Part shown: positions 1 through 64,000 of the stretch, piece after piece
Layout: every line of letters starts with the position of its first letter
Numbering within the stretch: position 1 is the stretch's first letter
Source of the DNA: Luteimonas rhizosphaericola
GTDB lineage: Bacteria > Pseudomonadota > Gammaproteobacteria > Xanthomonadales > Xanthomonadaceae
Direction of reading: 5' to 3'
Length of the DNA stretch: 64,000 bases
NCBI RefSeq assembly: GCF_029888045.1
Contig: NZ_JARXRN010000025.1
Span: 216,368 to 280,367, forward strand
Position numbers and translations under genes: made by a program
Notes under the pieces: generated by a model
Seen by the model: the letters and a program-made list of their open reading frames with translations, nothing else
Database searches by the model: none
What the model was told of the DNA's origin: nothing

Positions 1-377
1 CCGGCGTCGCCGCCGGCAGACCCAGCCTACTCCTTCCGAGCGTCGTCGCGCCCGCGCCACACGACCATCGCCGATGCCGCCGCACCCGCGCAGCCCGGGC
101 AGGAGGCGCACCCGGGGGTGTCCTCCCGCGTCGATCACGCATGGGGGCGCGCCCCCCGGCACCCGTCTCCAGGCTCGCCCGGCCGATCCATCCTTCCCGC
201 GACTCGCCCCTCACCGCCGCCCCGAGGGCACCTGGCGGGGCGCCGTGCCGGCAGCCGCGTAGCCCGGGTAAGCGCAGCGCACCCGGGACCATCTCCACTT
301 CGCTCGTGAAGTCCAACCTGCCGGCGGCCGTCTCCGGCCCTCACCGGGCGACGCCTCCCCGGTGGGCGAGCCGCCCT
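1..377. other. Gene-free left edge with REP-like copies
   Basis: I see no convincing coding region here. The stretch lies beyond the stop codon of the leftward transporter gene. It holds one good copy of the dispersed palindromic repeat (259-287) and a degenerate relative near 90-117 that keeps the AGCCCGGG and CACCCGGG ends. Open frames on both strands are arginine/proline-rich and have no family character. Confidence 0.5.
259..287 (+). repeat. REP-like palindrome, family A
   Basis: A 29-bp element that begins GTAGCCCGGGTAAGCG and ends CACCCGGG, so CCCGGGT pairs with ACCCGGG in a hairpin. Near-identical copies occur at 20130-20158 (reverse), 35507-35535, 36765-36793, 36916-36944, 37068-37096, 55489-55517 and 55540-55568 (reverse). 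All are intergenic, as expected of REP elements. Confidence 0.75.
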
Positions 378-1697
378 TCAGCGCCGCCGTTCCCATCGGG
401 TCCGCCGTGGCGCCGTTTCCGGCAGACGCAGCAGCACCGGCAACACGGCTACCCCGACTACCGCGATCATCGCCCCCGGCGCCAGCGCCCAGCCGGTACG
501 TTCCACCAGCACCTGCGCCAGGAACGGCGTCAGCCCGCCGAACAGCGCGGTCGCGGTGGTGGCGCCGAAGGCCAGCCCGCTCAGGCGGCCTTCCCCCGGA
601 AACTGCTCGGCGGTGGCCACCGCGCCCACCGCGCTGACGCCGCCGGCCACGCAGGCCAGCAGCAGGGCGCCGGCCAGCGCCGTGTCGGCCGACCCGCGCG
701 CCATCATCGCGAACAACGTGATCGGCAGCAGCGCGCTGCACAGCGCCAGCGCCACCAGCACCGCGCGGCGGCCGGCATGGTCGGAAACCAGCCCGAACAG
801 CGGCGTCACCAGGATCACCGCCACGGCCGCCCACGTGGACAGCCCCAGCGAGACGCCCTCGCTGAACGTGCCCACCGAGGTCAGGAACGCGGGCACGTAG
901 GTGATGCCGACGTAGTAGGTGATCGAGCCCAGCGCGGAGATCGCGAAGCCGCGCGCGATGCCCGCGCGGTGGAACCTGAGCGCATGCCGCAGGGGACTGG
1001 CCGGGATGCTGCCTTCGCGCCGCTGGCGCTCGAACTCCGGCGATTCCTGCATCCGTGCCCGTGCGATCCACACCGTGCCGGCGAGCGCCGCGCCGACGAA
1101 GAACGGGATGCGCCAGCCCCAAGCGTCGAGCGACTGCGCGTCGAGCAGGTTCACCGTGAGCGCCGACACCGCGACCGCGAGCAGCGCGCCGACTTCCGCC
1201 GCCGCGGCGGCCAGCGAGGTCACCAGCCCGCGCCGGCCGCGCGGCGCGCCTTCCAGCAGGTAGGCGACCACGCCGGTGTATTCGCCGCCCACCGCGAAGC
1301 CCATCACGCAGCGCAGCAGGATGATCGCCACGCCGGCGGCGGAACCGATCTGCGCATGCGTCGGCATCAGCGCCATCGCCAGCATCGCAGCGGTCATCAC
1401 CGCGACCGACAGCAGCATCATCCGCCGCCGTCCGCCGCGATCGCCGAGGTGGCCGAAGAACAGCGCGCCCAGCGGCCGCATCAGGTAGGCGACCGCGAAC
1501 CCGCCCAGGGTGGCGATGAGCGAGGACTCGCCGCCGCCGAAGAACACGCGCGACAGCACCGTCGACAGGTACAGGTACAGGGTGAAGTCGTACCACTCCA
1601 CGATCGTCGACAGCGCGGCGACCGCCATCGAGCCGCGGGACACGGGGCGATGGCCGGCGTCGCGCGTGGCCGGGGCGTCAGGCGCGGCGTCCGCCAT
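378..1697 (-). CDS. MFS transporter, metabolite:H+ symporter (MHS) family
   Basis: A 439-residue inner-membrane permease with about 12 hydrophobic segments. Near residue 30 it carries the MHS-type sequence STIVEWYDFTLYLYL, and the loop after the second helix has the MFS motif GHLGDRGGRRR. The family (ShiA, KgtP, ProP types) imports small organic acids or osmolytes with protons; the substrate cannot be read from sequence. The start is the ATG at 1697, giving MADAAPDAP. No strong ribosome site is visible, and the open frame continues upstream without family-like sequence. The gene lies 212 bp downstream of the SDR gene on the same strand; a weak 7-bp hairpin (1839-1867) sits in the gap. Confidence 0.85.
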   Translation of the reverse strand: MADAAPDAPATRDAGHRPVSRGSMAVAALSTIVEWYDFTLYLYLSTVLSRVFFGGGESSLIATLGGFAVAYLMRPLGALFFGHLGDRGGRRRMMLLSVAVMTAAMLAMALMPTHAQIGSAAGVAIILLRCVMGFAVGGEYTGVVAYLLEGAPRGRRGLVTSLAAAAAEVGALLAVAVSALTVNLLDAQSLDAWGWRIPFFVGAALAGTVWIARARMQESPEFERQRREGSIPASPLRHALRFHRAGIARGFAISALGSITYYVGITYVPAFLTSVGTFSEGVSLGLSTWAAVAVILVTPLFGLVSDHAGRRAVLVALALCSALLPITLFAMMARGSADTALAGALLLACVAGGVSAVGAVATAEQFPGEGRLSGLAFGATTATALFGGLTPFLAQVLVERTGWALAPGAMIAVVGVAVLPVLLRLPETAPRRTRWERRR

Positions 1698-1909
1698 CAG
1701 CAGGCGACGGATCCGCGAATGCGTTCGGTTGACATGATCCGGTCCTGGAACGGAGGGGGTGCGACGCGACGCGCCCATGCTAGCCGCAGGCCGCGTGGAG
1801 GCCGTGCGCGGGCGGCGCATCGCATCGACGCCGGCGCCACCCGGAGGTCCGGCCAGGTCATCCGGGTCTGTCGGGTCCTCCAGGCACGGAACCCGGCCAG
1901 CAGGGCGGC

Positions 1910-2665
1910 TCAACCCGGATCGCGGGCGACCTGGAAGCCGGCGAAGGACTGGCTGACCGGCATGAGCTCGAGCCGGTTGATGTTCAGGTGCGGCGGCAGC
2001 GTGGCGACGTAGTGGATGACGCCGGCGATGTCCTCGGCGGTGATCGGCTGCGCGCCGGCGTACAGGGTGTCGGAGGCGGCGCGGTCGCCACCGGTGCGCA
2101 CCAGGGTGAACTCGGTCTCGGCCATGCCCGGCTCGATCGCGGTCACCCGCACGCCGGTGCCGTGCAGGTCGCTGCGCAGGCCGAGCGAGAACTGGCTCAC
2201 GAACGCCTTCGTGCCGCCGTACACGTTGCCGCCCGGATACGGATACACGCCCGCGATCGAGCTGATGTTGATGATCGTGCCGCGGCGTTCGATCAGGCCC
2301 GGCAGCAGCGCGTGCGTCAGCGCGACCAGGGCGGTGACGTTGGTGTCGATCATCTGCCGCCACTGCGCGAGGTCGGCGCGCTGCGCCGGCGCGGTGCCGA
2401 GCGCGAGCCCGGCGTTGTTGACCAGCACGTCGATGCCGGCGAAGGCCTCGGGCAGCGCGTCGAGCGCCGCGTGCATGGCGTCGGCGTCGCGGATGTCGAA
2501 GGCGGCCACGTGCAGGCGTGCGTCGCCGTGGCGGTCGGCCAGCGCCTGCAGGCGTTCGGCGCGACGGCCGCTGGCCACCACGCGCCAGCCGTCGGCCAGG
2601 AACCGCTCGACGGCGGCGGCGCCGAAGCCGGAGGTGGCGCCGGTGATCAGGATGGTGCGGGACAT
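1910..2665 (-). CDS. ydfG: YdfG-like short-chain dehydrogenase
   Basis: A 251-residue NADP-type short-chain dehydrogenase. The N-terminal Rossmann motif is TGATSGFG, followed by NNAG near residue 87. The catalytic Tyr-x-x-x-Lys is YGGTK, preceded by INISS. PGGNVYGGTKAF, LRSDLHGTGVRVT, LPPHLNIN and MPVSQSFAG closely match E. coli YdfG, which oxidises 3-hydroxy acids such as L-allo-threonine and serine and reduces malonic semialdehyde. The length is normal and the enzyme should be cytosolic. A -10-like TAGAAT ends 6 nt before the ATG, so the mRNA may be leaderless. Confidence 0.9.
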   Translation of the reverse strand: MSRTILITGATSGFGAAAVERFLADGWRVVASGRRAERLQALADRHGDARLHVAAFDIRDADAMHAALDALPEAFAGIDVLVNNAGLALGTAPAQRADLAQWRQMIDTNVTALVALTHALLPGLIERRGTIINISSIAGVYPYPGGNVYGGTKAFVSQFSLGLRSDLHGTGVRVTAIEPGMAETEFTLVRTGGDRAASDTLYAGAQPITAEDIAGVIHYVATLPPHLNINRLELMPVSQSFAGFQVARDPG

Positions 2666-2671
2666 GGGGCG

Positions 2672-2677
2672 ATTCTA
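2672..2677 (-). promoter_or_regulatory. -10 box of a putative leaderless SDR mRNA
   Basis: On the minus strand TAGAAT is followed by exactly 6 nt and then the ATG of the SDR gene at 2665, so transcription would start at or beside the initiator codon. No good -35 is visible. The same spacing recurs before pyrE, anmK, the DUF1820 gene and the HI0933-type flavoprotein gene. Confidence 0.45.
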
Positions 2678-2807
2678 AGCCGGCGGATGCCCACGGACCC
2701 GCCTGACCGTCGCCCGTCCGCGCCTACGCGGTTGCTGCAGCGGGTCCCGCGCGACCGACGGGCGCGCGGCGGTTCGGCGCGGCGATGCCGCCGGAGTGCC
2801 GCGCGCC

Positions 2808-3179
2808 TCATCCCGCGGCGGCGTCGCCCGCGTCGGGCGTGCGCGCCGCGCGCGTCGTCTTCGTCGCAGGCCTGTCGGGCGCGGGGCCCGCGCGCCGGCG
2901 CCCGGTCGACGACTTGCCGCGCGTGCGCGCCTTGGTGGCGCGGTGCTTCTCCAGCATGTCCTCGGCCAGCACCACGTCCTCGGACAGGATGCCGGCGGCC
3001 TTGGCGATCGCGATCCGCGCCTGGGCGCGGTTCTCGTCCGGGTTAGCCTGCAGCAGTTCGCGGATGGCCTCGCGCAGCGCGCGCTCGGCGCTGCGCTTGA
3101 GGGTCAGGTCGTTGCTCTCGCGGAACAGCGCCAGCAGCGCATCGACCACGGGTTTGATCAGGGCGGCTTCGATGGCCAT
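2808..3179 (-). CDS. Conserved-type hypothetical protein, helical with basic tail
   Basis: I do not recognise the 123-residue product. Residues 1-85 look helical and charged (IKPVVDALLALFRESNDL, RSAERALREAIRELLQ). Residues 86-123 form a disordered Lys/Arg/Ala/Thr-rich tail. There is no signal peptide or membrane segment. The coding-like amphipathic pattern and the clean ATG at 3179 make it more likely real than a shadow. It is the last gene after argS and the SPOR protein on this strand, 76 bp beyond the SPOR stop. Confidence 0.6.
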   Translation of the reverse strand: MAIEAALIKPVVDALLALFRESNDLTLKRSAERALREAIRELLQANPDENRAQARIAIAKAAGILSEDVVLAEDMLEKHRATKARTRGKSSTGRRRAGPAPDRPATKTTRAARTPDAGDAAAG

Positions 3180-3255
3180 GGCGGTGCCTCTCTCCAGGCC
3201 CGGCAGTGTGCCGGGCGGGCATCGCGCGGCCTGCGACCGGCCTGGGACGGACCGC

Positions 3256-4002
3256 TCAGTTCGCCCTGATCGCCAGCGCCGGCAGCCCGCCGTTGCCGAG
3301 CTTCTGCTTGGCCTCGGCCAGTTCGGTTGCGGTGCCGTAGGGCCCCATGCGCACGCGGTACACGGTCTTGCCGTTGGCCGAACCGGATTCGACCCGCGCG
3401 CTCAGCCCGAGCAGGGCGATCCGGGCCTTGAGCGCCTCGGCATCGCCGGACGCGCTGAACGAGCCGGCCTGGAGGATGTAGCGGGCGCCGTCGGAGGCGG
3501 CCGCGGCCGGAGCGGCGGGGGTCGCGGCTGCCGCAGCGGGCGTCGCCGCCGGGGTGGCGGGGGCCTGCGCCGCGAGGTCGGCGGCATCCTGTTCGCGCTG
3601 GCGCTGGGCGGCCAGGGTGCGGCGCTGGCGCTCGGCCTCCTCGCGCGCGCTGGCGGCGAGTTCGGCGTCGGTCAGCGCGACCTCCTGCTCCGGCAGCACG
3701 GTGTAGAAATCGTAGTCGGGGCTGGCCGGGGCCGCTTCGGCGCCCGGGCGCACGGTGGCCGACGGCGCGGGCACGTCCGCCTCCGGCGGGGCGTCGTCCT
3801 CGTCGATCGCGCTGACCGCGGGCTGCGCGCCGGCGTCGGGCTGCGGCCGGAAGAAGCCGTCGCTGCGCTCGGACTTCAGGTACCGCGGCAGCACCAGCAC
3901 CGCGACCAGCGCGATCACGATCCCGAGGATCATCCACGCCCAGCCGGGCAGCCCGTTGCCGCCGTTGCGCCTCGCCTGTGACCTGCCGCGTTTCGCCGCC
4001 AT
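3256..4002 (-). CDS. SPOR-domain membrane protein (FtsN-like arrangement)
   Basis: A 248-residue protein with a basic cytoplasmic start (MAAKRGRSQARR) and one transmembrane helix at about residues 19-40. A long Ala/Pro/Glu-rich periplasmic linker includes a coiled-coil-like stretch at about 105-140. The C-terminal SPOR domain starts near residue 170 (YILQAGSFSASGDAEALKAR; VYRVRMGPYG). SPOR domains bind denuded glycan strands at the division site, and this layout matches FtsN-like proteins. The gene begins 12 bp after the argS stop on the same strand; argS-SPOR pairs also occur in Pseudomonas. A role in division or envelope maintenance is inferred. Confidence 0.85.
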   Translation of the reverse strand: MAAKRGRSQARRNGGNGLPGWAWMILGIVIALVAVLVLPRYLKSERSDGFFRPQPDAGAQPAVSAIDEDDAPPEADVPAPSATVRPGAEAAPASPDYDFYTVLPEQEVALTDAELAASAREEAERQRRTLAAQRQREQDAADLAAQAPATPAATPAAAAATPAAPAAAASDGARYILQAGSFSASGDAEALKARIALLGLSARVESGSANGKTVYRVRMGPYGTATELAEAKQKLGNGGLPALAIRAN

Positions 4003-4014
4003 GCCGTACTGCCC

Positions 4015-5715
4015 CTACATCCGTTCGGGCGCACTCACGCCCAGCAATGCCAGCCCGTTCGCGAGCACCTGGCGCACGGCCAGGGCCAGCGCCAGCCGCG
4101 CGTTGCGGGCGTCGGCGTCGTCGACCAGGAACTGGTGGTCGTTGTAATACGTCTGGAACCCCTGCGCCAGTTCGAGCAGGTACGCCGCGACCAGGTGCGG
4201 CTCGAGCTGCTCGCCCGCGGCGGCCACCACCTCCGGCCAGCGCGAGAGGTCGATCAGCAGGTCGCGCAGCGAGGCGTCGGACAGGTCCGGCGCCTGCGCC
4301 AGGCCGGCCTCGAGTTCGAACGCCAGCCCGCGCTCGGCCAGCTGCCGCATCAGCCCGCAGATGCGCGCGTGCGAGAGCTGCACGTAATACACCGGGTTGT
4401 CGAGCGACTGGCTGCGCGCCAGGTCGATGTCGAAGGTGAGTTGCGAGTCGGGCCGGCGCGCGACCAGGAACCAGCGCACCGCGTCGCTGCCGGCCTCGTC
4501 GATCAGGTCGCGCAGGGTGAGGTAGCTGCCGGCGCGCTTGGACAGCTTCACTTCCTCGCCGCCGCGCATCACCGTGACCATCTGGTGCAGCACGTATTCG
4601 GGGTAGTTGGCGGGAATGCCGGCGTCGAGCGCCTGCAGGCCGGCCTTCACCCGCGCCAGCGAGCCGTGGTGGTCGGCGCCCAGCTCGGTGATCGCGCGCT
4701 CGTAGCCGCGCTGCCACTTCGACAGGTGGTAGGCCACGTCCGGCACGAAGTACGTGTACGTGCCGTCGGACTTGCGCATCACGCGGTCCTTGTCGTCGCC
4801 GAAGTCCGTGGTCTTCAGCCACAGCGCGCCGCCGTCCTCGTAGGTGTGGCCGCGCTCGACCAGCGTGCGCACGGTTTCCTCCACCTTGCCGTCGGTGTAC
4901 AGCGAGGACTCGAGGAAGTAGACGTCGAACGACACCCCGAACGCGGCCAGGTCGTCGTTCTGCTCGCGCCGCAGCCAGGCGACGGCGAACTGGCGGATGG
5001 CGTCGAGGTCGTCGGCGTCGTCCTTGCCGGTGACGGTGTGGCCGTCGACCTCGACGCTGTCGCCGCGCAGGTAGGCCTGTGCGACGTCGGCGATGTAGTC
5101 GCCGTTGTAGGCGTCGGCCGGCCAGTCGGCGTCGCCGGGCTTGAGGCCCTTCGCGCGCGCCTGGGTGGAGCGCGCGAGGTTCTCGATCTGGACCCCGGCG
5201 TCGTTGTAGTAGTACTCGCGCCGCACCTTCCAGCCGTTGGCCCCGAGCACGCGCGCGATGCAGTCGCCGATCACGCCGGCGCGGCCGTGGCCGACGTGCA
5301 GCGGGCCGGTCGGATTCGCCGAGACGTATTCGATGCCCGCCGTGCGACCGCCGCCGCTGTCGTTGGCGCCGTAGCAGTGGCCGTGCGCGAACACCGTGGC
5401 CAGCTGCCGCTGCCAGGCGGCGGGCGTGAGCCGGAAGTTGAGGAAGCCCGGGCCCGCGATCTCGACCGCGGCGATGGTGTCGTTGGCCGGCAGCGCGTCG
5501 ACCAGCGCCTGCGCCAGCGCGCGCGGGTTCGACTTCGCGGGCCTGGCCAGCAGCATCGCGGCATTGGTGGAGAAATCGCCGTGCGCGCGGTCCTTCGGCC
5601 GCTCAACGACGAAGTCGGGCGTGGCGAGGTCGGCGGGCAGGGTGCCTGCGTCGCGCAGGGCGGCGATGGCCGTCTCGACATGCTGTCGGATCTGGCCGCG
5701 GAGCTGGGGATTCAC
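4015..5715 (-). CDS. argS: Arginyl-tRNA synthetase
   Basis: A 566-residue class I synthetase that charges tRNA-Arg with arginine. The HIGH motif is HVGH (residues 140-143) within [14 protein letters not shown], and KLSKR (390-394) takes the KMSKS position. The N-terminal tRNA-binding domain and the C-terminal anticodon-binding DALR domain (ending [20 protein letters not shown]) are intact. The start codon is GTG at 5715. A -10-like TACACT at 5746-5751 lies 30 nt upstream. The downstream SPOR gene is probably co-transcribed. Confidence 0.97.
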
Positions 5716-5745
5716 GGAACAGGCGCGTCGGTTTTGCAGGGCGCT

Positions 5746-5751
5746 AGTGTA
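5746..5751 (-). promoter_or_regulatory. -10-like box upstream of argS
   Basis: TACACT on the minus strand, 30 nt before the GTG of argS, in the 97-bp gap after radC. No clear -35 partner. This is a candidate only. Confidence 0.3.
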
Positions 5752-5812
5752 CGCGAGCCGCGCCGGCGGGGCCGACGCGGCGCTGCCGGTCCCGGGTCGC
5801 GCCGTCGCGCGG

Positions 5813-6487
5813 CTACACCCAGCCCCGCGCCGCGAGCGATACCGGCGCGCCGTCGCCGACCACGAAGTGGTCCAGCAGGCGCACGTCCACCAGCGCCAGA
5901 GACTGCTTGAGCTGCGCGGTCACCGCGCGGTCGGCCGCGCTGGGCTCGGGATTGCCGCTGGGGTGGTTGTGGCCGACGATCACCGCAGCGGCGTTGTGCG
6001 CCAGCGCGCGGCGCACCACTTCGCGCGGGTGCACCTCGGCGCCGTCGATGGTGCCGCGGAACAGTTCCTCGAACGCCAGGGCGCGGTGGCGCGTGTCCAG
6101 GAACAGCGCCGCGAACACCTCGATCGCCTGGCCGCGCAGGCGCTGGGCGAAATAGCGGCCGGCCGACGCGGGATCGGTCAGCGCCTCGCCGCGCTCCAGT
6201 CCCGCCGCGAGCCAGCGGTTGCACAGCTCCAGCGCCGCCGACAGCTTGCACGCGCGCGCCGGCCCCAGCCCGGGCAGGCGCGCAAGTCCCGCCGGATCGA
6301 GCTCCAGCAGCCGGCGCAGCGGCCCATGGCGGTCCAGCAGCTGCCGGGCGGTGGCGACCGCATCCTGCCCGCGCAGCCCGGAGCCGAGGAAGATCGCCAG
6401 CAGTTCGGCGTCCGACAGCGCCGCCGCGCCCCGGGACAGCAGTTTCTCGCGGGGACGTTCGTGGCTGGGCCAGTCGCGGATGTGCAT
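5813..6487 (-). CDS. radC: RadC-family JAB/MPN protein
   Basis: A 224-residue protein, the usual RadC length. The N-terminal helix-hairpin-helix-like region has [15 protein letters not shown]. The C-terminal JAMM/MPN domain has the metal signature H173-x-H175-x7-S183-x-x-D186 ([16 protein letters not shown]) and the upstream glutamate in [13 protein letters not shown]. Despite its name, the function of RadC in repair is unsettled, and enzymatic activity of the JAMM site is inferred from family. The start is ATG at 6487 ([16 protein letters not shown]), the conserved RadC beginning. It is divergent from coaC across about 200 bp that include a perfect GGGAATTCCC palindrome at 6547-6556. Confidence 0.93.
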
Positions 6488-6685
6488 GGGCGGCGGTCGA
6501 AGCGGAGGCAGGCGCTGGCGGCGGGCGGGGCGCCCCGGCGGAACAGGGGAATTCCCATCGGCGCGCGCCCGACCCGGCCGCCAGCATGGATTGGATTGCA
6601 GCGCATCGCCGCGCGCCGCGCAGCCGGGCGACGCCCCGCCATCGGGTAAGCTGTCGCCCGGATCCGGGGTAGGACATTCCTGACG

Positions 6686-7237
6686 ATGGCAGCCGGTCTC
6701 GGCTTGCGGGGACAGCGCGTGCTGCTGTGCGTGTGCGGCGGCATCGCCGCGTACAAGGCGGCGGAGCTGGTGCGTCGCCTGGGCGACGCCGGGGCGCAGG
6801 TGCAGGTGGCGATGACCGAGAACGCCCAGCGCTTCGTCGGCGCGCAGACCTTCCAGGCGCTGTCGGGCCGCCCGGTGCGCACCTCGCTTTGGGACGCGGC
6901 CGCGGAGGCGGCGATGGGCCACCTCGAGCTCGCGCGCTGGGCCGACCGGGTGGTGATCGCACCGGCCAGCGCCAACACCCTCGCCCGCCTCGCGCACGGC
7001 CTGGCAGACGACCTGGTGAGCACCCTGTGCCTGGCCACCACCGCGCCGCTCACCCTGTGCCCGGCGATGAACCACCGCATGTGGCTGCACCCGGCCACCC
7101 AGGCCAACGTCGCCCTGCTGCGCGAGCGCGGCGCGGCCGTGGTCGGGCCGGAGGACGGACCGCTGGCCGAGGGCGAATCCGGCCCGGGCCGGCTGGCCGA
7201 ACCGGCGGCGATCGTCGCCGCGCTGGAGGCCGCGTGA
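6686..7237 (+). CDS. coaC: Phosphopantothenoylcysteine decarboxylase, stand-alone CoaC half
   Basis: A 183-residue flavoprotein domain that decarboxylates phosphopantothenoylcysteine in CoA synthesis. Motifs seen are [12 protein letters not shown], the active-site histidine H79 in [16 protein letters not shown] (92-97) and PAMNHRMW (126-133). In most bacteria CoaC is the N-terminal half of a fused CoaBC. Here it ends at TGA 7235-7237 and CoaB starts in another frame overlapping by GTGA. The substrate-recognition loop reads [12 protein letters not shown], so the position of the E. coli catalytic Cys158 (in QACGDIGPGR) is Glu162. Cys-less loops occur, from memory, in actinobacterial CoaBC, so loss of activity does not follow. 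A genuine fission and a single-base frameshift of a fused gene both fit. Confidence 0.85.
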
Positions 7238-7908
7238 GCGGCGCGCCCGCCGCAGGCGCGCTGGCCGGGAAGCGGGTGCTGGTCAGCGCCGGCCCGACCT
7301 TCGAGGACATCGACCCGGTGCGCTTCGTCGGCAACCGCAGCAGCGGCAAGATGGGTTTCGCGGTGGCCGAGGCGGCGCGCGAGGCCGGCGCCGAGGTGGT
7401 GCTGGTCGCCGGCCCGGTGCACCTGGACACGCCCGCGGGCGTCGCCCGCATCGACGTGCGCTCGGCGGCGCAGATGCACGCCGCCGTGCTGGGCGCGCTG
7501 CCGGCCGACGTCTACGTGGGCGCTGCGGCGGTGGCCGACTTCACCCCCCGCCGCGTGTCCGAACACAAGATCAAGAAGACCGCCGGCAGCGACACCCTGG
7601 TGCTGGAACTGGTGCGCACGCCCGACGTGCTGGCCGACGTGGCCGCGCATCCGCGGCGTCCCGCGCTGGTGGTCGGGTTCGCGGCCGAGACCCACGAAGT
7701 CGAGCATTACGCGCGCGGCAAGCTCGCGGCCAAGCGGGTGGACCTGATCGCGGCCAACCTGGTCGGCGGCGCCGAGGGCGGCTTCGAGCGCGACGACAAC
7801 ACCCTGGCCGTGTACTGGCACGGGGGCGAGCAGCGCCTGGGCCCGGCGCCCAAACGCGAGGTCGCCGCGCAGCTGGTGGCCCTGATCGCCGGCAGGCTGC
7901 CGGCATGA
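7234..7908 (+). CDS. coaB: Phosphopantothenate-cysteine ligase, stand-alone CoaB half
   Basis: A 224-residue ligase that joins cysteine to 4-phosphopantothenate in the step before CoaC. Family motifs are [20 protein letters not shown] with the key Asn at residue 34, AAAVADFTP, the catalytic lysine region HKIKK (111-115) and VVGFAAET. I chose the GTG at 7234 because it overlaps the coaC stop as GTGA and has GGAGG at 7225-7229 four nt upstream, which suits translational coupling. No ATG lies in frame before the conserved start. It overlaps dut at its end by ATGA. Confidence 0.85.
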
Positions 7909-8378
7909 GCGCCGCCACCGCCGCCCATGACCTGCAGGTCAGGCTGCTCGACCCGCGGCTCGGCACGCAGTGGCCGCTGCCCGCGCACGCCACCGACGGC
8001 AGCGCCGGGCTCGACCTGCGCGCGGCGCTCGACGCCGCGCTGGTGCTGGCGCCGGGCGACGCCGCGCTGGTGCCCTCGGGCATGGCCATCCACATCGACG
8101 ATCCCGGCCTGTGCGCGGTGATCCTGCCGCGCTCGGGGCTGGGGCACCGCCACGGCATCGTGCTCGGCAACGGCACCGGCCTGATCGATTCGGACTACCA
8201 GGGCCCGCTGCTGATCAGCGTGTGGAACCGCGGCAGCGAGGCCTACACGATCGAACCCGGCGACCGCATCGCGCAGCTGGTGCTGCTGCCGGTGGTGCGC
8301 GCGCGCCTGCAGGTCGTGGATACTTTCAACGACAGTGCGCGCGGCGGCGGTGGCTTCGGCCATACCGGCGTGCGCTGA
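7905..8378 (+). CDS. dut: dUTP diphosphatase
   Basis: A 157-residue trimeric-type dUTPase that hydrolyses dUTP to dUMP and keeps uracil out of DNA. All five motifs are seen: [38 protein letters not shown] and the C-terminal [10 protein letters not shown] arm that closes over the nucleotide. The start ATG overlaps the coaB stop. coaBC-dut-algC order is shared with Pseudomonas, supporting one operon from coaC to algC. Confidence 0.97.
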
Positions 8379-8400
8379 CACGGACGGACCGGAATTCCGC

Positions 8401-10740
8401 ATGACCGACAAGACCGAACCCACCAAGGCGCGCGTGTTCGCGCAGCTGCGCCCCTGGCTGCCGTGGCTGGCCGCCGCGCTGGCCCTGCTGGCGGTGTGGC
8501 TGGCGTGGAGCGGCTGGCGCGCGCTGCAGGAGGAGTCGCGCCGCACCAGCGTGACCCTGGCGCGCGACAACGCGGCCGGCATGGTCGCCGGCCTCCTGCG
8601 CACGGACGTGAAGCGGCTGCAGGACCTGCTGGCGGACGCTCCGGTCCAGGCCGCGCTGGAGGCTGGGGACCTGCCGGCCGCGGCGCGCGCGGTCGCCGCC
8701 GGCTGGCCCGAGGCCGAGCAGGTGGAACTGCATCCGGCCGAACTGGACGCGATGTATGCGGCGCTGCCGGCGGGCGGCTACGGCCCGGTCGCGGTGATGG
8801 AAGCCGCGCTGGTGCGCGGCGAACCGGTGGTGTCGCTGATCCGGGTCGACGACGCGCCGCGGCTGGCGATCGCGGCCCCGGTCCAGGCCGGCGAGGTGGC
8901 CAGGGGCGTGGCGTTCGTGCGCCTGCCGGCCACGCGCGCGACCGCGGCGCTGGATGGCGTCGACGTCGACCCGGCCACCTACGTGGCGCTGCGCCAGGGC
9001 GGATTCACCCTGCTGGAGAAGGGCGACGTGTCCCAGGCCGAGGCCGCCGAGCGCATGGCGGTGCCGGTCGCGGGAAGCGACCTGCGCGTGGCCGCCTCGA
9101 TGCCGCGCACCGGGCGTCCACCCTTCGGTCTGGAGGGCATCCCGCTGTTCGTCGCCGTGATCCTCCTGCTGCTGCTGGCCTACCTGCTGTGGCGCGTGCC
9201 GGCCCGCGTGCGCCGGGCGCTGTCGCCGGACGCCGGTGCGCACGATGCGGCGCCGGAGCGCACCCTGGTCGAGGCCCTCTCCGAGCCGCCGGCCGGGGAC
9301 GGCACGGCCGTGCCCGCGACGCCCACCGTGGTCGCGCGCGACGCGCCGCGACCGCCGCCGGTCGACATCGACAAGGGCATCTTCCGCGCCTACGACATCC
9401 GCGGCATCGTCGGCAAGACCCTCGACGCCGGCGTGGCCGAACTGATCGGCCAGTCGGTGGGCTCGCTGATGCAGGAGCAGGACCTGCACGACATCGTGAT
9501 CGGCCGCGACGGCCGCCTGTCCGGCCCCGACCTCGTCGCCGGCCTGGTCAAGGGCCTGCGCCGCGCCGGCCGCAACGTGATCGACATCGGCCTGGCGCCG
9601 ACCCCGGTCACCTACTTCGGCGCCTACCACCTGCGCACCGGCTGCTGCATCTCGGTCACCGGCAGCCACAACCCGCCTGACTACAACGGTTTCAAGATCG
9701 TGGTCGGCGGCGGCACGCTGTCGGGCGATGCGATCACCGACCTGTACGCGCGCATCGCCGACGGCCGCCTGCACGACGCGCCGGCGCCGGGCGAGGTGAG
9801 CGAGCGCGACATCGGCGACGACTACGTCGAGCGCATCGCCAGCGACATCCAGCTGGCGCGGCCCCTGAAGGTCGTGGTCGACGCCGGCAACGGCGTCGCC
9901 GGCGAGATCGGCCCGCGCGTGCTGGAGGCGATCGGCGCCGAGGTCATCCCGCTGTTCTGCGAGATCGACGGCACCTTCCCCAACCACCACCCCGACCCGA
10001 GCGAGCCGCACAACCTGGTGGACCTGATCGGCACGGTCAAGCGCTTCGGGGCCGACCTGGGCATCGCCTTCGACGGCGACGGCGACCGCCTGGGCGTGGT
10101 CACGAAGGACGGCGAGAACATCTTCCCCGACCGCCTGCTGATGCTGTTCGCGGCCGACGTGCTGGACCGCAACCCGGGCGCGGTGATCGTGTACGACGTC
10201 AAGTGCACCGGGCGCCTGCCGGGCCACATCCTGCGCCACGGCGGCAGCCCGCTGATGTGGAAGACCGGGCATTCGCTGATCAAGGCCAAGATGCGCGAGA
10301 CCGAAGCCGAACTGGCCGGAGAGATGAGCGGCCACTTCTTCTTCCAGGAGCGCTGGTACGGCTTCGACGACGGCATCTACGCCGCCGCGCGCCTGCTCGA
10401 GATCCTGGCGCTGGACCCGGGCGATCCCAGCGAGGCGCTCAACGCGCTGCCGGGCGGGGTGTCGACGCCGGAGATCAAGGTCGAGGTGGCCGACGGCAAC
10501 CCGCACGGCTTCGTCGAACGCTTCCAGCAGCAGGCGCGCTTCGAGGGCGCGCGCACGTCGACCATCGACGGCCTGCGCGTGGACTGGAACGACGGCTGGG
10601 GCCTGGTGCGCGCCTCCAATACCACCCCGGTGCTGGTGCTGCGCTTCGACGCCGACAGCCAGGAGGCGCTCGACCGCATCCTGGCCGACTTCCGCGCCCA
10701 GATCGCGCTGGTCGATCCGGAGCTGAAGCTGCCGTTCTGA
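8401..10740 (+). CDS. algC: Phosphomannomutase/phosphoglucomutase with membrane-anchored N-terminal domain
   Basis: The product has 779 residues. Helices at about 17-37 and 246-265 enclose an extracytoplasmic region (about 40-245) of unrecognised fold. A Pro/Ala linker leads to a complete alpha-D-phosphohexomutase domain (about 322-779). The catalytic phosphoserine is Ser422 in TGSHNPP, the metal loop is DGDGDR (558-563) and the substrate-specificity loop includes GEMSGH. The enzyme interconverts mannose- or glucose-6-phosphate and the 1-phosphates for exopolysaccharide and LPS precursors. The start ATG at 8401 precedes MTDKTEPTKARVF and follows dut by 22 bp. Long AlgC forms with such an N-terminal module are annotated in Pseudomonas; its role is unknown. 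Confidence 0.93.
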   Translation: MTDKTEPTKARVFAQLRPWLPWLAAALALLAVWLAWSGWRALQEESRRTSVTLARDNAAGMVAGLLRTDVKRLQDLLADAPVQAALEAGDLPAAARAVAAGWPEAEQVELHPAELDAMYAALPAGGYGPVAVMEAALVRGEPVVSLIRVDDAPRLAIAAPVQAGEVARGVAFVRLPATRATAALDGVDVDPATYVALRQGGFTLLEKGDVSQAEAAERMAVPVAGSDLRVAASMPRTGRPPFGLEGIPLFVAVILLLLLAYLLWRVPARVRRALSPDAGAHDAAPERTLVEALSEPPAGDGTAVPATPTVVARDAPRPPPVDIDKGIFRAYDIRGIVGKTLDAGVAELIGQSVGSLMQEQDLHDIVIGRDGRLSGPDLVAGLVKGLRRAGRNVIDIGLAPTPVTYFGAYHLRTGCCISVTGSHNPPDYNGFKIVVGGGTLSGDAITDLYARIADGRLHDAPAPGEVSERDIGDDYVERIASDIQLARPLKVVVDAGNGVAGEIGPRVLEAIGAEVIPLFCEIDGTFPNHHPDPSEPHNLVDLIGTVKRFGADLGIAFDGDGDRLGVVTKDGENIFPDRLLMLFAADVLDRNPGAVIVYDVKCTGRLPGHILRHGGSPLMWKTGHSLIKAKMRETEAELAGEMSGHFFFQERWYGFDDGIYAAARLLEILALDPGDPSEALNALPGGVSTPEIKVEVADGNPHGFVERFQQQARFEGARTSTIDGLRVDWNDGWGLVRASNTTPVLVLRFDADSQEALDRILADFRAQIALVDPELKLPF

Positions 10741-10748
10741 GGGCGACG

Positions 10749-10772
10749 GGACGCTCCTGCACGGGAGCGTCC
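10749..10772 (+). terminator. Hairpin terminator after algC
   Basis: GGACGCTCC (10749-10757) pairs perfectly with GGAGCGTCC (10764-10772) across a 6-nt loop, 8 bp after the algC stop. No T-run follows, so termination may need Rho or rest on the hairpin alone. Confidence 0.55.
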
Positions 10773-10930
10773 GGTCGGCGTGAGTCGGCAGGCGTCTTCT
10801 GCGCGCCTGCGAGGAACTTGGGAGTTCGCGGCCGCGCGTGACATGCCGCCGCTGCGCCTCGCGACGATTGGTCCGGGCAAGAGTGGGGCCGCGATGATCG
10901 GGCGGCGCCGGAGCCGGGTGCCTCCGGTGA

Positions 10931-10975
10931 CGAATGTCCCCCGGGCGACGGCTCATGCCGTCGCCTCCTCCTTGA
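10931..10975 (-). repeat. Inverted repeat copy 1, with ribosome-site-like sequence and ATG
   Basis: Read on the minus strand the segment begins TCAAGGAGGAGGCG, has ATG about 6 nt later and ends GGGGGACATTCG. The partner at 11284-11327 is the same in outline on the plus strand. The two face away from each other about 310 bp apart. The short peptides they could start share Pro-Gly-Asp-Ile-Arg. Confidence 0.55.
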
Positions 10976-11283
10976 TTCCGTCCCCGGAGACACCCGCCCC
11001 CGGCGTCCCGAGCATCGTGTGTCGTCCGGTGCAAATAGCGGATGCGTCGCAGTCCCGGGGAGCCGTGGGATGACGGCCGCCGGGTTGCAATGCCTGCGAC
11101 GCGCATGGGCCGGCGAACCGACTGCCGCGACGGCAGTGCGGATCAGCCGTGCCGGAGGGACGACGCGCCGCACTGAAGACGACGGCAGCGTCGAAGCGCC
11201 TCGACGCGCGGGTAGCGGAGTAGCGGCTTCCCGTTCGTGCCGCAAGCCCAGCCCCGGTCCGGCCGGTGGGCCTTTGCGCGAAC

Positions 11284-11327
11284 TCAAGGAGGAGGCGGCC
11301 GCGCATGCGGACGCCGGGGGACATTCG
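11284..11327 (+). repeat. Inverted repeat copy 2, with ribosome-site-like sequence and ATG
   Basis: Begins TCAAGGAGGAGGCG, has ATG at 11305 and ends GGGGGACATTCG. It mirrors 10931-10975 with a few substitutions in the middle and one base fewer. The open frame from 11305 runs on but shows no recognisable protein. Confidence 0.55.
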
Positions 11328-11597
11328 CAGCGAAGGCCCACCGGTCGGACCGGGGTCGCTCAGGTTGCGCGGACATGGAGCCATGCCACGTATCCATGAC
11401 TGCTCGCTGCAACGCATCGTCTTGAGGGACCTCCGTCTGCCGCTCACGGCCACCGGAAAAGGCGGCACGCTGCGCCGCCGCTACCCGCGCGGCGAGCAAC
11501 GGAACGTCCGACCGCATCAGAAGCCCGATCCAGCGGCCCGGAGCGCGGCCGGCGAACCGGCGGTGCCAAACCGCGACCTGCAGTACCGGAGACGCGC

Positions 11598-12719
11598 TCA
11601 GCCCTGCGCGATCTCCACCCGCTTGCCGTCGGCCTTTGCCGAGGCGAAGACGGCGTCGAGCACGCGCAGGTCGCGCACGCCTTCCTCGCCCGGCACGCGC
11701 GGCGCACGCCGCTCGAGGATGGCCAGCGCGTCCTGGTCCATCTGCTCGGCCTGCATGCGCGGGCTCTTGCCCAGCTGCGGCTCGAACACGGTGCCGTCGC
11801 TGGCGCGGCCGCCATTGCCGTCGTAGCTCTGGAACGGCGACATCGTGTACCAGCCGCGCTCGCAGTCGACCTGCAGCGTGTTGAGGTTGCGGCCGAAGCT
11901 GGTCACGCACTCGGCGACGATGTCCTCGGGGAATTCGAGCCGGAAGCGCATCGTCTCGTCCACGCCCTTGAACAGTTCGCGGCGCGCGGTCTCGTCCCAG
12001 GCCTGGACCGCGACCGGCTCCAGGCCGGTGGAATAGCGCGCCGCGTTCACGCAGTACACGCCCATGTCGTACATCGCGCCGCCGCCGCGCGCCGGATCCA
12101 GCCGCCAGGCCTCGTCGGGGCCGTTGCGCCAACCGAACCAGCCCGCGTCCGCGCGCAGCTTGACGATGCGGCCGAACGGGCGCTCGGTCGCCATCGCCAT
12201 GAAGCGGCGGGTGTTGGGCTCGTGCTGCATGCGGTAGCCGATGGTCAGCTGCACCTTGTGGTCGCGGCAGGCCTTGATCATCGCCTCGCCCTCGGCCGCG
12301 TCCATCGCCATCGGCTTCTCGCACCACACGTGCTTGCCGGCGGCCGCGGCGATGAGGGCGTGCGCCTTGTGCAGGTGGTTCGGGGTGACGATGTACACCG
12401 CATCGATGTCCGGGTTGTCGGCGATGCGGTGGAAATCCTCGTAGGAATAGACGTTGCGGTCGGGGATGCCGTACTTGCCCTGCCACTCGGGCAGCTTGTC
12501 GGGCGACCCGGTCACCAGCCCGGCGAGGCGGCAGTGCCTGGTCAGCTGCAGCGCCGGGGCGAGCAGGCCCTTGGCGTAGCCGCCCAGTCCCACCAGCGCC
12601 ACGCCGATCCTGCGGTCCTGCGCCAGCGAGCGCGGGCTCCACGCTGCCGCCGCGCCCGCGAGCGCCATCGATTGCAGCGCCTGGCGGCGCGTCCAGCCAC
12701 GGTTCCGGTCCCCGGTCAT
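11598..12719 (-). CDS. Tat-exported Gfo/Idh/MocA-family oxidoreductase
   Basis: A 373-residue NAD(P)-dependent oxidoreductase of the glucose-fructose oxidoreductase/myo-inositol dehydrogenase family. A twin-arginine signal (TRRQALQ, then AGAAAAWSP; cleavage likely near residue 34) predicts export of the folded, cofactor-loaded protein to the periplasm. The Rossmann motif is ALVGLGGYAKG, and the conserved EKP catalytic motif is WCEKPMAM. AYIVTPNHLH-type sequence is also present (VYIVTPNHLH). The substrate is probably a sugar or sugar derivative but cannot be specified. A GGGAGGA ribosome site precedes the ATG at 12719. The gene diverges from the flavoprotein gene across 91 bp. Confidence 0.87.
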   Translation of the reverse strand: MTGDRNRGWTRRQALQSMALAGAAAAWSPRSLAQDRRIGVALVGLGGYAKGLLAPALQLTRHCRLAGLVTGSPDKLPEWQGKYGIPDRNVYSYEDFHRIADNPDIDAVYIVTPNHLHKAHALIAAAAGKHVWCEKPMAMDAAEGEAMIKACRDHKVQLTIGYRMQHEPNTRRFMAMATERPFGRIVKLRADAGWFGWRNGPDEAWRLDPARGGGAMYDMGVYCVNAARYSTGLEPVAVQAWDETARRELFKGVDETMRFRLEFPEDIVAECVTSFGRNLNTLQVDCERGWYTMSPFQSYDGNGGRASDGTVFEPQLGKSPRMQAEQMDQDALAILERRAPRVPGEEGVRDLRVLDAVFASAKADGKRVEIAQG

Positions 12720-12798
12720 CGCGTCCTCCCATCCTTCGGTGTCGGGTCCATGTTAGCGCTCACCCGCGGCATGCGCCGGCCCGGTGCGACGCGGCGGC

Positions 12799-12804
12799 GA
12801 TAAT
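12799..12804 (+). promoter_or_regulatory. -10 box of a putative leaderless flavoprotein mRNA
   Basis: GATAAT followed by exactly 6 nt (GCGTGC) and then ATG at 12811, which would place the transcription start on the initiator codon. No clear -35 and no ribosome site are visible. Confidence 0.4.
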
Positions 12805-12810
12805 GCGTGC

Positions 12811-14061
12811 ATGCACGACCCGCATCCCACACGTCGCGTCGCAGTGGTCGGCGGCGGGCCTGCCGGCCTGATGGCCGCCGAACGCCTGCGGGCCGCCGGG
12901 TTCGCGGTGGACCTGTTCGAGGCCAAGGGCTCGGTGGGACGCAAGTTCCTGATCGCGGGCAAGGGCGGGCTCAACCTCACCCATTCCGATCCGCGGCCGC
13001 TGTTCGCCAGCCGCTATCGCGAACGCGCCGCGGCCGTCGGCCGCTGGCTCGAGCGCTTCGATGCCGACGCGTTGCGCGACTGGGCGCGTGGCCTGGGCGT
13101 CGATACCTACGTCGGCAGCTCGGGGCGCGTGTTTCCGCTCGACCGCAAGGCCGCACCGCTGCTGCGCGGCTGGGTGCGGCGGCTGCGCGCGCAGGGCGTG
13201 GCGCTGCACGTCCAGCAGCGCTGGACCGGCTGGGCCGATGACGGCGCGCTGTGCTTCGACACGCCCCACGGCCCGGTGCAGGTGCGGGCCGATGCCACCG
13301 TCCTCGCGCTCGGCGGCGCCAGTTGGCCGCAGCTGGGCAGCGATGGCGCCTGGGCCCCGGTGCTGGCGGCCACGGGGGTGGAGGTCGCGCCGCTGCGTGC
13401 GGCGAACTGCGGCTTCGAACTCGACTGGTCGCCGCACTTCGCGCAGCGCCATGCCGGCGCGCCGCTCAAGCCCGTGGTGCTGCACTGGCAGGATGCGGAC
13501 GGCGGCGCCCGACAGTTGCAGGGCGAGTGCGTGGTGGCCGGATACGGGCTCGAAGGCAGCCTGATCTATGCGGTTTCGGCGACGTTGCGGGAACGCATCG
13601 AACGCGACGGCCATGCCGACATCGCCCTGGACCTGGTGCCGGGGCGGGACCCGGACGCGCTGCGCGCCGCATTGGCGCGCCCGCGGGCTGGGCGCAGCCT
13701 GTCCGAGCACCTGCGCCGCACCGTCGGCGTCCACGGCGCCAAGGCCGGCCTGCTGCGCGAGGTACTGCCGGCCGACGCCCTGGACGATCCCGACCGGGTG
13801 GCCGCCGCGCTCACGCGCCTGCCGCTGCGCCTGCGCCGCCCGCGTCCGGTGGCCGAGGCGATCAGCACGGCCGGCGGCGTCCGGCTCGAGGCGCTCGACG
13901 ACGGGCTGATGCTGCACGCCCGCCCGGGGACGTTCGTGGCCGGCGAGATGCTGGACTGGGAAGCGCCGACCGGCGGCTACCTGCTCACCGCGTGCTTCGC
14001 CAGCGGATGCGTGGCCGCGGACGGGGTCGTCGGCTGGCTGCGGCCGACCGCGGCGGAGTAA
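12811..14061 (+). CDS. HI0933/BaiN-type FAD-dependent oxidoreductase (TIGR03862-like)
   Basis: A 416-residue cytosolic flavoprotein. The N-terminal dinucleotide-binding motif is VVGGGPAGLMAAERL. The family signature GRKFLIAGKGGLNLTHSD lies near residue 45, and the C-terminal FAD-contact region reads FVAGEMLDWEAPTGGYLL. It belongs to the HI0933 group, in which a few members reduce dehydro-bile acids but most are uncharacterised; no substrate is assigned. I chose the ATG at 12811 (MHDPHPTRRVAVVGGG) over an upstream ATG because it places the Rossmann motif normally and fits the -10 box. Confidence 0.85.
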   Translation: MHDPHPTRRVAVVGGGPAGLMAAERLRAAGFAVDLFEAKGSVGRKFLIAGKGGLNLTHSDPRPLFASRYRERAAAVGRWLERFDADALRDWARGLGVDTYVGSSGRVFPLDRKAAPLLRGWVRRLRAQGVALHVQQRWTGWADDGALCFDTPHGPVQVRADATVLALGGASWPQLGSDGAWAPVLAATGVEVAPLRAANCGFELDWSPHFAQRHAGAPLKPVVLHWQDADGGARQLQGECVVAGYGLEGSLIYAVSATLRERIERDGHADIALDLVPGRDPDALRAALARPRAGRSLSEHLRRTVGVHGAKAGLLREVLPADALDDPDRVAAALTRLPLRLRRPRPVAEAISTAGGVRLEALDDGLMLHARPGTFVAGEMLDWEAPTGGYLLTACFASGCVAADGVVGWLRPTAAE

Positions 14062-14093
14062 CCCGATGGCGCATGCCCGCTTGGACGCCCGTG

Positions 14094-14744
14094 CTAGCGC
14101 CGCTGCGGACTCTTCAGCGCGTGGTAGCGCTCGACCGCGTGCGCCAGTTCCTCGTCCAGCGAGGCGCGTTCCTCCATCTGCTGGCGCATGATCGCCTGCT
14201 GCCGCAGCAGGTCGCGGTGCTGGGACTGGATGTTGTCGGCCAGCGCCTTGCGCACCGGCTGGCCCTGCAGCTCCAGGTCGTTGGCCTGGCGCAGCAGCGA
14301 GACCAGGCTCTGGCGCAGGTTGGCCACGCCCATGCGCGAGGTCTTCAGGCCCTCGTCGACCAGCACGATGCGGTCGCCGAACGCGGCGCGCAGGTCTTCC
14401 TCGGTTTCGTAGGACTCCGCCATCGCGCGTTCGCGGCGCAGCCGCGCGGCCTCGGCATTGGCCGCGATCCCGGCCTCGCGCTCGGCCGCTTCGGCCGCCG
14501 CCCGCTCCTCGGGCGTCATCTGCTCGTCGAGCCTCGCCAGCGGGCGCCCGCTGCGGGCGCTGAGTTCGGTGCGCGCGGCATTGACCGCGTTCGCGGGCAG
14601 GGCGTCGCCGCAGACCCGGCGGCCGCCTTCGTCCCAGCAGTAGAGCTTCTTCTCGGCGCCGGCGTCGGCCGGCCGCTTCTGTGCCGGAGCGCCGGCGGAC
14701 AGCGCGCACAGCGCCGCGGCCGCCAGCCATGGATGCATCTTCAT
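14094..14744 (-). CDS. Secreted coiled-coil protein of unknown function
   Basis: A 216-residue protein with a signal peptide (about residues 1-22, ending AGAPAQ). Next comes KKLYCWDEGGRRVCGDALP, reminiscent of the N-terminal module of DUF4124 proteins. From about residue 70 to the end a Glu/Ala/Arg/Gln-rich helical region is likely a coiled coil (PEERAAAEAAEREAG; QHRDLLRQQAIMRQQM). It is probably periplasmic and lies 25 bp downstream of pyrE on the same strand, so it is likely co-transcribed. I cannot assign a function. Confidence 0.7.
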   Translation of the reverse strand: MKMHPWLAAAALCALSAGAPAQKRPADAGAEKKLYCWDEGGRRVCGDALPANAVNAARTELSARSGRPLARLDEQMTPEERAAAEAAEREAGIAANAEAARLRRERAMAESYETEEDLRAAFGDRIVLVDEGLKTSRMGVANLRQSLVSLLRQANDLELQGQPVRKALADNIQSQHRDLLRQQAIMRQQMEERASLDEELAHAVERYHALKSPQRR

Positions 14745-14769
14745 CGAAGCCCGCCCCCTGCGGATCGAA

Positions 14770-15429
14770 TCAACGTGTGCCATGGACGCCATATTGCGCC
14801 CGATAGGCCTGCAAACGCGAACGCTCGTCCGACAGGGCCGCACTCCGGTCGGCGAATGCCAGCAGGTCGTCCAGCGTCGCGACCGCCACCACCGGGATCC
14901 CGGCCTCCGCAGTCACCGCCTGCGCGGCCGACGTGGTGGCGCCGTCGCCGGCGATTTCCTGGCGGTCGAGCGCGATCACGATGCCCGCGGGCGTGCCGCC
15001 GGCGGCGCGGATGGTGCCGAGCGCCTCGCGGATCGCGGTCCCGGCGGTGATCACGTCGTCCACCACCAGCACCCGGCGCCCGTCCAGCGGCGCGCCGATC
15101 AGGGTGCCGCCCTCGCCGTGCGCCTTGGCCTCCTTGCGGTTGAACGCCAGCGGCAGGTCGCGGCCGCGGCGCGCGTATTCGCAGGCCAGCGCGGTGGCCA
15201 GCGGGATGCCCTTGTAGGCCGGCCCGAACAGCAGGTCGAAGCCGACCCCCGACGCCTCCAGCGCATCGGCGTAGCAGCCGGCGAGCGTGGCCAGCGCCGT
15301 ACCCGAATCGAAGCGCCCGGCGTTGAAGAAGTAAGGGCTCACGCGCCCGGACTTGAGCGTGAACTCGCCGAAGCGCAGCGCCTGTGCGCGCAGCGCCAGC
15401 TCCAGGAAACGGGTGCGGTGGTCGGTCAT
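14770..15429 (-). CDS. pyrE: Orotate phosphoribosyltransferase
   Basis: A 219-residue enzyme that makes orotidine-5'-phosphate from orotate and PRPP in pyrimidine synthesis. Seen are [10 protein letters not shown], the flexible catalytic loop with [14 protein letters not shown] and the PRPP-binding motif [13 protein letters not shown] (about residues 121-133). Length and start are typical ([13 protein letters not shown]). A GACAAT -10-like box ends 6 nt before the ATG inside a perfect inverted repeat shared with the divergent PhnA-type gene, so the mRNA may be leaderless. Confidence 0.97.
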
Positions 15430-15480
15430 GGCGGCATTGTCCCATGCGTGCCGGAGGCGGCGCGATGGGACAATGCCGCC
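15430..15480. promoter_or_regulatory. Symmetric divergent promoter between pyrE and the phnA-like gene
   Basis: GGCGGCATTGTCCCAT (15430-15445) and its exact reverse complement (15465-15480) flank a 19-bp core. Each arm holds a -10-like GACAAT pointing outward. On the pyrE side the box is 6 nt from the ATG; on the other side it lies about 30 nt before the ATG at 15504. The perfect symmetry could let one regulator or competing polymerases govern both genes. Confidence 0.55.
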
Positions 15481-15503
15481 TCTTCTCCCGAGGACCCGCC
15501 CCG

Positions 15504-15854
15504 ATGCCAGGCCTGCCCGATTGCCCGCACTGTGCGTCCGCCCACGTCTACGAGGACGGCGCGCTGCTCGTCTGTCCCGAGTGCGCGCACGAATGGTCGC
15601 CGGCGGAGCTGGCCGACGAGGCGGCCGATGCCGCCGCCACGGCGCAGGTGCGCGATGCGCACGGCACGCTGCTGGCCGACGGCGACAGCGTGGTGGTGCT
15701 CAAGGACCTGAAGGTCAAGGGCTCGTCGCTGGTGGTGAAGGGCGGCACCAAGGTGCGCAACATCCGCCTGGTCGACGGCGACCACGACATCGACTGCCGG
15801 ATCGAGGGCATCGGCCAGATGGGACTGAAGTCGGCGTTCGTGCGCAAGGCCTGA
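15504..15854 (+). CDS. yjdM: PhnA/YjdM-family zinc-ribbon protein
   Basis: A 116-residue protein close to E. coli YjdM/PhnA in length and layout. The N-terminal zinc ribbon is [10 protein letters not shown] with VCPECAHEW (two Cys pairs). The conserved C-terminal domain reads [19 protein letters not shown] and [18 protein letters not shown]. The name reflects an old, doubtful link to phosphonate use, and the cellular role is not known. The start ATG at 15504 gives [10 protein letters not shown], the conserved beginning. It is transcribed divergently from pyrE. Confidence 0.9.
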
Positions 15855-16008
15855 GCGCACGCGGGCGGCGGGCGTCCGCACGGACCGGAGCCGGCGCGCG
15901 GCTGCTGCCGCGGTGGGCACCGAACGTGCGACAGCGGAGGTGCGGCCCATGGGCGACCCCGTGCGGATTCGGCTAGGCTTGCCCGATCCCCCACGCCCGC
16001 CTGTCCGC

Positions 16009-16809
16009 ATGCGCATCGTCAGCTTCAACGCCAACGGCATCCGTTCCGCCGCCAACAAGGGGTTCTTCGACTGGCTGCCCGCGCAGGACGCCGACATCGT
16101 CTGCCTGCAGGAAACCAAGTCGCAGGAAGACCAGCTCGGCGACGCCTGCTTCCGTCCCTACGGCCACTGCCACTACCGCGACGCGATCACCAAGAAGGGC
16201 TACAGCGGCGTGGCGATCTACAGCAAGCGCGAACCCGACGAGGTGCGCACGTCGCTGGGCTGGGCCCCGTTCGACGACGAGGGCCGCTACATCGAGGCCC
16301 GCTACGGCAACCTGAGCGTGGTCTCGTTCTACATTCCCTCGGGGTCGTCGGGCGAACTGCGCCAGGGCTTCAAGTTCGAGGTGATGGACTGGCTCAGGCC
16401 GATCCTGGACCAGTGGCTGGCCAGCGGCCGTGACTACGTGCTGTGCGGCGACTGGAACATCGTGCGCGCGAAGAACGACATCAGGAACTGGTCGAGCAAC
16501 CAGAAGAATTCCGGCTGCCTGCCGCCCGAGCGCGCCTGGCTCAACGGCATGATCGCCGACGCCCACGGCGACGGGCTGGTCGAGCCGCCCGCGCACGGCT
16601 GGAAGGACAGCTTCCGCGTGGCCAGGCCGGACGCGGTCGAGTACACCTGGTGGAGCAACCGCGGCGCGGCGCGCGCCAACAACGTCGGCTGGCGCATCGA
16701 CTACCAGCTGGTGACGCCCGCGCTGGCGCAGCGCATCCGCGGCGCCGAGGTGCATCCGCAGCCGCGCTTCTCCGACCACGCGCCCTACGTCGTGGATTAC
16801 GCCGAGTGA
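16009..16809 (+). CDS. xth: Exodeoxyribonuclease III-type AP endonuclease
   Basis: A 266-residue member of the exonuclease III/APE1 family, which cleaves abasic sites and removes 3' blocking groups in base excision repair. Motifs in order are SFNANGIRSA, LQETKSQEDQ (metal-binding Glu), YSGVAIYSK, CGDWNIV and the terminal SDHAPYVVDY with the catalytic Asp-His. The start is ATG at 16009; a -10-like TAGGCT lies at 15974-15979. The stop overlaps the GTG of the next gene by GTGA. Confidence 0.93.
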   Translation: MRIVSFNANGIRSAANKGFFDWLPAQDADIVCLQETKSQEDQLGDACFRPYGHCHYRDAITKKGYSGVAIYSKREPDEVRTSLGWAPFDDEGRYIEARYGNLSVVSFYIPSGSSGELRQGFKFEVMDWLRPILDQWLASGRDYVLCGDWNIVRAKNDIRNWSSNQKNSGCLPPERAWLNGMIADAHGDGLVEPPAHGWKDSFRVARPDAVEYTWWSNRGAARANNVGWRIDYQLVTPALAQRIRGAEVHPQPRFSDHAPYVVDYAE

Positions 16810-18110
16810 GCGCAGCGGCCAAGCCGTCGATCTGGCGGGCGTTCACCCAGCCGGCGGCGTGGACGATGTTCTTCTTCGGCTTCGCCTCGGGCATGCCGTT
16901 CCTGCTGGTGGCCGGCACGCTGGCGTACTGGCTGAAGGAAAACGGCATCGAGCTGCGCAACATCACGCTCATCGCCAGCGCCGGCATGGCCTACACGCTC
17001 AAGTTCCTGTGGGCGCCGCTGGTGGACCGCTGGCGGCTGCCGCTGCTGGGCCGCCTCGGCCAGCGCCGCGGCTGGCTGCTGCTGGCGCTGGTGGTGGTGA
17101 CCGCGGGCCTGCTGCTGATGGCCCAGCTCACCCCCGACCGGCTGGCCGCATTCGTGTGGATCACGCTGATGACCGCGTTCGCCGGCGCCACGCTCGACAT
17201 CGCGGTCGACGCCTACCGGGTCGAGATCGCGCCCAACACCTCGCAGGGCGCGCTGGTGGCGACCTATTCGCTGGGCTACCGGATCGCGCTGATCGTCACC
17301 GGCGCGCTGGCGCTGGTGCTGGCCGACCACGTCGCCTGGCCGGTGGTGTACCGGGTGATGGCGCTGGTGATGCTGGTACCGCTGGCGGCGGTGCTGATCG
17401 CGCGCGAGCCGGACGTGGTGCGGGTGCGCGCCGAAACCTGGGCCCGGGGCCTGCGCGAGGGCGTGGTCGAACCCTTCGCCGACTTCTTCCGCCGCTTCGG
17501 CGGCGGGCTGGCGCTGGCGCTGCTGGCCTTCATCCTGCTGGCGAAGATCTCCGACCAGTCGCTGGGCGGCGGCATCATGGCGCCGTTCTACCTCGACCAG
17601 GGATTCACCAAGACCGAAATCGCCGCGGTGTCGAAGGTCTACGGCATCTGGATCGGAATCGTGGGCGTGTTCCTGGGCGGCATCGCCGTCGCCCGCTGGG
17701 GCGTGAAGTGGCCGCTGCTGGCGGGCGTGATCCTGGGCGCGGCCAGCAACCTGCTGTACCTGTGGCTGGTCGGCGCCGACGGCGACGTGTGGAAGCTCAC
17801 GGTGGTGATCTCGGGCGAGAACCTGGCCCAGGGCTTCCAGGGCACCACCCTGGTGGCGTTCCTTTCGGCCCTGGTCAACCAGCGCTTCACCGCCACCCAG
17901 TACGCGCTGTTCTCCTCGCTGGTGATGCTGCCGGGCAAGGTGCTGAGCGCGGTCTCGGGCGGGATCGTCGAGCAGGTCGGCTACGGGGTGTACTTCGCCA
18001 TCACCACCCTGGTGGCGGTGCCGGCGGTGGCGCTGTTCTTCTGGTTGAAACCCAGGCTGGTCCTGGCGGACGATGGCGTCGCGACGTCCGCCGCCGAGCC
18101 ACCGCCATGA
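16806..18110 (+). CDS. AmpG-like MFS permease
   Basis: A 434-residue inner-membrane permease with at least 12 hydrophobic segments. FFFGFASGMPFLLVAGTLAYWL at the start and KFLWAPLVDRW in the third segment are typical of AmpG, which imports GlcNAc-anhydro-MurNAc muropeptides for cell-wall recycling. TLDIAVDAYRVE and ISDQSLGGGIMAPFYLDQGF also fit. The GTG start overlaps the xth stop as GTGA. anmK, another recycling gene, lies 0.6 kb away on the opposite strand. The muropeptide substrate is inferred from family. Confidence 0.82.
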   Translation: MSAAAKPSIWRAFTQPAAWTMFFFGFASGMPFLLVAGTLAYWLKENGIELRNITLIASAGMAYTLKFLWAPLVDRWRLPLLGRLGQRRGWLLLALVVVTAGLLLMAQLTPDRLAAFVWITLMTAFAGATLDIAVDAYRVEIAPNTSQGALVATYSLGYRIALIVTGALALVLADHVAWPVVYRVMALVMLVPLAAVLIAREPDVVRVRAETWARGLREGVVEPFADFFRRFGGGLALALLAFILLAKISDQSLGGGIMAPFYLDQGFTKTEIAAVSKVYGIWIGIVGVFLGGIAVARWGVKWPLLAGVILGAASNLLYLWLVGADGDVWKLTVVISGENLAQGFQGTTLVAFLSALVNQRFTATQYALFSSLVMLPGKVLSAVSGGIVEQVGYGVYFAITTLVAVPAVALFFWLKPRLVLADDGVATSAAEPPP

Positions 18111-18370
18111 CCGACATCGTGCTCAGGGATGCCGACCCGGTGCTGGTCGACCGGATCCGCCGCGTGGCCGAGGCCCGCGGCTGGACCCTGCCGGCGGCGA
18201 TGCAGTACCTGCTCGAGCAGGGCCTGCACGTCTACGAGGGCGACGGGTCGGTGCGGCTGGACCTGAGCGAGGCCGACGCGCTGCAGGCCGCGATCGCCGC
18301 GCTGGAGCAGATCCCGAGCGATCCGGGCTACGCGGCGATCGGTCGGGTGGGGCCGCCCGCCGGGGGGTGA
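18107..18370 (+). CDS. Small ribbon-helix-helix-like protein
   Basis: An 87-residue product starting at an ATG that overlaps the AmpG-like stop as ATGA. Residues 3-39 (VLRDADPVLVDRIRRVAEA, then RGWTLPAAMQYLLEQGL) have the strand-helix-helix pattern of Arc/MetJ-type DNA-binding antitoxins. The rest is acidic and helical. No toxin gene lies beside it, so an orphan regulator is as likely as an antitoxin. Function is not assigned. Confidence 0.6.
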   Translation: MTDIVLRDADPVLVDRIRRVAEARGWTLPAAMQYLLEQGLHVYEGDGSVRLDLSEADALQAAIAALEQIPSDPGYAAIGRVGPPAGG

Positions 18371-18427
18371 GGGGCGTTGCGTCACCGCGGAGCGCCTGCA
18401 AGCGGCCGCGGTGCCGTGCGGGCGGGT

Positions 18428-18604
18428 TCAGCGGCGTCGCGGCGGACCCTTCGCCTGCCCCAGCGCGAGGATCGCAGCGACGACCAAAATCAGGCCGCCG
18501 GCGAGCTGCAGGCCGGTATTGACGGTGTAGAGGCCGGTCGCGAGGACCAGCCCGCCCGCGACCAGCAGGGCGAACGTCGATGGCGGCACCCGGCGGAGGT
18601 CCAT
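18428..18604 (-). CDS. Small two-helix membrane protein
   Basis: A 58-residue open frame starting MDLRRVPPST and ending AKGPPRRR. It has two hydrophobic stretches, FALLVAGGLVLATGLYTV and LQLAGGLILVVAAILALG, joined by a short polar turn, and basic ends. The pattern is typical of real mini membrane proteins rather than of a shadow frame. A GGGGCGATGCC-type region precedes the ATG without a clear ribosome site. The neighbours are the RHH-like gene (convergent) and anmK (65 bp away, upstream on the same strand). I do not recognise the family. Confidence 0.5.
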   Translation of the reverse strand: MDLRRVPPSTFALLVAGGLVLATGLYTVNTGLQLAGGLILVVAAILALGQAKGPPRRR

Positions 18605-18668
18605 GGGGCGATGCCTCGTGGCGAGGGGTCATGCCCGACACAACGCGAACCGCGCCCCGGCGCGGCAA

Positions 18669-19769
18669 TCACGCCGGATAGAGGCCGCCCAGCACGCGCG
18701 GCCCCGCCGCGCCGGTCACGCTGGGCAGGTTGCCGGGCAGGCCGAGCAGGGTCTGCCGCGCCAGCCAGGCGAAGCCCATGGCCTCGACGTGGTCGGGATC
18801 GATCCCGTGCGCCGCGGTGGACTCGACGATCGCGTCCGGCAGCGCCGCCGCGAGCGCGGCCATCAGCACCGGATTGTGCACGCCGCCGCCGCAGGCGATC
18901 ACGCGCCGGGTGCCCGGCTGGCTCGCCTGCAGGGCGGTGGCCACGGTGCGCGCGGTCAGCGCGTTGAGCGTGGCCTGCACGTCGGCGGCCGCTTCGTCGC
19001 CGCGCAGCCGCGCCTCGACCCAGCCGAGATGGAAGTGGTCGCGCCCGGTGGACTTGGGCGGCGGCTGCGTGAACCAGTCGTCGTCGAGCAGGCGTCCGAG
19101 CAGGCCCTGGTCGACCCGGCCGCCGGCGGCGAACGCGCCCCCCTGGTCGAAGGCCTGGTCGAGGTGGCGCAGCGTCCAGGCGTCCATCAGCGCATTGGCC
19201 GGGCCGGTGTCGAAGCCGTGCACCTCGCCCCGGGCCGGCAGCAGGGTCAGGTTGGCGATGCCGCCGAGGTTGAGCACCGCGCGGTCCTCGTCGGCCGCGT
19301 GCAGCAGCGCGGCGTGCAGGCCCGGCAGCAGGGGCGCGCCGTGGCCGCCGGCGGCGATGTCGCGCCGGCGCAGGTCGGCCACGGTGGTGATCCCGGTGCG
19401 TTCGGCGATGGTCGAGGGATCGCCGAGCTGCAGGGTGAACGGATACGGCCCCCAGGGGCGATGGCGCAGGGTCTGGCCGTGCGAGCCGATCGCGCGGACC
19501 GCGTGCGCCGGGGTGCCGCTGTCGGCGAGTGCGAGGTTGGCGGCTTCGGCGAAGGCGCGCGCGACGCGCACGTCGAGTTCGGCGATCGCGTCCAGCGACA
19601 GCGACGCGCCCTGCTGGCCGAGCGCCACCAGCTGCGCGCGCAGCATCGGATCCCAGGGATAGGTGCGGCCGAACACGAGCCGCGCAGGGCCATCGTCGAA
19701 ACGCACCAGGGCAGCGTCGATGCCGTCGGCGCTGGTGCCGGAAATCAGGCCGAGATAGAGGTCAGACAT
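18669..19769 (-). CDS. anmK: Anhydro-N-acetylmuramic acid kinase
   Basis: A 366-residue sugar kinase of the ASKHA fold that phosphorylates anhydro-MurNAc recovered from peptidoglycan to MurNAc-6-phosphate. The start [21 protein letters not shown] carries the phosphate-binding motif. [11 protein letters not shown] and [13 protein letters not shown] are family blocks, and [13 protein letters not shown] lies near the end. The length is normal. TAGAAT ends 6 nt before the ATG, suggesting a leaderless mRNA. The gene is followed upstream by mepM on the same strand, with a 417-bp gap. Confidence 0.96.
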
Positions 19770-19775
19770 GGCGGG

Positions 19776-19781
19776 ATTCTA
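19776..19781 (-). promoter_or_regulatory. -10 box of a putative leaderless anmK mRNA
   Basis: TAGAAT on the minus strand followed by CCCGCC and the ATG at 19769. Hexamer and spacing match those before the SDR gene. No convincing -35. Confidence 0.45.
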
Positions 19782-20186
19782 CGGGGCGGCATGCGCGGCC
19801 AGCGGACGTCTTGCACCGGACCGGACGCATGCGGGTGCGGCCAGGCGCGCCGGTGTTGGCCGATAGCGGCGCGTTGCGCCGGCGCGGTGGCAAGGGCCAG
19901 GACGATCTGCGCGGATGGCGTGAGGTGCGATCCGCCCGGGACGCGGATCGACCCCGGGGCGCGCTTCGCTTGTGCGGGCGACGCCGGGATCAGGGCCATC
20001 TTCGCGTGACGGCACCGAAGGACGTGCCGCCGGAGCGGCGTCTGCGGATCGAAGGGGCGGGCCGTTCACCGTCGTCGCACCCGCCGTCGACGCGTTCGCG
20101 GCCTGCGGGCCGCGTATGCGGCGGGTCCCCCCGGGCGCGCTTCGCTTACCCGGGCTACGCGATGGTGCTGCGCGTCGCGCGGGCGC
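19782..20186. other. Spacer between mepM and anmK with a REP copy
   Basis: About 405 bp with no gene I can support. It contains one family-A REP copy in reverse orientation (20130-20158) and a decayed relative near 19955-19982 that keeps CGCGCTTCGCTT. The REP hairpin sits 28 bp past the mepM stop and may act as its transcript end. Confidence 0.5.
20130..20158 (-). repeat. REP-like palindrome, family A
   Basis: Reverse-oriented copy with one substitution in the stem (CCCGGGC instead of CCCGGGT at its left end), ending TTACCCGGGCTAC. It lies just beyond the mepM stop codon. Confidence 0.7.
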
Positions 20187-21668
20187 TCAGCCGCGCTTGC
20201 CGCGCGGCGCGGTGGCGGCGGCGACGCGGCGGTCGGCGTCCGCCGCCTCGGGCACGCTGGCGTAGATGATTTCCTCGACTTCGCGGATGCGCTCCAGCGC
20301 CGGACCGGTCTGGGCGCGGAACTGCGCCAGCGCGGTGCCGCTCAGCGGCTCGGGCGGCGGCATGGTGTGCTGCAGCGGGTTGCGGTGCACGCCGTTGACG
20401 CGGAATTCGTAGTGCAGGTGCGGGCCGGTGGACAGGCCGGTTGAGCCGACGAATCCGATCACGTCACCCTGCGAGACGCGCTGGCCGCGCTTGAGCTTGG
20501 CGGTGCGCGACATGTGCGCATACAGCGTGGTGTGGCCCTTGCCGTGGTCGAGCACCACGGTGTTGCCGTAGCCGCCGTGCCAGCCGGCCGAGACCACTCG
20601 CGCGTCGCCCGCGGCCATGATCGGGGTGCCGCTGCGGGCGGCGTAGTCCACGCCCTTGTGCATGCGCTGGGTGCCCAGCACCGGATGCCGGCGGTTGCCG
20701 AAACGCGAGCTCAGGCGCGCGTACTGGATCGGGCTGCGGATGAAGCTCTTCTTCAGCGGCCGGCCCTCGGCGGAGAAATACTCGCCCTTGCCGTCGCGCT
20801 CGAAGCGGATCGCGGTGAACGGCTTGCCCTTGGCGGTGAACACCGCCGCGGTCACCGGGCCGGAACGGATCAGCTCGCCCTCGCGCCAGGTCTGCTCGAC
20901 CACCACGCTGAAGCGGTCGCCGGAGGTCACGTCGCGGTCGAAGTCGATGTCGTACTTGAACACCTCGTCGGTCAGGGTGTTGATCACCGACGGGCTCAGG
21001 CCCAGCTTGCGCGCGGAATGGAACAGCGACTTGCCGACCTTGCCGCTCACCACCGCGGTGCGCACTTCGACCGGACGCTCGATCACCTGTTCGGCGACCC
21101 GGTCGCCGGCCAGCGACAGTTCCACCCGCTGGGTGTCGTTGCGGTCGTAGCGGAACGCCAGCAGGCGGCCGTCGGCGGCCTGGTCGAACGCGAGTTCGGC
21201 GCCCGGGCGCAGCCGGGCCAGCGCCTGCCGGTCGTCCGAGGCCTCGAGCAGCCGGTGCAGGGTGGCGGCGGGAATGCCGCGCGCCTCGAAGATCGAGCCG
21301 AGGGTCTGGCCGGATTCCACCTTGACCACCTCCCAGCTGCGCTGGGCCTGCGCGGCGCGGGTCGCCTTGGGCAGCGGCGGCAGCGGCAGGGCCAGGGTGG
21401 TCAGCGCCGGCCCGTGGTCGGCGACGCGCATGGCGTTGGAAAAGCCCGGCACCAGGCCGATGACCAGCGCACCGAGCGTGGCGAACAGGCTGGCGTGCGC
21501 CCAGTCGCGCCGGCTCCAGCGGCCGTTGAACGAGAAGCGCGCACCGGCATCGCCGGCATCGGCCAGTCGCTGTTCGTTGGCGGTGTTCTGCGCGGCGGCC
21601 CGGAGGTTGTGCTGGCGGACGGCCTGGTGATGGGCGACGTCCGACGACATCTGGGGCGGCTGCGTCAT
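20187..21668 (-). CDS. mepM: M23 murein endopeptidase, membrane-anchored (MepM-type)
   Basis: A 493-residue protein with one transmembrane helix (about 55-78), an OapA/LysM-like segment ([20 protein letters not shown]), a linker domain and a C-terminal LytM domain. Zn ligands are seen in MHKGVDYA (HxxxD, about residue 338) and LYAHM, then in GPHLHYEF (HxH, about residue 419). The active site is thus intact, and the protein should cleave cross-links in the periplasm to allow wall growth. Start ATG at 21668 ([14 protein letters not shown]). The anmK-mepM-tyrS order matches Pseudomonas. A good promoter lies at 21711-21739. Confidence 0.9.
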
Positions 21669-21710
21669 GGCGAAAATCCGGGTATGGCGTGACGGGCGCG
21701 TCAGCGGCGT

Positions 21711-21739
21711 ACCATAAGCACATGAACTGGGAGCGTCAA
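21711..21739 (-). promoter_or_regulatory. Sigma-70-type promoter of mepM
   Basis: On the minus strand TTGACG, 17 nt, TATGGT, placing the transcription start about 36 nt before the mepM ATG. It is the best consensus match I found in the window, in an unusually AT-rich stretch for this genome. Confidence 0.6.
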
Positions 21740-21850
21740 ACCCTTGTTGCCCAAGGGTTTTGCGCGCGCACACTTGTTAACGGGACTTTTACGATTTCTT
21801 ATGACAGGCATCACATCCCTGAAGCCGGGCGCTGCGCGCCGGGTCTCCCC

Positions 21851-23068
21851 GTGAGCGGCCCGGCGACCGACGCCGCCCTGGAACTGCTGGCCCGGGGCGC
21901 CGACGAGATCCTCAAGCCCGGGGAGCTGGCCGCGCGACTGGACGAAGGCCGCCCGCTGCGCGTCAAGGCCGGCTTCGACCCCACCGCCCCAGACCTGCAC
22001 CTGGGCCACACGGTGCTGCTGAACAAGATGCGGCAGTTCCAGGACCTGGGCCATCAGGTCGTGTTCCTGATCGGCGACTTCACCGGGATGATCGGCGACC
22101 CGTCGGGCAAGAGTGCAACCCGCAAGCCGCTGACCCGCGAGGACGTGCTCGAGAACGCACGGACCTATGAGTCGCAGGTGTTCAAGGTGCTCGACCGCGA
22201 CCGCACCGAGGTGCGCTTCAACAGCGAATGGTTCGGCGCGATGTCGGCGGCCGACATGATCCGCCTCGCCGGCCAGCACACGGTGGCGCGCATGCTCGAG
22301 CGCGACGACTTCGCCAAGCGCTATGCGGCGCAGCAGCCGATCGCGATCCACGAGTTCCTCTATCCGCTGGTGCAGGGCTACGACTCGGTCGCGCTGCGCG
22401 CGGACGTGGAGCTCGGCGGCACCGACCAGAAGTTCAACCTGCTGATGGGCCGCGGCCTGCAGGAAGCGCACGGACAGGCGCCGCAGGTGGTGCTGACCAT
22501 GCCGCTGCTCGAGGGGCTGGACGGCGTCAACAAGATGAGCAAGTCGCTGGGCAACTACATCGGCATCGCCGAAGCCCCGATCGACATCGTCAACAAGACC
22601 ATGAAGATCGGCGACGACCTGATGTGGCGGTGGATCGACCTGCTGAGCTTCGAGATCTCGATCGACGAGGCGGAGCGGCTCAAGGCCGGCGTGGCCGCGG
22701 GACTGAACCCGCGCGAGATCAAGCTGCGCCTGGCGCGCGAGCTGGCGGCGCGCTTCCACGACGCGAGCGCGGCCGAAACCGCGATCGCCGGCTGGCATGC
22801 GGCGGTCACCGGCCAGGGCGACACCTCGCTGCTGCCGCTGCAGGACGTGGCGGTGCCCGCCGAGGGCCTGCGCGTGGCCGCGCTGCTGACCGCCGCCGGC
22901 ATCACGCCGTCCAATTCGGAGGCCAACCGCAAGCTCAGGGAGGGCGCGGTGAAGATCGACGGCGCCGTGGTGGAGGACGCGGGCCTGGTGCTGGCGCCGG
23001 GCTTCGAAGGCGTGCTGCAGGTGGGCAAGCGCAACTTCGCGCGGGTGCGGCTCGTCACCGCGGCATGA
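21851..23068 (+). CDS. tyrS: Tyrosyl-tRNA synthetase
   Basis: A 405-residue class I synthetase that charges tRNA-Tyr. The HIGH-like motif is HLGH in [16 protein letters not shown], the tyrosine pocket includes [13 protein letters not shown] and the KMSKS motif is NKMSKSLGN. The C-terminal S4 domain binds tRNA ([20 protein letters not shown]). I chose GTG at 21851 because family similarity begins there; the frame is open to 21689 but that extension looks non-coding. The 130-bp leader holds a CCCTTG/CAAGGG hairpin (21741-21757) and a poor promoter candidate (TTGTTA at 21774, TTATGA at 21799). Confidence 0.94.
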
Positions 23069-23093
23069 CGAGGCGCCCGCCAGGCTGGCGGGC

Positions 23094-23639
23094 ATGGACC
23101 CCGGAATCGCACAACAACTGGACGTGGTCGCCAGCATGGCGATCGCGATGCTGCTCGGTGGCCTGATCGGGTTCGAGCGCGAACTCAAGCGCAGGCCGGC
23201 GGGCTTCCGCACCCACATGCTCGTGGCCGGCGCGTCGGCGCTGCTGGTCGGCGTCGGCCGGCTGACGGTCGAGGCGCAGGCGGGTTCGCCGGCCAGCGGG
23301 ATCATGCAGGTCGATCCGCTGCGCCTGGTCGAGGCGGTGATCGCCGGCGTGGCGTTCATCGGCGCCGGGACGATCTTCGGCGAGAGCCGCCGCGGGGGCG
23401 AGACCATCTCCGGCATCACCACCGCCGCCTCGCTGCTCACGGTGGCGGTGATCGGCGTGGCCGCGGGACTGGACTACTACCTGGTCGCCGGCACCGCCAC
23501 CGCGCTGTCGCTGTTCGTGCTGGTCGCGCTGTCGTGGTGGGAAAAGCGCAAGGGCCTGCAGGAGGCCGCGAAGGACCCGCAGGCCGCGGTGTCGCAGGCG
23601 CCCAGCGCCGAGGATCCGGCGCGCGTCAGGCGACGCTGA
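23094..23639 (+). CDS. MgtC/SapB-family membrane protein
   Basis: A 181-residue inner-membrane protein with about five hydrophobic segments. The MgtC core is recognisable: MLLGGLIGFERELKRRPAGF, RTHMLVAGASALL, GVAFIGAGTIF and ISGITTAASLL. Family members help cells cope with low magnesium and modulate ATP synthase in some pathogens; a transport role is doubtful. It follows tyrS by 25 bp and its 3' end overlaps the convergent MAPEG gene by 14 bp. Confidence 0.85.
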   Translation: MDPGIAQQLDVVASMAIAMLLGGLIGFERELKRRPAGFRTHMLVAGASALLVGVGRLTVEAQAGSPASGIMQVDPLRLVEAVIAGVAFIGAGTIFGESRRGGETISGITTAASLLTVAVIGVAAGLDYYLVAGTATALSLFVLVALSWWEKRKGLQEAAKDPQAAVSQAPSAEDPARVRRR

Positions 23640-24024
23640 GCGCCGCCAGGCCGAGCAGGCCGAGCACGCAGGCGTAGCCCGTGATCCACGCCAGGCTGCG
23701 CCACCGCGGCAGGTCCGCCAGGTAGCACACGCCGTGCGCGATGCGCAGGACCACGAATGCCACCGCCAGCAGCGCGATCCGGCCCGGGTCCACGCCCGCC
23801 AGCTGCGCCATCACCACGCCGGCGGCGAACGGCGCGAATGCCTCGAATGCATTGAGGTGCGCGGCGTTCGCGCGCTGCACGCGGTAGTTGCCCTCCTGCT
23901 TGCCGAGCCACGCGCGCGGATTGCGGTTGTTGTAGCCGGGCGCGCCGGTCTTGGCGAAGGCGACCCACACGTAGGGCAGCAGGGCGGCGATGAGCACGCA
24001 CCAGTAGGCGGTGGCGAGGGTCAT
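23626..24024 (-). CDS. MAPEG-family membrane protein
   Basis: A 132-residue protein with four predicted helices, the MAPEG size and topology. TGAPGYNNRNPRAWL followed by RVQRANAAHLNAFEAFAPFA is the family core (R-x-x-R-A-x-x-N). Eukaryotic relatives act on glutathione and eicosanoids, while bacterial members mostly have no known substrate. ATG at 24024; CCGGAGACC upstream serves as a ribosome site and TCTAAT near 24053-24058 as a possible -10. Its end overlaps the mgtC-like gene tail to tail. Confidence 0.85.
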   Translation of the reverse strand: MTLATAYWCVLIAALLPYVWVAFAKTGAPGYNNRNPRAWLGKQEGNYRVQRANAAHLNAFEAFAPFAAGVVMAQLAGVDPGRIALLAVAFVVLRIAHGVCYLADLPRWRSLAWITGYACVLGLLGLAALSVA

Positions 24025-24206
24025 GGCGTCGGCGGTCTCCGGCAGGAATGCCAGATTAGAGCAGGACGGGCGCGCCCCGTCGCCCGATGGTGCCGATGCC
24101 GGCGCGCGCCCCGGCCACCCTGCAGGCGGATCGGCGCAGGGTGCGGCGGACAGCCTCCACGTTGCGTGGGACGCACGGGGCACGACGTCGCGGGACGGAT
24201 ACGGAA

Positions 24207-24227
24207 ACGGCGCCGCATGGGCGCCGT
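24207..24227 (-). terminator. Hairpin terminator after the M28 peptidase gene
   Basis: ACGGCGCC (24207-24214) pairs perfectly with GGCGCCGT (24220-24227) around a 5-nt loop, about 33 bp past the stop of the leftward peptidase gene. On that strand TTCCGT follows, only a weak T-tract. Confidence 0.5.
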
Positions 24228-24259
24228 CTCCGGGAGGCCGCGCGGCGCCCCGCTGCGCG

Positions 24260-25960
24260 CTATTCGAGCGCGGCCCGCTGCGCGTCGCGCGCGGCCTTGA
24301 ACGGGTTGCCGTCGTACCAGTTCGGCCACTGGCCGCCGTCGGCCAGGTCCAGGCCGACGGAGAACAGCAGTTCCAGGTCCTCGACGATGCCGTCGAACTT
24401 CCAGCCTGCGTGGATCTCGTCGCCCGGCTGGTGGTAGCGGCTGGCGTACTCGTCGTTCGCCGTCTTGCCGGCCTCCGCGCCGCCCTCGAGCAGGTCGCTG
24501 CCGCCCTTGGCGTACAGCGCCGGCACGCCGGCCTTGGCGAAGTTGAAGTGGTCGGAGCGGAAGTAGAAGCCGCCGGCCGGGTTGCCTTCCTCCACCAGGG
24601 TGCGCTGCTGCTTGTCGGCGTGCGCCTTGAGGATGTCCTCCAGCGCCGAATTGCCCTTGCCGGTGACCACCACGTCGCGCGAACGCCCGGCGACGCTCAT
24701 CGCGTCGAGGTTGATCACGCCGACGGTCTTCTCCAGCGCGAAGCCCGGCTGGGCGACGTAGAACTTCGAGCCCAGCAGGCCCGACTCCTCCAGCGTCACC
24801 GCCAGGAACACCACCGAGCGCTGCGGCTGCGCGGACTGCTTGAAGCGCTCGGCGATCTCGATGATGCCGGCCACGCCGGTGGCGTTGTCGACCGCGCCGT
24901 TGTAGATCGTGTCGCCTTCGCCCTCGTGCTTGCCCAGGTGGTCCCAGTGGGCGAGGTAGATCACCGACTCCTCCGGCGCCTGGGTGCCCGGGATGTAGCC
25001 GATCACGTTCTGCGAGGATTTCTGCTCGACCGTGCTGGCGAGGTCGAACGAGACCTTCGCCGTCAGCGGCACGGCCTTGAAGCCGCGGCGGTTGGCGGCG
25101 GCGTACTGCGCTTTCAGGTCGAGCCCGGATTCGGAGAACAGCTGCTGCGCCACCTCGCCGGTGATCCAGCCCTGTGCCGGCAGGCGCGGCTCGGGATCGT
25201 CCTCGGCGCGCAGGTCGAACTGGGCGCCCGACCAGGAATTCTTCACCACGTCCCAGCCGTAGGAGGCGCCTTCGGTGTCGTGGATGATCAGCGCGGCGGC
25301 GGCGCCCTGGCGCGCGGCTTCCTCGAACTTGTAGGTCCAGCGGCCGTAGTAGGTCATCCGGTTGCCTTCGAACAGGCTCTCGTCGCCGGCATGGAAGCCC
25401 GGGTCGTTGACCAGGATCACGACGGTCTTGCCCTTCACGTCGAGGCCGGCGTAGTCGTTCCAGTCCTGTTCGGGGGCGTTAACGCCGTAGCCGACGAACA
25501 CCAGCTCGCTGTCGGCCACCGCGACCTGCGTCTTGCCGGTGCGGGTGCCGATCACCATGTCGCTGCCGAACTTCAGCTCGCGGGTGGCGCCGCCGCTGTC
25601 CAGGCGCAGCACGGTCGCCTCGTCGGCGGTGGTCTCCACCATCGGCACGGTCTGGAAATAGGTGCCGTTGTCGCCGCCCGGCTCCAGGCCGATGCGCTCG
25701 TACTGGGCCTTGATGTACTCGACCGTCTTCTCTTCGCCGGCCGAACCGGGGGCGCGGCCCTCGAACTCGTCGGACGCGAGCGTGGTGACCAGGGCGCGGA
25801 CGTCGTCGGCGTCGATCTCCGGCTTGAAGGTGTGCGCGTCGGGCGCGGGCGCCTCGGCGACGGGCGGGGCGGGCGTGTCGGCGGCCTCGGGCGCGGGCGC
25901 GCGGTTGCACGCGGCCAGCAGCAGGCTGCCGCTGCACAGCAGGATCAGGGAATGGCGCAT
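24260..25960 (-). CDS. M28-family metallopeptidase lipoprotein
   Basis: A 566-residue lipoprotein. The lipobox LLLAAC makes Cys18 the acylated residue, followed by a Pro/Ala linker. A protease-associated domain lies at about 130-290 and the M28 domain beyond it. The dinuclear zinc ligands are visible: AHWDHLG (about 338), DNATG, LEESG with the catalytic Glu pair (about 388), NLDAM (about 416) and SRYHQPGDE (about 510). M28 enzymes of this type are aminopeptidases that act on extracytoplasmic peptides; substrate preference is not readable. GGAG precedes the ATG at 25960 and a TAGAAT box lies at 25988-25993. Confidence 0.9.
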   Translation of the reverse strand: MRHSLILLCSGSLLLAACNRAPAPEAADTPAPPVAEAPAPDAHTFKPEIDADDVRALVTTLASDEFEGRAPGSAGEEKTVEYIKAQYERIGLEPGGDNGTYFQTVPMVETTADEATVLRLDSGGATRELKFGSDMVIGTRTGKTQVAVADSELVFVGYGVNAPEQDWNDYAGLDVKGKTVVILVNDPGFHAGDESLFEGNRMTYYGRWTYKFEEAARQGAAAALIIHDTEGASYGWDVVKNSWSGAQFDLRAEDDPEPRLPAQGWITGEVAQQLFSESGLDLKAQYAAANRRGFKAVPLTAKVSFDLASTVEQKSSQNVIGYIPGTQAPEESVIYLAHWDHLGKHEGEGDTIYNGAVDNATGVAGIIEIAERFKQSAQPQRSVVFLAVTLEESGLLGSKFYVAQPGFALEKTVGVINLDAMSVAGRSRDVVVTGKGNSALEDILKAHADKQQRTLVEEGNPAGGFYFRSDHFNFAKAGVPALYAKGGSDLLEGGAEAGKTANDEYASRYHQPGDEIHAGWKFDGIVEDLELLFSVGLDLADGGQWPNWYDGNPFKAARDAQRAALE

Positions 25961-26030
25961 CGGTGACTCCGGTCGAACGGTGCGCCGATTCTACGCGTCC
26001 CCGACCACCGCGCCCGCGTCGCCGGCCGGA

Positions 26031-26705
26031 TCACTCCGCCGGCGCGCGCTCCCCGCTGTACGGGGTCGCCGTGGCGCCGGTGACCGGGCCGGTGCGCGCG
26101 GTCTGGTGCACGTACAGCGTCACCTCGCGCTCGAACTTCAGCGGGCCTTCGACCACCGCGTCCGGGCCGATGATGATCCGCGGCTTGCGCTTGTTGACCT
26201 GCACCGGGAACCAGTTCGAGGTCGGCTTGGTCACGGTGATGCCGCCGCGCACGTGCGAACCGACGCCGACGGTGATGTCGCCGCTGACGGTTTCGATGCC
26301 GCCGGCCAGGTCGACGTCGACCAGCCCGATCGCGCCATTGACGGTGCTCACGCCACCGCCCACGCTGCCGGCGGCGCCGACGAAGATGCTGCCGTTCACC
26401 GTTTCCACGTCGCGGGCGATGCGCGCGCGTTCGCCGATGCGGATGCTGCCGTTGACCGTCGACAGGCTGTCGGCGCCGATGTCGTCGCCCGCGCGGATGC
26501 TGCCGTTCACCGTTTCGGCATCCGCGACCATGGCGCCCGATTCGATGGTGATGCTGCCGTTGACGGTGTCGACGTCGCCGTAGGGCCGCCCGGCCTGGGC
26601 GACGACGCTGCCGTTGACCTTGCTGATGTCCTGCTGCGCCAGCGCCGGGGCGGCGGACAGCAGCAGCGAGCAGGCGAGGGTGACGGCGATGCAGGAATGC
26701 TTCAT
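26031..26705 (-). CDS. Secreted TVNGSI-repeat protein, probable beta-helix
   Basis: A 224-residue protein with a signal peptide (SLLLSAAPALAQ). Seven repeats spaced about 17-22 residues follow: KVNGSVVA, TVNGSITIE, TVNGSIRAG, TVNGSIRIG, TVNGSIFVG, TVNGAIGLV and TVSGDITVG. The regular Val-Asn-Gly-Ser turn with alternating hydrophobics suggests a right-handed parallel beta-helix, like bactofilin or adhesin coils but exported. The last 70 residues (RKPRIIIGPDAVVEGPLKFE) look like a capping region. Function is unknown. GGGAGGG before the ATG at 26705 is a good ribosome site. It diverges from gpmI. Confidence 0.75.
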   Translation of the reverse strand: MKHSCIAVTLACSLLLSAAPALAQQDISKVNGSVVAQAGRPYGDVDTVNGSITIESGAMVADAETVNGSIRAGDDIGADSLSTVNGSIRIGERARIARDVETVNGSIFVGAAGSVGGGVSTVNGAIGLVDVDLAGGIETVSGDITVGVGSHVRGGITVTKPTSNWFPVQVNKRKPRIIIGPDAVVEGPLKFEREVTLYVHQTARTGPVTGATATPYSGERAPAE

Positions 26706-26796
26706 GGCGATGGCCCTCCCGGGCGGTGCGGCATGCGGTTGCCGGTGCAACGGTGTGCAGTGGAGCAGGTTCGGAACCAGCTTGCACCGGCTTGGC

Positions 26797-26802
26797 TACA
26801 AT
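26797..26802 (+). promoter_or_regulatory. -10 box upstream of gpmI
   Basis: TACAAT, five of six to consensus, 33 nt before the GTG of gpmI. The -35 region is weak. Confidence 0.4.
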
Positions 26803-26835
26803 CGCACCGGTCGAAAGTCACCGGGACTCCCGTCC

Positions 26836-28392
26836 GTGCCTGCCTCCCCCGCTTCCCGCGCCGCCCGCCCCCGCCCCGTGGTCCTGCTGATCCTCGATGG
26901 CTGGGGCCACCGCGACGATCCGGCCGACAACGCCATCGCCCTGGCCGACGTGCCCAACTGGCGCCGGCTGCTGGCCGAGCACCCGACCACGCTGATCCAC
27001 ACCGAGGGCCGCTATGTCGGGCTGCCGGACGGGCAGATGGGCAATTCCGAAGTCGGGCACATGAACATCGGCGCCGGGCGCATCGTCTACCAGGACCTCA
27101 CCCGGATCGACGCCGCGATCGAGGACGGCAGCTTCTTCGAGACCGCCGAGCTCAATGCCGCCTGCGACGCGGTGCTCGCCGATGGCGGCACCCTGCACGT
27201 GATGGGGCTGCTGTCGCCCGGCGGCGTGCACAGCCACGAGGCGCACATCTTCGCCATGCTCGACCTCGCCGCCCGCCGCGGCGTGCCGCGCGTGGCCGTG
27301 CACGCCTTCCTCGACGGCCGCGACATGCCGCCGCGCTCGGCCGAGCCGAGCCTGCGCGCGCTGCAGGACAAGTGCGACGCGCTCGGCAATGCGCACATCG
27401 CCAGCGTGTCGGGCCGCTACTGGGCGATGGATCGCGACCAGCGCTGGGAGCGCGTGCGCAAGGCCTGGGACGCGGTGGTCGAGGCGCAGGGCGATGCGCC
27501 CGATGCGCTGTCGGCGCTGCGGGCGGCCTATGCACGCGGCGAGAACGACGAGTTCGTCGCGCCGACCGCGCTCGCCGGCGCGCAGCCGATGCGCGACGGC
27601 GACGCGATCGTGTTCATGAACTTCCGCGCCGACCGCGCGCGCCAGCTCAGCGCCGCGTTCGTATCGCCGGATTTCGCCGGCTTCGGCAACGGCGTGCGCC
27701 GTCCGGCGCTGGCGCGCTACGTGTGCCTGACCGAATACGACGCCACGCTGCCGGCACCGGTCGCGTTCGCGCCCGACAACCTCGCCAACACGCTCGGCGA
27801 GGTGCTGGGCGCGCAGGGGCTGACCCAGCTGCGCATCGCCGAGACCGAGAAGTACGCCCACGTCACCTTCTTCATGAGCGGCGGCCGCGAGGCGCCGTAC
27901 CCGGGCGAGGAGCGCATCCTGGTCCCCAGCCCGAAGGTGGCCACCTACGACCTGCAGCCGGAGATGAGCGCGCCGGAAGTGTGCGCGAAGCTGGTCGAGG
28001 CGATCGAAGCCGAGCGCTTCGACGCGATCATCTGCAACTTCGCCAACCCCGACATGGTCGGCCACACCGGCGTGCTGTCGGCGGCGATCAAGGCCGTCGA
28101 AACCGTGGATCGCGCGGTCGGCGAGATCATCGCCGCGGTGCGCGACAAGGGCGGCGAACTGCTGGTGACCGCCGACCACGGCAACTGCGAAATGATGCGC
28201 GACCCGGAGACCGGCGAGCCGCATACCTCGCACACCGTCGGCCCGGTGGACCTGGTCTACGTCGGCTCCCGTGCAGCCACGCTGCGCCGCGGGGGCGCGC
28301 TGCGCGATCTCGCGCCGACCATCCTCGACCTGCTCGGCGTTACGCAACCGGCCGAGATGACCGGCGCCAGCCTGCTGGTCGCGAAGGAATGA
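26836..28392 (+). CDS. gpmI: 2,3-bisphosphoglycerate-independent phosphoglycerate mutase
   Basis: A 518-residue manganese enzyme that interconverts 3- and 2-phosphoglycerate in glycolysis. The alkaline-phosphatase-type metal site begins with LLILDGWGHR, and the phosphoserine is Ser71 in GQMGNSEVGHMN. LDGRDMPPRSA, NFRADRARQL, EKYAHVTFF, NPDMVGHTG and LLVTADHGNCEMM complete the site. I chose GTG at 26836, which gives the usual length; upstream sequence in frame is not family-like. Its stop overlaps the envC start as ATGA. The gpmI-envC-ctpA order is widely conserved in gammaproteobacteria. Confidence 0.95.
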   Translation: MPASPASRAARPRPVVLLILDGWGHRDDPADNAIALADVPNWRRLLAEHPTTLIHTEGRYVGLPDGQMGNSEVGHMNIGAGRIVYQDLTRIDAAIEDGSFFETAELNAACDAVLADGGTLHVMGLLSPGGVHSHEAHIFAMLDLAARRGVPRVAVHAFLDGRDMPPRSAEPSLRALQDKCDALGNAHIASVSGRYWAMDRDQRWERVRKAWDAVVEAQGDAPDALSALRAAYARGENDEFVAPTALAGAQPMRDGDAIVFMNFRADRARQLSAAFVSPDFAGFGNGVRRPALARYVCLTEYDATLPAPVAFAPDNLANTLGEVLGAQGLTQLRIAETEKYAHVTFFMSGGREAPYPGEERILVPSPKVATYDLQPEMSAPEVCAKLVEAIEAERFDAIICNFANPDMVGHTGVLSAAIKAVETVDRAVGEIIAAVRDKGGELLVTADHGNCEMMRDPETGEPHTSHTVGPVDLVYVGSRAATLRRGGALRDLAPTILDLLGVTQPAEMTGASLLVAKE

Positions 28393-29627
28393 TCCACGCG
28401 GCCCGCGCCCGGCGGGCCCTGGCGGCGGCGCTGCTGGCCGCCGCGTGCATGGCGGCGCCGGCGGGGGCCTGGCAGTCCGGCGGCGAGACCGAGCAGCGCC
28501 TGGACCGCGTGCGCAAGGAGCTGCGCGACGTCGCCAGCGAACGCCGCCGGATCGAAGGCCAGCGCGGCGAGGCCGCGCGCCAGCTGCGCGCCGCCGACGA
28601 GCAGGTCGCCAGCAGTGCGCGCGCCCTGCAGCAGACCGAGGCCGAACTCGCGCGGCAGCAGGCCGCGCTGAAGGAGCTTGCGACCACCCGCGACGCCCTG
28701 CGCACGCGCATGGGCGCCCAGCGCGAGGAGCTGCGCGCGCTGCTGCGCGCCAGCTACACCGCCGGCGATGCCGCGCCGCTCAAGCTGCTGCTGGCCCAGG
28801 ACCAGGTGGCCGACGCCAGCCGCGCGCTGACCTACCACCGCTACCTGCAGCGGCAGCGCGCCGAACGCATCGCCGCGCTGCGCGGGGAGCTGGCGGGGCT
28901 CGAATCGCTCGAACGCGAGATCGCCGATCGCCGCCAGGCGCTCGAGCGCGCCCGCGAGAACCAGCGCGCCCAGGTGGCGGCGCTGGAGCGCGACCGCCGC
29001 GAGCGTGCGCAGGCCGTGGCGACGCTCGACAAGCGCTACCGCGACCGCAGTGCGCGCGAGCAGGCCCTGGGCCGTGATGCGAAATCGCTGGAGCGCCTGC
29101 TGGCGCGCCTGCGCGCCGCCGCGGCGAAGGCCGAGGCCGAACGCAAGGCGGCCGCCGCGCGGGAGGCCAGGCGGCAGGCCTCGCCCGGCGGCGGCAACCC
29201 GGCGCGCCGCGCTCCCGCCCAGGTCGCGCGCGCGGCGCCGATCCAGGTCGGCGGCCTGGGCTGGCCGCTGTCGGGCTCGCTGCTGGCCGGCTTCGGCGGA
29301 CGCATGCCCGACGGGCGCAGCAGCCAGGGCGTGCTGATCGGTGCGGCGGCCGGTTCGCCGATCCGCGCGGTGGCGGACGGCACGGTGGTGTTCGCCGAGT
29401 GGATGACCGGCTACGGCATGATCCTGATCGTCGACCACGGCAACGGCGCGATGAGCCTGTACGCCCACTGCGACGCGCTGCTCAAGGAGGCCGGCGCCGC
29501 CGTCCGCCGCGGCGACGCGGTTGCGACCGTCGGCAATTCCGGCGGCCAGGGCCAGCCGGCGCTGTATTTCGAACTGCGCCGCAACGGCCAGCCGGTGAAT
29601 CCGACCGGCTTCCTGCAGAAGCGCTGA
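28389..29627 (+). CDS. envC: EnvC-type murein hydrolase activator
   Basis: A 412-residue periplasmic protein with a signal peptide (about 1-27), a long coiled coil (about 32-260, rich in Arg/Glu/Ala/Gln) and a C-terminal LytM domain (about 290-412). The metal ligands of active M23 enzymes are missing: the HxxxD position reads QGVLIG and the HxH position LYFELR. That is the hallmark of EnvC, which activates amidases AmiA/B at the septum rather than cutting wall itself. It overlaps gpmI by 4 bp. Confidence 0.9.
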   Translation: MIHAARARRALAAALLAAACMAAPAGAWQSGGETEQRLDRVRKELRDVASERRRIEGQRGEAARQLRAADEQVASSARALQQTEAELARQQAALKELATTRDALRTRMGAQREELRALLRASYTAGDAAPLKLLLAQDQVADASRALTYHRYLQRQRAERIAALRGELAGLESLEREIADRRQALERARENQRAQVAALERDRRERAQAVATLDKRYRDRSAREQALGRDAKSLERLLARLRAAAAKAEAERKAAAAREARRQASPGGGNPARRAPAQVARAAPIQVGGLGWPLSGSLLAGFGGRMPDGRSSQGVLIGAAAGSPIRAVADGTVVFAEWMTGYGMILIVDHGNGAMSLYAHCDALLKEAGAAVRRGDAVATVGNSGGQGQPALYFELRRNGQPVNPTGFLQKR

Positions 29628-29950
29628 GCGGCGCGGCACGCGCCTGCAGGGACTCCCCGCGCTCCGAGACGGCTGCGCCGGCGCGCCGGCGCACTCGTCC
29701 CGCGCCAGGCGCACGGTCGGGGCGCTCGCCGCAGCGCACCGGTCCTGCGTGTGCGGTGTCCGCTCTGGGACGGCGCCAGGCCTGCCGCCATCGGTGCGCG
29801 CGAGGCGATCGGGCTGGCGGCTGAGTTGCCCGCCTGCCCGGCCAGCGTCCGCAGCCAGTGCGGCTTCACGAAACTCCCCGACGCGCCCGCATAATCGGGC
29901 GGAGCCGCGCCCCGCGCGGCCACACGTCGCCGTTCCCCCGGAGTTCCTGC
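29628..29950 (+). other. Spacer between envC and ctpA
   Basis: 323 bp with no gene I can support. A -10-like CATAAT at 29890-29895 may give ctpA its own promoter (ATG 55 nt downstream). GCGCCGGCGCGCCGGCGC near 29691-29708 is a strong palindrome that could mark the envC transcript end. Nothing else is evident. Confidence 0.45.
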
Positions 29951-31834
29951 ATGCCCGTCCGCCCGTTGCCGCTGCTCGCCGCCCTGCTGCCGCTGGCGCT
30001 CGCGTCCCTGCCCGCACCCGCCCAGGAACCGCAGCCGGCGCCGGAGGCGCAGGCCCCACGTCCGGCGCCCGAGCAGGGCGCCCCCGAGGCGCAGGACGCG
30101 CCCGTGCCGGCGCCGGTCGACGACGCGCGACCGCAGGCGCCGCGCGATCCCGCATCGCCCGCGCCGCGGCCGATGGACCCCACCCCGCCGCAGGTCGACG
30201 CCCCTCCCGCCGGTCCGGAGGCTCCGGCTCGCGAGGACGGTCGTCCGGAACGCTCGCCCGCCCCGCCGCAGGACGCATCCGACCCCGGCGACGCGCCCGA
30301 AGAGACCGCACCCGAGGCCGAGGCGCCGGTGCCCGCCAGCGACGATCCCGACGCGGCCGAAAGCGCCGCCACCAAGGTCCCACTGGAAGAGATCCGCCGC
30401 TATGTCGGCCTGTTCAACGCCATCCGCCAGGGCTACGTGGACGAAGTGGACGACCGCGAGCTGATGAGCGCCGCCATCCGTGGCCTGCTGCTCGACCTCG
30501 ACCCGCACAGCGCCTACCTCGAGAAGCGCGCGGCCGAGGCCTTCGACGAGGGCACCACCGGTGCCTACGACGGCATCGGGGTCGAGGTACTGCAACTGCC
30601 CGACGGCAAGGTGCGGGTGATCGCGCCGATCGACGATACCCCGGCGGCCAAGGCCGGGATCCGCTCCGGCGACACCATCGTCGCGGTCGACGGCAAGCCG
30701 CTGACCCCGGCCGACGCCGAGGGCCATGGCCCGCTGCGCGGCGCGCCGGGCACGCGCGCGGTGCTCACCGTGCTGCGCGAAGGGGAGGCCGAGCCGCTGG
30801 AAATCACGGTCAACCGCGAAACGATCCGCGTCGCCAGCGTGCGCGGCCGCATGCTGGAGCCGGGCTACGGCTACGTGCGCATCAGCCAGTTCCAGGTCGA
30901 GACCGGCGAGGACTTCACCCGCACCGTCGAGCGGCTCAAGGGCGAGGCCGGCGGTCGGCTCAAGGGCCTGGTGATCGACCTGCGCAGCAATCCAGGCGGC
31001 CTGCTGACCTCGGCCGTGCGGGTGGCCGACGACCTGCTCGAGCGCGGCCGCATCGTCAGCACCCGGGGCCGCAACCCGGTCAACGACACTGAATTCAGCG
31101 CCACCGCCGGCGACTTGCTGGCCGGCGCACCGGTGGTGGTGATCATCGATGCCGGCTCGGCCAGCGCCTCGGAGGTGCTGGCCGGCGCCCTGCACGACAA
31201 CCGCCGCGCGCGCATCGTCGGCAGCCGCAGCTTCGGCAAGGGCTCGGTGCAGACGGTGATGCCGCTGGGCAACGGCGATGCGGTCAAGCTCACCACCGCG
31301 CGCTATTTCACCCCCAGCGGGCGTTCGATCCAGGCCCGCGGCATCGATCCGGACGTGGTGCTGACGCCGGACGACCGCGAGGCAAGCGCGACCGCGAACG
31401 GCCCCGGCTACACCGAGGCGACCCTGCCGGGCCACCTGCGCGGCGACGAGGAGGAGGAAGGCGCCAACGCCGGCGACGTGCTCGAGGGCGACGGCCCGAT
31501 CACCGCCGCGCTGGCCGAACTCAAGGCGCCCGGCTCGGTCGCCAGACGGCAGGCGGCCACGCAGGCCGCCCCCGCGGCGACGCCGTCCGCGCCCGGGTCC
31601 GCGGCGGCCAGGGCGGCGGATGCGCCGGCACCGGCTGCCGGTTCCGGCGCGCCCCCGGCCGACGCGACGACGGCGACCGAGGCCACCGAGGCCACCGAGG
31701 CGGCGGACGCGGCAGATTCGGCGGACGCCGCGGACCCCGCAGAACCCGCAGACCCCGGGACCCCGACCGACCCGGACGCCCCGATGCCGCAGCCCGACCG
31801 CCCCGCGCAACCGGCTGAGCCCGTGACGCCATAG
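29951..31834 (+). CDS. ctpA: C-terminal processing peptidase (S41) with disordered extensions
   Basis: A 627-residue periplasmic protease. After the signal peptide (about 1-24) comes a 120-residue Pro/Ala/Glu-rich linker. The S41 N-terminal helices (IRRYVGLFNAIRQGYVDEVD) and a PDZ domain (about 205-290, starting GIGVEV) follow. The catalytic serine lies in DAGSASASEVLAGAL (about 403) and the lysine in SFGKGSVQTVMPL (about 428). From about residue 515 a low-complexity tail runs to the end with Ala-Thr-Glu and Ala-Asp-Ser repeats. The core is normal; both extensions are long for CtpA. Family members trim or degrade envelope proteins, including wall hydrolases, which fits the envC neighbour. Confidence 0.9.
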   Translation: MPVRPLPLLAALLPLALASLPAPAQEPQPAPEAQAPRPAPEQGAPEAQDAPVPAPVDDARPQAPRDPASPAPRPMDPTPPQVDAPPAGPEAPAREDGRPERSPAPPQDASDPGDAPEETAPEAEAPVPASDDPDAAESAATKVPLEEIRRYVGLFNAIRQGYVDEVDDRELMSAAIRGLLLDLDPHSAYLEKRAAEAFDEGTTGAYDGIGVEVLQLPDGKVRVIAPIDDTPAAKAGIRSGDTIVAVDGKPLTPADAEGHGPLRGAPGTRAVLTVLREGEAEPLEITVNRETIRVASVRGRMLEPGYGYVRISQFQVETGEDFTRTVERLKGEAGGRLKGLVIDLRSNPGGLLTSAVRVADDLLERGRIVSTRGRNPVNDTEFSATAGDLLAGAPVVVIIDAGSASASEVLAGALHDNRRARIVGSRSFGKGSVQTVMPLGNGDAVKLTTARYFTPSGRSIQARGIDPDVVLTPDDREASATANGPGYTEATLPGHLRGDEEEEGANAGDVLEGDGPITAALAELKAPGSVARRQAATQAAPAATPSAPGSAAARAADAPAPAAGSGAPPADATTATEATEATEAADAADSADAADPAEPADPGTPTDPDAPMPQPDRPAQPAEPVTP

Positions 31835-32108
31835 TGCAGGGCCCTGGCCCGCGGCCCACGCTGTCCGCACGGCCCTGCGTCGCGTCCGCCCGCCTCGGGC
31901 CTCGTCGCCCTCCGGTCCGGGCGGCCTGGCCTCGTGCAGCGGCCGGGTCCGGCGACCCACGCGGGCGTCGCTGCTTGCCGACGCCCATCGCGTCCCACGA
32001 TCCTCGTCCGCGGCCGCGGACCGACGTCGCGTGACCCGACCGTGGCGCGCTGCGCACCCGCGCGCCGTCCGCATGCGGCCGCAGCCCGCCGCGTCGCGGC
32101 AGGTGCGC

Positions 32109-32495
32109 CTAGGGCGGCCCCGCCACCCGAAGGCCGATCCACACCGCGGCGATGCCCAGTGCCAGGCTGCCGCCCGCATAGCCCGCCGCCACCAGCCACT
32201 CGCCGCGGCGCAGCAGGTGGGCGGTCTCCAGGCCGAAGGCCGAGAACGTGGTGAAGCCGCCGAGCAGGCCCGTGAACAGCAGCAGCCGCAGGTCGGGCGA
32301 AAGCCAGCCCGGATGGCGTTCGGCCAGGCCCGCAAGCAGGCCGGCCGCCAGGCAGCCGGCCACGTTCACCGCGAAGGTGCCGAGCGGGAATTTCTGCGGC
32401 GCGGCCGTCGCCAGCGTCCAGCCCGCCAGCAGGTAGCGCGCGATCGAGCCGGCAGCCCCGCCCAGCCCCACCAGCGCGATCGCCGGCAGCGACAT
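32109..32495 (-). CDS. crcB: Fluoride ion channel FluC/CrcB
   Basis: A 128-residue protein with four transmembrane helices that acts as an antiparallel dimer to export fluoride. The family signature GGFTTFSAFGLET with its Phe residues and the Asn in GTFAVNVAGCL are seen, along with GGAAGSIARYLL at the start. ATG at 32495 follows the DUF1820 stop by 5 nt on the same strand, so the two are co-transcribed. I see no fluoride riboswitch upstream of the pair. Confidence 0.94.
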   Translation of the reverse strand: MSLPAIALVGLGGAAGSIARYLLAGWTLATAAPQKFPLGTFAVNVAGCLAAGLLAGLAERHPGWLSPDLRLLLFTGLLGGFTTFSAFGLETAHLLRRGEWLVAAGYAGGSLALGIAAVWIGLRVAGPP

Positions 32496-32500
32496 CGCGC

Positions 32501-32821
32501 TCAGCGCGGTTTGGCCGGCAGCGGGAAGGGCGTGACCACCTTCTCGCCCGAGACCGCGTCGCGGATCGCGGACTGGCCCTTCTTCTCCACTTCCTCCACC
32601 CGCAGCACCGCCTGCATCGGCAGGTGCAGGGCGCGGGTGTTGCCGAACTCGTCGCGCAGGCGCTCCTCGGTGGGATCGACCACGATCCCGTCGTGCACGT
32701 CGAACACCAGTTCGGCGACCTCGACGAAGCCCCACAGCCGGCCGCTCTCCACGCGCCGCGCGTACAGCTCGTAGACCTTGCCGTGGTTGAGGAAGGTGAC
32801 CTTGTAGAGCGTCTTCGACAT
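32501..32821 (-). CDS. DUF1820-family protein
   Basis: A 106-residue cytosolic protein that matches DUF1820 throughout: SKTLYKVTFLNHGKVYELYA, GRLWGFVEVAELVFD, VVDPTEERLRDEFG and MQAVLRVEEVEKKG. The family is widespread in gammaproteobacteria with no established function. TATACT ends 6 nt before the ATG at 32821, suggesting a leaderless mRNA that also carries crcB. Confidence 0.88.
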   Translation of the reverse strand: MSKTLYKVTFLNHGKVYELYARRVESGRLWGFVEVAELVFDVHDGIVVDPTEERLRDEFGNTRALHLPMQAVLRVEEVEKKGQSAIRDAVSGEKVVTPFPLPAKPR

Positions 32822-32827
32822 GGCGGG

Positions 32828-32833
32828 AGTATA
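32828..32833 (-). promoter_or_regulatory. -10 box of a putative leaderless DUF1820-crcB mRNA
   Basis: TATACT on the minus strand, then CCCGCC, then the ATG at 32821. It is the best -10 of the group of boxes found 6 nt before a start codon. No clear -35. Confidence 0.5.
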
Positions 32834-32872
32834 GGCGCGGGGCGGAACGGGCTGGCGACGAGGTGGGTGCGC

Positions 32873-33565
32873 TCAGTAGCCTTTCAAGCGCCGCAGCCGG
32901 CGCGCGATCGCGCCGCGCGAGGCGATCGCGTAGAGGATCCCGAACAGGAACCCGGCCGCGTGCGCGGCCCAGGCCACGGCGCCGAACGCCGGGCCGATGT
33001 AGGCGAACACGATCTGCAGCGCCGCCCACACCCCGATCAGCAGCGAGGCCGGGGCGCGCACGAATTCCAGGAACAGCCCCAGCGGCACCACCACCCCCAG
33101 GCGCGCCCGCGGGAACAGCGCCAAATAGGCGCCGATCAGGGCCGAGACCGCGCCGCTGGCGCCGATGATGAGCCGGTCCGGGGCGCCGATCACCAGCACC
33201 GCGAACAGGTTCGCCAGCGCGCCGCCGAGGAAGAACAGCGCCAGGAACCGCCACGGCCCCATCACCCGCTCGGCGGGCAGGCCGAAGATCAGCAGGAAGA
33301 CCAGGTTGCCCAGCAGGTGGGCCCAGTCGGCGTGCAGGAACAGGGCGCTCACCAGGCGCAGCCACTGCTGCGGGTCGCTCCAGGTCTCCCACGGCCCTTC
33401 GCCGGGCGCGCCGCCGGCCAGGGCGCCCCATTCCAGCAGCAGGCTGCGCTGCAGCGCGTCCGGACGCGAGAGCGCCCACAGGAACGCCGCCCACAGGAGC
33501 GCGGCCAGCAGCGGGGTCGCCCAGCGCAGCGACGCGCCGGAGCGGGTGGGGACCGACACGAACAT
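32873..33565 (-). CDS. Rhomboid-family intramembrane serine protease
   Basis: A 230-residue protein with about six transmembrane helices. The catalytic serine lies in GASGAVSALIGAY, the catalytic histidine in WAAHAAGFLFGILY, and the conserved loop residues in FLHADWAHLLGNLVFL. All key residues for intramembrane proteolysis are present. Substrates are unknown. ATG at 33565; a weak TAAGGT box also sits 6 nt upstream. It is followed by the DUF1820-crcB pair on the same strand after 51 bp. Confidence 0.9.
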   Translation of the reverse strand: MFVSVPTRSGASLRWATPLLAALLWAAFLWALSRPDALQRSLLLEWGALAGGAPGEGPWETWSDPQQWLRLVSALFLHADWAHLLGNLVFLLIFGLPAERVMGPWRFLALFFLGGALANLFAVLVIGAPDRLIIGASGAVSALIGAYLALFPRARLGVVVPLGLFLEFVRAPASLLIGVWAALQIVFAYIGPAFGAVAWAAHAAGFLFGILYAIASRGAIARRLRRLKGY

Positions 33566-33655
33566 GGCGCGACCTTACACGCTCGCGCGCCCACGCACGC
33601 CGGTGCGGCAGGCGTCGCGTGCCGCAGGGCACGTTCACCACACGCACCGGTACGG

Positions 33656-33661
33656 TATAGT
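33656..33661 (+). promoter_or_regulatory. -10 box upstream of the FadL-type porin gene
   Basis: TATAGT, with a weak TTCACC 16 nt upstream (33634-33639). It would give a 5' leader of about 100 nt before the ATG at 33768. Confidence 0.45.
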
Positions 33662-33767
33662 GCGCGCCGCGTCGTGGGTCGGGAGGGCGAGTTCCGGCGG
33701 CGAAGGCGGGCATGAGGCCCGCGTGCACTGCGGCGCGTCATACCCCGTCATCGGAGAGAGACCCGCA

Positions 33768-35105
33768 ATGCGCAAGCTTCCCCACGTCACCGTCCTGGCG
33801 CTCGGCATTGCCGGCGCGATGGGCTTCGCCTCCAGCGCCCACGCCGCCGGCTTCCAGCTCAAGGAAAACAGCGTCAAGTCGATGGGCAGTGCCTTCGCCG
33901 GCACCGCCGCCAAGACCGGCGACTCGTCCGTCGTCGCCAACAACCCGGCGGTGATGACCCAGTTCGAGGGCAACACCTTCCAGATCGACGTCACCGCGAT
34001 CGACCTGAGCTACGAGTTCGAGGGCACCGCGACCGACGCGTTCGGCCGCCCGATGACCGGCAGCAACGGCGGCGACGCCGGCGACATCACGCCCGTCCCG
34101 GCGATGTCCTACATCCGCAAGTTCGACAACGGCGTCGCCTTCGGCGCCATGGTCAGCGCCCCGTTCGGCCTGAAGACCGAATACGAGGACGGCTGGGTCG
34201 GCCGCTACTTCGCCCACACCTCCGACGTGCGGATCGTCGACCTCACCCTGTCGGGCGCGCTCGACATCACCGACCGCTTCTCCGTGGGCCTGGGCGCGAT
34301 CGTCTCGCGCGCGGACGTGACCCTGTCGCGTTCGGTCGACTTCGGCACCCTGCTGTACTCCAACCCGGCCACGCGCCCGCTGCCGTTCGCGCAGCCGCAG
34401 GCGGCCGACGGTTTCGTGGAGGTCGGCGGCGACGACAACGGCTTCGGCTGGCTGGTGGGCGCGCACTTCCGCCCGACCGACAACGTCGCGATCGGCGTGA
34501 GCTACCGTTCCGAAATCGACTACGAACTGCGCGGCACCGCCGACTGGACCGTGCCGGGCAACGTGGCCGCGGTGTTCGGTGCCAGCCCGATGACCTCTCC
34601 GCTGTTCAAGGACGGCGACGTCTCGGCCAACCTGACCACGCCGTCGATCCTCTCGGTCGGCGCGACCTGGCAGCTCAACGAGCAGTTCGCGCTGTCGGCG
34701 AGCTGGGCCGAGACCGGCTGGTCCTCGCTGCGCGAGGTGCGGATCAACTTCGACAATCCGGATCCGGACGCGGTCGAGCCGTTCGAGTGGGACGACACCA
34801 GCTTCGTGTCGATCGGCGCCGAGTACAAGCTCAACGAGCGCTGGACCCTGCGCGGCGGCATCGCCGACGACCAGACCCCCACCAGCCTGGTGCACCGCAC
34901 CCCGCGCCTGCCCGACGACGACCGTCGCTGGTACTCGGTCGGCGCGACCTGGATGGTCAACGACACGCTCGACGTCAACTTCGGCTTCACCCACATCAAG
35001 CCGGACGACCCGAAGGTCGACATCGCCTCCAGCGGCTCGCGCATCGTCGGGCCCTACGACGGCAGCGCCAACCTCTACGGCGTGTCGGCGCAGTACCGCT
35101 TCTGA
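33768..35105 (+). CDS. FadL/OmpP1-type outer membrane transporter
   Basis: A 445-residue beta-barrel with a signal peptide ending SSAHA. The mature N-terminus AGFQLKENSVKSMGSAFAG and AKTGDSSVVANNPAVMTQF are the FadL hatch region with its conserved NPA. The C-terminus ends YGVSAQYRF with the terminal Phe required for BAM insertion. FadL proteins take up long-chain fatty acids or other hydrophobic compounds, and the ligand cannot be set. GGAGAGAG at 33752-33759 is the ribosome site. A classic terminator follows the stop. Confidence 0.92.
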   Translation: MRKLPHVTVLALGIAGAMGFASSAHAAGFQLKENSVKSMGSAFAGTAAKTGDSSVVANNPAVMTQFEGNTFQIDVTAIDLSYEFEGTATDAFGRPMTGSNGGDAGDITPVPAMSYIRKFDNGVAFGAMVSAPFGLKTEYEDGWVGRYFAHTSDVRIVDLTLSGALDITDRFSVGLGAIVSRADVTLSRSVDFGTLLYSNPATRPLPFAQPQAADGFVEVGGDDNGFGWLVGAHFRPTDNVAIGVSYRSEIDYELRGTADWTVPGNVAAVFGASPMTSPLFKDGDVSANLTTPSILSVGATWQLNEQFALSASWAETGWSSLREVRINFDNPDPDAVEPFEWDDTSFVSIGAEYKLNERWTLRGGIADDQTPTSLVHRTPRLPDDDRRWYSVGATWMVNDTLDVNFGFTHIKPDDPKVDIASSGSRIVGPYDGSANLYGVSAQYRF

Positions 35106-35132
35106 TCCTGCGGTCCTTCGTGAGACGAAAAG

Positions 35133-35155
35133 GCCCCGCTTCGGCGGGGCTTTTT
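35133..35155 (+). terminator. Rho-independent terminator of the FadL-type gene
   Basis: GCCCCGC, loop TTCG, GCGGGGC, then TTTTT. It is the clearest intrinsic terminator in the window, 28 bp past the stop codon. Confidence 0.9.
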
Positions 35156-35180
35156 CTTGCGCTGGATGCTCGACGGCAAT

Positions 35181-35336
35181 CGCACCCGCAACCGCACCCG
35201 CAACCGCACCCGCACCCGCACCCGCACCCGCACCCGCACCCGCACCCGCACCCGCACCCGCAACCGCAACCGCACCCGCAACCGCAACCGCAACCGCACC
35301 CCAACCGCACCCCCAACCGCACCCCCAACCGCACCC
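35181..35336. repeat. Hexamer tract with G-quadruplex potential
   Basis: About 156 bp built of CGCACC and CGCAAC hexamers, with about nine uninterrupted CACCCG copies at 35207-35260. Read on the minus strand this is a series of GGG runs separated by TGC, a canonical G-quadruplex pattern. It begins 25 bp after the porin terminator. Confidence 0.85.
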
Positions 35337-35442
35337 CAGCCCTGCAAGCCAAGCGCACCCGGGTGGTCGGCGCCACGCCGCAGGACGGAGTGGCATCGCA
35401 TGGAACGACTCGCCCGCGGATCATCTTCCGGCGTCTCGGCTT

Positions 35443-35535
35443 CCCGGATGCGGCTTACAGCCTTATCCGGGCTACGCGCCTGCCCGGGGCGGGCGCCACG
35501 ACCCGCGTAGCCCGGGTAAGCGAAGCGCACCCGGG
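35443..35535 (+). repeat. REP pair, family B then family A
   Basis: Family B (35443-35478) starts CCCGGATGCGGC and ends ATCCGGGCTACGCG, forming a CCCGGAT/ATCCGGG hairpin much like enterobacterial REP. Family A (35507-35535) follows after 28 bp. The same two families alternate in the array at 36765-37187. Confidence 0.75.
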
Positions 35536-35758
35536 GTGGATCCCCCGCGGCAGGTCAGGCCGTCTCGACGAAACTTCGGCAGACGAATCCGTCGTGCCGG
35601 TGCCCGTCGCATCGGATCTCCTGATCATCCAGCGGCGCCTGGCCTCGATGCGCATGTCCGCTGCCGCAACGGACGGCGGCCTGCATCCGGTTGTGCGGCA
35701 GCGGGTCCCGTGCGCCGCAACCGTTGCAATGCGGTCAAGCGCACGGAACGCGCGGCAC

Positions 35759-36673
35759 TCACCCCAGCCGCTGCAGCAGGAACGTCCACGCCGGCAGCGT
35801 GGCCAGCGACAGCACGATGCCGTAGCCGACCAGGGCCGCGGCCAGGCGTGGCGCCAGGCGGTGCGAGATGGCCAGCGCCGCGGCGGTGATCATCGGCGGC
35901 ATCGCCGATTCCAGCACCGCCACCTGCAGCACGTCACCGCGCAGGCCGACGCCGAGCGCCAGCGCCAGCGACAGCGCCGGCAGCAGCGCCAGCTTGAGCA
36001 GCAGCCCGGTGGCCAGCGGCGCGATCTCGTCGCGCGGCAGGCGTAGCTGGATCGTCAGCCCTACCGCCAGCATCACCAGCAGCAACAGCACGCCGGCCAA
36101 CCGCTCGAGTGCAGATGCGATCCAGACCGGTGGCTGTTCGGGCATCAGGGTCAGTCCGAACGCGAGCGCCCACATCGGCGGAAAGCGCGCGATGCGCAGC
36201 GCGATCTCGCGGCGGGTGGGCGGATGCTCGCCACCGTAGCGTGCCAGCACCACCAGCCCCAGCGTGGACAGCATCACGAAGGTGCCGAACTGGTCGTACA
36301 CCACCGCATACGGCAGCGCCTGCGCGCCCAGCAGCGCCTGCACCATCGGATAGCCGATGAAGCTGGTGTTGCCGAGCATCGTGCACAGCAGCAGCACCGC
36401 GTGTTCGTCGCGGCGCAGCTGCAGCCGTGGCGCCAGCAGCCGCAGCGCCAGCCACGTGGCCGCCGCCAGCGCCCAGGGCACCAGCACCAGCCCCAGCAGC
36501 GACAGGTCGAAGCGCAGCCGCGGCACGTGGATCAGGATCGCCGCCGGCAGGCACACGTACAGCACCACCCGGTTCAACGTCTCCGCGGCGTTGCCCGGCA
36601 GTACCCGCAGCCGCGCGAACGCCATCCCCAGGGCGAGCATCGCCAGCATCAGTGCGAAGGCGGCGAAGGCCAT
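35759..36673 (-). CDS. AEC-family transporter
   Basis: A 304-residue inner-membrane protein with about ten hydrophobic segments, the auxin-efflux-carrier (AEC) fold. LNRVVLYVCLPAAILIHVPRL near the start and LESAMPPMITAAALA in the second half match the two family repeats with their conserved prolines and Met/Ala motif; MLGNTSFIGYPMV is also typical. Bacterial members move dicarboxylates or other small acids; the substrate here is unknown. ATG at 36673, with a TATGAT box near 36709-36714. The region upstream is entirely repeats. Confidence 0.88.
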   Translation of the reverse strand: MAFAAFALMLAMLALGMAFARLRVLPGNAAETLNRVVLYVCLPAAILIHVPRLRFDLSLLGLVLVPWALAAATWLALRLLAPRLQLRRDEHAVLLLCTMLGNTSFIGYPMVQALLGAQALPYAVVYDQFGTFVMLSTLGLVVLARYGGEHPPTRREIALRIARFPPMWALAFGLTLMPEQPPVWIASALERLAGVLLLLVMLAVGLTIQLRLPRDEIAPLATGLLLKLALLPALSLALALGVGLRGDVLQVAVLESAMPPMITAAALAISHRLAPRLAAALVGYGIVLSLATLPAWTFLLQRLG

Positions 36674-36764
36674 CGGGACCGGTCACGCGTCGTGGGAGGA
36701 TCGCCATCATAGGCACGCGATCATGGCGCGCCATTGGCCGATGGATGCAGGCGGGCCGTGATCC

Positions 36765-37187
36765 GTAGCCCGGGTAAGCGAAGCGCACCCGGGGTGCCGC
36801 CGCCACGCCGCAGGACATTGACATGGACGGTGCGCCGGCTTTTGCGTTTCTCCCGGATGCGGCCTTCGGCCTGATCCGGGCTACACGGCTTTGGATGCGG
36901 GCGGACCCGTGATTCGTAGCCCGGGTAAGCGAAGCGCACCCGGGGTGCCGTCGCCACGCCGCACGACGTTGACATGGACGGTGCGCCGGCTTTTGCGTTC
37001 TCCCCCGGATGCGGCCTTCGGCCTGATCCGGGCTACGCGGCTTTGGATGCAGGCGGACCCGTGATTCGTAGCCCGGGTAAGCGAAGCGCACCCGGGGTGC
37101 CGTCGCCCCGCCGCACGACGTTTGACATGGATGTGTGCCGGCTTTTCCGTTTCTCCCGGATGCGGCCTTCGGCCTTATCCGGGCTAC
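36765..37187 (+). repeat. Tandem array of 151-bp units carrying REP families A and B
   Basis: Three consecutive units start at 36765, 36916 and 37068 (spacing 151 and 152 bp). Each has family A (29 bp), a roughly 58-bp linker with GACATGGA and GCGCCGGCTTTT, and family B (33 bp at 36852, 37004 and 37155). In the first two units GGCTTTGGATGC and a short linker lead to the next copy. The units are nearly identical, so the amplification is recent. Confidence 0.88.
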
Positions 37188-37192
37188 GCGGC

Positions 37193-37550
37193 TCGTTCGG
37201 TCCAGCACGCTGCAGCGCAACGGGCGCTCATCGCTGCGCGCGGCATGCCGCGCACACGGCAGCTACTCGATCCGGCCCGCCGAAGCACGGCGGGCGTTCG
37301 TTCGCGCACGAAGCAATGCTTCGCAAGCGCGCTCACTCGGTCCGGCCCGCTGCAGCGCAGCGGGCGTTCGCAGCTGCCGCGCGGCATGCCGCGCACACGG
37401 CAGCTACTCGGTCCGGCCCGCCGAAGCACGGCGGGCGTTCGTTCGCGCACGAAGCAATGCTTCGTCAGCGCGCTCACTCGGTCCGGCCCGCTGCAGCGCA
37501 GCGGGCGTTCGCAGCTGCCGCGCGGCATGCCGCGCATACGGCAGCTACTC
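37193..37550. repeat. Five-unit 70-bp hairpin array running into the putA stop
   Basis: The motif GGTCCGGCCCG (first copies degenerate) begins at 37199, 37269, 37339, 37410 and 37480, a 70-71-bp period with two alternating inserts that give a 140-bp super-period. Perfect hairpins seen include GCCCGCCG/CGGCGGGC, GCCCGCTGC/GCAGCGGGC, ACGAAGC/GCTTCGT and the nested AGCTGCC..GGCAGCT enclosing GCGCGGC/GCCGCGC. The last hairpin overlaps the putA stop codon (37545-37547). Confidence 0.85.
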
Positions 37551-40500
37551 ACCCAACGTCAGCAGGGAGGCGTTGCCGCCGGCGGCGGTGGTGTTGATGG
37601 TGACGGTCTTTTCGGTGGCGAAGCGCGGCAGGTAGTGCGGGCCGCCGGCCTTGGGGCCGGTGCCGGACAGGTTCTGGCCGCCGAAGGGCTGCACCCCGAC
37701 CACCGCGCCGATCTGGTTGCGGTTGACGTACACGTTGCCCACCTTCGCCCGCTGCACGATCCGATCGACGGTCTCGTCGATGCGCGAGTGGATCCCCAGC
37801 GTGAGGCCGTAGCCGGTGGCGTTGATGGCGTCGACCACCGCGTCGAGGTCGCTCGCCTTCCAGCGGATCACGTGCAGCGCGGGGCCGAAGTTCTCGCGCG
37901 TGAGCTGCGACAGCGACTGCAGCTCCCAGGCGCGCGGCGCGAAGAAGGTGCCGTGTTCGGTGCCCGCGCCCAGTTTCGCCTCGGCGATGAGTTTCGCCGC
38001 GCCCTGCATGCGCCCGGCGTGCTCGTCGAGCAGGCACTTGGCGTCGGTGTCGATCACCGGGCCGACGTCGGTCGACAGCAGGGCCGGGTCGCCCACCTGC
38101 AGTTCGGCCATGGCGCCGGCGAGCATGCCGATCACCTTGTCGGCGATGTCTTCCTGCACGAACAGCACCCGCGCCGCCGAGCAGCGCTGGCCGGCCGAGG
38201 TGAAGGCGGACGCCAGCGCGTCCTTCACCAGCTGCTCGGGCAGGGCGGAGGAATCGGCGATCAGCGCGTTCTGGCCGCCGGTCTCGGCGATCAGCACGCC
38301 GATCGCGGCATCGCGCGCGGCCATGGCGCGGTTGATCGCGCGCGCGGTGTCGGTCGAGCCGGTGAAGGCCACGCCCGCCACGCGCGGATCGGAGGTCAGC
38401 GCGGCACCGACGGTGGCGCCGTCGCCGGGCACGAACTGCAGCGCCGCCTCCGGCACGCCGGCCTCGTGCAGCAGCGTCACCGCGTGCCAGCCGACCAGGT
38501 TGGTCTGTTCGGCGGGCTTGGCGATCACGCTGTTGCCGGCCGCCAGCGCCGCGGCCACCTGGCCGGCGAAGATCGCCAGCGGGAAGTTCCACGGGCTGAT
38601 GCACACGAACACGCCGCGGCCGCCGAGCTGCAGCGCGTTGGATTCGCCGGTGGGGCCGGGCAGCGGCTGCGGCGCGAACTCGCGCCTGGCCTGCGCGGCG
38701 TAGTAGCGCAGGAAGTCCACCGCCTCGCGCACCTCGGCCACGCCGTCAGGGATGGTCTTGCCGGCTTCGAGCGTGCACAGCGCGATGAACTGCGGCATGC
38801 GCCGTTCCAGCAGGTCGGCCGCGTGCTCGAGGATCGCCGCGCGCGAGGCGGCCGGGGTCGCGTCCCACGCGGCCTGGGCGTCGACCGCATTGGCCAGCGC
38901 GCGCTGCACGGTGGCGGTGTCGGCGGCCTGCCACTGGCCCACCTGGCGACGGCGGTCGGCCGGGCTGGTGACCGCGATCATCGGCCCGGACGCCTGCGCG
39001 CCCGGGACCAGCGGCGCGGCACGCCAGCCGCCGTCGCCGGCGCGGGCGATGGCCGCCTCCACCTGGGAGGCGAGCGCGCGCAGCTGGTCGTCGTCGGCGA
39101 GGTTCACGCCCATGGAATTGCTCCTTTCAAAGCCCTGGCTGCGGTACAGGTCGACCGGCGGCGGGATGCGCGGATGGGGGATGGCGTCGAAGCCGGCCAC
39201 GACCTCGACCGGGTCGCGCACCAGATCGTCGATCGAGACGTCCTCGTCGCTGATGCGGTTGACGAAGCTGGAGTTGGCGCCGTTCTCCAGTAGCCGGCGC
39301 ACGAGGTAGGGCAGCAGGTCCTCGTGCGAACCGACCGGGGCGTACACGCGGCACGGCACGCCGAGGCGGTCGGCCGGAATCACCTCGGCATACAGGTCGT
39401 CGCCCATGCCGTGCAGTTTCTGGAACTCGTAGGAATGCCGGGCGCCGTCGCCCGCCCCTGCGCCGTCCGCCGACCGCGGACCGGCGGACGACGGCAGCAG
39501 CGCGCCCGCCATCCGGTGCACCGCCGCGATGGTCTGCGCGTTGTGGGTCGCGAACATCGGGTAGATCGCGTCGGTGTTCGACAGCAGCCGCGCGGCGTTG
39601 GCCAGGTAGCTGACGTCGGTGTTCGGCTTGCGGGTGAACACCGGGTAGCCCGGCAGGCCGTCCACCTGCGCGCGCTTGACCTCGCTGTCCCAGTACGCGC
39701 CCTTGACCAGGCGCACCGGGATGCGGCGACCGTGGCGGCGGGCGAGGTCGGCGATCCAGTCGATCACGAACGGCGCGCGCTTCTGGTAAGCCTGCACCAC
39801 GATGCCGAAGCCGTCCCAGCCGGCGAGCAGCGGATCGGCGAACACGCGCTCGATCACGTCCAGCGACAGTTCCAGCCGGTCGGCCTCCTCGGCGTCCAGG
39901 GTCAGGCCTATCGCGTGGCCCTTGGCCAGGCGCGCCAGCTTCAGCAGCCGTGGCGCCAGTTCGGCCAGCACGCGCGCGCGCTGCGCGTGCTCGTAGCGCG
40001 GGTGCAGCGCCGAGAGCTTGACCGAGATCGACGGCGCGGCGATCGCGTCGGCGAACGGGCCGGTGGCGCCGATGGCGTCGATCGCCGCGGCGTAGGCCTG
40101 CAGGTAGCGGTCGGCGTCGGCCTGGGTGAGGGCCGCCTCGCCCAGCATGTCGAAGGAATAGCGGTAGGCGGCGTTGGCGCCCTTGCGCGAGCGCGCGAGC
40201 GCCTCGCCGATGGTCCGGCCCATCACGAACTGGTGGCCCATGATCCGCATCGCCTGGCGCACCGCCAGCCGGATCACCGGCTCGCCCACGCGCCCGACCA
40301 GGCGCTTGAAGGCGTTGTGCACGTCGCGCCGGGTCTCGTCGGCCAGGTCGACCAGGTGCCCGGTCAGCATCAAGCCCCAGGTCGAGGCGTTGACCAGCAC
40401 CGAATCGGACTGGCCCACGTGCTTCTTCCAGTCCGCCTCGCCCAGCTTGTCGCGGATCAGGCGGTCAGCGGTGTCCTGGTCGGGGATGCGCAGCAGCGCC

Positions 40501-40817
40501 TCGGCCACGCACATCAGCAGCACGCCCTCCTCGCTGCCCAGGTCGTACTGGCGCATGAAGGCCTCGATTGCGCCCTGGTCGGCGGCGCGGGCGCGCACCC
40601 GGCGGACCAGGTCGGTCGCGGTGGCCCGGATCGCCGCGCGGTCGGACTCGCCCCAGCCCGGCGCGGGCTGCCGGGCGACGGCCAGCAGGGCCTGCACGTG
40701 CATGGCCTCGTCGAGCGCCCAGCCGGCGGTGATCGCCGCGCGCAGCGGCGCCGGACCGGGCGTGGCCGGGTCGGGCTGGACGGGTGCCGGGGCGGACGGG
40801 GAGGAGGAAACGGTCAT
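37545..40817 (-). CDS. putA: Bifunctional proline dehydrogenase / P5C dehydrogenase, without DNA-binding domain
   Basis: A 1090-residue enzyme that oxidises proline to glutamate. The FAD-dependent proline dehydrogenase half (about 70-530) shows SISVKLSALHPRYEHAQ, IPVRLVKGAYWDSEVKRAQ and the substrate-binding LVRRLLENGANSSFVNR near 510. The aldehyde dehydrogenase half (about 580-1085) has SPWNFPLAIF, AFTGSTDTAR, AETGGQNALI and the catalytic Cys near 880 in SAGQRCSAARV. E. coli PutA (1320 residues) begins with a ribbon-helix-helix repressor domain; here only about 35 Pro/Ala-rich residues precede the helical arm. An Ala/Gly-rich insertion lies at about 440-460. Regulation probably falls to the AraC gene upstream. 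Confidence 0.95.
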   Translation of the reverse strand: MTVSSSPSAPAPVQPDPATPGPAPLRAAITAGWALDEAMHVQALLAVARQPAPGWGESDRAAIRATATDLVRRVRARAADQGAIEAFMRQYDLGSEEGVLLMCVAEALLRIPDQDTADRLIRDKLGEADWKKHVGQSDSVLVNASTWGLMLTGHLVDLADETRRDVHNAFKRLVGRVGEPVIRLAVRQAMRIMGHQFVMGRTIGEALARSRKGANAAYRYSFDMLGEAALTQADADRYLQAYAAAIDAIGATGPFADAIAAPSISVKLSALHPRYEHAQRARVLAELAPRLLKLARLAKGHAIGLTLDAEEADRLELSLDVIERVFADPLLAGWDGFGIVVQAYQKRAPFVIDWIADLARRHGRRIPVRLVKGAYWDSEVKRAQVDGLPGYPVFTRKPNTDVSYLANAARLLSNTDAIYPMFATHNAQTIAAVHRMAGALLPSSAGPRSADGAGAGDGARHSYEFQKLHGMGDDLYAEVIPADRLGVPCRVYAPVGSHEDLLPYLVRRLLENGANSSFVNRISDEDVSIDDLVRDPVEVVAGFDAIPHPRIPPPVDLYRSQGFERSNSMGVNLADDDQLRALASQVEAAIARAGDGGWRAAPLVPGAQASGPMIAVTSPADRRRQVGQWQAADTATVQRALANAVDAQAAWDATPAASRAAILEHAADLLERRMPQFIALCTLEAGKTIPDGVAEVREAVDFLRYYAAQARREFAPQPLPGPTGESNALQLGGRGVFVCISPWNFPLAIFAGQVAAALAAGNSVIAKPAEQTNLVGWHAVTLLHEAGVPEAALQFVPGDGATVGAALTSDPRVAGVAFTGSTDTARAINRAMAARDAAIGVLIAETGGQNALIADSSALPEQLVKDALASAFTSAGQRCSAARVLFVQEDIADKVIGMLAGAMAELQVGDPALLSTDVGPVIDTDAKCLLDEHAGRMQGAAKLIAEAKLGAGTEHGTFFAPRAWELQSLSQLTRENFGPALHVIRWKASDLDAVVDAINATGYGLTLGIHSRIDETVDRIVQRAKVGNVYVNRNQIGAVVGVQPFGGQNLSGTGPKAGGPHYLPRFATEKTVTINTTAAGGNASLLTLGE

Positions 40818-40975
40818 GGGCGGGCCGGTCAGGGGCCGGCGCGACCGCCGGCGGGGCCGCGCGCGCGGTTGGCGCACGGCGGTCGGCCATTGTCGCCGCC
40901 GCGGTGTGGGCGCGGATTGAACGATTCCCCCGGCGCCGGCGCGGGCGGCGGCACAATCGGTCGCGTCCGGCCGCC

Positions 40976-41692
40976 TCAGCCCGCGTGCAGGCGCCGGTAG
41001 GCGCCCGGCGTCAGGCCCACCAGGGCGGTGAAGCGGCGGGTGAACGCGCTCTGGTCGCTGAAGCCGCAGGCCTGGGCGATGACGGCGATCGGCTCGGGCC
41101 CCTGCAGCCGATGCATCGCGGCCTGGATCCGGATCCGGGTCAGCAGCTGCAGCGGGGTGAGCTGGAACACCTTCTGGAAGGTGCGTTCGAGCTTGGACTC
41201 CGAGAATCCGGTGATCGCCCGCAGGTCGGCCACGCGCACGTGCCCGGCGTAGTGCTGGTTCATGTGCACCAGCGCCGCGTGCAGCGAGCGGTAGTCGTCT
41301 TCCAGGCCCTCGCGCCCGGCCAGGTCGCGGGAAATGCCCACCAGCCCCACCACCTCGCCGCCCACCCGCAGCGGGCGCTTGCTGGTCAGGCACCATCCGG
41401 GCTCCTGGTCGGAGAACAGGTGTTGCTCCAGCAGGTGGTCGATCACCGCCCCGGCCAGCACCTGCTGGTCCTGCAGCCCGTAGTTGGCCGCCAGCCCGCC
41501 CGGATACACGTCGCTGGCGCGGCGGCCGATGATGTCGCGGCGCGAGCGCAGGCCCAGCCGCCGCAGCATGGTGGCGTTGACGTGGGTGTAGCGGCCCTCG
41601 CGGTCCTTGATGAAGAACAGGACCTCCGGGATGGCGTCGAACAGGGCCTCGACCTCGGTGGCGTCCAGGGCGGGCGATGCGGGCTGGCGCAT
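40976..41692 (-). CDS. PAS-AraC-type transcriptional regulator, probable proline regulator
   Basis: A 238-residue protein with an N-terminal PAS domain (about 12-125: FDAIPEVLFFIKDREGRYTH and GLVGISRDLAGRE) and a C-terminal AraC DNA-binding domain. The two helix-turn-helix units are VADLRAITGFSESKLERTF and IAVIAQACGFSDQSAFTRRF. It lies 158 bp upstream of putA on the same strand. Since this PutA lacks its own repressor domain, control of proline use by this gene is a reasonable inference, like the AraC-type PruR of Pseudomonas. The ATG at 41692 starts MRQPASPALDA; an upstream start at 41761 is possible. Confidence 0.87.
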   Translation of the reverse strand: MRQPASPALDATEVEALFDAIPEVLFFIKDREGRYTHVNATMLRRLGLRSRRDIIGRRASDVYPGGLAANYGLQDQQVLAGAVIDHLLEQHLFSDQEPGWCLTSKRPLRVGGEVVGLVGISRDLAGREGLEDDYRSLHAALVHMNQHYAGHVRVADLRAITGFSESKLERTFQKVFQLTPLQLLTRIRIQAAMHRLQGPEPIAVIAQACGFSDQSAFTRRFTALVGLTPGAYRRLHAG

Positions 41693-42008
41693 GGGGCGGT
41701 CGGATCCTGCGCACGGGCGCGGCGGCCAGCGCGACCGGTCCGTCGGCGCCGGGGGGAACAAGCCCGGATTCTAGCCCCGCCGTGTCCCGCGCAGACGCCT
41801 GCGCCGGCCCGCGTCGCGGCCGTCGGCTTGCCCCTAAACCCTCGCGGCCGCTACCATTTGGAAGTTTTCGCGCGCCCGTGATGCGGGTGCGCCACGTTCA
41901 GACGCGGGTGGTGCGGTGGCGGGTTGCGCCGGCGTGGTGTCCGCAGTCATGAGCTCTTGAGGTTCGCAGGCGGCCCCCGGGCCGCGACCGATGACTGGGG
42001 TCTAGGCA
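41693..42008 (+). other. Upstream region of the cytochrome oxidase operon
   Basis: 316 bp between the divergent AraC gene and ctaC, without a gene. It should hold promoters for both directions. The best candidate is at 41828-41857 on the plus strand; the remainder up to the ctaC ATG would be a 5' leader of about 145 nt in which I see no known riboswitch. Confidence 0.5.
41828..41857 (+). promoter_or_regulatory. Candidate promoter of the cytochrome oxidase operon
   Basis: TTGCCC, 18 nt, TACCAT on the plus strand, with four of six matches in each box. It is upstream of ctaC, with no better match in this gap. Confidence 0.35.
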
Positions 42009-42977
42009 ATGATGCAGGCGCGTTTCTCGCGGTGGGGGTTGGCGGTACTGGCATCGTTGCCGATGGCGGCGCTGGCCGCGGATGCGAAGCCGTGGCAGCT
42101 GAACATGGGGCGCGGGGTCACCACCTCGGCGCAGAACGCGTACGAGGCGCACATGCTGGCGCTGTGGATCTGCGTGGCGATCGGCGTGATCGTGTTCGCG
42201 GCCATGGGCGTGGCGATGTACAAGTTCCGCCATTCACGCGGCGCGGTGCCGGACACCACCTTCACCCACAGCACGAAGCTCGAGATCCTGTGGACGGTGG
42301 TGCCGATCATCCTGCTGGTGATCATGGCCGTGCCGGCGACCGCCAAGCTGGTGGCGATGTACGACACCCGCGAGTCGGAGATGACCATCAAGGTCACCGG
42401 CATCCAGTGGATGTGGAAGTACGAATACCTGGGCGAGGGCGTGGAGCTGACCAGCCGCCTGGACCGCGAGTCCGACCGCCTGCGCCAGAGCGGCGAGCGT
42501 CCCGACGCCGCGGCCAACCCGCACTACCTGCTCGAGGTCGACAACGAGCTGGTCGTGCCGACCGACACCAAGATCCGCTTCGTGATCACTGCCGACGACG
42601 TGATCCACGCCTGGTGGGTGCCGGCGCTGGGCTGGAAGCAGGACGCGATCCCGGGCCTGATCAACGAGGCCTGGACCGAGATCCTCGAGCCCGGCGTGTA
42701 CCGCGGCCAGTGCGCCGAGCTGTGCGGCAAGGACCACGGCTTCATGCCGATCGTGGTGCGCGCCGTGCCGCGCGCCGAGTTCGACACCTGGCTGGCCGCG
42801 CGCAAGGCCGAAGACTCCGCGCCGGCCGACCCGTCGCAGGTGCCCGAGGGCGGTGACGGCACCTCCCCGCGTTCGGTCGACCCGGACATGATCGAAGACG
42901 TGCAGCAGGGCGAGGAGCCCGCCGCGCCGCAGGCGACCGACGCCGCCGCTCCCGCCGACGCGCCCAGCGCCGGCTGA
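42009..42977 (+). CDS. ctaC: Cytochrome c oxidase subunit II
   Basis: A 322-residue subunit that takes electrons from cytochrome c through the binuclear CuA centre. A signal peptide (ending AALAADA) and two transmembrane helices (about 48-70 and 92-112) are followed by the cupredoxin domain. CuA ligands are H in DVIHAWWVP and the cluster QCAELCGKDHGFM. The aromatic patch IQWMWKYEY is present. The last 55 residues form an acidic Pro/Ala-rich tail not needed for CuA. Two adjacent ATGs (42009, 42012) are equally possible starts. First gene of the oxidase operon. Confidence 0.96.
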   Translation: MMQARFSRWGLAVLASLPMAALAADAKPWQLNMGRGVTTSAQNAYEAHMLALWICVAIGVIVFAAMGVAMYKFRHSRGAVPDTTFTHSTKLEILWTVVPIILLVIMAVPATAKLVAMYDTRESEMTIKVTGIQWMWKYEYLGEGVELTSRLDRESDRLRQSGERPDAAANPHYLLEVDNELVVPTDTKIRFVITADDVIHAWWVPALGWKQDAIPGLINEAWTEILEPGVYRGQCAELCGKDHGFMPIVVRAVPRAEFDTWLAARKAEDSAPADPSQVPEGGDGTSPRSVDPDMIEDVQQGEEPAAPQATDAAAPADAPSAG

Positions 42978-43000
42978 CCGAATTCCAAGGCCATCGCCCC

Positions 43001-44635
43001 ATGTCAACGCATCCCAACACCGTCGCCGCTCCGATCGAGCACGTCCACACCGACGAACACGGCCACCGGCAGTCGTTCGTCGAGCGCTGGTTCTTCTCCA
43101 CGAACCACAAGGACATCGGCACGCTGTACCTGCTGTTCTCGTTCGTGATGTTCATCATCGGCGCGGCGATGAGCGTGGTCATCCGCACCGAGCTGGCGGT
43201 GCCGGGCCTGCAGCACGTCAGCCCCGAGTTCTTCAACCAGATGACCACCATGCACGCGCTGGTGATGATCTTCGGCGGCGTGATGCCGGCCTTCGTGGGC
43301 CTGGCGAACTGGATGGTGCCGCTGCAGATCGGCGCGCCGGACATGGCGCTGCCGCGCATGAACAACTGGTCGTTCTGGATCCTGCCGTTCGCCTTCACCC
43401 TGCTGCTGATGACGCTGTTCCTGCCCGGCGGCGGCCCGGCCGGCGGCTGGACGCTGTACCCGCCGCTGTCGCTGCAGGGCGGCTACAACGTGGCGTTCGT
43501 GATCTTCGCCATCCACATGATGGGCATCAGCTCGATCATGGGCGCGATCAACGTCATTGCGACCATCCTCAACATGCGCGCCCCGGGCGTGGACCTGCTG
43601 AAGATGCCGATCTTCTGCTGGGCGTGGCTGATCACCGCGTTCCTGCTGATCGCGGTGATGCCGGTGCTGGCCGGCGCGGTCACCATGCTGCTGACCGACA
43701 AGTTCTTCGCGACCTCGTTCTTCAACGCCGCCGGCGGCGGCGACCCGGTGATGTACCAGCACATCTTCTGGTTCTTCGGGCATCCCGAGGTCTACATCAT
43801 GATCCTCCCGGCGTTCGGCATCGTGTCGGAGATCATCCCGACCTTCAGCCGCAAGCCGCTGTTCGGCTACCAGGCGATGGTGTACGCCACGGCCTCGATC
43901 GCGTTCCTGTCGTTCATCGTGTGGGCGCACCACATGTTCACGGTGGGCATGCCGCTGGGCGGCGAGATCTACTTCATGTTCGCGACCATGCTGATCGCGA
44001 TCCCCACCGGCGTGAAGGTGTTCAACTGGGTCAGCACGATGTGGCGCGGCTCGATCAGCTTCGAGTCGCCGATGCTGTGGTCGATCGCGTTCGTGATCCT
44101 GTTCACCATCGGCGGGTTCTCCGGCCTGATGCTCGCGATCGTGCCCGCGGACTTCCAGTACCACGACACGTACTTCGTGGTCGCGCACTTCCACTACGTG
44201 CTGGTGACCGGCGCGCTGTTCGCGATCATCGCCGCGGTGTACTACTGGTGGCCGAAGTGGACCGGGCGCATGTACAACGAGACCTGGGCCAAGTTCCACT
44301 TCTGGTGGACGATGGTGTTCGTGAACCTGCTGTTCTTCCCGCAGCACTTCCTGGGCCTGGCCGGCATGCCGCGCCGCATTCCGGACTACAACGTGGTGTT
44401 CGCGGACTGGAACCTGATCAGCTCGATCGGCGCGTTCGGCATGTTCGTCACTCCATTCATGATGTTCTTCGTGCTGTGGCATTCGCTGAAGCACGGCGCG
44501 CCGGCCGCGGCGCGGTCGTGGGACAGCGCGCGGGGCCTGGAATGGACCGTGCCGTCGCCGGCGCCGCACCACACCTTCGGCACCCCACCGGTGCTGCGTC
44601 CGGGCGACCTGGCGCACGACGACGTGGCGCACTGA
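43001..44635 (+). CDS. ctaD: Cytochrome c oxidase subunit I
   Basis: The 544-residue catalytic subunit with 12 transmembrane helices, carrying heme a and the heme a3-CuB site that reduces oxygen and pumps protons. Ligands and motifs seen: TMHALVMIFGG (heme a His), FFGHPEVYIMILPAFG (CuB His with the cross-linked Tyr), WAHHMFTVG (two CuB His) and VAHFHYVLVTGALF (heme a3 and a His). The start STNHKDIGTLYLLF is typical of A-type oxidases. It follows ctaC by 23 bp. Confidence 0.97.
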   Translation: MSTHPNTVAAPIEHVHTDEHGHRQSFVERWFFSTNHKDIGTLYLLFSFVMFIIGAAMSVVIRTELAVPGLQHVSPEFFNQMTTMHALVMIFGGVMPAFVGLANWMVPLQIGAPDMALPRMNNWSFWILPFAFTLLLMTLFLPGGGPAGGWTLYPPLSLQGGYNVAFVIFAIHMMGISSIMGAINVIATILNMRAPGVDLLKMPIFCWAWLITAFLLIAVMPVLAGAVTMLLTDKFFATSFFNAAGGGDPVMYQHIFWFFGHPEVYIMILPAFGIVSEIIPTFSRKPLFGYQAMVYATASIAFLSFIVWAHHMFTVGMPLGGEIYFMFATMLIAIPTGVKVFNWVSTMWRGSISFESPMLWSIAFVILFTIGGFSGLMLAIVPADFQYHDTYFVVAHFHYVLVTGALFAIIAAVYYWWPKWTGRMYNETWAKFHFWWTMVFVNLLFFPQHFLGLAGMPRRIPDYNVVFADWNLISSIGAFGMFVTPFMMFFVLWHSLKHGAPAAARSWDSARGLEWTVPSPAPHHTFGTPPVLRPGDLAHDDVAH

Positions 44636-44644
44636 CGGCGCGAT

Positions 44645-44794
44645 ATGGCGATCGAGATGACACCGGCCCCGCAGCACGACGGCGACGACGCGGCCCTGCG
44701 CCGCCGTCGCGCGGTGCGCACGGCCGTGATCGTCGGCGCGATCGCGGTGGCGATCTACGTCGCCTTCATCGCGTCCGGGGTGATCGGGCGATGA
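44645..44794 (+). CDS. Small single-helix protein in the oxidase operon
   Basis: A 49-residue open frame: polar N-terminus MAIEMTPAPQHDGDD, a basic cluster RRRRAVR, then one helix TAVIVGAIAVAIYVAFIASG. It starts 9 bp after ctaD and its stop overlaps the ctaG start as ATGA. Single-span mini proteins between ctaD and ctaG are common in proteobacterial operons and are annotated as oxidase small assembly factors (CoxF type). The position and the topology support a real gene; the assembly role is inferred. Confidence 0.7.
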   Translation: MAIEMTPAPQHDGDDAALRRRRAVRTAVIVGAIAVAIYVAFIASGVIGR

Positions 44795-45372
44795 GTGCGC
44801 CGGCACCCGGCAAGGGCATCGCGAAGCTGGCGGCGATCTCGCTGGGCGCGTTCGTGTTCACCTTCTCGCTGGTGCCGCTCTACCGGATCGCGTGCGAGAA
44901 GGTGTTCGGCATTCGCCTGGACAACACCGCCGCAGACGCCTCCGCGGTCGCGTCGGCGGTGCCGGATGAGCGCTGGGTGACGGTGGAATTCGACGGCAGC
45001 GTGAACTCGAAGCTGCCCTGGGGCTTCCGTCCCAACGCCACCCGCATGCGCGTGCGCGTGGGCGAGCAGTACGAGGCCACCTACGCCGCGCACAACAACG
45101 GCGCGCGGGCGATCGTCGGCAGCGCGACACCGTCGGTGGCGCCAGCGCGCGCCTCGGGCTACTTCGCCAAGACCGAGTGCTTCTGCTTCACCGCGCAGAC
45201 CCTGCAGGCCGGCGAGACGCGCGACCTGCCGGTGCGCTTCATCGTCGACCCGTCGCTGCCGGCCGACGTGCACACCATCACCCTGTCGTACACCTTCTTC
45301 AAGAACGACGTGCTCACCGAACGCCTCGCGGCGGCGGCGCCGTCGTCGACCGTGCCGCATTCGGCCCCCTGA
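44791..45372 (+). CDS. ctaG: Cytochrome c oxidase assembly factor CtaG/Cox11
   Basis: A 193-residue copper chaperone that delivers copper to the CuB site of subunit I. One N-terminal anchor helix (about 12-32, AAISLGAFVFTFSLVPLYRI) is followed by Cys34 in IACEKVFG. The copper-binding motif is ECFCFTAQTLQAGE, and VRFIVDPSLPADVHTITLSYTFF is the conserved C-terminal block. The start overlaps the small upstream gene by ATGA. Confidence 0.95.
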   Translation: MSAPAPGKGIAKLAAISLGAFVFTFSLVPLYRIACEKVFGIRLDNTAADASAVASAVPDERWVTVEFDGSVNSKLPWGFRPNATRMRVRVGEQYEATYAAHNNGARAIVGSATPSVAPARASGYFAKTECFCFTAQTLQAGETRDLPVRFIVDPSLPADVHTITLSYTFFKNDVLTERLAAAAPSSTVPHSAP

Positions 45373-45397
45373 CCCAACGCAATCCGGACTCCACACC

Positions 45398-46282
45398 ATG
45401 GCCCAGACCCACGCCCACCCGAGCGACCCGAACGTGTATTTCGTGCCGCACGGCAGCCGCTGGCCGGTGTACGCCTCGGTCGCGCTGTTCGTGGCGATGC
45501 TCGGCTTCGCCACCTGGCTCAACGACGTCAGCTGGGGCAAGGCGACGTTCCTGGTCGGCGTGGCCGGGCTGTCGTTCATCCTGTTCAAGTGGTTCGCCGA
45601 TGTGGTGCTCGAGTCGGTGTCGGGCTACTACAACAAGCAGGTCGACGTCTCGTTCCGGATGGGGATGGTGTGGTTCATCTTCTCGGAAGTGATGTTCTTC
45701 GCTGCGTTCTTCGGCGCCCTGTTCTACGCCCGCCAGTTCGCGCTGCCGTGGCTGGGCGGGGCCGGCGACGGCGTGGCCACCAACTACCTGCTGTGGGAAG
45801 GCTACAGCGCCGCGTGGCCGACCGCCGGCCCCGGCAGTGTCGGCGGCAGCTTCCAGACCATCCCCGCCTGGGGCCTGCCGCTGCTCAACACCCTGATCCT
45901 GCTGACCTCGGGCGTGACCGTCACCATCGCCCACCACGCGCTCAAGGCCGGCCATCGCACCCAGCTGCTGGTGTTCCTGGGGCTGACCGTGCTGTTGGGC
46001 TGCGTGTTCCTGTTCTTCCAGGCCGAGGAATACGTCCACGCCTACCGCGACCTCAACCTGACGCTGGGTTCGGGCATCTACGGCTCGACGTTCTTCATGC
46101 TCACCGGCTTCCACGGCCTGCACGTCACGCTCGGCACGCTGATGCTGGCGATCATCTGGCTGCGCTGCGCCAAGGGTCATTTCACCAAGGAGAACCACTT
46201 CGCGTTCGAGGCGGTGGCCTGGTACTGGCACTTCGTCGACGTGGTGTGGCTGGGGCTGTTCCTGTTCGTCTATGTGCTTTGA
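45398..46282 (+). CDS. ctaE: Cytochrome c oxidase subunit III
   Basis: A 294-residue, seven-helix subunit of the aa3 oxidase that stabilises proton pumping. Family blocks are YFVPHGSRWPVYAS, MVWFIFSEVMFFAAFFGALF, TSGVTVTIAHHAL, FQAEEYVHAYRDLNL, FFMLTGFHGLHVTLGTLM and the terminal WYWHFVDVVWLGLFLFVYVL (all conserved His/Glu seen). It follows ctaG by 25 bp. A symmetric terminator lies beyond its stop. Confidence 0.96.
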   Translation: MAQTHAHPSDPNVYFVPHGSRWPVYASVALFVAMLGFATWLNDVSWGKATFLVGVAGLSFILFKWFADVVLESVSGYYNKQVDVSFRMGMVWFIFSEVMFFAAFFGALFYARQFALPWLGGAGDGVATNYLLWEGYSAAWPTAGPGSVGGSFQTIPAWGLPLLNTLILLTSGVTVTIAHHALKAGHRTQLLVFLGLTVLLGCVFLFFQAEEYVHAYRDLNLTLGSGIYGSTFFMLTGFHGLHVTLGTLMLAIIWLRCAKGHFTKENHFAFEAVAWYWHFVDVVWLGLFLFVYVL

Positions 46283-46350
46283 CGGCCCCGTCCGGGCCAC
46301 CGGGGATCGGGGATCGGAACAGCGCGATCGCCATGATCCGAAGCAGGAGG

Positions 46351-46368
46351 GCGCCGGCATGCCGGCGC
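46351..46368. terminator. Bidirectional terminator between ctaE and the TTM gene
   Basis: The perfect 18-bp palindrome GCGCCGGCATGCCGGCGC is followed on the plus strand by TTTCCGTTTCTG. It lies between convergent genes, 69 bp after ctaE and 32 bp after the end of the leftward gene, so it can serve both. Confidence 0.6.
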
Positions 46369-46400
46369 TTTCCGTTTCTGCGGGGCCACCGCGTCCGGCG

Positions 46401-46628
46401 CTAGCCCGGGTTGCGACCGACGCCGTGGAACTCGATCCAGCCCATGTGGTTGGCCAGCAGCACCAGCAGGATCAGTCCCACCGACAGCGCAATGCGCTTG
46501 GTCAGCGCGTTGACGGTGCGCTTGCTCTGGCCCTTGTCGACCAGCATGTAGTACAGGCCGGCGCCCAGGTTCCACAGGATCAGCGCCAGGAAGGCGACGA
46601 TCACCAGCGTCTTCAGCGAATCGTTCAT
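46401..46628 (-). CDS. Twin-transmembrane (DUF2909-type) protein
   Basis: A 75-residue protein with two hydrophobic helices (VIVAFLALILWNLGAGLYYM and IALSVGLILLVLLANHMGW) joined by DKGQSKRTVNALTKR. This is the DUF2909/TTM layout found opposite SURF1 in oxidase clusters of gammaproteobacteria. Function is not established, and the conserved place suggests a link to oxidase biogenesis. I chose ATG at 46628 (MNDSLKTLV); TTG and GTG just upstream are less likely. Confidence 0.85.
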   Translation of the reverse strand: MNDSLKTLVIVAFLALILWNLGAGLYYMLVDKGQSKRTVNALTKRIALSVGLILLVLLANHMGWIEFHGVGRNPG

Positions 46629-46675
46629 CACCAACTCCGGGCAGGGCTGCGGGGCCGGGCGGCATTATCGCAGCC

Positions 46676-47407
46676 GTGCGGGATCCGGGCGTGAGCAGGC
46701 GCGCCACGCTGGTTGCCGGCTGGACGCTGGCGCTGCTGGCGATCGCGGCCTTCGCCGCGCTCGGGCGCTGGCAGCTCTCGCGCATGCACGAGAAGCAGGC
46801 GCTGCTCGACGCGGTGGCCGCGACGCTCGCCGACCGCAATCCCCGGCCGTTGTCGGCCGCGGCCGACGCGTCGCGCGCGCGCACGTTCGACTGGGCCGCC
46901 GGCGAAGGCGAGTTCCTGCCGGCGCCGGCGGTACTGCTCGACAACCAGCAGCGCGGCGGCCGTGCGGGCGTGCGCGTGTACCGCGCCTTCGCACCGGTCG
47001 GCGCACCGCCGCTGCTGGTCGAACTGGGCTGGTTGCCGGTACCGCCGGACCGCAGCATGCCCGTGTCGCCGCCGATCGCGGGACGGCAGCGCGTGCAGGG
47101 CCTGCTCGCGCCGCCGCCGTCGGCCGGCCTGGCCGATGCGGCGCCGGCGAGCACCGCCCACGGCAACCTGCTGGCGATCCGGCTCGACGGGGCCGCGCTG
47201 CCGGCCGGGCTCGGACTCGACGGGCTGCCGCCGCGGGTGCTCAAGCTCGACCCGGCGCTGCCGCTCGGCCACGCGCGCGACCTCGACGTGCTGCCCAACA
47301 CCCTGCCGCCGGACAAGCACCTGGGCTACGCGGTGCAGTGGTTCGGCCTCGCGCTCGCGGTGCTGGTCACCGCGCTGATCCTCACCTTCCGCCGGTCCCG
47401 CCGATGA
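46676..47407 (+). CDS. SURF1-family oxidase assembly protein
   Basis: A 243-residue inner-membrane protein with helices at the N-terminus (about 8-30, then GRWQLSRMHEKQALLDA) and C-terminus (about 216-238). The GRWQ motif after the first helix and the LDNQQRGGRAGVRVYRAF, LVELGWLPVP and KHLGYAVQWFGLA blocks are SURF1 hallmarks. It helps place heme a in subunit I. The start is GTG at 46676 or GTG at 46691, neither with a strong ribosome site. The gene overlaps the next by ATGA. Confidence 0.9.
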   Translation: MRDPGVSRRATLVAGWTLALLAIAAFAALGRWQLSRMHEKQALLDAVAATLADRNPRPLSAAADASRARTFDWAAGEGEFLPAPAVLLDNQQRGGRAGVRVYRAFAPVGAPPLLVELGWLPVPPDRSMPVSPPIAGRQRVQGLLAPPPSAGLADAAPASTAHGNLLAIRLDGAALPAGLGLDGLPPRVLKLDPALPLGHARDLDVLPNTLPPDKHLGYAVQWFGLALAVLVTALILTFRRSRR

Positions 47408-47973
47408 ACGCCCCCCTCCCCGCGCCGCAGCGCGCCCGCAATCGCGGCATGCTGGTCCTGATCGTGGTCCTGTTCCTGGGCAGCGCGCTGGTGGCCGGCG
47501 CGCTGCGGTTCTCCGGCTGGCGGCCCGAGGGCACGCGCAACCACGGCGAACTGCTCGACCCGCCGGGCGACCTGCGCACGGTGGCACCGCGGCTGCGGGA
47601 CGGCGGGGAATACGCCTGGCGGCCGGCGGAGCGCACCTGGCGCATCGCGCTGGCGCCGCCCGCGGACTGCGCGGCGGCGTGCGTGGAACTCTCGCGCCAG
47701 CTCGATACCGTGTGGCAGCTGTTCGGCCACCGCGCCGACCACGTCCACATCCTCTGGATCGGCACTCCGCCCGTCGGCGCGGTGCGCAATGCCGCCTGGC
47801 GCGAACTGGCGCCGGACCCCGCGCTGCTGCAGGCGCTGCCGCGGCGCGAGGACCCGGCCGGCACCCCGGTGTACGTGATCGACCCGAACGGCTTCGTCAT
47901 CCTGCGCTACCCTCCCGGCTCCGATCCGGGCCACCTGCGCGAAGACGTGGCCCGCCTGCTCAAGCTCAGATGA
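47404..47973 (+). CDS. SCO-like thioredoxin-fold protein with CxxxC
   Basis: A 189-residue membrane-anchored protein with one helix (about 17-37, LVLIVVLFLGSALVAGAL). The periplasmic domain has CAAAC, a Cys-x3-Cys in the place of the copper site of SCO/PrrC proteins. Strands HVHILWIG and TPVYVIDPNGFVILRYPP are as in thioredoxin folds. The canonical SCO metal-binding His is not obvious. Genes like this sit between SURF1 and ctaA in many gammaproteobacteria. A copper or thiol role in CuA assembly is inferred. It overlaps both neighbours by ATGA. Confidence 0.75.
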   Translation: MNAPLPAPQRARNRGMLVLIVVLFLGSALVAGALRFSGWRPEGTRNHGELLDPPGDLRTVAPRLRDGGEYAWRPAERTWRIALAPPADCAAACVELSRQLDTVWQLFGHRADHVHILWIGTPPVGAVRNAAWRELAPDPALLQALPRREDPAGTPVYVIDPNGFVILRYPPGSDPGHLREDVARLLKLR

Positions 47974-49184
47974 TGTCGACCCCCGCTCCCGTCCCCTCGC
48001 GCCCGCTGGTGCACCGGCACTTCCACCGCATCGCCTGGCTGGCGGTGGCGCTGACGTTCGGCGTGATCGTGTTCGGCGCCTTCGTGCGGCTGTCCGATGC
48101 CGGCCTGAGCTGCCCGGACTGGCCCACCTGCTACGGCCGCGCGACCTGGCCGCAGGCGGTGGACGAGGCCAGCGGCCACGCGGCCAGCGCGATCCGCCCG
48201 TTCGAGGACCACAAGGCCTGGCGCGAGCAGGTGCACCGCCACCTCGCCGCGACCCTGGGCGTGCTGGTGCTGGTGCTGGCGCTGCTCGCCGCGCGCCGGC
48301 GCCGTTTCGGCGTGGCGCTGGTGCTGGTGGCCTCCGCGCTGGTGGCGGGAGCCATTCCGCTGTACATGCGCGGCCAGATCGGGGCGGCGCTTGCGGTCGC
48401 CGGGCTGGGCGAGGCGATGCTGCTGGGCGCGGCGGTCGCCTGGGCCCGACGCACGGCCGCCGGCGGCCCGCGCGATCTCGCGCCCGCCGCCGCACTCACC
48501 CTGGCGGTGGTGATCTTCCAGGCGCTGCTGGGCAAGTGGACGGTCACGATGCTGCTCAAGCCGGTGATCGTGATGGGCCACCTGCTGGGCGGCATGCTGA
48601 CGTTCTCGCTGCTGGCGTGGATGGCCTGGCGTGCCACCCACCTGCCGATCGTGCTGGCCGACGCGCGCGCGCTGCGGCGCTGGCTGGTCGCGGCGGTGGC
48701 GGTGCTCGGCGTGCAGATCGCGCTCGGCGGCTGGGTCAGCGCCAACTACGCCGCGCTGGCCTGCGGCGCCGGCGGCTGGACCACCGCACAGGCCCATTAC
48801 ATCGACTTCCCCAAGTGCGTCGGCCAGTGGTGGCCGCCGTCCGATTTCCGCGAAGGCTTCGTGCTCTGGCGCGGCGTGGGCGTGGACTACGAGGGCGGGG
48901 TGCTCGACGGCGCGTCGCGCATCGCGATCCAGATGGCGCACCGGCTGTTCGCGGTGGTGGCCGCGGGCGTGCTGCTGGCGCTGTCGTGGCGCCTGTCGCG
49001 CACGCCGGGCCTGCGCGGCTGGGCGCTGGCGCTCGCGCTGCTCACCGTCTCGCAGGTGCTGCTCGGCGTGCTCAACGTGAAGCTGTCGCTGCCACTGCCG
49101 GTGGCGGTGATGCACAACGGCGGCGCGGCGCTGCTGCTGTTCGCGCTGGTGTCGCTGCTGGCGCGCCTGCGGCGCGCGGGCTGA
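47970..49184 (+). CDS. ctaA: Heme A synthase (Cox15/CtaA)
   Basis: A 404-residue membrane protein with about eight helices that converts heme O to heme [22 protein letters not shown] is the family's first conserved block, with the Cys pair. Heme-ligand histidines are seen in [42 protein letters not shown] and [27 protein letters not shown] and the Cys near DFPKC form the second loop. Two adjacent ATGs (47970, 47973); the first overlaps the SCO-like stop. Confidence 0.95.
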
Positions 49185-49329
49185 GGCCGGTGCGCGGCCT
49201 CCCTGCACAGCCGGGTGCCCTGGCGCGTTCCAGCGTCGCAGCGGCGAGCGCCGGCCTTTCGCGCGCGCGCATGCCTGGCGCGGGCACCCCGGGTCGCGTC
49301 GCGCTCGGCCGCTCCGTGGTGGCGGGCCG

Positions 49330-50268
49330 ATGAGCGCTGCACGCGCCTTCGACCTGCGTCCGTACTGGGCGCTGACCAAGCCGCGCGTGGTGGCGCTGAT
49401 CGTGTTCACCGCGCTGGTGGGGATGTTCCTCGCGGTGCCGGGCCTGCCGCCTTGGCGCGAGGCGGTGTTCGGGCTGCTCGGCATCTGGCTGGCCGCGGCC
49501 TCGGCCGCCGCGATCAACCACCTGATCGACCAGCGCATCGACAAGGTCATGGTGCGCACCGCCGACCGCCCGCTCGCCACCGGCGCGCTGCGCCCGGCGC
49601 AGGTGCTGGCGTTCGCGGTCGCGCTGGGCGCGCTGTCGATGGCGCTGCTGGTGGCGCTGGTGAACCCGCTCACCGCCGCGCTCACCTTCGCTTCGCTGAT
49701 CGGCTACGCGGTGGTCTACACCGGCTTCCTCAAGCGCGCCACGCCACAGAACATCGTCATCGGCGGCATCGCCGGCGCGGCGCCGCCGCTGCTGGGCTGG
49801 GCCGCGGTGACGAACATGCAGGGGCAGTGGGACTGGGCCCACGCGCTGCTGCTGGTGCTGATCATCTTCGTGTGGACGCCGCCGCATTTCTGGGCGCTGG
49901 CGATCTTCCGCCGCGACGACTACGCGCGTGCGCTGGTACCGATGCTGCCGGTGACCCACGGCGTGGCCTACACCCGCTGGCAGATCCTGTTCTACACCGT
50001 GCTGCTGTGCGTGGTGACCCTGCTGCCGGTGGCGATCGGCATGAGCGGGCTGTTCTACCTCGGCGGCGCGGTGGTGCTGGGCCTGGTGTTCCTGTGGTAC
50101 GCCTGGCGCCTGCTCGATCCACCGGACGAGCTGTTCGCGATGAAGGTGTTCAACTACTCGGTGGTGTACCTGATGGCGCTGTTCGCGTTCCTGCTGCTCG
50201 ACCACTGGCTGCTGCCGTGGATCGATCCGGCGCCGGTGCAGGCGTTCGAGCTGCAGCGCGTCGGCTGA
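49330..50268 (+). CDS. ctaB: Protoheme IX farnesyltransferase (heme O synthase)
   Basis: A 312-residue UbiA-family prenyltransferase with about nine helices that adds farnesyl to heme B to make heme O, the substrate of CtaA. The first Asp motif is [19 protein letters not shown], and [20 protein letters not shown] is the second conserved loop. [17 protein letters not shown] is also typical. It starts 145 bp after ctaA and ends 12 bp before the convergent immunity-like gene. Confidence 0.96.
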
Positions 50269-50280
50269 GACCTGCAGGCG

Positions 50281-50670
50281 TCAGGCCGGCCGCGCGCGCT
50301 CCGCGACTTCGGCCAGCGTCGCGGGCGTGATTTCCCACTGCGCCGCCTCGTCGTAGACGAACTCGGCGTGCAGCCTGCCGCCGGCGCGGCGCAACTGGAT
50401 CACGCACACCGTCCACGGCGCCCGGCCGTCGACGCGGGTCGCCTCGCGCAGCTCGTCCAGGCGCGCGCCGATGGTGTCGAGCGCGGCCTGCGGCGTCGCC
50501 GCGCGCGGCGCCTCGCCGTCGCGATAGCCGAAGCCGCTGATCCGGCGCGCATCGCCGGCGTAGTCGGCGATCAGCGCATAGCCGTCCAGGTCGTGTCCGG
50601 CGGTGGCGATGTCGCGCACCAGCAGTTCGCCGATGCCGCGCACCAGCGCGTCCTTGTCGGCGCCGCTCAA
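50281..50670 (-). CDS. Probable YezG/DUF600-type immunity protein
   Basis: A 129-residue acidic cytosolic protein that follows the nuclease toxin gene and overlaps its stop as TTGA (TTG start at 50670; a GTG about 27 nt inside is an alternative). The C-terminal half, LDTIGARLDELREATR, WTVCVIQLRRAGGRLHAEF and VYDEAAQWEI, resembles DUF600/YezG proteins, which neutralise YeeF-type nuclease toxins in Bacillus and accompany such toxins elsewhere. The resemblance is moderate, and the assignment leans on the coupling to a toxin with the matching nuclease class. Confidence 0.6.
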   Translation of the reverse strand: MSGADKDALVRGIGELLVRDIATAGHDLDGYALIADYAGDARRISGFGYRDGEAPRAATPQAALDTIGARLDELREATRVDGRAPWTVCVIQLRRAGGRLHAEFVYDEAAQWEITPATLAEVAERARPA

Positions 50671-51908
50671 GCGCGCATCCCGATCATCGAATCCATGTCC
50701 TCGCGCGCGATCCGGTCGAACACCTGGCCTGCCTCGTTGTCGAACACCACCAGCTGCGGATCATAGACCGTGCGTCCGCTGGCCGGGTCGATCACTTCGT
50801 AGTCCACCCGCACTTCGTCGGGGCGGCGCGTGTTCTCCGGCCCCAGCGTGACCTGGATGCGCACGTCCATGCCCGCGCCCAGCCAGTCAGCCCATTCCTG
50901 CTCCATCGCGGCGAACACGCGCTGGTTGAAGTGGCTCTGCTGCGGGAACATGTTCACCGGCCCGTGGCCGTTGACGAAGCGGTAGGCGATCACGTGGCCG
51001 ACGTCGTCGCCGCTGCCCTTCATGTCGTTGTCGGCGCGGAAGCGGCTCTGCGCGTTGGCCTCGATGCGGTCGGACTCGCGGCCGCCGCTGCCCGGCTCCC
51101 AGGTCAGCGTGGCGTCGGCCGAGCGCGGGCGTCCGCTGTCGTCGAGCGTCCACACGACTTCATTGGTCTCGCCGCTGCCGGTCTCGGTCACGGTGCCGGT
51201 GATCGCGCGCCCGTCCACGTCCTCGGCGATGCGTACGCTCGCCTCGTGCGGGGTGCCGTCGAGCAGCATGCGGGTGTAGCCGGCGCGGTCGGTGCCGGCC
51301 GGGTCGTCGAGCAGCGCGGTGTGGCGGATGAAATCCTGCCGGTCCGCCGGGAGCGACGCCGGCCCGCCGTCGCGCGGCGCGTCGAACAGGGCCTGGCTGG
51401 CGGTCATCACCCGCAGTTCGCCATCCGCGGTCATCTCCAGCGACAGGCGCACGTCGCTGACGGCGCCCAGTCCGTTGGCCTTCGCCAGCGCCTGGAAGCT
51501 GGCCTCCAGCGGCGTGCCGAGCGTGTCGGCGCCCTGGATCTCGATCCGCGTCCGCGGCGGAATGGTCGAAGGGTCGAACGGGTTCACCTCGCGCATCTGC
51601 AGCGGGCTCGCGTGCTCGTTGCGCAGGGTGACGCTGTAGCGCACCTCGACCGACTGCGGCGCGACGCCCGGCGCCGATGCCTCCACCGTGCCCGAGGCCG
51701 CGTAGTGGGTGTTCCACTGGTCGGCGCGCTCGTCCTGCAGCCGGACCGAGGCCGGGTCGAGTGCGAAGCGGACGTCCGCCGGATCGGCGGCGAGCAGGTC
51801 CGGCCCGAAGCCGGGCACTGCGCCGGCGAAGGCGGGCGGGGCCGACCATCCGGGCCAGTCGCCCCCGGGAGCCGTCGGCGGCGGGAAGCGGAACGTCTCG
51901 TCCATCAT
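50667..51908 (-). CDS. Probable DNA/RNA non-specific endonuclease toxin
   Basis: A 413-residue protein with no signal peptide or membrane helix. Residues 1-250 are unrecognised and rich in beta-type sequence (VEVRYSVTLRNEHASPLQM; FRFPPPTAPGG at the start). Residues about 255-385 match Endonuclea_NS_2-type nucleases: DDVGHVIAYRF (301-311, D-x-GH), NMFPQQSHFN with Asn319 and Asn328, then EQEWADWL and VRIQVTLGPENTRRPDEVRVD. This domain ends many polymorphic toxins. The coupled downstream gene looks like its immunity protein. No PAAR, Rhs, LXG or clear XVIPCD delivery domain is visible, so the export route is unknown. A perfect 16-bp palindrome lies 20 bp upstream. Confidence 0.75.
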   Translation of the reverse strand: MMDETFRFPPPTAPGGDWPGWSAPPAFAGAVPGFGPDLLAADPADVRFALDPASVRLQDERADQWNTHYAASGTVEASAPGVAPQSVEVRYSVTLRNEHASPLQMREVNPFDPSTIPPRTRIEIQGADTLGTPLEASFQALAKANGLGAVSDVRLSLEMTADGELRVMTASQALFDAPRDGGPASLPADRQDFIRHTALLDDPAGTDRAGYTRMLLDGTPHEASVRIAEDVDGRAITGTVTETGSGETNEVVWTLDDSGRPRSADATLTWEPGSGGRESDRIEANAQSRFRADNDMKGSGDDVGHVIAYRFVNGHGPVNMFPQQSHFNQRVFAAMEQEWADWLGAGMDVRIQVTLGPENTRRPDEVRVDYEVIDPASGRTVYDPQLVVFDNEAGQVFDRIAREDMDSMIGMRA

Positions 51909-51927
51909 GCGCAGGCCGGGGGCGTGC

Positions 51928-51943
51928 GGTGCCGTACGGCACC
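51928..51943. promoter_or_regulatory. 16-bp palindrome upstream of the toxin gene
   Basis: GGTGCCGTACGGCACC, perfectly symmetric, 20 bp before the toxin ATG in the divergent region shared with the ATP-grasp gene. It has the size and symmetry of an operator for a dimeric repressor. No cognate regulator is adjacent. Confidence 0.45.
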
Positions 51944-52050
51944 CTCGGTGAGGCAGGGTACGCAGCCCCGGCGGGGCGCGACATTGGGGAAAACCCGGGG
52001 CGGGACGCGCCCGCCGGCCGCGTCGTGCCGGCCCCGTCACCCCCCGCCCC

Positions 52051-52056
52051 TATACT
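52051..52056 (+). promoter_or_regulatory. -10 box upstream of the ATP-grasp/alpha-E gene
   Basis: TATACT, five of six to consensus, 68 nt before the ATG at 52125; no good -35. Confidence 0.4.
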
Positions 52057-52124
52057 CTGCCGTCCGACCCGCGGTCGGTCGCGGTCCGCGCCCGGGGCCG
52101 CGCCGGGACGCGGCCCGCCACCGG

Positions 52125-54533
52125 ATGGATGCGCACGCGATGCCCGCAGCTCCGCCAATCCCCGGTCACGCCGACGGCCTGCAGTCGCGCTACCGGACGC
52201 TGTGGGGCGGGGTGGACGAGATGCTCGGCACCGATGGCCAGCTGCGCCCCGTGTGGCAGCGCTTCGTGCACATGCTCGACGGGTTGACCGAGACCGAGCT
52301 CGCCTCGCGCTTCGCCCGCGCCCACCAGTACATGCGCGATGCCGGCGTGTACTACAGCGCCTATGACGACCGCGGCGGCCCGCGCGAGCGCGAATGGCCG
52401 CTCTCGCCGCTGCCGGTGCTGATCGATGCCGCGGAATGGCGCGACATCGGCGCCGGCCTGGTGCAGCGCGCCGAACTGCTCGAGCGCGTGGTGGCCGACC
52501 TGCACGGTCCGCAGCAGCTGGTGGCCGACGGCCTGCTGCCGCCGGAGCTGATCGCCGCCAATCCCGAGTTCCTGCGGCCGATGGTCGGGGTGGCGCCGCG
52601 TGGCGGCCACTACCTGCATTTCTGCGCATTCGAGCTCGGGCGCGGGCCCGACGGCCGCTGGTGGGTACTGGGCGACCGCACCCAGGCGCCGTCCGGCGCC
52701 GGCTTCGCGCTGGAGAACCGCGTCGCCACCGTGCGCGCGTTCCCGGACCTGCCCGAGGACATGCACCTGTACCGGCTGGCCGGCTTCTTCCGCCGCTACC
52801 GCGATGCGCTGCTGGACCTGGCCGACGGCCGCATGGGCGCGATCGGTGTGCTCACGCCGGGCCCTAACAACGAGACTTATTACGAACACGCCTGGCTCGC
52901 GCGCTACCTCGGCGTGCTGCTGCTGGAAGGCGACGACCTGACCGTGCGCGACGGCGCGATGCACGTGCGCACGGTGTCGGGCCTGCAGCCGCTGAGCGTG
53001 CTGTGGCGGCGCGTGGACGCGGCCTTCGTCGATCCGCTCGAGCTGCGCGGCGACTCGTGGATCGGCACCGCCGGCGCCGTGGGCGCACTGCGCGCCGGCA
53101 GCCTGACGATGGCCAACGCGCTCGGCTCGGGCGTGGTCGAGACGCGCGCGATGCAGGCCTTCCTGCCGCGCATCTGCCACGCGCTCACCGGGCAGGCGCT
53201 GCAATTGCCGGGCATCGCCACCTGGTGGTGCGGGCAGCCGGCCGAACGCGAGCAGGTGATCGCACAGGCCGACCGCATGCTGATCGGCCCGGCGTTCTCC
53301 ACCCGCCTGCCCTACGAGGATCCGCAGGCCACCCGTCCCGGCGCCCAGCTCGACCCCGACGAACGCGCGCGCCTGCTGCAGCAGCTGCGCAGCGACGGCG
53401 CGCGCTGGGTGGCGCAGGAGGCGGTCAGGCTCTCGACCACGCCGGTGTACATGGACGGCCGCCTGGAGCCGCGCCCGTTCGTGCTGCGCGCGTTCGTGGC
53501 GCGCACGCCCGACGGCTGGGAAGTGATGCCCGGCGGCTTCGCCCGCATCGGCGCCCAGGCCGATACCCGCGCGATCGCGATGCAGCTCGGCGGCCAGGCG
53601 GCCGACGTGTGGGTGGTGGGCGAGCGCCCGGTGGTGCAGGAGACGCTGCTGGCGGGGGCCCACCTGCAGCGGCGCGAGTCGGCGCTGCCCAGCCGCGCGG
53701 CCGAGAACCTGCTCTGGCTCGGCCGCTACACCGAGCGCAGCGAGGCCATCGCGCGCGTGCTGCGGGCCTACCACGTGCGTCTGGCCGAGATCGGCGACCA
53801 CCCCGCGCCGCTGCTCGACGTGCTGGGCGACTACCTCGACCGCATCGGCGTGGAGGTCATCGATCCCATTCCCGCGGGCCTGCTGCGCAGCCTCGACGGC
53901 GCGGCCACCAGCGCCAGCCGCATCCGCGACCGCTTCTCGCCCGACGGCTGGGGCGCGCTGCACGACCTGTCCACCACTGCCAACCGCTTCGCCGAGCGGG
54001 TGACGGCGGGCGACGACGCCAGCCGCGCGGTGACGGTCCTGCTGCGCAAGCTGGCGGGCTTCTCCGGCCTGATGTACGAGAACATGTACCGCTCCAACGG
54101 CTGGCGCTTCCTCGAGATCGGCCGTCGCATCGAGCGCGGCATCCAGATCGCCGACGTGCTCGCGCTGCTGTTCCGCAGCGAGGCCCCGGCGGGGCTGCAG
54201 CAGGCGCTGCTGGAGATCGCCGACAGCGTCATGACCCACCGCAACCGCTACGGCGTCAACGCCGGCCCGCACAGCGTGCTCGACCTGCTGGCACTGGACG
54301 GCGCGAACCCGCGTTCGGTGATGTTCCAGGTCGACAAGCTGCGCGAGGCGTTCGCGCAGCTGCCGGCAACCGGGGCCGGCCACCCGCTGCCCGACTTCGC
54401 CCGCCAGGCGATGCGCCTGCACACCGAACTGGCCACCCGCGATGCCGCGGCGCTGGATCCGGCGACGCTCGCCGGCCTGTCGCGCGACATCGCCGGGCTC
54501 TACAACGGCGTCTCGCGCGCCTATTTCCATTGA
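52125..54533 (+). CDS. Circularly permuted ATP-grasp fused to alpha-E domain
   Basis: An 802-residue cytosolic protein that joins two families usually encoded separately. Residues about 20-480 form the circularly permuted ATP-grasp type 2 region (DUF404/DUF407), with LLPPELIAANPEFLRPM, GVAPRGGHYLHFCAFELGRG, NETYYEHAWLARYLGV, LRAGSLTMANALGSGVVET and YMDGRLEPRPFVLRAFV. Residues about 520-800 are alpha-E (DUF403): LPSRAAENLLWLGRYTERSE, MYENMYRSNGWRFLEIGRR and FQVDKLREAF. Comparative work predicts that such proteins make or modify peptides together with a transglutaminase-like partner, present next door. Biochemical function is unproven. Start at 52125 or the ATG at 52140. Confidence 0.9.
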   Translation: MDAHAMPAAPPIPGHADGLQSRYRTLWGGVDEMLGTDGQLRPVWQRFVHMLDGLTETELASRFARAHQYMRDAGVYYSAYDDRGGPREREWPLSPLPVLIDAAEWRDIGAGLVQRAELLERVVADLHGPQQLVADGLLPPELIAANPEFLRPMVGVAPRGGHYLHFCAFELGRGPDGRWWVLGDRTQAPSGAGFALENRVATVRAFPDLPEDMHLYRLAGFFRRYRDALLDLADGRMGAIGVLTPGPNNETYYEHAWLARYLGVLLLEGDDLTVRDGAMHVRTVSGLQPLSVLWRRVDAAFVDPLELRGDSWIGTAGAVGALRAGSLTMANALGSGVVETRAMQAFLPRICHALTGQALQLPGIATWWCGQPAEREQVIAQADRMLIGPAFSTRLPYEDPQATRPGAQLDPDERARLLQQLRSDGARWVAQEAVRLSTTPVYMDGRLEPRPFVLRAFVARTPDGWEVMPGGFARIGAQADTRAIAMQLGGQAADVWVVGERPVVQETLLAGAHLQRRESALPSRAAENLLWLGRYTERSEAIARVLRAYHVRLAEIGDHPAPLLDVLGDYLDRIGVEVIDPIPAGLLRSLDGAATSASRIRDRFSPDGWGALHDLSTTANRFAERVTAGDDASRAVTVLLRKLAGFSGLMYENMYRSNGWRFLEIGRRIERGIQIADVLALLFRSEAPAGLQQALLEIADSVMTHRNRYGVNAGPHSVLDLLALDGANPRSVMFQVDKLREAFAQLPATGAGHPLPDFARQAMRLHTELATRDAAALDPATLAGLSRDIAGLYNGVSRAYFH

Positions 54534-54566
54534 GCGCCGTGGCGGGCCCGGGCCGAGGATCTTCCG

Positions 54567-55448
54567 ATGCGCTATGACGTGCGCCTGCGCCTGAGCTACG
54601 CCTACCAGCGCCCGGTGGGCGACGCTCACCACCTGGTGCGGGTGCAGCCGCGCGAACTGCCCGGCATCCAGCATGTGGAAGACGTGCGGGTGCGCATCGA
54701 TCCCGCCCCGTCCGAACGCACCCAGTTCGACGACTATTTCGGCAATCCCGTGCTGTCGATCGCGCTGCGCCCGCCGCACCGCGCGCTGGAGGTGGAGATG
54801 CGCGCGCACGTGCGCGTGGAGCGCGACGGGCAGTCGCAGCTCGACCTCTCGCCCGACCCGGCCGGCCTGCAGGCCGAGCTGGCCGGGCTGCGCACGCTCG
54901 CGCCCGATGCGCCGTGGCACTTCCTGCCCGCCAGCGCGCGCGCGCCGCTGCTCGCGCGCCTGACCGACTACGCCCGCGCCAGCGCGCGCAGCGGCAGCAG
55001 CGTGTACGCGCTGGTGCAGGATCTGGGCCTGCGCCTGCACGGGGATTTCGCCTACGACCCCGACGCGACCGAAGTCGACACGCCCGCGGGCGAGGCCTTC
55101 GACATGCGGGCGGGCGTGTGCCAGGACTTCAGCCACATCATGATCGCGGGGCTGCGCGGCCTGGGCATTCCCGCCGGCTACGTCAGCGGGTTCCTGCGCA
55201 CGGTGCCGCCGCAGGGCCGGCCGCGCCTGGAAGGCGCCGATGCCACCCACGCATGGGTGCGCGCCTGGTGCGGCGTGCAGATGGGCTGGCGCGAGTTCGA
55301 TCCCACCAACGGGATCGCCGCCGGAGACGACCACATCACCATCGCCTACGGCCGCGACTACGCCGACGTCTCGCCCATTGCCGGCGTGCTCAAGACCACC
55401 GGCGCCCAGACCGCCGCCCAGGCAGTGGACGTGCTGCCGCTGGAGTGA
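54567..55448 (+). CDS. Transglutaminase-like cysteine protease-fold protein
   Basis: A 293-residue cytosolic protein with the N-terminal beta domain typical of bacterial transglutaminase-like proteins (MRYDVRLRLSYAYQRPVGDA, LRVQPRE-type sequence). The C-terminal catalytic core has its triad visible: Cys in RAGVCQDFSHIMI, His in GADATHAWVRAWC and Asp in WREFDPTNGI. It begins 33 bp after the ATP-grasp/alpha-E gene. The two families are consistently linked, so they probably act in one peptide-processing or ligation pathway with an unknown substrate. Confidence 0.92.
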   Translation: MRYDVRLRLSYAYQRPVGDAHHLVRVQPRELPGIQHVEDVRVRIDPAPSERTQFDDYFGNPVLSIALRPPHRALEVEMRAHVRVERDGQSQLDLSPDPAGLQAELAGLRTLAPDAPWHFLPASARAPLLARLTDYARASARSGSSVYALVQDLGLRLHGDFAYDPDATEVDTPAGEAFDMRAGVCQDFSHIMIAGLRGLGIPAGYVSGFLRTVPPQGRPRLEGADATHAWVRAWCGVQMGWREFDPTNGIAAGDDHITIAYGRDYADVSPIAGVLKTTGAQTAAQAVDVLPLE

Positions 55449-55488
55449 GCTCGCGCGGCTATTTGCATGTCGGGCTCACCACACTCGC

Positions 55489-55568
55489 GTAGCCCGGGTA
55501 AGCGGAGCGCACCCGGGATTGGGTCGATGCGGAAAACACCCCGGGTGCGCTTCGCTTACCCGGGCTAC
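55489..55568. repeat. Inverted pair of family-A REPs between convergent genes
   Basis: A forward copy (55489-55517) and a reverse copy (55540-55568) are separated by 22 bp, so they can pair in a long hairpin (about 29 bp per arm with one mismatch). The pair lies between the stops of the transglutaminase-like gene and the leftward DUF2200 gene and may end both transcripts. Confidence 0.8.
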
Positions 55569-55590
55569 GGACCTGAATCATCCAACACGG

Positions 55591-55941
55591 CTACGCGCGC
55601 AGGATCCTGTCTATCGCCTTGCCCTTGGCCAGTTCGTCGACCAGCTTGTCGAGGATGCGGATGCGCCGCATCAGCGGGTCTTCGATCGCTTCCACCCGTA
55701 CCCCGCACACCACGCCGGTAACCCGTTCGCTGGCCGGGTGTATCGCCGGTGCCTGGTCGAAGAAGCCTGCGAAGTCGGTGTCCTGCGCGATCTGTCGCTG
55801 CAGGCCGGCCTGGGTGTAGCCGGTGAGCCAGCGGATCACCTGGTCCACCTCCGCCTGGGTGCGACCCTTGCGCTCGGCCTTCTGCACGTACAGCGGATAC
55901 ACGCTGGAGAACTTCATCGCGAAGATGCGGTGGCTGCTCAT
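55591..55941 (-). CDS. DUF2200-family protein
   Basis: A 116-residue cytosolic protein. It matches DUF2200 along its length: [58 protein letters not shown] and [19 protein letters not shown]. The function of this small, sporadically distributed family is unknown. ATG at 55941; a tandem 37-bp repeat begins 16 bp upstream. It leads a run of small accessory genes. Confidence 0.9.
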
Positions 55942-55957
55942 GCGTGGTGCCCCACCC

Positions 55958-56030
55958 GTGCCGGATGGAAACGCCTTTCAGGCACAGCGGCGCTGTGCCG
56001 GATGGAAACGCCTTTCAGGCACAGCGGCGC
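55958..56030. repeat. Tandem 37-bp hairpin repeat, two copies
   Basis: Two copies start at 55958 and 55995, each beginning GTGCCGGATGGAAACGCC; the 36 bases compared are identical. Each can fold: GTGCC pairs with GGCAC and, inside, GAAA with TTTC. It lies just upstream of the leftward DUF2200 gene. Two copies are too few for a CRISPR array. Confidence 0.8.
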
Positions 56031-56185
56031 GTGCTCGCTCGCGTCGACCTTCATCGGCACTCAAGGGTTCCCCTCCCGGATCGATCTCGAAACGCGATGA
56101 CCTTGCGGCTACCGGAGTGGCATCACGCGCGATGGGCGATGACGGACGCTCATGGCAGCCCGCCGGCGCCGGCCCCGCAGCGGGC

Positions 56186-56701
56186 TCACCTGTCCTGGCG
56201 CACGTGCGGCAGCAGGAAACGCATGAAATCCGCCTTGCCCACCGGCACACCGAGCAGGCGCAGGATCGCGTAGGTGGTGGTGATGTGGAAGTAGAAGTTG
56301 GGCAGCAGGTAGTCGCTCACGTACAGGTGCGCGGTGGTCTCGCAGTACAGGCCGGGACCGAGGCCCGTGCGCTTGGCCTCGTCCAGCCGGGCGTCGTCGG
56401 CATCGATCGCCGCCACCAGGGCGCGCGTGTCCCGGATGTATCCGCGCGCCGCGTCGAGGCTGCGCACCTCCGGGTCGAGCAGCGAGATCGGCTGCCGTGC
56501 GCACCACAGCGCGAAGCCGCGCGGCTGGTTGCAGGCGAAGGCGACCTGGGTCCCCAGCGGGAACATGTCGGGCGCCAGGCGCTCGCCCATCGCGGCGTCG
56601 ATGTCCGGCAGGTGCGCCTGCCCCACGTCGAGGATATGGTCCAGCGTGTCCAGGCGCGAGATGAAGACGCGCTTGAGTTCGGTGATTCCGGTGTCGGCCA
56701 T
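56186..56701 (-). CDS. DUF1993-family protein
   Basis: A 171-residue protein with a DinB-like four-helix character. DUF1993 features seen are ELKRVFISRLDTLDHILDVG, ERLAPDMFPLGTQVAFACN, LDAARGYIRDTRALVAAID and YLLPNFYFHITTTYAILRL with LGVPVGKADFM. The function is unknown. ATG at 56701. It is separated from DUF2200 by about 240 bp that hold only the tandem repeat, and follows the DUF4287 gene by 47 bp on the same strand. Confidence 0.9.
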   Translation of the reverse strand: MADTGITELKRVFISRLDTLDHILDVGQAHLPDIDAAMGERLAPDMFPLGTQVAFACNQPRGFALWCARQPISLLDPEVRSLDAARGYIRDTRALVAAIDADDARLDEAKRTGLGPGLYCETTAHLYVSDYLLPNFYFHITTTYAILRLLGVPVGKADFMRFLLPHVRQDR

Positions 56702-56748
56702 GCAGACGCCTGTGGCGGGTGAGGGTGAGGGATGCGCCGCGCGGTCGC

Positions 56749-56964
56749 TCAGCGACCGGCCTGCGACCTGCGATAGGCGACCAGCGCATTCGCATGTCCG
56801 TGGCCAAGGCCGTGGTCCTGCTTCAGGAAGGCGACCTGCGCCATGTGCGGGCGGTCGGCGACCGTGTCCAGCAGTGCCAGCCAGTGCGCGACCGGTCGGC
56901 CGTAGGTCTTCTCGATGGACGGGAAATACGAGGCCGGGCCTGCGACTTTTGCCTGGGGTGCCAT
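56749..56964 (-). CDS. DUF4287-family protein
   Basis: A 71-residue cytosolic protein matching DUF4287: VAGPASYFPSIEKTYGRPVA, HWLALLDTV and the C-terminal FLKQDHGLGHGHANALVAY. The conserved GLGHGHANA turn is intact. The family is of unknown function. ATG at 56964; a TACGAT-type box lies near 57027. It is probably co-transcribed with the DUF1993 gene. Confidence 0.88.
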   Translation of the reverse strand: MAPQAKVAGPASYFPSIEKTYGRPVAHWLALLDTVADRPHMAQVAFLKQDHGLGHGHANALVAYRRSQAGR

Positions 56965-57195
56965 GGGATGCTCCGTGTTGGGGACTGTGGCGGCCGTGGC
57001 CGTACGCGCGACTGACCGTTCATCGTATCCGACGATCGGGATGCCGCCGGATCGACCGGGATGCTCTCCTCCGAGACCTGTCGGGTGACCGTCAGGGAAG
57101 GGGCGATCGCGCCCTCGTCGCGCCGCAGCACGGCCGCGCCCAGCGTGCGGGGACCGCGCAGTCGGCCGGGCCGCGCGACCGCGGGCATGCGGCCT

Positions 57196-57693
57196 TCACC
57201 GCCCGACCGCCATCCGCGCCCTGGACAGGAGCAGCTGCGCCACCAGCGCGAGCGGAAATGTCCGGTAGGCGGGAACATCGTCGGGAAGCGGCGCGCGACC
57301 GGGATGGAATTTCGTGGCGATCCGCGCCTGCAGCGCCGGCGCGGGATCGACGCGCGCGCGATAGACGCTGATCCAGTGCTGCGCGTTGTCGAACGCGACG
57401 AACACCGGCGTGTTGCAGCACTCTGCCACCATGCGCCTGGTCGGCGATCCGGCGCGCAGCCTGTGGGGCACCAGTGCGCCACGTTCGACCGTGTAGCGAT
57501 CCCTTCTGTGCAGCAGGTAGTGCGTCCCCGCATATGGGTCCGTCACCGGGTCGGGTGTCGGCAGGCGCGCGAGCTGGTCCGCTGCGCGCTGGCAGTCGTC
57601 GCAGTGGCAGGCCGCGCAGTAGATGCTCCGTCCGCGGAGTTCGACCGCCACCTGGCCGCATGCGCAGGTGGCGCGGGTTGCATGGCCGATCAT
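57196..57693 (-). CDS. GFA-family zinc-binding protein
   Basis: A 165-residue protein of the GFA/CENP-V fold. The zinc cysteines are visible: CACGQV near the start, CAACHCDDCQR (C-x2-C-H-C-x2-C) and a later AECCNTP. The family includes the proposed glutathione-dependent formaldehyde-activating enzyme, but most members are uncharacterised. I chose ATG at 57693 (MIGHATRATCACGQ); a GTG at 57723 would add ten residues. It stands about 230 bp upstream of the DUF4287 gene on the same strand; that gap shows nothing I can name. Confidence 0.85.
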   Translation of the reverse strand: MIGHATRATCACGQVAVELRGRSIYCAACHCDDCQRAADQLARLPTPDPVTDPYAGTHYLLHRRDRYTVERGALVPHRLRAGSPTRRMVAECCNTPVFVAFDNAQHWISVYRARVDPAPALQARIATKFHPGRAPLPDDVPAYRTFPLALVAQLLLSRARMAVGR

Positions 57694-57857
57694 GGCCGGG
57701 GCTTCGATGAAGGTCGACGCCACGTGCGTGCCGCAGCGAGGCGCCGTGCCGGCGTCGGCAGGTCGGATCGGCGCATGATGCCCCTACCCTGGTCCGCACA
57801 CGGCGGGTCGGATGTCGGCGCCGTCGGCACGGGCGCGCGTATGGCCGTGCGCATGCC

Positions 57858-59861
57858 TCACCGCTCCAGCAGGTGCTGCTGCCAGAACAGCACCGAGGCC
57901 GCGCCGAAGTAGTCGCTGTTGCTCTTCTTGCGGAAGCCATGGCCCTCGTCGTTGAACATCAGGAACCACACCGGATTGCCGTTGGCGCGCACGGCGGTGG
58001 CGATCTGCTCGGCCTCGGTGTAGGGCACGCGCGGGTCGTTGCGGCCCTGGGCCACGAACAGTGGCGCGTCGATGCGGTGGGCGTTCTTCAGCGGCGAGAT
58101 GCGGTCGAACACGGCGCGCATGGCGGGGTCGCGCTCGTCGCCGTACTCGGCCCGGCGCAGGTCGCGGCGGTATTCCTCGGTATTGGTGAGGAAAGTGGTG
58201 AAGTCCGAGATGCCGACCACGTCGATGCCGGCGCGGATGCGGTCGCTGTAGTGCATAAGCGAGGCCAGCACCATGTAACCGCCGTAGCTGCCGCCCATCA
58301 CGCCCACGCGCGAGGCGTCGAGCTCGGGCTGCTGCGCGATCCAGTCCAGCAGCGCGCCGATGTCCCTGACCGAATCCTCGCGCTTTTCGGCATTGTCCAG
58401 GGTCAGCCAGGTCTTGCCGTAGCCGGAGGAGCCGCGCACGTTGGGCACCAGCACCGCCACGCCCAGCTGGTCGAGCAGGAACTGGGTGCTGGCGTTGAAC
58501 CCCGGCCGCGCCTGCGATTCGGGGCCGCCGTGGATGCTGATCACCACCGGATAGCCGCCCGCCGGCGTCGGCCGCGCCGGCAGGTAGTAGAACGCGGGGA
58601 TCGTGCGCGGCGCGCCATCGACGGTGTCGAAGGTGGGATAGCGCACCAGGGTGGGCGCGACGAAACCGGTGGTGTCCAGTCCGCCCACTTCGCTCTTCGT
58701 CCAGCGCACCAGGGTGGCCGCGCCCAGGTCGATCACGTGCGTGTCGCTGGGCGAAGTGGCGGTGTTGAGCGTGACCGCCAGGCGCCGGTTATCGGGCGAG
58801 AATTCGAGTCCGCCGATCAGCGCCACCGGCAGTTCGGGCAGCGCGATCGGGGTGTGGGCCGGCAGCGCCAGGACGGTGAGGCGATGGATGCCGTCCTCGT
58901 TGGTGACGTAGGCCAGGTGGCGGCCGTCGCCCGACAGTTCGAAGGCATCGACGTCCCATGGCGCGGTGCTCAGCTGCACCGGCGCCGTGCCGGGGCGATG
59001 GTAGCGCAGGGTCTGGAACTCGCTCGGAGCGCTGTCCACCGGCTCGTCGGACACGTAGTACACGCCGACGCCGTCGGGCGCGTAGCGGAAATCGCCGAAG
59101 GCCGCCTTGCCGCCCTCGACCGGGAACATCCGCAGCGCGCCGCTGGCCACGTCCACTTCGCCGGGATAGGACTCGTTGATCGACACGTAGCGCGACACCA
59201 GCAGCCGCTCGCCGTCGGGCGAAAAATCCAGCGCGCTCCAGGTGCCGCCTTCCTGCAGCAGCAGCCGCGACTCGCCCGTGCGCGCGTCGCGCAGCCACAG
59301 GTCGCGGTCGGTGCCGTTGCGCGCGGTGCTGCTCCAGGCCATCAGGCCGCCGTCGTCGCTGAGCACCGTGCCGCCGTTCTGGCTGCGCTTGCCGTCGGTG
59401 AGCAGGGTGGTCTCGCGCGTGGCGGCGTCGAACCAGTACAGCTGCGAGAACTCGTCGCCGCCGCGGTCCTTGCCGAACACGAACCCCTCGCGCGGCGCGC
59501 CGGGCGGCGCCACCGCCACCCCGGCGACCGGTTCGGGATAGAAGGTCAGCTGTTCGCGCATGCCCAGCGGCTGGCAGACGCGGTGCACCTGGCTGGTCTC
59601 GGCGAAGCGCGTGGACACGAGCAGGCAGTCGTCGGCGGTCCAGCCCTCCACCGAGGCGCCACGGGTGTTCTGGTAGCGGTTGAGGCGTTCGACCAGGTCT
59701 GCCGGGATCTCCGGAATCTGCTCGGTGACGCGGTTGCCCTGTTCGATGCGTTCGACCGCGGCAGGCGATGCGTCCTTCGGTGCGGTGGCGACGGGGGACT
59801 GCGCCAGCGCCGGCAGGGCAAGCGCGAACGCAAGGCTGGACAGCGACGGGATCAGGCGCAT
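57858..59861 (-). CDS. S9-family prolyl oligopeptidase, exported
   Basis: A 667-residue serine peptidase with a signal peptide (about 1-20, ending ALPALAQ). The central part (about 100-410) is a beta-propeller with repeated SPDG-type turns (LDFSPDGERLLVS, LEFSPDNRRLAV). The alpha/beta-hydrolase domain has the nucleophile in GGSYGGYMV (about 525), Asp in GRNDPRVP (about 608) and His in DEGHGF (about 640). HGGPESQARPGF marks the oxyanion region. It should cleave peptides in the periplasm. ATG at 59861 with CCGGAGCC as ribosome site. Confidence 0.93.
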   Translation of the reverse strand: MRLIPSLSSLAFALALPALAQSPVATAPKDASPAAVERIEQGNRVTEQIPEIPADLVERLNRYQNTRGASVEGWTADDCLLVSTRFAETSQVHRVCQPLGMREQLTFYPEPVAGVAVAPPGAPREGFVFGKDRGGDEFSQLYWFDAATRETTLLTDGKRSQNGGTVLSDDGGLMAWSSTARNGTDRDLWLRDARTGESRLLLQEGGTWSALDFSPDGERLLVSRYVSINESYPGEVDVASGALRMFPVEGGKAAFGDFRYAPDGVGVYYVSDEPVDSAPSEFQTLRYHRPGTAPVQLSTAPWDVDAFELSGDGRHLAYVTNEDGIHRLTVLALPAHTPIALPELPVALIGGLEFSPDNRRLAVTLNTATSPSDTHVIDLGAATLVRWTKSEVGGLDTTGFVAPTLVRYPTFDTVDGAPRTIPAFYYLPARPTPAGGYPVVISIHGGPESQARPGFNASTQFLLDQLGVAVLVPNVRGSSGYGKTWLTLDNAEKREDSVRDIGALLDWIAQQPELDASRVGVMGGSYGGYMVLASLMHYSDRIRAGIDVVGISDFTTFLTNTEEYRRDLRRAEYGDERDPAMRAVFDRISPLKNAHRIDAPLFVAQGRNDPRVPYTEAEQIATAVRANGNPVWFLMFNDEGHGFRKKSNSDYFGAASVLFWQQHLLER

Positions 59862-60301
59862 GGGCGGCTCCGGCGGCAGGGTGGCGACAGCCTAGTCCAG
59901 ATGACGCCTGCCTGCCGATGCCGCCCTGGGGGCGAAGCCCCAGCAGCATCAGGACCGTGACATTGACGCTGTCCGCCCGCGGCGGCACCACGGCGGCCAC
60001 CATGACCTGGTCGCCGTTTCGCCACGTCTGGCGCCGTTTACCCGGCCGAAGGCATGCCTCGGGCCGGGTGCGAACGCCCGGTGCACTGCGCCGGTACGGC
60101 TGGAACTGCCTGCGGCGGATGGTCAGGGGAAGCGGGAGCGGGGTGCTGGCTGGGGCGCTGCCGGAAGCCGTCGGGCAGGGGCAGCGTCGGCGGCCGGTGT
60201 TGTCAGGCGCGGTCCGCGCGCCTCGTCATCGCGATGCCAGGTGAAGACGCCGCTGGCGGGACAGGCGGCCACGCGTCCGGTGCGCAGCCTGCTGCCGCGG
60301 C
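59862..60301. other. Spacer between dnaG and the S9 peptidase gene
   Basis: 440 bp without a gene I can support. It holds a strong hairpin (ACCCGGCC at 60040-60047 with GGCCGGGT at 60062-60069, loop including the palindrome AGGCATGCCT) that could end the dnaG transcript, and a TAGGCT-type box before the S9 gene near 59892-59897. rpoD, often found next to dnaG, is not here. Confidence 0.5.
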
Positions 60302-62020
60302 TCAGCGCCGCGCCTGCAGCAGCTCCCGCAGCTCGACCTTCTCCGCCTCGTCGAGGCCCGTTCCGAGCTTGGCCTGAAGTTCGTCGATGCGCTGCTGCAG
60401 GGTCTGCCGGTCGAGCTGGGCGATCGCGTCGTGGAATTCCTCGCGCCAGCTGGCCTGGTCGCCGGGCAGCGACTGGCTGGCGAGCTTCTGCAGCGCGGCG
60501 CCTTCCTCGCGGCCCTCGAAATGTTCCAGCAGGGCGCCGGTGGTGATCTCGGGGCGCACGCTGACGAGGGCGATCAGCTCGGTCAGCAGGTCGATGCCCG
60601 GCTGGCGCAGCGCGACGAAGCGGTACGGCGGCGGCAGGTCCAGCGCCAGCGAGGGCTGCTGCAGCAGCAGCGCGATCGCGCTGCGCACCAGGCTGCGCCT
60701 GGGCGGCGCGAGCGGCTGGCTGCCGTGGCGGCGGATCGGCGCCGACGCTTCGGCCACCGACGGGCGCGCGCCGACGCCGGTCAGTTCGGTCAGCCGCTGC
60801 TGCATCAGGTCGCCGAAGGCGCCATCGGGAATCTGCGCCAGCAACGGCTTCGCGCGTTCGGCCAGCCGCGCCTTGCCGTCGAGCGTGCCCAGCGAGATCC
60901 CGTCCGAGAGCGTGTCGAAGAAGTATTGCGACAGTGGGGTAGCGTCCCGCAGCCGCGCGTCGAATCCCGATGCGCCCTCGCTGCGCACGATGGTGTCGGG
61001 GTCCTCGCCCTCGGGCAGGAACAGGAAGAACGCCTGGCGCCCGTCGCGCATGCGCGGCAGCACCGACTCGAGCGCCTTCCACGCCGCGCTGCGCCCCGCG
61101 CGGTCGCCGTCGAAGCAGAAGTACACGTCCGGCGCGTTGCGGAACAGCAGCTCGGCGTGGTCGGGCGTGGTCGCAGTCCCCAGCGTGGCCACGGCCTGGG
61201 TCACGCCGTGCTCGAACAGCGCCACCACGTCCATGTAGCCCTCCACCACCACCAGCCGCGCGAGCGCCTGGTTCGCCTGGCGCGCCTGCCACAGGCCGTA
61301 CAGCTCGCGGCCCTTGTGGAACACCGCGGTCTCGGGCGAGTTGAGGTACTTCGGCGCCGCGTCCGGATCCAGCACCCGGCCGCCGAAGGCGATCACGCGG
61401 CCGCGGCGGTCGTGGATCGGGAACATCACCCGGTCGCGGAACTTGTCGTAGACATGGCCGCGGTCGTTCTTCGAGAACAGCCCGGCGCGCTCGAGCAGCT
61501 GCATCCGCCGCGGATCGGTGCCCAGCGCATCCTTGAGCGCGGAATAGCCGTCCGGCGCGTAGCCGATCGCGAACTGCGCGCGGATCGCCTCGCCCACGCC
61601 GCGGCGGTCGAGGTAGGCGCGTGCCTTGTCGCTCGCGGCGAGCTGGCGCTGGAAGAAGCCGGCGGCCGCATCGAGCGCCTTGAAGATGTCCTGGGTGTCG
61701 GGGTTGGCGTTGCGCTGGCGGGTGTCGCGCGGCACCTCCAGGCCGGCGGCGCGCGCCAGCTCGTCGACCGCATCGAGGAACTCGAGCCGGTCGTAGTTCA
61801 TCAGGAACGAGATCGCGGTGCCGTGGGCGCCGCAGCCGAAGCAGTGGTAGAACTGTTTGGTCGGCGAGACGGTGAATGACGGCGAGCGCTCGTCGTGGAA
61901 CGGGCAGCGCGCCGAGTATTCCTTGCCCTGGCGCTTGAGCGGCACGCGCGCGTGGATCACCTCGACGATGTCGGTGCGCGCCAGCAGCTCGTCGATGAAG
62001 GCGTCGGGGATGCGGGCCAT
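60302..62020 (-). CDS. dnaG: DNA primase
   Basis: A 572-residue primase that lays RNA primers for replication. The zinc-binding domain has Cys39, His42, Cys60 and Cys63 (CPFHDERSPS; CFGCGAHG). The RNA polymerase core has the basic motif FRDRVMFPIHD and GRVIAFGGR, and the TOPRIM site shows VVEGYMDVVAL and FDGDRAG (about 255-340). The C-terminal DnaB-interaction domain (from about 430) is shorter and more divergent, ending RELLQARR. GGAGGCG upstream of the ATG at 62020 is a good ribosome site. Confidence 0.96.
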   Translation of the reverse strand: MARIPDAFIDELLARTDIVEVIHARVPLKRQGKEYSARCPFHDERSPSFTVSPTKQFYHCFGCGAHGTAISFLMNYDRLEFLDAVDELARAAGLEVPRDTRQRNANPDTQDIFKALDAAAGFFQRQLAASDKARAYLDRRGVGEAIRAQFAIGYAPDGYSALKDALGTDPRRMQLLERAGLFSKNDRGHVYDKFRDRVMFPIHDRRGRVIAFGGRVLDPDAAPKYLNSPETAVFHKGRELYGLWQARQANQALARLVVVEGYMDVVALFEHGVTQAVATLGTATTPDHAELLFRNAPDVYFCFDGDRAGRSAAWKALESVLPRMRDGRQAFFLFLPEGEDPDTIVRSEGASGFDARLRDATPLSQYFFDTLSDGISLGTLDGKARLAERAKPLLAQIPDGAFGDLMQQRLTELTGVGARPSVAEASAPIRRHGSQPLAPPRRSLVRSAIALLLQQPSLALDLPPPYRFVALRQPGIDLLTELIALVSVRPEITTGALLEHFEGREEGAALQKLASQSLPGDQASWREEFHDAIAQLDRQTLQQRIDELQAKLGTGLDEAEKVELRELLQARR

Positions 62021-62183
62021 GGTCAGCGCCTCCGCATCACGGCGCGCGCGCGTGGGGTCGCCGCGCCGCCCGGGGCGGCGCCGCAGGGGCGGGCAGGTGC
62101 GTCAGCGGTCAGGGCCACGCCGCCATGATCGCATCCCGGCGCCTGTCGGGGCGCGCCGGTCGGGCGCCCGCCAGGCGTGCGCG

Positions 62184-63086
62184 TCAGTCGGCGGTGTCCG
62201 GGCGCGCGGCCGCCCGCGCGGCCGCGCGTTCCTCGCGCGCCCGCCGCGAGACCCGTTCGTCGATCAGCGCCGTGACCAGCGCCCCGGTGAAGAACACCAT
62301 CGCCGCGTAGTACATCCACACCAGCAGGATCACCAGGGTGCCCATCGAGCCGTAGGCGCTGCCGGGCGCGGCCCGGGCGATGTAAAGCCCGATCGCCCAG
62401 CGCCCGAGCACGAACAGCAGCGAGGTGATCACGCCGCCCAGCAGCGCCTGCTGCCAGCGCACGCGGCGGTCGGGCAGGTAGTGGTACATCAGCGCGAACG
62501 CCAGCGAGTAGATCCCCAGGGCCGCGAGGTTGCCCAGCACGGGCAGGGTGGGCGATCCGGCGAACACCACTTCCAGGGCCGTGGTCAGCGCCGCCGACAC
62601 CACCAGCAGGAAGCCCAGCGCCAGGACCACGCCGAAGGAGAACACGCGCTTGCGCAGCCAGGCCTGCAGCCCCAGGCGCCTGGCATCGGTATGGAACACC
62701 AGGTTGAGCGTGTTCTGCAGCCGCGCGAACACCGCGGTGGCGCCGACGAACAGCAGCAGCGTGCTCCACAGCCCGGCCAGCGATCCCACGTCGGGCTGTT
62801 CCTCGGCGTTGCGCAGCACGGTGGCCGCCACTTCCTGCGCGCCGCGGCCGGCGAGGGCGCCCAGCTGCTCCATCAGTTCGGCCTGCGCGGAGGGATACAG
62901 CGAGGCGGTCAGCCACAGCAGCAGCACCAGCAGCGGCGCGAGCGACAGCAGGGCGAAGAACGACAGCGACGCGGCCTGGGTGAGCAGGTCGATCTCGATG
63001 AAGCGCTGCACCAGCTGGGCCGGCAGCGTGCGCTGGAGGCGGTCCAGGCGCGCCTGGAGCGAGGGGGGCAGCATCATGGCCGGCAT
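62184..63086 (-). CDS. YihY/BrkB-family membrane protein
   Basis: A 300-residue inner-membrane protein with about six helices. Features seen: QAASLSFFALLSLAPLLVLL, WSTLLLFVGATAVFARLQNTLN and YGSMGTLVILLVWMYYAAMVFFTGALVT, which match the YihY/BrkB family (formerly ribonuclease BN). The RNase claim was shown to belong to another protein, and a transport role is only suspected. Starts at 63086, 63077 or 63074 are possible. It lies 164 bp upstream of dnaG on the same strand. Confidence 0.88.
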   Translation of the reverse strand: MPAMMLPPSLQARLDRLQRTLPAQLVQRFIEIDLLTQAASLSFFALLSLAPLLVLLLWLTASLYPSAQAELMEQLGALAGRGAQEVAATVLRNAEEQPDVGSLAGLWSTLLLFVGATAVFARLQNTLNLVFHTDARRLGLQAWLRKRVFSFGVVLALGFLLVVSAALTTALEVVFAGSPTLPVLGNLAALGIYSLAFALMYHYLPDRRVRWQQALLGGVITSLLFVLGRWAIGLYIARAAPGSAYGSMGTLVILLVWMYYAAMVFFTGALVTALIDERVSRRAREERAAARAAARPDTAD

Positions 63087-63203
63087 GATCGCGGCGACGG
63101 CGTAGCCGTGGCGTCATCGCGCCGTGGCGGTCGCGCGCCGACGAGAATCCCGGGGTGGCGGCGGGTACGCCGCTGCGCCATGACCTGGCGTGGCGTCAGG
63201 GCC

Positions 63204-63698
63204 TCAGGCGTCCTGCGCCAGCCGCTGCAGCGCCTCTCCGCTGACGCGCTGCACGGTCCAGCCGTCCATGCCGATCGCGCCCAGGCGACGGTAGAAGCCG
63301 ATCGCCGGCGCGTTCCAGTCCAGCACCGACCACTCGAAGCGCCCGCAGCCGCGCGCCACCGCGATCCGCGCCAGCGCCGCCATCAGCCGCCGGCCCACGC
63401 CCAGGCCGCGATGCTCCGGCTGCACGAACAGGTCCTCCAGGTACAGCCCGGGCCTGGCGAGGAAGGTCGAGTAGTTGTGGAAGAACAGCGCGAAGCCGGC
63501 GGCGGCGCCGCCGACCTCGGCGATCAGCACCTCGGCCGCGGGCCGCTCGCCGAACAGCGTCGCCTCCAGCGACGGGGCGTCGGCCCGGCACTGGTCTGCG
63601 AGCCGTTCGTACTCGGCCAGGGCGCGGATGAGGGCGAGGATCACGGGCACGTCGTCGCGACGCGCCGGTCGGATCGATACCCGGGTCTGCTGGGTCAT
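63204..63698 (-). CDS. GNAT-family N-acetyltransferase
   Basis: A 164-residue acetyltransferase. The start SIRPARRDDVPVILALIRAL, the motif-A acetyl-CoA loop VQPEHRGLGVGRRLM and the late NAPAIGFYRRLGA define the fold. FHNYSTFLARPGLYLEDLFV places it near diamine/polyamine acetyltransferases of the SSAT type. The acceptor is not certain. AGGAGTAG before the ATG at 63698 is a strong ribosome site. Confidence 0.88.
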   Translation of the reverse strand: MTQQTRVSIRPARRDDVPVILALIRALAEYERLADQCRADAPSLEATLFGERPAAEVLIAEVGGAAAGFALFFHNYSTFLARPGLYLEDLFVQPEHRGLGVGRRLMAALARIAVARGCGRFEWSVLDWNAPAIGFYRRLGAIGMDGWTVQRVSGEALQRLAQDA

Positions 63699-63825
63699 GA
63701 GCGGCTACTCCTGATGCGGGGCGCGCGCCTCGTCCCTGGATCGCCGCGGGGCGCGAGGCGGTGGGGCTCCCACTGTGCGGACACCCGCCGCGACGGCCGC
63801 GGCGCCCGGACCGGGGGAGGCGGGG

Positions 63826-64000
63826 TCAGCCCGCCAGCCGCTGCTTCACCAGCGCCGAGACCTGGCCCATGTCGGCCTGGCCCGCGAGCGCCGGCTTGAG
63901 CACGCCCATCAGCCTGCCCATGTCGGCCGGGCCGGTGGCCCCGGTCTGCGCAATGGCGGCGTCGATCGCGGCCCGGATCTCGGCCTCGCCCAGCTTGGCC
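63826..64000 (-). CDS. GatB/YqeY-domain protein, 3' part only
   Basis: The reading frame enters from the right edge and ends at 63826. The 57 visible C-terminal residues (AKLGEAEIRAAIDAAIAQTG, MGRLMGVLKPALAGQADMGQ, VSALVKQRLAG) match the tail of YqeY proteins, which share the tRNA-associated domain of amidotransferase subunit GatB. In related genomes yqeY stands near rpsU and dnaG, which fits the context. The start is outside the window. Confidence 0.88.
   Translation of the reverse strand, partial: AKLGEAEIRAAIDAAIAQTGATGPADMGRLMGVLKPALAGQADMGQVSALVKQRLAG

Follow-up and report, generated by a model that had tools for sequence, protein, structure and literature searches.

A probable nuclease toxin-immunity cassette of Luteimonas with an N-terminal module common to apparently exported proteins

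Within the 64,000-nucleotide stretch of the Luteimonas rhizosphaericola genome analysed here (the window), two adjoining genes (Table 1) probably constitute a two-gene antibacterial toxin-immunity cassette, in which an EsaD/NucA-type nuclease sits on a domain that is common to exported proteins and is accompanied by an EsaG/YezG-like immunity protein. The genes, their domains and catalytic residues, their coupling and conservation, and the relationship of the N-terminal module were computed here. Both genes were found on the minus strand exactly where a first-pass annotation of the sequence had placed them, and the ATG of the toxin gene aligned with the N-termini of its orthologues. The dN/dS values were 0.06-0.53 over module, nuclease and partner (nine pairs of relatives), and a chance open reading frame or a dead gene was rejected on this ground.

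Table 1. Positions in the window of the toxin gene, its parts and the partner gene.
Feature	Position	Strand	Remarks
Toxin gene	50667..51908	-	413 aa; ATG start, TGA stop
Proline-rich leader, residues 1-29	51822..51908	-	pLDDT <50
N-module, residues 30-230	51219..51821	-	VNPFDPSTIP at 108-117; hhalign match to exported-type core domain
DNA/RNA non-specific endonuclease fold, residues 231-404	50697..51218	-	Tox-NucA, EsaD-like
His305	50994..50996	-	equivalent of EsaD catalytic H528
Asn328	50925..50927	-	equivalent of EsaD Mg ligand N551
Putative immunity gene	50281..50670	-	129 aa; TTG start overlaps toxin stop by TTGA

The first-pass annotation had proposed an NS_2-type nuclease domain in the 413-residue protein, and this assignment held, as PF13930 matched residues 249-371 (E 2.3e-12) with 47.7 bits, above the curated cut-off of 27. 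The proposed start of the domain at residue 255 had to be given up, since the fold begins near residue 231. The toxin shows the nuclease fold as well as the GH, N, N, E pattern of the active site. The D-x-GH motif at 301-305 (D301-D302-V303-G304-H305) is in place as described, together with N319 and N328, and H305, N319 and N328 are invariant across the 67 rows of alignment A2. The best PDB match of the toxin profile was EsaD (8guo_B, E 2.5e-5). We infer DNase activity: the C-terminal part of the toxin would be a metal-dependent EsaD/NucA-type nuclease that degrades the DNA of the target cell. The earlier statement that LXG, Rhs and PAAR features are absent could be upheld, because a Pfam search at E <= 10 returned two nuclease families alone. 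No WXG/LXG domain was matched at E <= 10 in Pfam and NCBIfam, on which ground a T7SS/LXG substrate was rejected, and no signal peptide was seen by eye. The "Type VII" names that such toxins bear in some databases probably stem from the nuclease domain.

When searched alone, the partner remained below the family cut-offs, both for YezG PF04634 (E 0.047, 14.3 bits, cut-off 21.7) and for TIGR01741 (E 0.0026, 17.9 bits, cut-off 82.05), and this counts against the cassette reading. PF04634 matched 15/26 rows of alignment A3 at E <= 0.1, with a best value of 2.6e-10 that may come from one added EssD-type row (L021). The profile of the partner family had a single PDB match, EsaG (8guo_A, E 0.0033), and in the solved complex 8guo one chain is matched by the toxin profile and the other by the partner profile. 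Judged by its sequence, the partner is YezG/EsaG-like and, because its PF04634 score lies under the cut-off, no formal member of that family. Of the YezG/DUF600-like label given before, the likeness thus survives through the EsaG profile match, while the single-sequence YezG cut-offs were not reached.

As had been read from the sequence, the toxin stop TGA and the partner start TTG have TTGA in common. The partner lay directly downstream of the nuclease in 25/25 loci of the genus (22 with the N-terminal module, 3 with other N-termini), which fits the proposed polymorphic-toxin order of a toxin followed by coupled immunity; homologues that always lack the downstream gene were not what we observed. 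Because of these 25 loci and the dN/dS values, we regard the pair as more than chance. The partner would bind the nuclease inside the producer cell and, by analogy with EsaG, might wedge into the central beta-sheet of the nuclease, disrupting its active site.

The N-terminal module was modelled as a soluble alpha+beta domain (pLDDT 87-98 in ten-residue blocks, residues 41 to 230). Comparison by hhalign matched it to the leading half of a ~400-residue core domain, which in other proteins is combined with LysM, XVIPCD (type IV secretion) or WXG100-like (type VII) domains. The module profile aligned with LysM proteins (probability 99.4, profile positions 30-231), with XVIPCD proteins (98.7, positions 84-238) and with a 700-aa class (93.6, positions 88-224) that has one member in the same genome; the immunity profile, used as a control, gave 0.1. 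This overturns the claim of no known match for the first 250 residues, since the first ~230 correspond to half of a domain in LysM, XVIPCD and actinobacterial WXG100-like proteins. Nor did the suggestion of a new delivery or trafficking module find support, as the export signals of the relatives sit in other domains that are absent from the toxin. The link of the N-terminal module to these three groups of proteins is the new part, the Tox-NucA/Imm36 type of pair being known; in the literature searched, no paper combined XVIPCD with LysM, or XVIPCD with WXG100, and a single one treated both Luteimonas and polymorphic toxins.

Toxin residues 1-240 had 104 protein-database matches, 103 of them with PF13930; the exception, P0066, stops short of the nuclease. 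Searching a database with the core gave 211 matches and, among the best 120, relatives in Oerskovia, one of which is named a WXG100 type VII target (47% identity). TIGR03930 (WXG100) matched 16/17 actinobacterial rows at E <= 0.1, an example row scoring 22 bits (cut-off 44.85), and the Pfam WXG100 family matched 1/17. In two similar core proteins (P0142 and P0201, one named Archangium) the motif KFNDAYSTGRAxAL precedes the core and is perhaps another targeting signal. Outside the genus, the sample of the order contained the module at 12 loci among the matches listed (L099-L110). XVIPCD was present in 4/4 scanned relatives from other genera of the family (L101, L105, L106, L107; PF20410 E 7e-13 to 1e-21), and a relative from another family (L099) carries a LysM domain.

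A survey of named genomes with one peptide pattern, covering up to 80 stretches, listed at least 59 loci with the core domain. A domain scan of 46 of these found LysM in 22, the nuclease in 11, XVIPCD in 5 and none of these in 8; the other 13 of the 59 listed loci are actinobacterial and fall within the 17 rows scanned for WXG100. Among the loci listed, a match to the immunity profile lay within 900 bases at 11/11 loci with the nuclease (8 from Luteimonas, mostly the same genomes as the genus loci, and 3 from Lysobacter) and at 0/48 loci without it, one of which (L166) has <50 bases of downstream sequence. The immunity gene therefore tracks the nuclease and not the module. The same cassette was also found behind other N-terminal parts (L016/L017, L092, L097, L098). 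A second, more EssD-like type of NS_2 toxin with another N-terminus was observed in two genomes (L019 and L021; G028, G032), with a similar match in G067. Downstream of L021 there is a YezG-like open reading frame; no immunity-like one was found downstream of L019, which speaks against the cassette reading.

The leader and the half core domain would together form the carrier of the nuclease. A PPP run within residues 5-35 occurs in 13/22 toxins against 14/670 called genes of the window genome (toxin included), an enrichment that is suggestive, the orthologues being non-independent. In a smaller background, biased since it was taken from around genes of interest, PPP occurred in 5/166 genes, all of them toxins or related effector-like genes. 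Large helical proteins, mostly in frames of 840-930 aa and some of about 1420, are encoded at further genus loci (L117-L131, L133, L135); many start with a short leader and a proline run, possibly a common export leader, and L117 begins with MHDGGG, as do LysM proteins in the family of the N-module. The window genome also encodes a 326-aa protein, LysM-like by eye, with a PPP leader (L238:3603-4583, minus strand).

One full-length relative of the core was modelled as a beta-barrel. This model, the LysM domains in 22/46 scanned core relatives and the stand-alone position of the pair, with no secretion genes seen alongside by eye, would suit a bacteriocin-like toxin that is released by lysis or in vesicles and whose N-terminal part binds the target surface and carries the nuclease in. 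We rate this as not very likely, given that the Pfam search found no receptor-binding or TonB-type feature and that the toxin keeps just the half of the core domain modelled as soluble. It is a long shot that the core domain is a soluble cargo exported by unrelated machines (X-T4SS, T7SS), which by refolding or insertion becomes a beta-barrel in the target envelope, with the half in the toxin serving as the translocation device of the nuclease. If so, the toxin would not depend on an injection machine dedicated to it.

Profile matches were obtained in 44/52 genomes of the genus: the full toxin is encoded in 22, in 3 the same nuclease follows other N-termini, and the remaining 19 have the module in frames of ~560-765 aa, a distant nuclease, or both. 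The named proteins nearest to the toxin are from Luteimonas, and toxins of the same architecture occur in Lysobacter antarcticus and Lysobacter sp. A03 and GX 14042. In a sample of 299 genomes of the order, in which up to 6 candidates were scored per genome and 264 genomes had no match, the full toxin was found only in the genome of the window, among the matches listed. The pair follows plus-strand genes that we take to encode cytochrome oxidase and heme O synthase (ctaB-like); past it lie what are presumably an ATP-grasp and transglutaminase-like gene and, further on, a peptidase and DnaG. In 12/22 carriers a ctaB-like gene is found no more than 1.5 kb from the pair, and 3 others gave partial matches where the locus ends, which suggests that the pair has long been resident here. 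This neighbour and a G+C content similar to the surroundings lend no support to a recent foreign island. Scans for promoters and terminators (50200-52200) and an Rfam search (40000-64000) found none.

The overlap of the genes and the conserved neighbour would also agree with a toxin-antitoxin or self-killing defence module that acts inside the cell and never leaves it, and Le1637, an atypical T4E of the phospholipase A1 family, is reported in passages of PMC10989847 to act in defence. We consider such a module improbable, as core relatives in separate lineages come with export signals (XVIPCD, WXG100-like), and excerpts of PMC9616950 and PMC3482391 describe EsaD/EsaG and Tox-NucA/Imm36 pairs as weapons between bacteria.

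As to the route of delivery, we surveyed TssC, VirB8 (conjugative types included) and XVIPCD in the 52 genus genomes, 22 of which bear the toxin. TssC was present in 15/52 genomes and showed no association with the toxin (Fisher p 0.36). Its presence in 8/22 toxin-bearing genomes would allow a T6SS effector, but TssC was absent from 14/22 and gave no match in the window genome (stated completeness 100), where T6SS delivery was therefore rejected; Pfam also found in the toxin no T6SS domain such as PAAR or VgrG, so that we hold this reading to be very unlikely indeed. VirB8 was present in 31/52 genomes, including that of the window, again with no association (13/22 toxin-bearing versus 18/30 others). 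XVIPCD proteins occurred in 19/52 genomes and were commoner in toxin-bearing ones (13/22 versus 6/30 others, Fisher p 0.008 ignoring kinship); three of the six XVIPCD-positive genomes lacking the toxin (G004, G025, G066) carry the same nuclease on other N-termini.

Parts of PMC6759196 and PMC6536674 count Luteimonas among the genera with an X-T4SS or X-Tfes. In the window genome we found a VirB cluster, comprising VirB8, VirB3 and a VirB7-like protein of 148 aa (TcpQ 26.1 bits, narrowly missing the cut-off of 27), and read it as X-T4SS-like. The genome also encodes one XVIPCD protein (L139:3356-4849, minus strand); this is adjoined by a small gene, and the two are a candidate canonical X-T4SS effector/immunity pair. 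The toxin itself gave no match to XVIPCD (PF20410) at E <= 10, and a canonical X-Tfe was rejected for this reason. It might instead be an atypical T4E, that is, an X-T4SS effector in which XVIPCD was lost or never required, and which is delivered by the X-T4SS or acts with it. The cluster and XVIPCD protein of the window genome, the XVIPCD of the sister-genus relatives and the co-occurrence of XVIPCD with the toxin favour such an effector, as do the XVIPCD-less effector/immunity pairs that passages of PMC10989847 describe in Lysobacter and Xanthomonas; the lack of an XVIPCD protein in 9/22 toxin-bearing genomes and the VirB8 counts disfavour it, and we hold it to be possible rather than probable. 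For this genome, export through the X-T4SS with a non-canonical signal is a first guess, offered tentatively.

No tested system was present in all 22 toxin-bearing genomes. Three of these (G005, G034, G073) lack TssC and XVIPCD, and G073 (94% complete) lacks VirB8 as well; therefore no one marker explains delivery alone. The survey of co-occurring secretion systems, which had been proposed as a clue to delivery, thus points to no single system. These marker counts, the lack of a detected export signal in the toxin and of secretion genes next to the pair weigh against a toxin-immunity cassette, which we nevertheless prefer. The pair is a candidate antibacterial weapon of Luteimonas whose delivery route is explained by none of the secretion systems surveyed. 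A passenger domain that is combined with different export signals would let one ask directly whether it acts as a pore, an adhesin or a translocator.

Among known systems, the Tox-NucA/Imm36 (DUF600) pairs treated in sections of PMC3482391 have the same GH, N, N, E motif and an Imm36 with two conserved Trp; there Tox-NucA is the main partner of Imm36, gammaproteobacteria included, and these sections make no mention of the N-terminal module. The X-Tfe/X-Tfi pairs of Xanthomonadales resemble the Luteimonas pair in the logic of effector and immunity and, through the XVIPCD proteins of sister genera, in the N-terminal module, whereas the toxin has no XVIPCD. Le1637 is a different enzyme (part of PMC10989847), and the T4SS nuclease TfdA of Stenotrophomonas is, in a passage of PMC11253643, kin of GHH nucleases and hence of another type. 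EsaD (EssD)/EsaG of Staphylococcus aureus and YeeF/YezG of Bacillus have the equivalent catalytic His and metal-binding Asn, and an EsaG-type partner encoded alongside the nuclease. EsaD is exported by type VII secretion in a Gram-positive host, whereas the Luteimonas toxin belongs to a Gram-negative host, and their N-termini are of different families. The N-terminal module joins an EsaD-type nuclease to type IV effectors and to type VII-like proteins, three things that normally occur separately.
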